From positions 1 through 33,182 of the forward strand of contig JAAYGX010000121.1 in assembly GCA_012735585.1 (NCBI GenBank): DNA of 33,182 bases, in the 5' to 3' direction. Below are positions 1-33,182 of the stretch, piece after piece; position 1 is the first letter of the stretch, and every line of letters begins with the position of its first letter. The notes beneath the pieces were generated by a model. That model worked only from the letters and a program-made list of their open reading frames with translations. It was not told the DNA's origin and made no database searches. Source of the stretch: Tissierella sp. (GTDB lineage Bacteria > Bacillota > Clostridia > Tissierellales > Tissierellaceae). The position numbers and the translations under genes are program-made.

Positions 1-627
1 GTAGGAGAAGATGTAGCAGAACTAAGGATACCATCCTATACATTTCATCTCTATCCAAACAACCAACAAAAGGAACTAGCAGTATACACAGGAGTATCCC
101 AACAAGGTGGTAGAGTACTATGGATGGCAAATCCAAGACCAATATCAAACCCTCAAATATCCATAGAAGAAGCAGAAGCTTATGCACTAAACTATCTAAA
201 TGAAAAAGGCTTCGACAGTATGGAACCAAACTATTCCCTACAAAATGATGGATATATATTATTTAACTTAGCCAACAAACAAGATGATGTCACCATATAT
301 CCTGACTTAATAAAGGTAAAAGTGGCCTTAGACACAGGAGAAGTAGTAGGGTTTGACGCATCATCATACTATCTAAATCACCAAGACAGAACCTTTGAAA
401 CCCCGACAATCAGCTTGGAAGAAGCGAGGGCAAATTTAAGAACTGAGTTCAACATAGATTCAGAAAGATTGGCCCTAATACCAAAAGGAAGAAATGAAAT
501 ATTATGCTACGAGTTCAAAGGCAAACACGAAGAAGGAGATTTTATAATTTACGTCAATGTACTAAATGGAAGAGAAGAACAAGTACTGCAAGTAATCCAC
601 AATGAAAATGGAACACTAACATTTTAA
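1..627 (+). CDS. ypeB: Germination protein YpeB, C-terminal part (5' end outside window)
   Basis: The reading frame is open from base 1 to the TAA at 625-627, giving 208 residues of a protein that begins upstream; the ATG at 124 is an internal Met (context LWMANPRP). The visible part contains two PepSY-like repeats, each opening with IS(I/L)EEA (about residues 52 and 135 of the visible part). The GGRVLWMANPRP stretch before the first repeat is typical of YpeB. YpeB is needed, with the lytic enzyme SleB, for cortex hydrolysis during spore germination, and SleB and YpeB stabilise each other; sleB would be expected just upstream. Its presence marks the organism as an endospore former. A strong terminator follows 12 bases after the stop. 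The last 18 codons and the terminator recur at 15797-15894. Confidence 0.85.
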   Translation, partial: VGEDVAELRIPSYTFHLYPNNQQKELAVYTGVSQQGGRVLWMANPRPISNPQISIEEAEAYALNYLNEKGFDSMEPNYSLQNDGYILFNLANKQDDVTIYPDLIKVKVALDTGEVVGFDASSYYLNHQDRTFETPTISLEEARANLRTEFNIDSERLALIPKGRNEILCYEFKGKHEEGDFIIYVNVLNGREEQVLQVIHNENGTLTF

Positions 628-667
628 TAGAATAAAAATAAAAACCCTGGGAAACCAGGGTTTTTGT
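570..667 (+). repeat. 98-bp direct repeat, copy 1 (ypeB 3' end plus terminator)
   Basis: Bases 570-667 match 15797-15894 with five substitutions (at 588, 631, 639, 652 and 656) and no gaps. The repeat covers the codons for REEQVLQVIHNENGTLTF, the ypeB stop and the whole terminator hairpin. The only coding difference (588, G to A) is synonymous. The two hairpin differences lie in the loop or leave a G-U pair. This copy is the one attached to the intact gene end. The next gene (minus strand) has its stop codon only 5 bases beyond the repeat. Confidence 0.93.
640..665. terminator. Bidirectional rho-independent terminator after ypeB
   Basis: An 11-bp stem (AAAAACCCTGG / CCAGGGTTTTT) with a GAAA tetraloop. 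T-rich tracts lie on the right side, and A-rich tracts on the left give a U-run on the minus strand. It can therefore stop ypeB from the left and the convergent binding-protein gene from the right. Confidence 0.9.
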
Positions 668-672
668 TTTGT

Positions 673-2481
673 TTAATCAACTGAATAATAAAGTTTTCCT
701 TCTCTCATTAATCTTACTAATACTCTTGGGCTGTCAGCTCCATACCAAAGAGTATCACTACTATCTTCTGGGAATCCAGTTAGATATGGATTGTAGATTT
801 TGTTTGGTATATATTTTGTAACTAAAGGCATAAATACTGCTAAATCATTTATTGTTGATGCAAAGTATTCTGTAATCTCTTGTTTTCTATCTGGGTCTTC
901 AGTAGTTAGTAACTCGTCTAATAGTTCTCCCGTATCTATCTTAGTTCCATCAGGAAGTTCTAAAACAACATTTGTAAGCCCTGCTTTCTTTTCTTCAGGA
1001 GTTGTGAACCCCATATCGGCAGCTCCGTCAATAAAGAAACTTCTATAAGTTTCCCAAGGTTCACCATAGTTAGGGTGTCCAGGTCTCATTGAGATACTCA
1101 TCATAGCAGTTCCTTCACTTACATATTTCCAGTAAGCACTTACTTCCATAGCTTTTAATGTGGTTTTAAGTCCAAATTCATTTAATTGATTAACAATGGA
1201 ATCGCCACATAGGAAGAATGTCGGATATGCACTAGTTGTAGTTAATTCTAATTCAACAACTTTTCCAGTTTCGTCTAGCCAAATTCCGTCTGCGTTACGA
1301 CTCCATCCATTTTCAGTAAGTATTTCTTCTGCTTTTTCAGGATTATCATTGTATAAGTTTAATGAATCAACAAACTCTTCATCTAAAAAGATATCACGCA
1401 TTGGAGGAATCATGCCTGAAGATGTTAAGTCGGCATTTTCTGAGCCTGGTTCAGCTATTAACATTAAAAGGTCCCTATTAACTACATATTGTATTGCTTG
1501 ACGTACATATTTTTCATCCATGTATTTATGTTTCATATTGAATTGTAATGAAGGTTGTCCTAAATCAGGAGCCAGAACAATTCTTAAATCATCATTTTCT
1601 TTAATAACTTGTTCATATACATCAGGCGACATACCTTGTGTTTCAAAGTCGTATCCATCTGACATGATAACATTTAAATATGACTCAAGTGTAGTGTATT
1701 TAACTATTCTTACTTCGTCAAACTGTATATTTTCTGCTCCCCAATAGTTTTCAGTTTTTACTAGTGAAGCCTCTGAAGATGTTACATTGTTTAGTATAAA
1801 TGGACCAGTTCCAACGAATCCTATGGCTTCAGGTTTAAAAGTATGTAATTTATCTTTTACACCTTGAATTGCATCCATAGTCGATTGATCCCATTTAGTG
1901 TCTGTACCAGGTTTTCTATTAGCTACTACTTCACCTGCAGGATCAGCCCACTCCTTATAAATGTGATGTGGGGAATCCATAGTCATATTAGCAACAAGTT
2001 GCGTAGTAATAACATTTGGTCTACTAAAGGTAACTACAACTGTGTGCTCATCTATGGCTTCAATAGATTCCATGTAGTCCCAAATTACATTACCGGCAAT
2101 AAAAGCGAGATTGAATTGTGCGATTACGTCTTTGCTAGTAAATGGTGTTCCGTCGTTCCATAAAACTCCTTGACGTAAGTTGATTGTAATTTTATTACCG
2201 TCCTCGACGAATGATTCCCCTAATACCGGAATATAAGTTTTTTCTGGTAGTGGAACATAATCAAATAACCTCTCATGAACAAATCTTGGGATAGTGCCTA
2301 GGCCAGCTGTAGCCCAAATGTTTCCATGCATAGTCTCTGGTGGATCGAATCCACTACTCATTCTTAAAACTCTTTCTTCGGCATACTTACGATACGGATC
2401 CTCGTTTTGAGTACATCCAGCTAGTGTGCTAACTAGAATCATACAAACGAAAATTAGACTAATTATTCTTTTGGAATTCAT
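673..2481 (-). CDS. ABC transporter substrate-binding lipoprotein, OppA/DppA family (SBP_bac_5)
   Basis: A 602-residue protein with a lipoprotein signal: a short basic N-terminus, a hydrophobic stretch and a lipobox LAGC with Cys23 as the lipidation site. The mature part has the usual order of the type-5 solute-binding family: an early ITINLRQGVLWNDGTPF motif (W-DG-PFT), then a YVRQAIQYVVNRD segment in the middle. This family binds oligopeptides, but many members in Clostridia and Thermotogae bind oligosaccharides. The start ATG (2479-2481) has a good AAGGGGGAAG ribosome site. It is on the opposite strand from its presumed permease operon, sharing a 700-bp divergent promoter region, so binding protein and channel are separately transcribed. 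Substrate is inferred from neighbours (alpha-mannoside or mannosylated peptide), not from its own sequence. Confidence 0.88.
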   Translation of the reverse strand: MNSKRIISLIFVCMILVSTLAGCTQNEDPYRKYAEERVLRMSSGFDPPETMHGNIWATAGLGTIPRFVHERLFDYVPLPEKTYIPVLGESFVEDGNKITINLRQGVLWNDGTPFTSKDVIAQFNLAFIAGNVIWDYMESIEAIDEHTVVVTFSRPNVITTQLVANMTMDSPHHIYKEWADPAGEVVANRKPGTDTKWDQSTMDAIQGVKDKLHTFKPEAIGFVGTGPFILNNVTSSEASLVKTENYWGAENIQFDEVRIVKYTTLESYLNVIMSDGYDFETQGMSPDVYEQVIKENDDLRIVLAPDLGQPSLQFNMKHKYMDEKYVRQAIQYVVNRDLLMLIAEPGSENADLTSSGMIPPMRDIFLDEEFVDSLNLYNDNPEKAEEILTENGWSRNADGIWLDETGKVVELELTTTSAYPTFFLCGDSIVNQLNEFGLKTTLKAMEVSAYWKYVSEGTAMMSISMRPGHPNYGEPWETYRSFFIDGAADMGFTTPEEKKAGLTNVVLELPDGTKIDTGELLDELLTTEDPDRKQEITEYFASTINDLAVFMPLVTKYIPNKIYNPYLTGFPEDSSDTLWYGADSPRVLVRLMREGKLYYSVD

Positions 2482-2680
2482 AAAATTTACTTCCCCCTTA
2501 TAAGTGATAATTAAATTTTGTAAAACTTAATAACTTTAAAACTTGCAAAACTAAAAGTAAACAATATTAAGCTTCTACAATATTCAAGAACACCTCCTTA
2601 ACCTTAAGTATTTAATAAATAGGACAGCTATATAACATACCATACATTGTTTAGAAGATAGTGTATGATAATTAAACAAA

Positions 2681-2694
2681 AGAAAACGTTTCTA
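2681..2694. promoter_or_regulatory. Possible catabolite-responsive (cre-like) site
   Basis: AGAAAACGTTTCTA is a near-palindrome with perfect 5-bp arms (AGAAA / TTTCT) around ACG. It agrees with the CcpA consensus TGWAARCGYTWNCW at most positions, missing the first T and the late C. It lies about 200 bp upstream of the binding-protein start. A weaker CG-centred match (GGAGAGCGTTTACC) lies at 3049-3062, between the promoter area and the permease operon. Catabolite control would suit a sugar-uptake operon, but short degenerate sites arise by chance. Confidence 0.35.
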
Positions 2695-3023
2695 ATATAA
2701 ATACAATTAATGATAAGGTTTTCATAACGGATAAATAATTTTACCTTTACAATATCTGTTATAAATGATATATTTAATGACATATAAGACTATAAATGTT
2801 ATATCAACCCGTAAAAGCTTTAATTCATTATAGAACAAAATGAATTTAAAAGCAACATAAAACATAAAAACAAGAATATACTTTTAAAAATAGTTGGAAA
2901 ATTAATATAAAACTAATAGGATCCTACAAAAAGATTGAATTCAGCTAAATTAACAATCAAATGTTATATAATGATATATTCATATAATCATTTGTTATAT
3001 GGTGTATAATATTTTATACAAAA

Positions 3024-3043
3024 ATTTGTTATATAAAACAAAT
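3024..3043. promoter_or_regulatory. Candidate operator ATTTGTT-N6-AACAAAT
   Basis: A perfect 7-bp inverted repeat with a 6-bp AT centre, positioned just downstream of the last TATAAT (3005-3010) of the permease operon promoter area. The outer half-site ATTTGT...ACAAAT is the same as in the known AraR operator of Bacillus subtilis, though here the half-sites are 4 bp farther apart. The operon encodes an AraR-type (GntR-LacI) regulator at 7283-8389, the natural candidate to bind it. A binding role is inference. Confidence 0.45.
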
Positions 3044-3139
3044 AGATGGGAGAGCGTTTACCAATTAAATGAAAGGAGTGGTTTAGAAACAAGAATCTCA
3101 AGTCGTAAGAATTAGAACATAATATGAAAGGGGGAAGTT

Positions 3140-3292
3140 GTGGTAAATTTTCTTAAATTGAGTAATTTAGCACGACAAAATAATTATGATGAAAATTGTA
3201 GAAGTTTGGGTAAAAAAATTGGCCATACTAGTTGCCACTATATTATTTGCAACATCTATTACATTTTTTGTTATACGGCTAATGCCTGGTGA
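3140..3292 (+). CDS. Possible leader ORF ahead of the permease operon
   Basis: A GTG at 3140 follows the best ribosome site of the area (AAAGGGGGAAG, 3128-3138) and opens a 50-codon frame ending in TGA at 3290-3292. It overlaps the first permease gene out of frame for about 100 bases. The permease's own ATG (3186) has no visible ribosome site, and no upstream start exists in its frame because of a TAG at 3168. The short frame could deliver ribosomes to the permease by translational coupling, or be chance. Beyond codon 16 its sequence is simply the permease region read in another frame, so a functional peptide is not suggested. Confidence 0.25.
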   Translation: MVNFLKLSNLARQNNYDENCRSLGKKIGHTSCHYIICNIYYIFCYTANAW

Positions 3293-4187
3293 TCCAGTAG
3301 ATACAATGGCAATGTCATTAATAACTAATGAAGGTTTAGACTATAATCAAGCCTATGAGAAAGCCAAAGCCTTACTAAATTATGATCCAGACAAATCATT
3401 TGGCGAACAATATATGAGTTATTTAAAGGATCTGTCAAAATTGGAACTAGGAGAATCTATGTCTAGTAAGCAACCCGTCATTAAGGTAATAGCAGGAGCC
3501 TTACCGTGGACCTTGTTCATATTGACCATATCTGTTACCATTGCCTTTGTATTAGGGGTCCTTATAGGTATGTATATTGCATGGAATAGAAATACATTGA
3601 TTGATCCTATTGTTTCCGTATACGCATCTATATCAGGATCGCTACCAGACTATATTGTCGGTTTATTATTGGTGGTTTTATTTAGTACAAAACTCAGATG
3701 GTTCCCTAGTAGGGGAGCTTATAGTAGTCAAGTAACTCCAGGTTTTAACTTTTTATTCATCAAAGATGTCCTTTATCATTCATTCCTACCAATGCTTACT
3801 TATGTCATAACTGGACTTGGATCTTGGGCATTGTTTATGAAGGGTAGTGCGGTAAGTGTGTTATCAGAGGATTATATTATGGCTGCAAGGGCTAGGGGAT
3901 TATCGGAAAAAAGAATCCGAAAAACATATGTAGGACGTAACGCTATACTGCCTTTAATAACTAGCTTAGCAATAAGCTTCGGAGCTTTGTTTGGAGGATC
4001 GCCTTTAATTGAAAATCTATTTGCCTATCCAGGTGTAGGATTCTATTTAAACAGAGCTATTGCAGCAAGAGATTATTCTTTGATGCAGGGGATGTTTCTT
4101 ATGATAACGATAGCAGTTGTTCTGGCAAATTTAGCCGCAGACTTTTGTAATATACTTTTGGATCCTAGAATCAAAGATAAAGCATAG
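3186..4187 (+). CDS. Opp/Dpp-type ABC transporter permease (DppB-like)
   Basis: A 333-residue integral membrane protein of the binding-protein-dependent permease family. It has an N-terminal transmembrane helix leading into the conserved RLMPGDP motif, a long external loop, then a block of five helices. The EAA-like coupling loop is visible as MAARARGLSEKRI (about residues 230-242), where the ATPases dock. The C-terminus has the family's typical YPGVGF and LLDPR sequences. Length is normal for DppB/OppB. It is the first structural gene of the operon, 11 bases before the second permease. The start lacks a ribosome site (see the leader frame at 3140), so initiation may depend on coupling. Substrate is not evident from the protein itself. 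Confidence 0.92.
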   Translation: MMKIVEVWVKKLAILVATILFATSITFFVIRLMPGDPVDTMAMSLITNEGLDYNQAYEKAKALLNYDPDKSFGEQYMSYLKDLSKLELGESMSSKQPVIKVIAGALPWTLFILTISVTIAFVLGVLIGMYIAWNRNTLIDPIVSVYASISGSLPDYIVGLLLVVLFSTKLRWFPSRGAYSSQVTPGFNFLFIKDVLYHSFLPMLTYVITGLGSWALFMKGSAVSVLSEDYIMAARARGLSEKRIRKTYVGRNAILPLITSLAISFGALFGGSPLIENLFAYPGVGFYLNRAIAARDYSLMQGMFLMITIAVVLANLAADFCNILLDPRIKDKA

Positions 4188-4198
4188 GAGGTATATAT

Positions 4199-5050
4199 AT
4201 GAAAAGATTTAAAGCGTTTTTTAAAGTAATTAGGAAGAACAAGCAGGCTTTTATAGGAATGCTAATTTTAATAATGTTCTTTTTAATGGCTACTGTAGGT
4301 CCGGAAATCATACCTGAAGAAATTACAACAAATTATGAACAAAGATTACAAGCGCCCTCACTAGAGCATCCCTTTGGTACGGATTATGCTGGAAGAGATA
4401 CGTTCTCACAATTTGTTCATGGGTCTAGAAATGTGCTATTAGTAGCATTCATAACAGCTGTTTTAACCATCGTTGTGGCATTTCTTGTGGGTACTATATC
4501 AGGTATTTCTGGTGGAATCCTTGATGATATATTGATGGGTATAACTGGGATAATGTTAACCGTCCCAAGCTTCCCTATAATGATGGTACTCTCTATGATA
4601 ATTAGAATAGACAATCCTTTCCTTTTTGGTGTAGTACTTAGTTTATGGTCTTGGGCTGGACTAGCTCGTTCAATTAGAGCTCAAATCCTTTCTCTTAAAC
4701 ATAGAGATTTTGTTGAAGCCAGCAGATGTTTAGGAATGGGTCTCTTTCACATTATATTTAAAGAAATGTTCCCCAATATGGTTTCTTATATATTAATAAA
4801 CTTTATATCAATAATGAAGGGTGCAATAACAGCCAGTGTAGGTCTAATGGTCTTAGGATTGGTTCCTTTCTCAGCTCAACACTGGGGTATGATGATAAAC
4901 CTTGCTACTTCAACAACTGGAGCGATGTATGGTTCTACGGCATTAATATACTTTTTAGTTCCTGTCTTTGGGATAATGTTATTTCAAATGGGATGCTTGT
5001 TTTTCGCAAACGGCTTAGACGATGCTCTAAATCCAAAACTATCATCCTAA
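4199..5050 (+). CDS. Opp/Dpp-type ABC transporter permease (DppC-like)
   Basis: A 283-residue partner permease. It has an N-terminal cytoplasmic stretch and helix, then the hallmark HPFGTDYAGRD motif of DppC/OppC proteins at about residues 60-70. The membrane block follows, with the coupling loop VEASRCLGMG at about residues 170-180. The ATG is preceded by AGGAGG at ideal distance. With the preceding gene it forms the heterodimeric channel. The C-terminal LDDALNPK motif is typical of the family and supports a full-length gene. Confidence 0.92.
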   Translation: MKRFKAFFKVIRKNKQAFIGMLILIMFFLMATVGPEIIPEEITTNYEQRLQAPSLEHPFGTDYAGRDTFSQFVHGSRNVLLVAFITAVLTIVVAFLVGTISGISGGILDDILMGITGIMLTVPSFPIMMVLSMIIRIDNPFLFGVVLSLWSWAGLARSIRAQILSLKHRDFVEASRCLGMGLFHIIFKEMFPNMVSYILINFISIMKGAITASVGLMVLGLVPFSAQHWGMMINLATSTTGAMYGSTALIYFLVPVFGIMLFQMGCLFFANGLDDALNPKLSS

Positions 5051-5068
5051 TAGGAGGTCAAAATTATT

Positions 5069-6070
5069 ATGAAAGTGAATGATATTTTAAAAATTGAAGA
5101 TATAACAGTTGAATTTATACTAGATTCAGGAAATCTTAGGGCTTTAAATAAGGTTTCATTAGATGTAAAACAGGGAGAAATAATAGGATTAGTTGGTGAA
5201 AGTGGAAGTGGGAAGACCACTTTAACATCAAGTATTTTAAATATTGTATCAAGACCAGGAAAGATAATGAATGGGGAGATATGGTACGGAAATAAAAATA
5301 TTTTAGAGCTTGATATAAATAGATTAAATCAATTTCGATGGAAAGAAGTATCAATGGTGTTTCAGGCTGCTCAAAATGCAATGAACCCCATACTAACAAT
5401 ACAAGATCACTTTATAGAGACAGTTGCGGCACATGAAAAAAACTATTCAGAAGAAGAAGTTGCAAATAAAGCTGCTAAATTACTTGGATATGTTAGGTTA
5501 AATCCAGAAAGGGTATTAAAATCATACCCACACGAATTGAGCGGTGGTATGAGACAAAGGGCAATTATAGCACTTAGTTTAATTACAGATCCCAAAATAC
5601 TAATACTTGATGAACCGACAACTGCTCTAGATGTAATAACTCAAGCATATATTTTTGAAATATTAAAAGAACTCCACAAAAAATTAAATTTAACAATGAT
5701 AATGTCAACCCATGATGTATCCGTAGTAGGATCCATGGCTGATAGGATTGCAGTCATGTATGCGGGTGAAATAGTAGAAATTACCGATGTATTTACGATT
5801 TTTAATAATCCGCATCACCCATATACAAGAGGATTGATAATGGCAACTCCCTCCCTTACTGATGATTTAAATAATAGAAAAGCAATAAAGGGAAATCCCC
5901 CAAACTTAATGGAGTTGCCAAAAGGGTGTAATTTTGCACCGAGATGTGAATATTGTATTGCAAAATGTTTGGATACCAAACCAGAAGCAACAATGATAAA
6001 TGAAAACCATATGGTAAGATGTCATAATTATGAAGAGGTGATTGCTCGTGGACACATTACTAAAAGTTAA
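5069..6070 (+). CDS. Opp/Dpp-type ABC transporter ATPase (DppD-like)
   Basis: A 333-residue ATPase. Walker A is GESGSGKTT with Lys49, the signature is LSGGMRQR, and Walker B is LILDEPT with Asp181-Glu182. The C-terminal oligopeptide-transporter extension has a cysteine cluster starting at Cys287 (CNFAPRCEYCIAKC, then a later CH). In this family such cysteines are known to hold a 4Fe-4S cluster. It energises the two permeases together with the next gene, which starts inside its 3' end. An AGGAGG site precedes the ATG. Nothing in the motifs is missing, so it should be active. Confidence 0.93.
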   Translation: MKVNDILKIEDITVEFILDSGNLRALNKVSLDVKQGEIIGLVGESGSGKTTLTSSILNIVSRPGKIMNGEIWYGNKNILELDINRLNQFRWKEVSMVFQAAQNAMNPILTIQDHFIETVAAHEKNYSEEEVANKAAKLLGYVRLNPERVLKSYPHELSGGMRQRAIIALSLITDPKILILDEPTTALDVITQAYIFEILKELHKKLNLTMIMSTHDVSVVGSMADRIAVMYAGEIVEITDVFTIFNNPHHPYTRGLIMATPSLTDDLNNRKAIKGNPPNLMELPKGCNFAPRCEYCIAKCLDTKPEATMINENHMVRCHNYEEVIARGHITKS

Positions 6071-7052
6071 AAATATTGATAAGTACTATAAGGGAAAGGA
6101 TGGGCTATTTCAGACCAATAAACAGGTAGGGGCTTTAGTTGATGTGAGTTTAGAGGTTAATAAAGGCGAAATAATTGCTCTTATAGGAGAAAGTGGATGT
6201 GGCAAGACTACATTAGGTAAAATAGTCACTGGACTTGTAGAACCAACAGCTGGAGAAATTTTTTATAACAGTAAAGATATAGCAAAAATGACCAAGACCG
6301 AAAGAAATCAGTTTAGACGAGAAGTGCAAATGGTACATCAGGATTCTTATGCAGCATTAAATCCATCGCGTACTATTTTTGATTCTTTAAAAGATCCAAT
6401 GATTAGACATAAGGTTGTAAAAAATAAGATAGAAGCTAGAAAAAAATTAGAGGAATTATTTGAGCTGGTGGGCTTAACGCCAGTTGATCAGTTTATGAAG
6501 AAATATCCTCATCAATTAAGTGGGGGGCAACGACAAAGAGTTTTACTGACCCGTGCATTATCTGTTGGTCCAAAGTTGATTATAGCTGATGAACCAGTGT
6601 CGATGGTAGACGTCTCTTTAAGAATCGCCTTGCTAGATTTAATGTCAAAGATGAATAAAGAGTTTGGAATTTCCTTTATATATATAACCCATGACTTGGC
6701 AACTGCAAGATATATAGTCAAAGGTGGAAAAATTGGGGTTATGTACTTAGGTAAAATGGTTGAATTAGGCGAATTGGAAAAGGTATTAGAAAACCCAAGA
6801 CACCCATATTTACAAGCACTACTTTCGGCAATACCTGCTGTAGATATTGAAATAAGTAGAAAAAGAAGGGAATTACCACTGAAGAGTGTGGAAATGCCTA
6901 ATCCAGCCAATCCTCCGCAGGGATGTAGATTCAATCCAAGGTGTATATACGCTGAGGATATATGTGAAAAAAAGGAACCAGAACTAGTGGAAAGCAGAGG
7001 AAGAGTGATAGCGTGTCATCTAGAAGAAAAAATTCCAAAATGGACCTATTAG
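6048..7052 (+). CDS. Opp/Dpp-type ABC transporter ATPase (OppF-like)
   Basis: The second ATPase of the transporter, about 334 residues. Walker A is GESGCGKTT with Lys53, the signature LSGGQRQR, and Walker B reads LIIADEPVSMVDVS. The C-terminal cysteine motif CRFNPRC...C...CH matches the oligopeptide family. The frame could open at a TTG at 6042, but the AGAGGTG ribosome site (6034-6040) is 7 bases from the GTG at 6048 and only 1 base from the TTG, so GTG is chosen. It overlaps the previous gene by 23 bases, a sign of translational coupling and equal dosage of the two ATPases. Confidence 0.92.
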   Translation: MDTLLKVKNIDKYYKGKDGLFQTNKQVGALVDVSLEVNKGEIIALIGESGCGKTTLGKIVTGLVEPTAGEIFYNSKDIAKMTKTERNQFRREVQMVHQDSYAALNPSRTIFDSLKDPMIRHKVVKNKIEARKKLEELFELVGLTPVDQFMKKYPHQLSGGQRQRVLLTRALSVGPKLIIADEPVSMVDVSLRIALLDLMSKMNKEFGISFIYITHDLATARYIVKGGKIGVMYLGKMVELGELEKVLENPRHPYLQALLSAIPAVDIEISRKRRELPLKSVEMPNPANPPQGCRFNPRCIYAEDICEKKEPELVESRGRVIACHLEEKIPKWTY

Positions 7053-7243
7053 GAGCAATACCTAAAGAGTTTTTAAAAATTATTTTTAGATTATCCCTAT
7101 TACTATTTTTCTTAAATGTCTTTAGTCTACTTTTAGCCTTAAAGAGTGAGGAATCTTTTACGATAGCAGTAATAACATTAGTTGTTTCTTTAATACCAAC
7201 TATAGGCTCTTATATAATTTTAAAAAAGGATTCTAAAAAATAA
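7013..7243 (+). CDS. Small two-helix membrane protein of unknown function
   Basis: A 76-residue basic protein with two predicted transmembrane segments (about residues 24-43 and 50-69) separated by a short polar turn, and a Lys-rich C-terminus. It overlaps the 3' end of the ATPase gene by 40 bases, starting at GTG 7013; an ATG at 7040 in the same frame is an alternative, and neither has a strong ribosome site. I do not recognise the family. Its place between the transporter and the regulator, fully inside the operon, suggests an accessory or stabilising subunit of the transporter, but this rests on position only. Confidence 0.6.
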   Translation: MSSRRKNSKMDLLGAIPKEFLKIIFRLSLLLFFLNVFSLLLALKSEESFTIAVITLVVSLIPTIGSYIILKKDSKK

Positions 7244-7282
7244 TTGAGGTGTAAATCAAATATGAATATGGAGGATAAAGGT

Positions 7283-8389
7283 ATGAGTGATGAGTTTTTA
7301 TATGTCCAGATATATAAGGATTTATTTGAAGAGATCAAACAAGAGAAATATAAAATAGGTGACAAGCTTCCAACAGAAAAAGAAGTATCAGAAAAATATA
7401 ATGTAAGTAGAATTACTGCTCAAAGAGCTATGAATATGCTTGTAGATGATGGAATTATAGTTCGATACTCGGGAGTTGGAAGTTTTGTTGCCAGCAAAGA
7501 AGAAAAAATTGAGGACAATGTAAATACAGAAAAGAAAACAATTGGAATGGTTGTAGAGACTATTTGGAATTCTTTTGGGATTGAGGTATTTAATGGGGCC
7601 TATAGAAAAGCAGAAGAACTTGGATATAACTTGGTATTAAAAAAATCTAATGGCAATCAAATTGCTGAAATGAAAGCAATTGAAGAATTGATTCAGATGG
7701 GAGCAAGTGGAATCATTATAATGCCAGTTCATGGTGACTATTATAGTGATAGGATATTAAAATTGTTTGTGGAAGGTTATCCAATTGTGTTCTTAGATAG
7801 ATATTTACATGGGATTCATGTTCCCTTTGTAAGTTCTGATAATATTTTGGCAACTAGTCAAGCTGTATCATACTTTATAAAAAATGGGCATCAACATATA
7901 GGATTGGTAACTGGTTTGGATAAAGAGACTACGACTTTGGATGATAGAAAACAAGGATTTATTCAAAGTATTCTTGAAAGTGGATTACAGATAAATAAAG
8001 AATATATATATGATAAGGTAATGAGTAGATTGCCTGGTCAAGATTATGAAGCAACTTTTAAAAAAATTATAGAGGATATTAAAGAGTTTATTGAATCTAA
8101 TTCAGACATGACAGCCATAATTGCAGCGGAATATGACATTGCCGTATTAGTGAAGAAAGCTATAGAAGATCTAGGCAAAAGTGTTCCAGAAGATATGGAA
8201 ATAATTTGTTTTGATTCGCCTGAGTATATCTTAGGAAACTATCCTTTTACCCATATTAAACAGAATGAAAATGAAATGGGGACAAAAGCAGTAGAGATGT
8301 TAAATCGTGTAATCATTGGAGAAAAGCAAAAGGAAAGAATTTTACTTGATACAGAATTGATTCTGGGTGATAGTACAAAAAACAACTAG
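7283..8389 (+). CDS. GntR-LacI chimeric transcriptional regulator (AraR type)
   Basis: About 368 residues. The N-terminal 70 residues form a GntR winged helix (IYKDLFEEIKQ, then LPTEKEVSEKYNVSR and a wing reading YSGVGSFVAS). A periplasmic-binding-protein-like effector domain of LacI type follows (about residues 85-365), with recognisable TIGMVVE, GIIIMPVHGD, FLDRYLHG and GHQHIGLVTG segments. AraR of Bacillus has this architecture and is released from DNA by sugar. The frame extends upstream to a TTG at 7244, but GGAGG (7270-7274) sits 8 bases before the ATG at 7283, which also gives the usual family N-terminus; ATG 7262 is possible. It probably represses this operon and senses mannose or a mannoside. 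A candidate operator is at 3024-3043. Confidence 0.88.
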   Translation: MSDEFLYVQIYKDLFEEIKQEKYKIGDKLPTEKEVSEKYNVSRITAQRAMNMLVDDGIIVRYSGVGSFVASKEEKIEDNVNTEKKTIGMVVETIWNSFGIEVFNGAYRKAEELGYNLVLKKSNGNQIAEMKAIEELIQMGASGIIIMPVHGDYYSDRILKLFVEGYPIVFLDRYLHGIHVPFVSSDNILATSQAVSYFIKNGHQHIGLVTGLDKETTTLDDRKQGFIQSILESGLQINKEYIYDKVMSRLPGQDYEATFKKIIEDIKEFIESNSDMTAIIAAEYDIAVLVKKAIEDLGKSVPEDMEIICFDSPEYILGNYPFTHIKQNENEMGTKAVEMLNRVIIGEKQKERILLDTELILGDSTKNN

Positions 8390-8419
8390 GATGTTAAATT
8401 AATAAAGAAGGTGAATTGA

Positions 8420-9598
8420 TTGGAACAATGGCAAAAAGAAGACTCGAAGATTTGTTTACACTCACATGAAGATATAGAAGAAAATATAGGAGCGGTAGCA
8501 CCGCCAATATTTCAAACATCCCTTTTCAGCTTTAAAAATTGGGATAAATTTTTAGAGGGTATTACAAGTGAGAGAGAACATTATGTTTATACTAGAGGAG
8601 TCAATCCAACTGTAAAAATTTTAGAAGATAAATTAGCTCAGCTTGAAAGAGGAGAAAAGTGTAAATGCTTCGCTTCAGGTATTGCAGCAATAAGTGCTAC
8701 AATATTTACCCTTGTTAAAAAAGGTGATCATATATTGTTCGTAAATAATATATATGGACCAGCAGTAAGCTATGCAGATGTATTAGAAAAATTTGACGTT
8801 GAGTATACAAACATATTTATCGACGATGCCTCTGAAATAGAGAATCATATAAAGTCAAATACTAGACTCATATACTTAGAAAGTCCATCAACAATGAATT
8901 TTGATGTTATAGACTTAAGAAAAGCAGCTGATATCGCAAAATCAAGAAATATATTAACTGCAATTGATAATACGTGGGCTACACCCTTATATCAAAAACC
9001 AATTATACATGGTATAGATATTGTACTGCATTCATGTACAAAATTTATTGCTGGCCATAGTGATACACTAGGTGGAGCAGTGATATCTAGCTATGACATA
9101 GTAGATGAAATATTTAAGGTAGGCCATCAATTTGGTGGAGCAGTTTTGGGGCCTATCGATGCTTGGCTAACTCTCCGAGGACTTAGGACCTTAAGACAAA
9201 GATTAGGATATCAAAAAACCTCTGTTGAAAAAATTGTAGGTATGTTAAAAGACAATCCTAAGATAAATAAAATAAATCATCCTTTGTTGCTAGAGGGCGA
9301 TAAAAAGAAAATATATGAAAAACAGACTTGTGGATATACAAGCTTATTAAGCATAGATATGGATTTTAAAGATTATGATGAACTTAGAGATTTTATGAAC
9401 TCGTTTAAAGTATTTAAACTGGGTGTAAGTTGGGGAGGTTTTGAGAGTTTAATAACCTCGGCAAATTATAACAAGAATTCAGAGGACTTGGAAGAAAGAC
9501 ATATCTCTAATAACCTAATTAGAATATATATAGGATTAGAGGATACAGAGATATTGATGGAAGATTTAGAGAATGCTTTTAAAACTTTAAGTAAATAG
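8420..9598 (+). CDS. Cys/Met metabolism PLP-dependent enzyme (cystathionine gamma-synthase/lyase family)
   Basis: A 392-residue fold-type I PLP enzyme. It has the N-terminal YTRGVNPT substrate/cofactor segment, CFASGIAAISA, the cofactor-binding Asp in AIDNTWATP, and the Schiff-base lysine Lys208 in HSCTKFIAGHSD. The family covers cystathionine gamma-synthase, beta- and gamma-lyases and methionine gamma-lyase, and the exact reaction cannot be read from these motifs. Length is normal. TTG 8420 is chosen because AGAAGGTGA lies just upstream. It sits between the regulator and a peptidase, so a degradative lyase acting on a sulfur or hydroxy amino acid freed from an imported conjugate fits better than biosynthesis. 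That choice is inference. Confidence 0.85.
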   Translation: MEQWQKEDSKICLHSHEDIEENIGAVAPPIFQTSLFSFKNWDKFLEGITSEREHYVYTRGVNPTVKILEDKLAQLERGEKCKCFASGIAAISATIFTLVKKGDHILFVNNIYGPAVSYADVLEKFDVEYTNIFIDDASEIENHIKSNTRLIYLESPSTMNFDVIDLRKAADIAKSRNILTAIDNTWATPLYQKPIIHGIDIVLHSCTKFIAGHSDTLGGAVISSYDIVDEIFKVGHQFGGAVLGPIDAWLTLRGLRTLRQRLGYQKTSVEKIVGMLKDNPKINKINHPLLLEGDKKKIYEKQTCGYTSLLSIDMDFKDYDELRDFMNSFKVFKLGVSWGGFESLITSANYNKNSEDLEERHISNNLIRIYIGLEDTEILMEDLENAFKTLSK

Positions 9599-9650
9599 GC
9601 ATATAAAAACAACTTTATTAGTACTATATTTCAAGATAAGGGGACAAGTT

Positions 9651-10724
9651 ATGAATATAGATTATGGATTTATTAAGAGTTTAACTCAGGTTAATGGAAT
9701 ATCTGGACATGAAGGTAAAGTTGCCAAATTAATGTACGACCAACTAAAAGATTATAGCGACGATGTAGATTTTGATAATTTAGGTAGCATTATTTTCAAA
9801 AAGAAATCCCGTGAAGGTGCTGTTAAAGTGATGATAGCTGCACACTTAGATCAAATAGGGTTTTTGATTTCTTATATTGATGATCAAGGATTTTGTTTTA
9901 TAAAACCAATTGGTGGATGGTGGCCAGCTCAGCTAATGACACAGGAAGTATGTGTTACAACAGAAGAAGGCAAAGAGTATATAGGGGTTATAGGCCATAA
10001 ACCTTCAAAAAACCTATCAAAGAAAGAGAGAATAGAGTTTACAGATTTATTTATTGATTTTGGTGTAAAGGATAAAGAAGAATTATTGTCCTATGGTATA
10101 AAGGTGGGGGATCCATTGACTCCTGTTTCATCTTACAAACCACTATGTAACGAAAGATATGTAGCTACTAAAGCCTGGGATAATAGAGTTGGCTGTGCAA
10201 TAATTGCGGAGCTATTGAAAAATGTATCTGATAAAGAATTACCGTGTGAACTATATTTAGTTGCAACTGTTCAAGAAGAGGTTGGTCTACGTGGTGCAAA
10301 GACAGCGGCACAAAAAATCAACCCAGACATATGCATTTCCATAGATATAGGATCATATGGAGATACACCTGGATGTGAAAAATATGAATCTACACTTACT
10401 TTAGGGGAAGGCCCATCAATTGCATTTTTAGAAGCTACAGCTATTGGAAATAGAAAGCTAATCTCCTTTACAAAAGATATAGCAAAGAAAAATGAAATAC
10501 CATATCAAACAGATATTATGTTGGGTGGTGGAACAGATACCGGTGAAATGCATAAGGTTTATGATGGTGCAGTGCCATTAAGTATATCTATTCCAACAAG
10601 ATATGGTCATAGCCATAATAGTATTATTCATCTAGATGATCTAGAAAATTCAGTAAAACTTTTGACTCATCTTGTAAATAAGTTGGATAATGAGGATCTA
10701 AAGGAATTTAAAAGAGTATTTTAA
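9651..10724 (+). CDS. M42 family zinc aminopeptidase (FrvX/glutamyl aminopeptidase-like)
   Basis: A 357-residue cytoplasmic di-metal peptidase with all ligands and catalytic residues in place: His65 and Asp67 (AAHLDQIGF), bridging Asp177 (AWDNRVG), general base Glu209 and ligand Glu210 (QEEVGLRG), Asp232 (SIDIGSYGD) and His320 (RYGHSH). M42 enzymes form large tetrahedral 12-mers that trim short peptides from the N-terminus; they were often labelled endoglucanase M or cellulase in error. The start ATG has AAGGGGAC upstream. Next to an Opp-type importer its simplest job is to digest imported peptide or the peptide part of a glycopeptide. Confidence 0.92.
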   Translation: MNIDYGFIKSLTQVNGISGHEGKVAKLMYDQLKDYSDDVDFDNLGSIIFKKKSREGAVKVMIAAHLDQIGFLISYIDDQGFCFIKPIGGWWPAQLMTQEVCVTTEEGKEYIGVIGHKPSKNLSKKERIEFTDLFIDFGVKDKEELLSYGIKVGDPLTPVSSYKPLCNERYVATKAWDNRVGCAIIAELLKNVSDKELPCELYLVATVQEEVGLRGAKTAAQKINPDICISIDIGSYGDTPGCEKYESTLTLGEGPSIAFLEATAIGNRKLISFTKDIAKKNEIPYQTDIMLGGGTDTGEMHKVYDGAVPLSISIPTRYGHSHNSIIHLDDLENSVKLLTHLVNKLDNEDLKEFKRVF

Positions 10725-10772
10725 AGATGATCTAAGAGATTACAGGAAATATAAGAATGAAAGGATGATCTT

Positions 10773-11633
10773 ATGAAACTATTGGGATCAATAGAAACAG
10801 GCGGAACTAAAATTGTTTGTGCAGTTGGCTACAAAAGTGGACAAGTAATAGAAACAATTACTATTCCGACATCAAGTCCTGAGATTAATATTCCTGAAAT
10901 AGTAGAGTTTTTTAAAGGAAAGGATATATCGGCTCTAGGTATAGGAAGCTTCGGTCCAATAGATACAATAGAGGATTCTCCCAGCTATGGTAAGATATCA
11001 AACACTCCAAAGCTACCATGGGTTAACTTTGATTTAATATCTGCTTTAAGGGATGGGCTATCTGGTATACCTATGAAATTAGTAACAGACGTAAATGAAG
11101 CTGCCATAGGAGAATATTATTTAGGTGCAGGAAAAGAACATAAATCACTATTGTATATTACTGTTGGTACTGGAATAGGTGCTGGATATATATCAGATAA
11201 TAGTTTACTGGAAGGGTTTTCTTCGCCGGAAATGGGACATATATTAATTGAAAAAGTCTCAAGAGATAACTATGAAGGGTCTTGTCCGTATCACGGAGAC
11301 AAATGTCTAGAGGGATTAGCGTCTGGAACGGCCATAGAAGGTAGATGGAAAAATAAAGGTTTTGAACTAAGAGATAAAATGGAAGTATGGGAATTGGAGG
11401 CAGAATACTTAGCTAAAGCATTGACAAATTATATATATATTTTAGCCCCTGAAGTGATAGTGATGGGTGGAGGAATTATGAAACAAAAAATAATTTTCAA
11501 ACTTATAGAAAATAGTTTAAACAAGATAGTTAATAATTATATGGATCTTAACAAAGTTAAAATAGTATCACCGGCATTAGGAGATAGGTCGGGAATAATA
11601 GGAGGACTAATACTAGCAAGTAAGATAGTATGA
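10773..11633 (+). CDS. ROK family sugar kinase (fructokinase/mannokinase, GmuE-like)
   Basis: A 286-residue ROK kinase. The N-terminal phosphate-binding motif is GSIETGGTK. A middle TDVNEAAIGEY segment carries the sugar-binding Asp. The ATP site is TVGTGIGAGY, followed by EMGH with His156 and the zinc site CPYHGDKCLEG (Cys171, His174, Cys178). This resembles the Bacillus YdhR/GmuE fructokinase, whose gene lies beside a mannose-6-phosphate isomerase in the glucomannan operon, the same pairing as here. Members of this group phosphorylate fructose and often mannose at C6. With GH38 and ManA downstream, mannose released by the mannosidase is the expected substrate. Ribosome site AAAGGATG precedes the ATG. 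Confidence 0.88.
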   Translation: MKLLGSIETGGTKIVCAVGYKSGQVIETITIPTSSPEINIPEIVEFFKGKDISALGIGSFGPIDTIEDSPSYGKISNTPKLPWVNFDLISALRDGLSGIPMKLVTDVNEAAIGEYYLGAGKEHKSLLYITVGTGIGAGYISDNSLLEGFSSPEMGHILIEKVSRDNYEGSCPYHGDKCLEGLASGTAIEGRWKNKGFELRDKMEVWELEAEYLAKALTNYIYILAPEVIVMGGGIMKQKIIFKLIENSLNKIVNNYMDLNKVKIVSPALGDRSGIIGGLILASKIV

Positions 11634-11665
11634 AATACTTATAAAATATTATAGGGGGGACTCAA

Positions 11666-14600
11666 ATGTACTTTTCATTACAAAGAATTCAAAAAATATG
11701 TGATGAATTAAAGGATTGTGTATATGAAGAGCATGTAGCTATTGAAGATTTTAAATTTACAGTTGGCAACTTCTTAAGTGTAGAGGAAGCGAACAAGGCA
11801 GAAGAATGGCGTGACTATAAGGCTGGAGATCTATGGGGTGGTAAAGACTATCATTCTTGGATGAAGACCTCAGTAATTATACCAGAGCATTTTCAGGGTA
11901 AAAATGTAGCAGTAAGATTTTTTTCAGATGGAAATGGCTGGAATGCATCCAATCCCCAATTTATACTTTATGTGAATGAAAAGCTTATCCAGGGATTAGA
12001 TATAAATCATAGTGAAGTAATCTTAAGTGAATCTGCAAATGCTGGACAAGAATACAAAGTTGATTTACATGCATATTCTGGAACCTTAAGTGATAAAAAA
12101 AGTATAATCAAGGGAACTATATCTACAGTAAATTTAGATACGAGAAAGCTATATTTCAATCTGCAAGTACCAATCTGGGTATGTGAAAAGTTGGATAGTG
12201 AAGATAAAAGAAGAATTGAAATGCTTCAAGTGCTAAATGATGCTGTAAATATAATAGACTTAAGAAAACCATATTCAAAAGATTATTATGATAGTATAAA
12301 AAAGGCAAATGACTACCTAGAAATAGAATTTTATGAAAAACTATGCGGCCATGATGAAGTCATTGCAACATGCGTGGGCCATACGCACATAGATGTAGCA
12401 TGGCAATGGACAGTAGCGCAAACAAGGGAAAAAGTAGCTCGTAGTTTTTCCACTGTATTGAATCTAATGGATCAATATCCAGAATACGTATTTATGTCTT
12501 CTCAGCCTGTATTGTATAAATTTTTAAAAGAGGATTATCCAGAACTATATGAGAAGGTAAAAGAAAGAGTAAGAGAAGGACGTTGGGAACCGGAAGGAAG
12601 TATGTGGGTGGAACCTGATTGTAACGTGACTTCAGGTGAATCCCTTGTAAGACAATTACTATATGGTAAAAGATTCTTTAAAGAAGAGTTTGATGTAGAT
12701 ACAGAAGTATTATGGTTACCAGATGTATTTGGCTATTCAGCAGCTTTGCCACAAATACTTAAAAAATCAGATGTAAATTACTTTATGACCATTAAAATTT
12801 CATGGAATCAATTTAATAAAATGCCTTATGATACATTCATGTGGAGAGGTATTGATGGTACAGAGATATTAACCCATTTTATGACAACTAGAGCGCCATA
12901 TCATAGCCCAGAGTCACATTCTACAACATATAATGGACAGATTCATCCTGGAGCAATTATTGGAGCATGGGATAGATACCAACAAAAGAACCTGAGCAAT
13001 GATGTATTAGTTGCCTATGGGTATGGAGATGGTGGTGGAGGACCTACATTTGAAATGCTTGAAGTAGCGAAGAGAATGGAAAAAGGTATACCAGGAAGTC
13101 CAAAGGTGAATTTAGGAAACTCCTTAGATTACTTTAAAAAATTAGAAAAAACAGTAGAGGATAATAAAGAACTGCCTAAGTGGGTAGGTGAACTATATCT
13201 TGAATACCATAGGGGTACTTATACTTCAATGGGTAAGAACAAAAGAGACAACAGATTGTGTGAAAATCTATATACATCACTAGAAAAGCTAAGTATATTG
13301 GGTATGGAATTAGGTAAAGAATATCCACAAAGAAATATAAATTCAGCATGGGAAACAATATTACTTAATCAATTCCATGATATCTTACCTGGAACATCAA
13401 TAAAAGAAGTATATGAAGTTACAGAGGAAGAGTACAAGAATCTGTTAGTTAATGGTAGGGATATGATGAATAATCTTACAAATCATATTGCATCAAATAT
13501 AAATATTGAAGATGATTCAGTAGTGGTATTTAATCCAGGTGGATATATAAGAAATGATATTGTAGAATTTGATTATGAAGATAATCTAGATGGATTGGTA
13601 GTAGTAGATGGAAATGTGGAAAGACCATGTCAAAGAATTGAGGATGGAAAATACATATTCTATGCAGAAAACTTACCTGCCAATGGATATAAGACATTTA
13701 AACTCATAAAATCAAATACAAAATTTGAAAATATTAATCTAACGGAAAGAAATGCAGAAAATAAATTCTTTAATATAAAGTTTGATGATAAGGGTCAAAT
13801 AGAGTCATTAGTTGATAAAAGGGTGAATAGAGAAATTTTAAAAGATGGAGAAAGAGCGAATGTTCTTCAGGCCTTTGAAGACAAGCCGATGAATTGGGAT
13901 TGTTGGGATATAGATATTTACTACAAAGAAAAAATGTGGCTAGTAGATGATGTTGAATCTTTAGAAGTAACAGAGGTGGGACCGGTTAGAAGTACCCTAA
14001 GAATCATTAGGAACTTTGTAGACTCACAAATTATACAAGATATTCATATTTATAATGATATAGATAAAATAGACTTTGCAGCATATGTAGACTGGAAACA
14101 GCATCAAGTACTATTAAAGGCAGCATTCCCAGTAGATTTAAATACTAGTGAAGCAACTTATGAAATACAATATGGTAACGTAACTAGATCTACCCACAAT
14201 AATACATCTTGGGATGTAGCGCAATTTGAAACTTGTGGCCAAAGATGGGTGGATTTATCTGAGGGAGATTATGGAGTAAGTTTATTAAATGATAGTAAGT
14301 ATGGTCACGATATCAAAGATGGATTAATGAGACTAACACTTATTAAATCAGGAATATCTGTAAATCCAATATCTGATAGAGAAGAGCATAGGTTCAAATA
14401 CTCACTATATCCTCATAAAGGAACTTGGAAAGAAAGTGAAACGGTTAGTATGGGCTACAATATCAATACACCTTTATTAGCTGTAGTAGAAGGCCAACAT
14501 GATGGAAGTTTGGATAATGAATTTTCAATAGCAAATGTGGTATCAAACAAGGAAAATGTCATCATTGAAGCAATGAAAAAGGCTGAAGATGACGACTCTA

Positions 14601-14788
14601 TCATAGTGAGGATGTATGAATACAAGAATATGAGAAGTAAAGTAAAGTTCAATATATTTAAGGACATAGTGAGTGTTACGGAGTGTAATTTAATGGAGAG
14701 GGACATGGAGAGTGTAGACTTTGAAGGAAACTCCTTTGAATTTGATATAAATCCTTATGAAATAAAGACATTCAAAATTAACCTTTAA
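11666..14788 (+). CDS. Glycoside hydrolase family 38 alpha-mannosidase
   Basis: A 1040-residue enzyme with no signal peptide, so cytoplasmic. The N-terminal 230 residues are the extra beta domain common in bacterial and vacuolar-type GH38 enzymes. The catalytic domain opens with GHTHIDVAW (zinc ligands His239-or-His241 and Asp243), and the nucleophile is Asp353 in LPDVFGYSAALPQ, also a zinc ligand. NQFHDILPGTSI marks the conserved end of the catalytic region. The C-terminal half is the usual beta-sandwich. Length is typical. It removes alpha-linked mannose with retention; the linkage preference is not readable. A GGGGGG-rich ribosome site precedes the ATG. It supplies mannose to the ROK kinase upstream and the isomerase downstream. 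Confidence 0.93.
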   Translation: MYFSLQRIQKICDELKDCVYEEHVAIEDFKFTVGNFLSVEEANKAEEWRDYKAGDLWGGKDYHSWMKTSVIIPEHFQGKNVAVRFFSDGNGWNASNPQFILYVNEKLIQGLDINHSEVILSESANAGQEYKVDLHAYSGTLSDKKSIIKGTISTVNLDTRKLYFNLQVPIWVCEKLDSEDKRRIEMLQVLNDAVNIIDLRKPYSKDYYDSIKKANDYLEIEFYEKLCGHDEVIATCVGHTHIDVAWQWTVAQTREKVARSFSTVLNLMDQYPEYVFMSSQPVLYKFLKEDYPELYEKVKERVREGRWEPEGSMWVEPDCNVTSGESLVRQLLYGKRFFKEEFDVDTEVLWLPDVFGYSAALPQILKKSDVNYFMTIKISWNQFNKMPYDTFMWRGIDGTEILTHFMTTRAPYHSPESHSTTYNGQIHPGAIIGAWDRYQQKNLSNDVLVAYGYGDGGGGPTFEMLEVAKRMEKGIPGSPKVNLGNSLDYFKKLEKTVEDNKELPKWVGELYLEYHRGTYTSMGKNKRDNRLCENLYTSLEKLSILGMELGKEYPQRNINSAWETILLNQFHDILPGTSIKEVYEVTEEEYKNLLVNGRDMMNNLTNHIASNINIEDDSVVVFNPGGYIRNDIVEFDYEDNLDGLVVVDGNVERPCQRIEDGKYIFYAENLPANGYKTFKLIKSNTKFENINLTERNAENKFFNIKFDDKGQIESLVDKRVNREILKDGERANVLQAFEDKPMNWDCWDIDIYYKEKMWLVDDVESLEVTEVGPVRSTLRIIRNFVDSQIIQDIHIYNDIDKIDFAAYVDWKQHQVLLKAAFPVDLNTSEATYEIQYGNVTRSTHNNTSWDVAQFETCGQRWVDLSEGDYGVSLLNDSKYGHDIKDGLMRLTLIKSGISVNPISDREEHRFKYSLYPHKGTWKESETVSMGYNINTPLLAVVEGQHDGSLDNEFSIANVVSNKENVIIEAMKKAEDDDSIIVRMYEYKNMRSKVKFNIFKDIVSVTECNLMERDMESVDFEGNSFEFDINPYEIKTFKINL

Positions 14789-14817
14789 AGAGTATGAAAT
14801 TTAATGGAGGGATAGAT

Positions 14818-15798
14818 GTGTCATTGTACCCATTAAAATTTAAAAGTCTGTATTATGAAAAAGTTTGGGGTGCAGACGAATTTAAGATACCACGTGAAAA
14901 TGTGCCTAAAGGAAACATTGGGGAGTCTTGGGATATAGCTTGCCATCCCAATGGAATGAGTATAGTTAAAAATGGAGCATATAAAGGCATGTCCTTGGAA
15001 GAATTAATAAGAGCTAAAGGGGAAGACTTGATTGGTAATAAAATAAACAAAGACAAGTTTCCTTTGTTAGTTAAGATATTAAATACCAGTGCAAGACTTT
15101 CAGTACAAGTTCACCCTGGAGATGAATATGCCCTTATAAATGAAGGGGAAATGGGAAAAACTGAGGCATGGTATATACTAGATGCTGAGGAAGACGCTAA
15201 TATAATAGTTGGTACAAATAATTGTACTAAAGATGAATTCATACAATCGATTGCTGAAGGTACAATTGAGAATCGTATGAATAGTATAAAAGTAAAAAAA
15301 GGGGATGTTTACTTTATTAAAAGTGGATTAGTTCATGCAATAGGAGCAGGTATAATGCTAATAGAAGTCCAGCAAAATAGTGATACTACTTATAGGGTAT
15401 ATGATTATGGTAGAGATAGAGAACTTCATATAGAAAAGGCTTTAGAAGTAATAGATTTTGAACTTGTAGGCAAGGGACGTAATGGAATATTTGTAGCGGG
15501 AGATAACTATGATAAAACCTATTATTGTTTAAATGAACATTTTTCTTTAGAACTTTATGATATCAAAAGAAGTCTATCAGAAACAAGTGATACAGAAAGG
15601 TTTTTTATCTTTACCTGTGTAGAGAACAGTGGGATAATAAAGCATAAAAACGGCCAAGAAGAAATCAATATAGGTGATAGTATACTTATCCCAGCCAAAT
15701 TAGGAGACTATGAAATTATAGGAAATTTAAAGTTGTTGAAAACTTATTTACCTGATGTATCTCAAGTTGAAAAGGAGATATTGGAATATACTAAATAA
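14818..15798 (+). CDS. manA: Mannose-6-phosphate isomerase (type I, Bacillus-like)
   Basis: About 326 residues, normal for the short Gram-positive form. Conserved features are KVWGADEFK near the N-terminus, GESWDIACHPNG, the zinc-binding SVQVHPGDEYA (Gln97, His99), GKTEAWY with its ligand Glu, and GLVHAIGAG with the last His. It interconverts mannose-6-phosphate and fructose-6-phosphate, feeding glycolysis. An in-frame ATG exists at 14794, but GGAGGG (14806-14811) sits 6 bases before GTG 14818, which also gives the normal N-terminus (SLYPLKFKSLYYEKVWG). It is the last gene of the operon; its stop codon overlaps the start of repeat copy 2, whose hairpin ends the transcript. Confidence 0.92.
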   Translation: MSLYPLKFKSLYYEKVWGADEFKIPRENVPKGNIGESWDIACHPNGMSIVKNGAYKGMSLEELIRAKGEDLIGNKINKDKFPLLVKILNTSARLSVQVHPGDEYALINEGEMGKTEAWYILDAEEDANIIVGTNNCTKDEFIQSIAEGTIENRMNSIKVKKGDVYFIKSGLVHAIGAGIMLIEVQQNSDTTYRVYDYGRDRELHIEKALEVIDFELVGKGRNGIFVAGDNYDKTYYCLNEHFSLELYDIKRSLSETSDTERFFIFTCVENSGIIKHKNGQEEINIGDSILIPAKLGDYEIIGNLKLLKTYLPDVSQVEKEILEYTK

Positions 15799-15894
15799 GA
15801 GAAGAACAAGTACTACAAGTAATCCACAATGAAAATGGAACACTAACATTTTAATAGGATAAAAACAAAAACCCTGGGTAACTAGGGTTTTTGT
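15797..15894 (+). repeat. 98-bp direct repeat, copy 2 (detached ypeB tail plus terminator)
   Basis: This copy begins inside the manA stop codon and carries an 18-codon ypeB end, its stop and terminator, with no gene in front. It keeps the same amino-acid sequence as copy 1 (one synonymous change) and an intact hairpin, so it does not look like a decaying pseudogene fragment. It probably survives because it terminates the island operon, or because it entered as the tail of another ypeB allele. Confidence 0.93.
15867..15892. terminator. Rho-independent terminator of the island operon (copy of the ypeB terminator)
   Basis: The stem AAAAACCCTGG / CTAGGGTTTTT with a GTAA tetraloop contains one G-U pair where copy 1 has G-C. 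A T-run follows. It lies 68 bases after the manA stop. Confidence 0.88.
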
Positions 15895-15900
15895 CGTCCC

Positions 15901-15929
15901 TTTACTAATATGTAAAACTAATGTAAAAT
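15901..15929 (+). promoter_or_regulatory. Possible promoter of the LTA-synthase pair
   Basis: TTTACT and TAAAAT are 17 bp apart, directly after the terminator and about 30 bases before the first LTA-synthase gene. Both boxes are imperfect, and the region is AT-rich enough for chance matches. Confidence 0.4.
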
Positions 15930-15960
15930 ATATAGTATTAAAAATCAAGGAGGTGCAGCT

Positions 15961-18396
15961 TTGATACTTACATCAATTCTAATAGCACTAAAAATCATGT
16001 TATTTATGGCAGGAACAGAAATAGAGTACAATTCAGTAGCTATATTTTTAATAACTATATCCGTATCATTACTCATTACAAGCTCTATAGGCATGAGTAA
16101 ATCTAAATATAAAAATATTTTTATATCCATATTTTATATACTAATATCAGCAATTATGCTAGTAGACGTAGTTCACTATGCATATTTTAATTCATTACCA
16201 TCAGTTAAAATGCTAAATCAAGCAAGTCAATTAACAGATGTAGCAGACAGTGTTAGATCCCTTTTAACCCTAAGGAATCTACTACTAGTAATCGATATAC
16301 CATTTGTAGTATTTTATCTACTAAAGTTTGAGAAGGCTGGAAAAAATTATCCAAATAAGTTTAAAATAGGAATCTGGGCAGGACTTCTAGTATTTATCAT
16401 AGGGATATTTACCTTTGTAAATATCAATGGAAGTATCAACTCAATAAAACTTCAAGAGCTCTATACATTCCATTTTACAGATATAAAAAACACCCTGTTT
16501 TCTAATGAAGAAACAGAAACTTTGGAAGGGAATACAAAATTCACTGAAGAGGATTTGGCGGAACTTAAAGAAAGAACCAGGTCTCTACAAGGCCCCTATA
16601 CAGGAATAGGTAAGGATAAAAACCTAATCGTCCTACAAATAGAAGCCCTACAATCCTTTGTAGTAGATTTAGAATATAATGGACAAGAGATCACACCGAA
16701 TATAAATAAATTGATCCATGATAGTTCTTCAATATACTATGACAACTATTACCAGTTATTGGGGAGAGGAAACACATCGGATGCAGAATTTGTCACCAAC
16801 AACAGTCTCCATCCATCAATGGAATCTCCTACATATACTCAATACGAGACCAATACATTTTATGGATTACCTTGGGTATTAAAGGATAATGGATATACAT
16901 CATGGGCATTTCATGGATATAAGAAGGAGTTTTGGAATAGGGAGAAGGCCTACGTCAACCAAGGTTTTGAAAGGTTTATCTCAGAAGAAGACTATACCTT
17001 TGAAGAATCCATAGGACTAGGAATCACAGATAAAGATTTCTTTGAACAATCCATAGATTATCTAGTAGAACTGGACAACCTTAATGAAAACCCATTCTAT
17101 GGATTTATAGTAAGTTTAACAAGCCACAACCCCTTTGAAATGCCAGAAAAGTACCATGTGCTAGATATAAAACCAGAGCATGAAGGGACCATACTAGGCA
17201 ACTATTTACAATCAATTCACTATACAGATAAATATATAGGAGAATTTATAGAAGAATTAAAAGAAGCAGGACTATATGAAGATTCGGTCATAGCCCTATA
17301 TGGAGATCACTTCGCCATACAAAACACATCGGAGGAAATCCATACACTGATGGAGGACTTCTTAGGTCATAAATATGATTTCAACCATATAATGAATATA
17401 CCGATGGCAATTCACGTCCCAGGAGAAGATCTAGGACATACAGTATCCAAAGTAGGTAGTCAACTGGACTTTTTCCCAACAATACTCAATATCATGGGAT
17501 ATGAAAATGAAAAAGGCCTAGTATTTGGTAGAGACTTAAATAACTATGAAGGCTACACCAATGTAACACCACAAACTATTATGAGAAAAGGCTCCTTTGT
17601 AGATGAAGATACAATATTTTCCATCTCAAGGACAGAGATATTTGACCACAGTACCGCAATAGATATAAAAACAGGAGAATCCTTAGATATTAGTGAGTTT
17701 AGAGATGTTTATGAAAAGGCCATAGAAGATATCAATAAATCCAACTTCATCCTAAAGAATGATATACTAAAACATCTAATAGAAAATAATGGGGTATTAG
17801 ACTTTGGACAAATCACAGTAAATAGGATACAAAATAAAGAATATATACAAAAGATAGGTACCAATACAATAGATGAGCTAACAGCAGCCTATAATAAAGG
17901 AAATAAAATAATGCCAGTAGATATATCCCTTACTGAAGACGAAGATAAAGAACTAGAAGAACAAAAAATAATTCTAGTAAATGATCAAGGGCCTATACCA
18001 ATAGAAGAGCTGGCTGATTGGACAAATCTATATAATGATGCACATATATTATTTAGAAGCGAATCGGAAAATAAAGACACACTATTTTACAAGATGAAAT
18101 ATGCCATACCAAAATCCCCAAGGGACTTTATAGTAGAGATCAATAGTTTTGATGAACATTATTTCATCACAGCCCATGGATACGAAAATCTACTATTGAA
18201 TACACTAGGAAATAACTACACAGACCAAGAAATCCTAGATTTCTTAAAGGTTCACAGTTTATTTGGTATCATATTAGAAGAAGATAGATTACAAACAGAT
18301 TTAGTAGAAAATATAAAAGAATTGGGTACAGATGTATATATAGAATATGAAGACTCAATAGAAGTTGTCATCCTGAGCGATAGAGAAGGATCTTAG
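15961..18396 (+). CDS. LTA-synthase-like membrane phosphoglycerol transferase with a degenerate GDPD-like C-terminal domain
   Basis: An 811-residue protein. Residues 1-165 hold about five transmembrane helices. Residues 218-530 are the extracellular alkaline-phosphatase/sulfatase-fold domain of LtaS type, with metal ligand Glu228, nucleophile Thr272 in GRGNTSDAEF, and Asp449-His450 in LYGDHFA. LtaS enzymes polymerise glycerol phosphate from phosphatidylglycerol. Unlike its neighbour it has about 240 extra residues. Their pattern (NTIDELTAAYNKGNKI, VDISLTEDE, YTDQEILDFLKVHSLF) recalls the GDPD/PI-PLC-like phosphodiesterases, but the catalytic HD has become ND (Asn674-Asp675), Glu of the E-x-D pair is Pro652, and no N-terminal catalytic His is present. 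The last 10 codons are formed by an intergenic repeat (18365-18393). TTG start, with AAGGAGGTG 5 bases before it. Confidence 0.88.
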   Translation: MILTSILIALKIMLFMAGTEIEYNSVAIFLITISVSLLITSSIGMSKSKYKNIFISIFYILISAIMLVDVVHYAYFNSLPSVKMLNQASQLTDVADSVRSLLTLRNLLLVIDIPFVVFYLLKFEKAGKNYPNKFKIGIWAGLLVFIIGIFTFVNINGSINSIKLQELYTFHFTDIKNTLFSNEETETLEGNTKFTEEDLAELKERTRSLQGPYTGIGKDKNLIVLQIEALQSFVVDLEYNGQEITPNINKLIHDSSSIYYDNYYQLLGRGNTSDAEFVTNNSLHPSMESPTYTQYETNTFYGLPWVLKDNGYTSWAFHGYKKEFWNREKAYVNQGFERFISEEDYTFEESIGLGITDKDFFEQSIDYLVELDNLNENPFYGFIVSLTSHNPFEMPEKYHVLDIKPEHEGTILGNYLQSIHYTDKYIGEFIEELKEAGLYEDSVIALYGDHFAIQNTSEEIHTLMEDFLGHKYDFNHIMNIPMAIHVPGEDLGHTVSKVGSQLDFFPTILNIMGYENEKGLVFGRDLNNYEGYTNVTPQTIMRKGSFVDEDTIFSISRTEIFDHSTAIDIKTGESLDISEFRDVYEKAIEDINKSNFILKNDILKHLIENNGVLDFGQITVNRIQNKEYIQKIGTNTIDELTAAYNKGNKIMPVDISLTEDEDKELEEQKIILVNDQGPIPIEELADWTNLYNDAHILFRSESENKDTLFYKMKYAIPKSPRDFIVEINSFDEHYFITAHGYENLLLNTLGNNYTDQEILDFLKVHSLFGIILEEDRLQTDLVENIKELGTDVYIEYEDSIEVVILSDREGS
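18365..18393 (+). repeat. GTCATYCTGAGC-family repeat lying inside a coding end
   Basis: The 29-base unit opens TTGTCATCCTGAGCG and closes GAAGGATCT. It is a close relative of the intergenic copies at 20211 and 21523. Here it is translated as the C-terminus VVILSDREGS of the upstream LTA-synthase-like protein, followed at once by TAG and the ribosome site of the next gene. Confidence 0.85.
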
Positions 18397-18407
18397 GAGG
18401 TATCAAA

Positions 18408-20204
18408 ATGCTACTATCAATATTACTAACAATAAAATTCATATGGTTTACCAATTTAATAAATGTAGAATACAACCGTATACCAATAGTTCTTATAAGT
18501 ACCCTAATATCCATGGCGGTACTGTCATTTATATACAGAAAAGATGGGAAAGGGACAAATCGCAATGCCCTCATCTTCTATTGTGTAATATCAGTTATTA
18601 TGCTAATAGACGCAGCCTACTACACCCACTTTAATATGCTACCAAATATACGAGCGGTAAAACAGGTAGGACAATTGACAGCGGTAGCAGATAGCCTAAG
18701 GGTATTGCTCAATATAAGGGTAACCATACTGGTCCTAGATATACCATTCATAATCTACTATATGAAAAAGGTCCAATACAGACCAATCATCAGTCAACGT
18801 TTAAGAAGAATAACCCCTACAGCAGTAGGTATACTTCTATTTAGTATAATAATTGGCCTAAATATAAAAGGCGAATTATCATCAGTAAAAGCCCAAGAGG
18901 TCTATACCTATCATGCAACAGATATCGTAGAGACGATATTAGGTAGTAAAGTGCCAACAGAGGAAATAACCCTAACAGAAGAGGATATCAATGATTTAAA
19001 ATCAAGGGCTAGACTCAAAGAAGGAAAGCTAACGGGACTGGGCAAAGGCAAAAACCTAATTGTTCTACAAGTAGAAGCCCTACAAAACTTTGTCATCAAT
19101 CTACATTATAATGGGCAAGAAATAACACCAAACTTAAACAAATTAGTCAATGATCAATCATCGGTATATTATAATAACTATTTCCAACTACTAGGCAGAG
19201 GAAATACATCGGACGCAGAGTTTGTGACACAAAACTCCCTCTACCCATCAATGGAAGAGCCAACCTACACCCAATACCAAGACAATACATTCTATGGACT
19301 GCCTTGGCTACTAAGGGACAATGGCTATACAGCCTGGGTATTCCATGGATATGAAAAACAGTTTTGGAATAGGGAGCTGGCATATGAAAATCAAGGATTC
19401 CAAAGATTTATATCACAGGAGGACTATGAGTTTGAAGAAGTACTAGGATTTGGCATAAGGGACGAAGATTTCTTTGACCAAACCATAGACTATTTAAAAG
19501 AGCTAGATAAGGTAGATGACAATCCATTTTACGCCTTTATAATCACCCTATCAAGTCATACCCCTTTTAAAATGCCAGAGGAGTACAATGTACTAGATAT
19601 AAAAGAAGAGCATGAAGGCAATATGATAGGAGACTATCTCCAATCAATACACTATGCTGACCAAGAAATAGGTAGATTCATAGAGAATCTTAAAAAAGAA
19701 GGACTATATGAAGAGACAGTCATAGCCCTATATGGAGACCACTTTGCCATATCAGCAGCCCAAGATGAGGCAGCGCTAATGAAGGATATCGTAGGAGCAG
19801 ACTATGATTATGATCATATGAAAAACATCCCATTGGTTATCCATATACCAAATGAGACAATAGGAGAAACCGTAACTACCATAGGAAGCCAACTAGACTT
19901 CTATCCAACAATAGCCAATATAATGGGCTACGATAACACCAAGGGCTTAGTATTTGGTAGAGATCTAACTAATTATAATGGAAATAATATCATAGCACCA
20001 CAAACCTATATGCTAAAAGGCTCCTTCATAGATAAAGATACACTCTTTGAAATCTCAAGAGACGGAATCTTCGAAAGAAGCCGAGCAATCAATAGACATA
20101 CAAGGGAAGTGCTAGAGGTAGAACAGTTTAGAAATATTTCAGAAGAGGTAAAAAAAGAAATAGATATGTCCGATTATATATTAAAGACAGATTATTTCAA
20201 ATAA
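18408..20204 (+). CDS. LTA-synthase-like membrane phosphoglycerol transferase, tandem paralogue
   Basis: A 598-residue close paralogue of the preceding protein, without the C-terminal extra domain. It has about five N-terminal membrane helices, then the sulfatase-fold domain with metal ligand Glu223, nucleophile Thr267 (GRGNTSDAEF) and Asp444-His445 (LYGDHFA). Shared stretches such as QLLGRGNTSDAEFVT, YGLPW and GSQLDF(F/Y)PTI show recent duplication. The length is close to usual LtaS (about 640). The ATG has TAGGAGG upstream and starts 11 bases after the previous stop, so the two are co-transcribed. One may be a primase-type and the other a polymerase-type enzyme, as in Listeria LtaP/LtaS; which is which is not visible. 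Confidence 0.9.
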   Translation: MLLSILLTIKFIWFTNLINVEYNRIPIVLISTLISMAVLSFIYRKDGKGTNRNALIFYCVISVIMLIDAAYYTHFNMLPNIRAVKQVGQLTAVADSLRVLLNIRVTILVLDIPFIIYYMKKVQYRPIISQRLRRITPTAVGILLFSIIIGLNIKGELSSVKAQEVYTYHATDIVETILGSKVPTEEITLTEEDINDLKSRARLKEGKLTGLGKGKNLIVLQVEALQNFVINLHYNGQEITPNLNKLVNDQSSVYYNNYFQLLGRGNTSDAEFVTQNSLYPSMEEPTYTQYQDNTFYGLPWLLRDNGYTAWVFHGYEKQFWNRELAYENQGFQRFISQEDYEFEEVLGFGIRDEDFFDQTIDYLKELDKVDDNPFYAFIITLSSHTPFKMPEEYNVLDIKEEHEGNMIGDYLQSIHYADQEIGRFIENLKKEGLYEETVIALYGDHFAISAAQDEAALMKDIVGADYDYDHMKNIPLVIHIPNETIGETVTTIGSQLDFYPTIANIMGYDNTKGLVFGRDLTNYNGNNIIAPQTYMLKGSFIDKDTLFEISRDGIFERSRAINRHTREVLEVEQFRNISEEVKKEIDMSDYILKTDYFK

Positions 20205-20210
20205 GACGCC

Positions 20211-20320
20211 TTGTCATCCTGAGACGGAGTCGAAGGATCTGATTTCGTAGGGCGTAGCCACTCGTCATTCTGAGCGTTGGCGAAGAATCTTTAGGTCCTT
20301 CAAAACGTTTAGGATGACAA
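20211..20320. repeat. Composite intergenic repeat with 10-bp terminal inverted repeats
   Basis: The 110-bp element begins TTGTCATCCT and ends AGGATGACAA, a perfect inverted match. It contains two direct units of the GTCATYCTGAG...GAAGRATCT family (20211-20240 and 20263-20291) and an inverted end (20302-20320). It fills most of the gap between the second LTA-synthase-like gene and the S41 protease and is more GC-rich than its surroundings. It resembles small non-autonomous palindromic elements; no gene is present. Confidence 0.8.
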
Positions 20321-20370
20321 ATATAGTAGGGATGCTTAGACTGCTCGACTAACTAAAGGGGGATAAACAA

Positions 20371-21471
20371 ATGTGGAATAAAAACAAGATATCACTCATA
20401 TCATTAATATTGCTGATAATTATACTAGCAACACCGCTACAATCATATGCCCAAGTTCAAGAGTTGGACAATGAATACTATCAAGAGGTATTAGACCTAG
20501 TACAAAATCGTTATGTAAATGAAATACCTTCAGAAGGCTTAGGGGATTCCCTGGATGAGCTTTTCAATAAACTTGACAAGCACAGCGACTATTTTACAGA
20601 AGAGGAATTCGCCAAATTCAATGAAGACTTAGAAGGAAACTTTGTAGGAATAGGTGCCTATATAAGGGAAGAAAATAATTATATAAAAGTAGTACGACCT
20701 ATCAATGGAAGTCCAGCTGAGAAAGCGGGACTTTTACCAGACGATATAATTATTAGTGTAGACGCAAAATCAGTCAAAGGCATGTCAGCAGATCAAGCTG
20801 TGGATTTAATAAAAGGTGAAATAGGAACAGTAGCGAAACTTAGAGTTAGAAGCAAACACTATACAAAGGTTATTTCTGTAACAAGAGATCATGTAGTAGT
20901 GGATCCAGTACAGTATCAGGTAATAGACGATATCGGATATATCATATTAGAAAGATTTAATAATAACTCCTACTTCAAGATGCTAGATGTACTAGAGTAT
21001 CTAGAGGACCAAAATATCCATAAAATTATCCTAGATTTAAGAGATAATCCAGGAGGGTATCTAGATGAGGTTGTTGATATAGCAGGTAAATTTGTGCCAA
21101 AAGGACCAGTTGTTCATATTAAATATGGAGAAAATGACATAGAAACCCATAACTCAAAATTAGAAGAAACAAAGTATGAATTAGTAGTATTAGTTAATGC
21201 AAGATCCGCTAGTGCTTCAGAAATACTAGCAGGGGCAATCAAAGATACAGAAGTAGGGACTCTAGTAGGGGTCACCACCTATGGAAAAGGAACAGTACAA
21301 GAAGTAGTTACACTACCAAGAGGGGATGGTATCAAACTAACAATAGCTGAATACTTCTCCCCAAACATGAACAAAATAGATGGTATAGGGATAATCCCAG
21401 ATATAGTAGTAGAAAACCAACCAAATGAAGATACACAACTAAAAACAGCACTAGAGCTATTGGCTGACTAA
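20371..21471 (+). CDS. Secreted S41 family C-terminal processing protease (CtpA/CtpB-like)
   Basis: A 366-residue protein with a Sec signal or anchor helix (residues 8-27), then a PDZ domain at about 85-165 (FVGIGAYI, VRPINGSPAEKAGLLPDDII) and an S41 catalytic domain. Ser281 (SASASE), Lys306 and Gln310 (YGKGTVQ) have the same spacing as the CtpB triad Ser309/Lys334/Gln338. The conserved LDLRDNPGG sits between PDZ and Ser. It should cleave exported proteins near their C-termini outside the membrane. Length is slightly short but complete. AAAGGGGGA precedes the ATG. Its position beside cell-wall polymer and S-layer genes suggests an envelope role; a sporulation-signalling role as for CtpB is another possibility. 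Confidence 0.9.
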   Translation: MWNKNKISLISLILLIIILATPLQSYAQVQELDNEYYQEVLDLVQNRYVNEIPSEGLGDSLDELFNKLDKHSDYFTEEEFAKFNEDLEGNFVGIGAYIREENNYIKVVRPINGSPAEKAGLLPDDIIISVDAKSVKGMSADQAVDLIKGEIGTVAKLRVRSKHYTKVISVTRDHVVVDPVQYQVIDDIGYIILERFNNNSYFKMLDVLEYLEDQNIHKIILDLRDNPGGYLDEVVDIAGKFVPKGPVVHIKYGENDIETHNSKLEETKYELVVLVNARSASASEILAGAIKDTEVGTLVGVTTYGKGTVQEVVTLPRGDGIKLTIAEYFSPNMNKIDGIGIIPDIVVENQPNEDTQLKTALELLAD

Positions 21472-21481
21472 ACAGCACTAT

Positions 21482-21551
21482 CTGTCATCTTGGGTTATGC
21501 TTTTGTCATTCTAAACGGGTCCTTGTCATTCTGAGCAAAGCGAAGAATCTT
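21482..21551 (+). repeat. Tandem GTCATYCTGAGC-family repeat cluster
   Basis: Three partial or complete unit starts follow one another: TGTCATCTTGGGTTATGC at 21483, TTGTCATTCTAAACGGG at 21503, and a full unit at 21523-21551 (TTGTCATTCTGAGCAAAGCG then AAGAATCTT). They lie just after the S41 protease stop. Confidence 0.8.
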
Positions 21552-21585
21552 GTTTTCACAAGGGTCTTAACATATCTTTAACAAA

Positions 21586-21686
21586 TTTGTAACACAACTG
21601 TAATAGTATTTTCTCAAAATATAATATATAATAGTATCATGAAGTTAAGCAATCACTGGATTTTAATATTACAACTTTGTTACAAA
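21586..21686. repeat. Long-spaced inverted repeat upstream of the S-layer promoter
   Basis: TTTGTAACACAACTGTAAT (21586-21604) pairs with the reverse complement of ATTACAACTTTGTTACAAA (21668-21686) at 16 of 19 positions. The left arm also overlaps a perfect palindrome ACAAATTTGT (21581-21590). The right arm ends 12 bases before the -35 box of the S-layer gene. It may be a regulator binding pair. The rest of this 340-base gap holds the repeat cluster and AT-rich DNA. Confidence 0.55.
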
Positions 21687-21698
21687 AAGTAAATAATG

Positions 21699-21727
21699 TT
21701 GACCTAAAATCTTGATGATGCTATAAT
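21699..21727 (+). promoter_or_regulatory. Strong sigma-A type promoter of the S-layer gene
   Basis: TTGACC (21699-21704) and a perfect TATAAT (21722-21727) are 17 bp apart. Transcription should begin near 21734, giving a leader of almost 80 bases before the ATG at 21812, as is common for stable S-layer mRNAs. Confidence 0.8.
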
Positions 21728-21811
21728 ACCTTGTAGAGTGCAATATTTATAGTTCATTGTAACTATAAGGTGCAACAAAACAAAAACAAATTTAAAGGAG
21801 GCAACAAAAAA

Positions 21812-24070
21812 ATGAAGAGAACCCTATCATTAGTGTTAGCTTTAATTATGGTTCTAGGAACATTCACTTCAGTATTCGCAGCAGAAGCAACTGTTGAGGA
21901 AACTGCAGCAAAATTCCTAGAAAAAGAAGGCGTTCTTTTAGGTAATGATGATGGCGATTTAATGCTAAAAAATGACCTAGAAAGACGTGATGCAGTAGTA
22001 TTATTAAGTAGATTATTAGGTGTTGAGGATGAAGCAGCAGAATTCTTAACAACTGAAGACAGCCCATCATGGGAAGATGCAAGAACTGACGCATACTATG
22101 TTCCATTCTTCGCATGGGCAGAAGAAAATGGTTATTTCGAAGGTGATGACGAAGGAAACTTCAACCCAAGAGAAGCTATTACAGCTCAAGAATATGCATT
22201 AGTATTATTAAGAGCTTTAGATTATGACGTTAAAGGTCATGACGCTTGGAAAGCAGCTTTAGAAACTGCTGAAGAGTTAGGATTATTAAAAGACGTAGAA
22301 GTTGAAAATAAAGACGAAGTTGTAAGAGGCCAAATGGCAGTTATGACTTTCAACGCTCTTGGAACAAAAATGAATAATTCAGATGAAACATTAGCTGAAA
22401 AATTAGGCATCGAAATGCCAGAAGATCCAAAAGCAAAAGAATTAACAGCAGAAGTTAATGATACTGAAAACTTAATGGAAGTTGTAGTAGAGTTATCAAA
22501 CGCTGAATTAGCTGATGAACTTAAATTAGAAAACGCATCAAACTACACATTAAGTGGTGGACGTAAAGTTGCATCTGCTGAAATAGTAGAAGATGATGTA
22601 GTATTACTATTAGAAGATGCTTTAGTAAGAAACAGAGAATATACTTTAACCATTAAAGGTATCGACAGAGCTATCAATGGTGAATACAAATTTGATGCAA
22701 GAGACAATGCTGTACCTACAGTGGAAGCAGTAGAAGTTCTTGGAGAATATGGTATCAAAATAACTACAAGTGAACCAGTTGAAGAGCCAGAAGAAAGAAA
22801 CTTCTTAATTGATGGTAAAAGAGTTTCAATGGAAGTTGAACAATATGGTAGAGATATCATCATTCGTCCATACCATGAAAGATCTTTCGATAAAAATGCA
22901 TCAGAATTAGAAATAATAGAATTAGAAGACTATGCAAACTATAGATCAACTTCTATAAAAGAAGAAATTGAAATTATCAAAGATGAAGTAGCTCCAGAAA
23001 TAGTTAAAGCAACTATGTCTAATAACAAGGTAACTGTAGAATTTGATAAAGATATCTATAAACCTTCAGTAAAAAAATATGAAAGTTCAAGAAGTTTAGG
23101 TAATGCTTCATATGTTGAAAGAAGAAGTACTTTCTATGCTGAAAAAGCAACAAAAGTAGATACAAATAAAGTTGTATATGAATTTAAAGAAGCCTTACCA
23201 AGAAATGTAGAAATTACAGTTCAAGATGTACAAAATCACAATAAAGTTGCTATGGAAAAAACAAATGTATCACCAGTATTAGTAACTAGCGATTATGAAA
23301 CATCAATCACTAATAATGATAAGAGACAAGTATTAAGAGTTGCTAATGACAATGAAGCAGGTAAACCTTATGCTGCAGCATTAGAATTAGTTGTTGAATT
23401 TGATGAAGAAATTAACCCAAGATCTATCACATCTAAAATTGTTAATGGTGAAAGAGTATGGGATAATGTAACTCTTTATGAGAAAGAAGTATCTACTAGA
23501 GGTGCAAGAGCAGCTGAAGAAGTAAAAATAGTAAGCGTATATGCAGATGAAAAAGAATTAACAGTTACATTTGAAGGTCTAAGAGTTAACAATGACAATA
23601 AAGATTATGACTATATATTAGAAGTTAACGGATTAGAAGATAAAAATGAAAACAGAATATTCAGAGACTATATAGACTTTGAAGTACTTCATACAGCTTC
23701 TTCATTTAGAATTGTAAGAGAAGTGGAAGATAAAGATGGCAATATGGTTAAAAACTTATTTGTTACAAAAGGAAGAAATAATACTGAGTTTGAAATTGCA
23801 TTTAGTCACGAAGTAGATTTAGATGCAGCTTTAGACGCTAAAAATTTCATCTTTAGAAATGCAGCAGGCGATGAAGAAGATCTAGATGAATTAGACGGCT
23901 ATGTTATAGTGGAAAGAAATGGTAAAACTGTAACTTTAGTAGTACCAGAAACATTAACTGATTTAGAAAAAGATTTTAGCGAAATAGAAATATCTGCAAG
24001 AGTAACAAGATTAAATGGTGATAGATTAGATCGTAACGATAGAATCATTAAATTTAATGAATTTAAATAA
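21812..24070 (+). CDS. S-layer homology (SLH) domain surface protein
   Basis: A 752-residue exported protein. The signal peptide (KRTLSLVLALIMVLGTFTSVFA) is cut before AE. Residues 25-205 carry three SLH-type repeats (for example the FNPREAITAQEYALVLLRAL stretch), which bind wall polysaccharide. The rest is a series of beta-sandwich domains with many Val, Glu and Lys, as in SbsA-like S-layer proteins. The upstream frame extends to a GTG at 21770, but AAAGGAGG (21794-21801) and the signal peptide fix ATG 21812. Strong promoter, strong ribosome site and a distinctive even codon pattern (GCA, GAA, GTT, TTA rich) suggest high expression; it may be the main S-layer protein. The nearby polysaccharide genes could make its anchor. 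Confidence 0.9.
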   Translation: MKRTLSLVLALIMVLGTFTSVFAAEATVEETAAKFLEKEGVLLGNDDGDLMLKNDLERRDAVVLLSRLLGVEDEAAEFLTTEDSPSWEDARTDAYYVPFFAWAEENGYFEGDDEGNFNPREAITAQEYALVLLRALDYDVKGHDAWKAALETAEELGLLKDVEVENKDEVVRGQMAVMTFNALGTKMNNSDETLAEKLGIEMPEDPKAKELTAEVNDTENLMEVVVELSNAELADELKLENASNYTLSGGRKVASAEIVEDDVVLLLEDALVRNREYTLTIKGIDRAINGEYKFDARDNAVPTVEAVEVLGEYGIKITTSEPVEEPEERNFLIDGKRVSMEVEQYGRDIIIRPYHERSFDKNASELEIIELEDYANYRSTSIKEEIEIIKDEVAPEIVKATMSNNKVTVEFDKDIYKPSVKKYESSRSLGNASYVERRSTFYAEKATKVDTNKVVYEFKEALPRNVEITVQDVQNHNKVAMEKTNVSPVLVTSDYETSITNNDKRQVLRVANDNEAGKPYAAALELVVEFDEEINPRSITSKIVNGERVWDNVTLYEKEVSTRGARAAEEVKIVSVYADEKELTVTFEGLRVNNDNKDYDYILEVNGLEDKNENRIFRDYIDFEVLHTASSFRIVREVEDKDGNMVKNLFVTKGRNNTEFEIAFSHEVDLDAALDAKNFIFRNAAGDEEDLDELDGYVIVERNGKTVTLVVPETLTDLEKDFSEIEISARVTRLNGDRLDRNDRIIKFNEFK

Positions 24071-24095
24071 AACTAATATCTAAAACTTACCAAAT

Positions 24096-24124
24096 AAAAA
24101 ACCCTAGATTTTCTAGGGTTTTTT
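24096..24124 (+). terminator. Rho-independent terminator after the S-layer gene
   Basis: The stem AAAAACCCTAGA / TCTAGGGTTTTT with a TTT loop is followed by further T residues, about 25 bases after the stop. The A-run on the left also permits function on the other strand, but no gene faces it there. Confidence 0.9.
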
Positions 24125-24213
24125 TATTGCCTTTTTCAATTATAATCCATGCTAACCTCTCTATTATCATATAGAATAAATATGTATGAATAAAAAATTT
24201 AGATAGTAAATTA

Positions 24214-27195
24214 ATGGTGGTGGGAAGATTGTCAGATAAAATCAATAATATAAATAAAGCATCAAACAAAAATATAATGCTCTATTTCCTATTTCTCCTT
24301 TTAATAATTTTACCTCAATATTTTAAGGGCGGATATTTTGAAAGCGCATATTTACCATTTATATTAGGTATATCCATTTTAATGATATTCAATGTTTGGA
24401 ATAGGTATAAAGGAATTAAAGAATCCCTAGTAAAAGATGAAACTGATTTACTATTATTGGGACTAGTCTTGATTTATTCTCTTACGTTTTTTTATGGGAT
24501 AAATAAGAGAGGATCAATAATTGAGTTTATAAAAAATACATCCTATTTATCAGTATTTTTTATTGCGAGAGATTTACATAAGGACAATAGCATCAGAAAT
24601 AAAACCATAGACCTTATAATTCTTAGTGGTATAATTCTTTCAATAATAGGTGTAGGAACTATGATAGGTACCTGGGAGTATAATGCAAGCTATAATGGTG
24701 GTAGATTATCCTCTACATTCCAATACCCCAATACTCTAGCAGTATATGTAGCCGCAATGTATTTTCTTACCATGGGACAGGCTTTGATAGAGGCTAACCC
24801 TAAAAAAATAGGTTTATATGGGGGAGGAATGTTTGTATTCTTTTCCACATTGATATTTACCTATTCTCGTGGTATGTGGGTACTATTTCCCATATTATTA
24901 TTGGGATTTTTTACCATATTAGCATCCAATAAAAAGGTTGAGTTATTTTTCTATAGTTTAGGAAATATTACTATAGCAGTCCCTGTAAGCTTTCTATTGA
25001 TGAAATATGTAGAGTCAGGAAGTCCTACTACTCTTTGGGGACTATATATTGGTGGAATAGTATTATCGGCCTTGATCCTATTTGTCTTAGGAAATGCAAC
25101 GAAGTTATTAAATAAGATTTCATGGAAAACTGTTATAGTTATGGTTTTAATTATAGCGGTTGGAGCTGTTGGGGTACTATTGTTGGCTATTAGAGCGGGT
25201 GAACCATTAATCTATGAGAACCAAACTGATGAAAGAGTAGTCAGTCAATTATCAAGAACCATAAAAAATGTATTTCCCAATACGGATTATGAATTAAATA
25301 TAAAGGGTTCAGCAACTTTAGAAGAAGAAGGTACATTTGCTGGTAGTATATTAGTATATTCTGTAGATGAACAGATTCAATATACGAGTCTTGGAACATA
25401 TAATATAGAGGAAAATGGCGAATTTGATTTAAATATTCCTATTACGACGGTAGAAGACACCAATGCCATAGTCATAAGGTTTAGAAATGAAAATCCGAAT
25501 ACAAGTGTCGTTTTTAATGAATCAGCTATCAAAGATGTAATGACAGAAGAGATAGAGGTGATTCTGCTAAAGTACAGATATATTCCGGAATCAGTAGTTA
25601 GCAGAATTTCAGGTATTGGAACAGCAGATAATAGTTTCCAAGCTAGAGTAATCTTTAGTAAGGATGCTTTGAAACTTGTATCCAATAGACTGTTATTTGG
25701 ATTAGGCGGTCAAGGTTGGGCGACAGCTTATAGATCTGTGCAATCCTATCCATACTGGTCAAATCAAGTTCATAATCATTATTTACAACAATTTGTAGAA
25801 GTTGGATTAGTAGGTGTTTTATTATTCATAGGATTCCTATTGACCCTTATATATAAATATTTTTTGTATAAAAAAAATGAAGAAGATATAGATAATAGAA
25901 CTTTTGTGGATACTTTGGTGATTGGTATTGGGACTGTATTAGCCCATGCTGCAATGGATTTTGATCTGTCCTATGTAGGCTTGATGTCTATTCTATGGAC
26001 TTTACTAGGGATATTGCATTCCATAGTTAGTATTCCTAAAGATGAATTGAAGATATTTAAATTAAATATCAGTAAAAGGCATTTAAAAAAAATGAGTATA
26101 CTAGCAGCGATATTGATTACAATCACCTTGGGTTTATCTTCTAGTTTATACGGAGCTAGCTTCATGTCAGGTAAGGCAGTAAAAGAACAAAGTATGGGTA
26201 ATACAGATGAAATGGAAAAGGCTATGGAGAAGGCTGTAAGCTTAGATCCATATAATAAAATATATAGGGCTGATCTTATGGATATCTATTTCTTCCAATA
26301 TGAGGCTAAATTAGATGAATCATATGGTTATGACGCTAAGGTTCAAGCCGATATATTATTAAAACAAGGAAAATATGATCCACTAATTCATATAGAAATG
26401 GCACAGGCATATTTTAAGTTTGGGCTTGTTGAAGAGGCATTAAATTTAATAAATAAGTCTAATGAAATGCAACCATTAATTACAGATTCATATATACAAA
26501 ATATTGATAGCCATTTGTCTGCATTTGATTACTATTTTAACCAAGATGATTTGCAAAAAGCTAGAGAGTTGGCTATAGAAGGTTCTAACAAGTTAGAGAC
26601 TCTATTACTAGAATCCAGTGAGCGATCCATTAGGCCTTTAGCAAAGGATAACAAACTATATTTCAAGCTAAGTGAATTAAAGTATTATGCTAACCATTTT
26701 GATGAATTTATATTCTATTTAGATGACTTATATGATTTAAGATATGCCTATGACTTCAATCTAGATGTTGATAATGATGGCAATATAGAGCTTGTAAGTA
26801 TATGGAATGCTGATGGTGGGGAGCTACATTACGAATCTCATTTGGCTGATGAAGAATATATAAGATTAATAAATCCAGGTGAAAACTATGGTGTATTTGA
26901 CTCGGTAGGATTTAATTTAGAACCTGAAACTACTTATCTAGTAACATTTGATGCAAGGGGCGATATGACACCTGATAAAGTTAGTTTCTATACCGTGGAT
27001 ACGGAATCACAAGAACAATTACAAAGTGAGTCTACATCTGTTAATCTACAAAGTGATTGGAATACTTTTAAAATTGAATTTACGACTCAAGGAGATATAG
27101 GGGAAGATACATCACGATTTAGATTTGTCATAAGTGGAGAAACAGAAGGATATATGGATTTAAGAAATATAAAAATATTTGAGAAAATTAATTAG
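24214..27195 (+). CDS. O-antigen ligase/Wzy-like polysaccharide polymerase with helical-repeat and beta-sandwich modules
   Basis: About 990 residues. The first 315 hold some ten transmembrane helices. Residues 325-460 are a polar, beta-rich insert likely outside the membrane. Then comes the ligase-family loop GGQGWATAY...QVHNHYLQQFVEVG (about residues 497-532), followed by more helices to about 660. Residues 665-850 look like TPR-type helical repeats (EKAMEKAVSLDPYNKIY). The last 130 residues resemble a carbohydrate-binding beta-sandwich (NLEPETTYLVTFDARG). The family joins or polymerises lipid-linked glycans outside the membrane. ATG 24214 has no ribosome site, whereas in-frame TTG 24229 follows a GGTGGTGGGAAG stretch and may be the true start. 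It is a single-gene transcript between two terminators. Confidence 0.82.
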   Translation: MVVGRLSDKINNINKASNKNIMLYFLFLLLIILPQYFKGGYFESAYLPFILGISILMIFNVWNRYKGIKESLVKDETDLLLLGLVLIYSLTFFYGINKRGSIIEFIKNTSYLSVFFIARDLHKDNSIRNKTIDLIILSGIILSIIGVGTMIGTWEYNASYNGGRLSSTFQYPNTLAVYVAAMYFLTMGQALIEANPKKIGLYGGGMFVFFSTLIFTYSRGMWVLFPILLLGFFTILASNKKVELFFYSLGNITIAVPVSFLLMKYVESGSPTTLWGLYIGGIVLSALILFVLGNATKLLNKISWKTVIVMVLIIAVGAVGVLLLAIRAGEPLIYENQTDERVVSQLSRTIKNVFPNTDYELNIKGSATLEEEGTFAGSILVYSVDEQIQYTSLGTYNIEENGEFDLNIPITTVEDTNAIVIRFRNENPNTSVVFNESAIKDVMTEEIEVILLKYRYIPESVVSRISGIGTADNSFQARVIFSKDALKLVSNRLLFGLGGQGWATAYRSVQSYPYWSNQVHNHYLQQFVEVGLVGVLLFIGFLLTLIYKYFLYKKNEEDIDNRTFVDTLVIGIGTVLAHAAMDFDLSYVGLMSILWTLLGILHSIVSIPKDELKIFKLNISKRHLKKMSILAAILITITLGLSSSLYGASFMSGKAVKEQSMGNTDEMEKAMEKAVSLDPYNKIYRADLMDIYFFQYEAKLDESYGYDAKVQADILLKQGKYDPLIHIEMAQAYFKFGLVEEALNLINKSNEMQPLITDSYIQNIDSHLSAFDYYFNQDDLQKARELAIEGSNKLETLLLESSERSIRPLAKDNKLYFKLSELKYYANHFDEFIFYLDDLYDLRYAYDFNLDVDNDGNIELVSIWNADGGELHYESHLADEEYIRLINPGENYGVFDSVGFNLEPETTYLVTFDARGDMTPDKVSFYTVDTESQEQLQSESTSVNLQSDWNTFKIEFTTQGDIGEDTSRFRFVISGETEGYMDLRNIKIFEKIN

Positions 27196-27197
27196 GG

Positions 27198-27227
27198 AGT
27201 ATGTCTTCATTTTGAAGACATACTTTT
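27198..27227 (+). terminator. Terminator after the polymerase gene
   Basis: A perfect 12-bp stem (AGTATGTCTTCA / TGAAGACATACT) with a 3-base loop is followed by a short T-run, only 2 bases after the stop codon. Confidence 0.85.
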
Positions 27228-27284
27228 GTAAATTGTGGCATCGAAAGTAGACAATGTCAACATAATAGGCTCAAGGTTTATCGC

Positions 27285-27342
27285 TCCTGAATGATATAAA
27301 GGATCTTAGATCCAAGATTCTTCACTATATCTAGAATGGCAG
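27285..27342. repeat. Decayed GTCATYCTGAGC-family repeats, head to head
   Basis: Bases 27285-27306 (TCCTGAATGATATAAAGGATCT) resemble the unit at 18370, and 27314-27342, read on the minus strand, matches the 21523 unit at about 20 of 29 positions. The pair is in inverted orientation and clearly diverged. It occupies part of the 318-base gap before 27514, which otherwise holds only a promoter. Confidence 0.55.
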
Positions 27343-27454
27343 AACTCACTTACGAGACATATTCTAATTCAAGGTAAGTTTATTATTTTGAATAGCAGAA
27401 ATCATTTATGGTAGAAAGTGGGTAACAATTTCTATGAATTTAAAAGCCTTTTCC

Positions 27455-27484
27455 TTGATATACCATCTATGGAAATGGTACAAT
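27455..27484 (+). promoter_or_regulatory. Promoter with extended -10 and internal dyad
   Basis: TTGATA (27455-27460) and TACAAT (27479-27484) are 18 bp apart, with TGG in front of the -10 as an extended element. A dyad TACCAT / ATGGTA (27461-27466 and 27475-27480) lies between and over the boxes and could be an operator. The gene's ATG is 30 bases downstream. Confidence 0.65.
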
Positions 27485-27513
27485 AGAAGCAAGAATAAAA
27501 TAGGAGGGATTTT

Positions 27514-28557
27514 ATGTTTAACAATAGTAGATTAAAGAAGATACTAGTTACCGCATTAACATTGGTAATGGTATTAGGAACAGTTGTTGTAGCTGCTGAA
27601 AGTATTTACACCAAACAACTAACAGCTACCTTTGGAAGGATTAGGTTTAATGTTGGCGGAAAAGACGTTACCCAACAAATTGAAAGCAAATATGGTACAC
27701 CGGCATTTGTTACAGATGATGGACGATCCTATGTGCCTGTAAGAGCTATTGCTGATTTAATGGGGTTAGATGTTGATTATGACAATAATACCCATACAGT
27801 AAAACTTACAGATCTTAAATCAGAAAAATACGAAAAGGATCTAAAGGCGAAAGATGCTGAAATCTCTAAACTAAAAAAGGAAATAGCAGATTTAAAGCAA
27901 AATGTAGTTGAAGAAACAAGTCTTGAAACTTTGGAGAAAAAGCTAAATAAGGATTTCGGCACCTACAAAAATGTAGACTTTAATATTTCACTAAAGGAAA
28001 CTTCTAGCAGTATAGATGTTTCTGTAACAGTAGACCTCAGAACTTCCGCTCAACAAAGCAACTGGAATAAATTGACCAATAATGATAAGAAATATTATGT
28101 AGAGGATTTAGTAGGTGATATCACTACAGAATTCAAAAATATTAAGATTACAGGCTCTATTTATAATAATAACACAAAGAGAGATCTACTAACATTTAAC
28201 AAGAATAAGGGTAGTAGCACTGTAACTATATCATATAAAGGCACATCATCAGGTAGAGATAGCTACTATTATGATGATATACTATACGATGCTGAGGACC
28301 ATTTAGACTATTACTTTAGCCGTATTGCTTATGTTACTAATATAAATATTAGAGAAGGTTCCAATGGGCAAATATACGGCACTATAGATATAGAAGAGGA
28401 TAGATATTATATTCCTAGTGATGGTGAAATAGAAAATGCATTTTATGATGCAGAAAAAGATTTAATAAGAGATTATGGAAGTGGTGTTTATTTAGACATA
28501 GAGCTATATTTAAATGATAGGCCTCATGGGATCTATTATGATGGTAGATTTAAATAA
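27514..28557 (+). CDS. Secreted copper amine oxidase N-terminal (stalk) domain protein
   Basis: A 347-residue protein with a signal peptide ending near VVVAAE (residues 5-26). A stalk domain at about residues 35-105 shows the hallmark DDGRSYVPVRAIADLMG and DYDNNTHTVKL. A charged coiled-coil segment follows (110-150, heptad-rich Lys/Glu), then a 200-residue C-terminal part of unknown function rich in Tyr, Asp and Asn, which seems to contain two related halves. The stalk domain is a common cell-surface module in Clostridia and is not an oxidase. The ATG has ATAGGAGGG upstream. It sits alone between a polysaccharide polymerase and a convergent dehydratase gene. Its function is unknown; a wall-associated role is likely from export and context. 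Confidence 0.8.
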   Translation: MFNNSRLKKILVTALTLVMVLGTVVVAAESIYTKQLTATFGRIRFNVGGKDVTQQIESKYGTPAFVTDDGRSYVPVRAIADLMGLDVDYDNNTHTVKLTDLKSEKYEKDLKAKDAEISKLKKEIADLKQNVVEETSLETLEKKLNKDFGTYKNVDFNISLKETSSSIDVSVTVDLRTSAQQSNWNKLTNNDKKYYVEDLVGDITTEFKNIKITGSIYNNNTKRDLLTFNKNKGSSTVTISYKGTSSGRDSYYYDDILYDAEDHLDYYFSRIAYVTNINIREGSNGQIYGTIDIEEDRYYIPSDGEIENAFYDAEKDLIRDYGSGVYLDIELYLNDRPHGIYYDGRFK

Positions 28558-28575
28558 AAAATAGAATTTGGAACT

Positions 28576-28613
28576 AATAAGTAATGGTAGCCCTTGGGCT
28601 ACCATTACTTATT
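28576..28613. terminator. Bidirectional terminator shared by two convergent genes
   Basis: A perfect 18-bp stem (AATAAGTAATGGTAGCCC and its complement) with a 2-base loop lies between the converging genes. The right arm includes the stop codon and last codons of the minus-strand dehydratase gene (stop at 28605-28607), so the hairpin is partly coding. There is no strong U-run on either side. Confidence 0.75.
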
Positions 28614-30485
28614 ACCAGCTAATGATTCTTCGACTTTATCATTGACTTCTTTATTATTTTTATAAGTTGGTACTATTAGTTTTACATAGTTAAGTAAGTC
28701 TTCATTGCTACCATCTTTAACCAACCTATCTAATTCCTTGAAGGAGTTCAATAATAATTTATAGTCAGTAAAAGTAGGTTTTCCGATAAAAATCTTATTA
28801 TGACTAGTATTTGAAATTCCTTCATCATCTAAAAGGAGCTCTTCGAATAGTTTTTCTCCCGGTCTAAGGCCTGTAAATACTATAGGAATATCTACGCCTG
28901 GCATAAATCCAGAAAGCCTGATTAAGTCTATAGCGAGGTCTACAATCTTAACAGGTTCTCCCATATCAAGGACAAATATCTCTCCACCCTTAGCCATAGC
29001 ACCTGCTTGAATCACCAGCTGTACTGCTTCTGGTATAGTCATAAAGTATCTAATGATGTCCTTATGGGTAACTGTTACAGGTCCACCTTTTTCAATTTGT
29101 TTTTTAAATAAAGGTATTACACTACCATTACTTCCTAGTACATTTCCGAATCTTACTGCTACATATTCAGTATTAGAGTTTACATTAATAGATTGAATAA
29201 TCATTTCACATATTCTTTTACTGGCGCCCATTATGTTTGTAGGATTTACTGCTTTATCTGTAGATATCATCACAAATCTTTCTACATTATATTTATCAGC
29301 AGCTTGTGCCAAGTTCAATGTTCCGAATACATTATTTTTTATTGCTTCCTTAGGACTATCTTCCATTAGTGGTACATGTTTATGAGCTGCTGCATGGAAG
29401 ACTACCTGAGGTTTTTGGGTTTCAAATATATTATCTATCCTATTTTTATCCCTTATAGATCCTATTAGTACTTTAAGGTTTAAATCTTTAAATTTTGATT
29501 TCAATTCGTTTTGTATATCATATGCTGAGTTCTCATATATATCTAATATGATTAATTTTTTAGGGTTAAAGCTGGCAATCTGTCTACATAGTTCTGAACC
29601 TATAGAGCCGCCGCCACCTGTCACCATTACTACCTTATTTGAAACATATGAACAAATCTTATCTATATCAGTCTTTATTTCATCTCTACCTAAAAGGTCT
29701 TCAATTTCTACATCCCTTATTTTCTTAATACTAACATCCCCATCTATTAGCTCGTAAATTCCTGGAAGTATTTTTAATTTACTTTTAGTAGCTGTGCAGA
29801 TTTCAATTATGTTACTAATATCTTTTCTCGAAGCAGATGGTAAGGCTATAACTATTTCATCTATTGCAAGTCTTTCTACAGTGCTTACAATTGATTCTCT
29901 ACCACCAACAACAGGAACACCATTTATTATTTGTCCTTGCTTTCTTATATCATCATCGATTAGGGCTACTGGAAGTGAATTTAATTGAGCATGGTTATTA
30001 TATTCTTTAATAACCATGACCCCTGCATCTCCAGCTCCAATGATTAGAATTTTTTTTTGAGTTCCTTTTTTAAATACATGGGGAAGTCCATTTCTGCCAA
30101 TAGTTCTAAAACTGAATCTTAGTCCTCCTATCAATACCATATCTATTAAAGAAACAATTATATAGACAGATCTAGGAAGATTGGCTTGTCTTATAAATAA
30201 AAAACTTAATACCACTGTATTAGATACTATAATAGAGGTAACTATATTCACTAATTCATTTATACTGGCATATTTCCATATAGTTTTATACAATTTAAAA
30301 TAATAGAATATACTAATCTTTAATATAGTTATATATATTGCGTTATTATTAAACCTGGTAAGATAAGATAGAAACTGATCCCCTATAACTCCATCAAATC
30401 TAAGATACAAAGCCAATATATACCCAATATTTATTAATATGATATCTCCTATCATTAGCCCAAATTTACTTAATCTCTTTTCCAT
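28605..30485 (-). CDS. FlaA1/CapD-type membrane UDP-sugar 4,6-dehydratase
   Basis: About 626 residues. Four N-terminal membrane helices (residues 10-110) are followed by a first Rossmann domain (ILIIGAGDAGVMV, about 145; ALIDDD) and a catalytic extended SDR domain. That domain has the cofactor loop VTGGGGSIGSEL near 290 and the large-dehydratase motif STDKAVNPTNIMGASK near 405-420, with the Lys typical of FlaA1/PglF/WbpM enzymes. Such enzymes make UDP-4-keto-6-deoxy sugars from UDP-GlcNAc, on the way to bacillosamine, QuiNAc or FucNAc. The frame opens at GTG 30488, but the AAGGGGAG ribosome site suits ATG 30485. It is transcribed opposite to the rest of the locus. Its likely product sugar would be loaded by the transferase starting at 32692. 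Confidence 0.9.
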   Translation of the reverse strand: MEKRLSKFGLMIGDIILINIGYILALYLRFDGVIGDQFLSYLTRFNNNAIYITILKISIFYYFKLYKTIWKYASINELVNIVTSIIVSNTVVLSFLFIRQANLPRSVYIIVSLIDMVLIGGLRFSFRTIGRNGLPHVFKKGTQKKILIIGAGDAGVMVIKEYNNHAQLNSLPVALIDDDIRKQGQIINGVPVVGGRESIVSTVERLAIDEIVIALPSASRKDISNIIEICTATKSKLKILPGIYELIDGDVSIKKIRDVEIEDLLGRDEIKTDIDKICSYVSNKVVMVTGGGGSIGSELCRQIASFNPKKLIILDIYENSAYDIQNELKSKFKDLNLKVLIGSIRDKNRIDNIFETQKPQVVFHAAAHKHVPLMEDSPKEAIKNNVFGTLNLAQAADKYNVERFVMISTDKAVNPTNIMGASKRICEMIIQSINVNSNTEYVAVRFGNVLGSNGSVIPLFKKQIEKGGPVTVTHKDIIRYFMTIPEAVQLVIQAGAMAKGGEIFVLDMGEPVKIVDLAIDLIRLSGFMPGVDIPIVFTGLRPGEKLFEELLLDDEGISNTSHNKIFIGKPTFTDYKLLLNSFKELDRLVKDGSNEDLLNYVKLIVPTYKNNKEVNDKVEESLAGNK

Positions 30486-30651
30486 CACTTACTCCCCTTT
30501 GATGATTCTATTATCTATTATTATAACATATTAGACTCAAATCACCATATCTTTACTTATATTATCAATAATAATGTAAAATGCTTGATTAGTAACTAAC
30601 TATAATATAAAATGATAATAGTTAAATAATTATTCACGGAGGGCATAGCAT

Positions 30652-31854
30652 ATGGAAGAGATAGAGTTACGAGAATTAATTGAGATATTGATTAGAGGTA
30701 GAAAGACTATAGCTATAATTACTTTTGTTGCACTATTGATAGCTACAGTATTTAGTTTTGTAATATTAAAACCTACATATGAAGCAAGAATGGTATTGAT
30801 GACTTCCAACTTAGGAAGTAATGGAAATAATAACAATTTGGATCCTGGTAATATAGAAGACATGCTGGATCTTATGTCACAATTTCCAAACCTAAATTTA
30901 GAGACATATAGACAGCAAATTAAATCCCCGGAAGTACTGTCAAAAACCATAAAGGATTTAGATTTGCAAGGTAAGTATACAATATCAGGACTGGGTAATA
31001 GAATTGTACTTGAGACAGTCAATGACACTCAAATGATAACTATAAAAATGGAAGATTCAGATCCTGAGGAAGCAGCAGCTATTGTGAATAAATTAGGGGA
31101 GAATTTTATATCTTTTGTTACTGACAAGGCTAAAGAAAATGCAGCGAGAACATTTTCATATGTAGAAAGTCAAATGGATATTGAAAAGGAAAAGTATGAA
31201 GAAGCTTTACTAGAGCTTAAAGAATTATTATCACAACCAAAAGGCGCTGAGGAACTTGAACTAGAATTAGTTAGTAGCTATGAGCAAATCACTTTGTACA
31301 AATCAAATATAAATGATTTAGAGATAAAAAGGGATGCATTAATAAAGGCTATTGAAGAGAGCCGATCATATTCTAACAATAGGGGAAGCATGATAGTCAA
31401 ACCTAATTTGGGAGAAAATTTTAATATATCCTTTGATGATACAAATAAGGTTTTATCAGTTGACCTAGCTGAAACTGAGGGACGAATAGAAAGTACACAA
31501 GATCAGATATCTAATTTACAAAAACACATTGAAGAATTACAAGTAGAATACCAAGATAAAAAATATGAAGAAGATGTAGTTAGCCAAAGAGTAAATATAG
31601 CTAAAAATACCTATGAGTCCTTTGTTGCTAAATATGAAGAGCTAAAGGTGGCTGAGACAGCTAAGATTGGTGAGCTTAGTATCAGTGTTGTATCTTCAGC
31701 TTATCCGCCATCTACACCCGTGGGACCTAGGAAGGCATTGAATCTTGCTATATCAATAGTATTAGGGCTAATGGTAGGAGTATTTGTGACTTTCTTTAAA
31801 GCCTATTGGGAAAGTAGTGAAAAGGATAAGGATAATAATTTAAAAATTGAATAA
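30652..31854 (+). CDS. Wzz/YveK-type polysaccharide chain-length determinant
   Basis: A 400-residue polysaccharide co-polymerase. Transmembrane helix 1 is at about residues 17-38, a long external alpha/beta part follows with strong coiled coil (about 165-320, Glu/Lys/Leu heptads), and helix 2 at about 365-388 is preceded by the Pro-rich motif YPPSTPVGPRKA. A short charged cytoplasmic tail ends the protein, with no fused tyrosine kinase, as usual in Gram-positives where the kinase is separate; no kinase gene is in the window. It probably sets the length of the polymer made by the Wzy-like protein. GGAGGG lies 9 bases before the ATG. It is divergent from the dehydratase gene; the 163-base gap holds AT-rich promoter-like DNA (TATAAT at 30601) without a clear -35 box. 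Confidence 0.88.
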   Translation: MEEIELRELIEILIRGRKTIAIITFVALLIATVFSFVILKPTYEARMVLMTSNLGSNGNNNNLDPGNIEDMLDLMSQFPNLNLETYRQQIKSPEVLSKTIKDLDLQGKYTISGLGNRIVLETVNDTQMITIKMEDSDPEEAAAIVNKLGENFISFVTDKAKENAARTFSYVESQMDIEKEKYEEALLELKELLSQPKGAEELELELVSSYEQITLYKSNINDLEIKRDALIKAIEESRSYSNNRGSMIVKPNLGENFNISFDDTNKVLSVDLAETEGRIESTQDQISNLQKHIEELQVEYQDKKYEEDVVSQRVNIAKNTYESFVAKYEELKVAETAKIGELSISVVSSAYPPSTPVGPRKALNLAISIVLGLMVGVFVTFFKAYWESSEKDKDNNLKIE

Positions 31855-31866
31855 AAGAACGTCTTG

Positions 31867-31911
31867 TTGAAACCTATAAGTTAATTGAAACCATTAACTT
31901 ATAGGTTTCAA
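31867..31911. terminator. Long hairpin, likely terminator, after the Wzz gene
   Basis: A perfect 19-bp inverted repeat (TTGAAACCTATAAGTTAAT and its complement) with a 7-base loop lies 12 bases after the stop. The downstream side is AT-rich (ATTATATC) rather than a pure T-run. Confidence 0.7.
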
Positions 31912-31942
31912 TTATATCAATCAATTAGTTCTATAGATAGTA

Positions 31943-31971
31943 TTTACAAAATTCTATATCTATGATAAACT
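31943..31971 (+). promoter_or_regulatory. Promoter with flanking dyad for the winged-helix gene
   Basis: TTTACA (31943-31948) and TAAACT (31966-31971) are 17 bp apart, with TGA before the -10 (extended element). A dyad ATAGATA (31933-31939) / TATCTAT (31957-31963) flanks the -35 box and could be the autoregulatory site of the encoded winged-helix protein. Confidence 0.55.
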
Positions 31972-32014
31972 AACATCATTCATACAACGAATGAAATAAA
32001 AAGGAGAAAAAAGG

Positions 32015-32626
32015 ATGAAGTTTTTTAGCCCTACAACAGAATTAAAAGAGCTATTACTATTACAACACATTGAGAAAAATCCAAATACAACACAAAAAGA
32101 AATAGCTAGGGTTATAGATGGAGCCACATCAATGGTTAATGTATACATAGATAATTTAGAAAAAAAGAACTACATGCTCAGGGATTATAAGTCGGCTAAG
32201 ATGGTCGATTATAACATTACTCTTGAAGGGGCTAAGAGGAAGAATTTTTTATTAATAAATTACATGAGAGAGCTTTTAGATTTATATCAACTAGCAAAAG
32301 AAAATGTAGAAAGATTCTTATCGGGAATTGAAGAAAAAGGATTTAATAACATACTAATATATGGAGCAGGGGATGTAGCGGATACAATTTTAGGAGCTAT
32401 AAGGGATAGAAATAAAGATACATTGAAAGTATTGGCAGTAATAGATGACGATGAATCTATCCAGGATAAGGAACTGTTAGGCTTTAAGATAATATCTAGA
32501 GATGATATCTATAAGTATAATCATGACGCAGTAGTGATAACAAGCTATGCTTTTGAAGATGAAATAACAAATAAATTAAGAGAGCTTAATTATTCAGAGG
32601 ATAAGATAATAAGATTTTTTAGTTAA
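32015..32626 (+). CDS. Winged-helix protein fused to a nucleotide-binding Rossmann domain; putative regulator of the polysaccharide locus
   Basis: A 203-residue soluble protein. Residues 5-75 form a MarR-like winged helix (TTQKEIARVIDGATSMVNVYI is the recognition region, with a wing near YKSAKMVDY). A linker helix spans 80-105. Residues 112-200 form a Rossmann-type domain with ILIYGAGDVAD (Gly117 and Gly119) and VLAVIDDDE. This second half follows the same pattern as the first Rossmann domain of the dehydratase at 28605-30485 (ILIIGAGDAG, ALIDDD). It looks like a DNA-binding protein that senses a nucleotide, nucleotide-sugar or NAD-type ligand. It stands directly before the initiating sugar transferase, with a good AAAAGGAG ribosome site and its own promoter. 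Function is inferred. Confidence 0.75.
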   Translation: MKFFSPTTELKELLLLQHIEKNPNTTQKEIARVIDGATSMVNVYIDNLEKKNYMLRDYKSAKMVDYNITLEGAKRKNFLLINYMRELLDLYQLAKENVERFLSGIEEKGFNNILIYGAGDVADTILGAIRDRNKDTLKVLAVIDDDESIQDKELLGFKIISRDDIYKYNHDAVVITSYAFEDEITNKLRELNYSEDKIIRFFS

Positions 32627-32691
32627 TTGTTGCTATCTTATGCCTTACAGAAATATTATTTTTAGAAATTATTGTTGGAGTGTGAATAAAA

Positions 32692-33182
32692 ATGTATTTA
32701 AAGTTTAAAAGGGTTATAGATTTTATCCTTTCTTTTATAGGATTAATTGTATTATCACCTGTATTTTTAATATTAATTATAGTAATTAAACTAGATTCAA
32801 AAGGTCCAGTATTATTTAAACAAAAAAGAGTAGGAGTTCATAAAACACATTTTAATATATTGAAATTTAGAACTATGAGAATAGACACACCTAAAGATAC
32901 TCCAACACATCTACTAGAGAATCCAGAACAATGGATTACTAAAGTAGGTACTTTTTTAAGAAAGACAAGCTTAGATGAACTACCACAGATAATCAACATA
33001 CTAAAAGGTGAAATGAGTATAGTAGGGCCTAGGCCAGCACTTTGGAACCAATTTGATCTATTAGAGGAAAGAGAGAAGTATGGTGCTAATGATATACCAC
33101 CAGGATTGACAGGATGGGCACAGATAAATGGAAGAGATACTGTAGAGTTGGAAGATAAGGCTAGATATGATGGATATTATAC
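32692..33182 (+). CDS. Initiating sugar-phosphate transferase (bacterial sugar transferase family), 3' end outside window
   Basis: The frame is open from ATG 32692 to the window end (163 codons). A single N-terminal hydrophobic helix (residues 10-33) is followed by the short PglC-type catalytic domain: FKQKRVGVH, LKFRTMR, TSLDELPQI, SIVGPRP and PPGLTGWAQINGRD. These enzymes move a sugar phosphate from a UDP-sugar to undecaprenyl phosphate, the first step of capsule or O-glycan assembly. The lack of the multi-helix N-terminal part makes it the small monotopic type, as in Campylobacter PglC, which uses UDP-diNAcBac derived from a PglF-type dehydratase like the one nearby. The ribosome site GGAG is 11 bases upstream, a little far. 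It probably opens the polysaccharide operon continuing to the right. Confidence 0.9.
   Translation, partial: MYLKFKRVIDFILSFIGLIVLSPVFLILIIVIKLDSKGPVLFKQKRVGVHKTHFNILKFRTMRIDTPKDTPTHLLENPEQWITKVGTFLRKTSLDELPQIINILKGEMSIVGPRPALWNQFDLLEEREKYGANDIPPGLTGWAQINGRDTVELEDKARYDGYY

Follow-up and report, generated by a model that had tools for sequence, protein, structure and literature searches.

The protein encoded at positions 32015 to 32626 of the window (the whole 33,182-nucleotide stretch of Tissierella sp. DNA analyzed here) was confirmed to have a two-domain, one-component architecture, in which a MarR-like winged helix is joined to a Rossmann domain. Relatives of this regulator are placed largely in front of glycan-enzyme genes, and many of their upstream regions share a short dyad that lies beside the promoter. 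On balance, we favor the interpretation that the regulator is a dimeric one-component autorepressor of its own polysaccharide operon, with the Rossmann domain as its sensor and a uridine nucleotide or UDP-sugar as the likeliest ligand.

Architecture of the regulator and kinship of its Rossmann domain

The features of the protein and of the neighboring genes in the window are the following:

32015..32626, forward strand: regulator gene, 203 aa (ORF, Pfam HTH_24/MarR, AlphaFold, 60-row family alignment)
32048..32173, forward strand: winged-helix DNA-binding domain, residues 12-53, the HTH_24 match (Pfam, model, structure matches)
32222..32335, forward strand: long inter-domain helix, residues 70-107 (DSSP of the model)
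32348..32623, forward strand: Rossmann domain, residues 112-203 (profile and fold comparisons, separate domain model)
32360..32383, forward strand: glycine-rich loop YGAGDVAD, family form YGAGEVAE (60-row alignment)
32444..32452, forward strand: DDD after strand 2 (D144 invariant and D145 nearly so in 60 rows)
32692..33180, forward strand: initiating sugar transferase (PGT), PF02397, catalytic domain from its very start, cut by the contig end at 33182
30652..31854, forward strand: Wzz/GNVR chain-length protein (Pfam)
28605..30488, reverse strand: FlaA1/CapD-type UDP-sugar dehydratase, CoA_binding_3 plus Polysacc_synt_2 (Pfam)

In the ORF analysis, the frame opened at ATG 32015, with an RBS-like AAAGGAG at 32000-32006, and it closed with a stop codon ending at 32626. 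The N-terminal half matched the Pfam families HTH_24 (E 2.9e-7, 30.4 bits against a cut-off of 21.9) and MarR (E 1.8e-5, 25.0 bits against a cut-off of 24.6). The full-length AlphaFold model, built with the 60-row family alignment (mean pLDDT 92.3, pTM 0.72), placed the winged helix first, followed by a 38-residue helix (70-107) and then by the Rossmann domain. As modeled, the third helix, residues 38-50, is likely the recognition helix, and the 70-107 helix is probably a dimer coiled coil; PadR and Sso10a were among the structure matches. Residues Q27, N42, Y66, G72 and L79 of the DNA-binding half and Y116, G117, A118, G119, V121 and D144 of the Rossmann half were invariant in 60/60 aligned rows. 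The sequence-only reading of this DNA had proposed a winged helix and a dehydratase-type Rossmann domain in one protein, and the Pfam matches, the AlphaFold model and the profile kinship given below all bore this out. The distances that it gave were also right, as the dehydratase is 1.5 kb away and the PGT begins at 32692, 66 nt after the regulator.

Aligned as single sequences, the regulator and the first Rossmann domain of the dehydratase agreed at 28% over 61 aa (E 0.009), and a profile against profile comparison (hhalign) with dehydratase residues 143-217 gave a probability of 97.1% and an E of 5.5e-11. Together with fold scores of Z 11.0-11.9, this substantiated the earlier proposal, made from a shared sequence pattern, that the two domains are kin. 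Weaker but mutually consistent matches of the C-terminal half, each under its cut-off, were to PglD_N (5e-4; 20.9 bits for the window protein against a Pfam cut-off of 23.4), the Methyltransf_14 C-domain (1e-4), C2185-like_N (7e-4) and NeuD_NnaD (4e-5), and PF13727 (CoA_binding_3) was not reported for the regulator in the Pfam scan.

The Rossmann domain modeled alone (mean pLDDT 93.8, pTM 0.86) was closest in fold to 2g6t (Z 14.2, rmsd 2.0, 92 residues), followed by 3nkl, named UDP-D-quinovosamine 4-dehydrogenase (Z 11.9), Rex (Z 11.4), succinyl-CoA synthetase (Z 11.2) and WbaP (8t53, Z 11.0). The first six Foldseek rows for this domain were 2g6t, 3nkl, WbaP and Rex, and the profile searched against PDB sequences returned 2g6t (4e-5), 3nkl (5.7e-5), Rex (0.049) and WbaP (0.11). 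The best structural match, the CAC2185-like N-terminal domain of 2g6t, lies at residues 1-93 of an uncharacterised protein of 306 aa, so that no winged helix precedes it there.

Distribution, gene neighborhood and small PGTs

The regulator's own genome (97.3% complete) contained one match to the gene. Of 60 related genomes, 16, this one among them, had matches covering roughly three quarters of the gene or more (E <= 4.1e-53), and a further three had weak partial matches only; an evenly drawn set of 398 genomes from the phylum contained three with a match at E <= 1e-15, this one again included. A contig scan with the single protein as query gave no match, and a profile-guided scan of 84,980 species, with one genome per species, found 62 loci, of which 59 were kept. 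These loci belong to Tissierellales and relatives, Acholeplasma, Izimaplasma, other Tenericutes-type Bacilli, Nitrospinota and Deltaproteobacteria, with the members from the last two groups being more distant (25-28% identical). Two loci whose frame is broken in the record (L088 and L089) and one whose match covers residues 129-202 inside a longer frame (L099) were excluded from the protein alignment, the relaxed-site count and the neighbor counts, and their upstream sequences were included in the 12/12 operator scoring described below. No relative turned up on plasmids when the window protein was the query; a further fusion, annotated simply as a winged helix-turn-helix regulator, is present on two Chelatococcus plasmids, next to gmd and GDP-fucose synthase genes.

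Judged by similarity to 21 seed proteins, glycan-enzyme genes were present among the first four downstream ORFs at 52/60 loci. We give 52 rather than 55, the count with NusG paralogues included, because L052, L094 and L095 match by their NusG paralogue alone; upstream, the same seeds matched at 11/60 loci. Amongst the five loci without a downstream match, the downstream sequence of L057, L077 and L081 is shorter than 1.5 kb, and L093 and L096 are, at the sensitivity of this comparison, genuine exceptions. The first downstream ORFs (n=58) were most often DegT aminotransferases (18), PF02397 transferases (16), NusG (6) and UDP-glucose dehydrogenases (5), and the next two positions (95 ORFs) held PF02397 transferases (24), epimerases (15) and DegT (9), then glycosyltransferases and PglD. 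The first upstream ORFs (n=58) were mixed, with Polysacc_synt_2 among the commonest (5/58). Homologues located away from polysaccharide genes were looked for in this way, and the placement proposed from the window alone held for the family at the 52 loci.

A NusG paralogue directly follows the regulator in L041, L052, L092, L094, L097 and L098 and is the second gene in L095. We take these paralogues to be LoaP/RfaH-like, and the regulator and the antiterminator may form a module.

A PGT was found within 8 kb downstream at 45/60 loci, which together carry 47 such ORFs of 124-276 aa, none of them of at least 390 aa. All 47 are of the small kind, without a PF13727-type domain; five, under 165 aa, are fragments or cut. 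At L054 (G024:C105 contig, MAG), the PGT match after the regulator splits into two ORFs. With large PGTs defined as 390-530 aa and small ones as 150-310 aa, the phylum sample of 120 PGT rows from 119 genomes (own excluded) comprised 54 large, 55 small and 11 other, and relatives without the regulator had 9 large and 20 small. When the 44 ORFs downstream of the regulator that reach 150 aa were compared with these sets, Fisher's test gave p 6e-11 for the phylum sample and p 1e-4 for the regulator-free relatives. A Fisher test against all relatives, in which regulator-linked PGTs are mixed in (10 large, 32 small), gave p 4e-4, and these values are a pointer only, since common descent is uncorrected. 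One related genome (G059) has the regulator and a large PGT on one contig, with the PGT about 11 kb upstream on the other strand; this contig ends soon after the regulator.

A conserved predicted operator at the promoter

Four features were considered between wzz and the regulator gene:

31976..31994, no strand: conserved predicted operator TCATTCATACAACGAATGA, a TTC-N7-GAA dyad (49/62 family upstream regions)
31943..31971, forward strand: promoter, TTTACA (31943-31948), 17 nt, TAAACT (31966-31971), with TG before the -10 (extended)
31933..31963, no strand: dyad ATAGATA-N17-TATCTAT with 7-bp arms, chance-like and not conserved
31867..31911, no strand: perfect 19-bp inverted repeat with a 7-nt loop and without a T-run, between wzz and the promoter

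The window copy of the predicted operator reads TCATTC-N7-GAATGA, and the family consensus of the dyad is T[TC][AG]TTC[AG]-N5-[CT]GAA[CT][AG]A. The full 12/12 site was found in 42/62 upstream regions against 0/1240 Markov shuffles, and the relaxed form [AG]TTC[AG]-N5-[CT]GAA[CT] at spacer 7 in 49/62 regions against a shuffle mean of 0.16, although the sequences scored were those from which the motif had been derived, and the loci share common descent. The scoring was not blind, since the motif was noticed while reading the upstream sequences and was scored afterwards. Other spacers from 4 to 14 occurred in zero regions, with the exception of spacer 11 in four. Amongst the 13 regions that lacked the relaxed site, six (L049, L051, L061, L079, L081 and L086) have an 11/12 site, and L082, with 8 nt of upstream sequence, was counted as a miss for the relaxed site and left unscored for the 12/12 site. 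In L094 the site is at -238, outside the relaxed-site count, in L064 and L080 it stands where the operon begins, and no operator was found before the regulator gene in L073, L076 and L093.

Within the loci, the strict pattern was located in the 170 bp before the regulator at 40/60 and outside those 170 bp only three times in 913 kb (in L064, in L069 and within an L073 gene). The regulator of L064 comes fifth in a run of genes, and an exact site with a promoter-like sequence stands before the first of them, at -2878; this first gene is presumably a heptose-kinase-like GHMP kinase, recognized from its sequence alone. Likewise, L080 has two one-mismatch sites, at -1768 and -1700, upstream of a run of three genes of which the regulator is the last. 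A second exact operator was located in Acholeplasma laidlawii (L069), 1518 nt upstream of where the regulator begins and in front of a galE-like gene, which suggests a regulon larger than one operon. The Chelatococcus fusions are preceded by two tandem operator-like dyads (L106 7888-7933 and the matching L113 stretch), 11/12 each and 27-28 bp apart. In the 3.0 Mb genome of the window there is one exact operator copy, and no second operator was found in the window at up to one mismatch; the uniqueness of the site alone proves nothing, as a backward control pattern had 2 copies.

The position of the site relative to the promoter was also shared across the family. In the window the -10 ends 4 nt before the predicted operator, and exactly this distance was found in 27/45 regions (shuffled flanks mean 0.6, max 3 in 200 runs), with the best -10 overlapping the operator by one base in a further 8/45. 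A promoter-like pair scoring 8/12 or better was found beside the operator in 42/45 regions, against a mean of 12.1 and a maximum of 19 in 200 runs with shuffled flanks. Because it begins 4 nt after the -10, the operator should cover the transcription start, an overlap predicted from sequence that would suit repression. We infer with good confidence that the regulator binds at 31976-31994 and represses its own transcription there.

Autoregulation had been proposed earlier on the basis of the dyad at 31933-31963. The general proposal is upheld by the conserved dyad at 31976-31994, and the site proposed for it was rejected as an operator: when the 104 bp that contain it were shuffled 1000 times, 36% of the shuffled sequences had at least one repeat like it, and such a dyad was seen in 3/62 family upstream regions, window included. 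The inverted repeat at 31867-31911 folds as RNA at -23.5 kcal/mol (z -8.0) and perhaps marks the transcript end of wzz. It was also considered as a repeated element and rejected, as the genome has no second copy within 2 mismatches; the genome scan gave 7 further matches, all at 3 mismatches, against 12 for the backward control. The Rfam scan of 28000-33182 matched no leader RNA element.

The half-sites of the operator reach beyond the Rossmann fusions. The winged helix of MarR_EPS (TIGR04176, a model of 105 aa without a Rossmann domain) is homologous to that of the regulator, and both share an exopolysaccharide setting and TTC/GAA half-sites. All 60 family members matched TIGR04176 at E<=0.01 and none reached its 88-bit cut-off (window 20.9 bits; best L092, 66.3 bits, E 2.1e-18). 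From 18 plasmid records, 15 were taken, consisting of the 2 fusions and 13 short MarR_EPS genes, all of the latter from Rhodobacterales. GTTC-N6-GAAC was found 79-118 nt upstream in 12 of these 13 (L107-L112, L114-L120), and spacer 7 in none; their upstream regions comprise 12 distinct sequences, of which 11 have the site. Thus the half-site is kept and the spacing shifts by one base, from 7 in the Rossmann fusions to 6 in the short MarR_EPS, between proteins with and without a Rossmann domain, a difference that may partly follow taxonomy since all 13 short genes are from Rhodobacterales; the two Chelatococcus fusions, also from Alphaproteobacteria, have spacer 7. In a literature search with most subscription journals outside its scope, no paper was found on a fusion of a winged helix to a Rossmann domain, on the ligand of PglD or on TIGR04176 by name, nor a description of the binding site of short MarR_EPS regulators. 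Where the phrase 'EPS-associated transcriptional regulator' occurred in the accessible portions of the literature, mechanism was not the topic.

Candidate ligands, proposed mechanism and rival explanations

The PF13727 domain of WbaP-like large PGTs and of FlaA1/PglF-type dehydratases is of the same Rossmann type as the sensor domain and belongs to the same pathway; there it is part of an enzyme, whereas in the regulator the Rossmann domain sits on a DNA-binding protein. According to the accessible part of one report, the N-terminal domains of WbaP structurally resemble those of PglF-like dehydratases, the truncated WbaP PF13727 domain is stabilised by UMP, UDP and UTP and destabilised by UDP-Gal, and the enzyme is inhibited by UMP with an apparent IC50 of 4.1 uM (PMC10942596). 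The accessible part of a second report did not contain the term UMP (PMC12802240). As the WbaP, dehydratase, Rex and succinyl-CoA-synthetase domains score nearly alike, fold and sequence do not distinguish a UDP-compound from NAD(H) or CoA. A uridine compound is the first candidate ligand because the related WbaP domain is described, in the accessible part of its report, as responding to uridine nucleotides, and NAD(H) is the second because of the likeness to Rex. By this analogy, we place a uridine nucleotide or UDP-sugar as the effector at just short of an even prospect.

In the mechanism that we propose, the winged helices of the regulator dimer would bind TCATTC-N7-GAATGA at 31976-31994, and occupation of this operator, which should overlap the transcription start, would keep RNA polymerase out. 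A ligand on the Rossmann sensor, either a UDP-sugar donor of the pathway or UMP, the by-product of the adjoining PGT, would re-orient the dimer via the long helix and change its affinity for the operator. Expression of the operon would in this manner track precursor supply or flux.

An unlikely alternative is that the protein is a redox sensor of the Rex kind, or a CoA sensor, whose Rossmann domain binds NAD(H) or CoA and makes polysaccharide synthesis follow the NADH/NAD ratio or acyl-CoA supply. Rex has the same layout of a winged helix and one Rossmann domain in about 200 aa, with the same one-component logic, and it ranked first in Foldseek for the full-length model, at a TM of 0.33 and an rmsd of about 15, so that only the domain order agrees and there is no one-body superposition. 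For the Rossmann domain alone the Z scores of Rex and of succinyl-CoA synthetase are level with that of WbaP, and the NCBIfam Rex model matched 24/60 family members at E<=0.01. However, that model gave the window protein 12.8 bits against a cut-off of 130, and PF06971, the DNA-binding domain of Rex in place of the regulator's MarR/HTH_24 type, was not one of the 9 families that the Pfam scan returned at E<=10, where the filters of HMMER let few matches above 0.1 through. A Rex identity was rejected on these two results. A true Rex is present elsewhere in the genome (C77, 72.1 bits), and the placement of the family at glycan operons is a gene context unlike that of Rex. Furthermore, Rex swaps the helix after its last strand, whereas the model of the regulator has no helix there, and the Rex box differs from the predicted operator. 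The regulator would work like Rex and MarR_EPS combined, yet falls below the membership cut-offs of both.

It is quite improbable that the Rossmann domain has no ligand and serves as a dimer scaffold, or as a docking surface for the PGT or the dehydratase, with control by protein contact. In the classic loop, the aligned rows shown carry alanine, sometimes cysteine, in place of the third glycine, as such a role would allow, but the six invariant residues of the Rossmann half are kept across very distant lineages, which suits a conserved ligand site. Least credible, and in our judgment very improbable, is that the dyad acts as a leader-RNA hairpin or that the protein activates transcription instead of repressing it. 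Although the window dyad folds as RNA (-4.7 kcal/mol, z -3.2) and is located at the start of the predicted leader, A.C mismatches are common in the arms amongst 43 distinct sites (13/43 at positions 3/17 and 20/43 at positions 7/13), and an RNA stem would not keep them. The occurrence of the same half-sites at another spacing before short MarR_EPS genes also suits a DNA-bound dimer.

Returning to the autorepressor with a Rossmann sensor, the family allows a direct test of glycan initiation against precursor supply with one protein, one 19-bp site and few ligands. With the operator, targets could be predicted in Tissierellales and Acholeplasma, and the short MarR_EPS regulators share its half-sites. 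A tentative extension, which we consider possible rather than probable, is that in operons with a small PGT, which has no sensor of its own, the DNA-binding regulator supplies in trans what large PGTs contain in cis, a uridine-nucleotide sensor, and that it reads UMP or a UDP-sugar. If true, feedback on glycan initiation would act at transcription and not at the enzyme, in several phyla and with one operator code.
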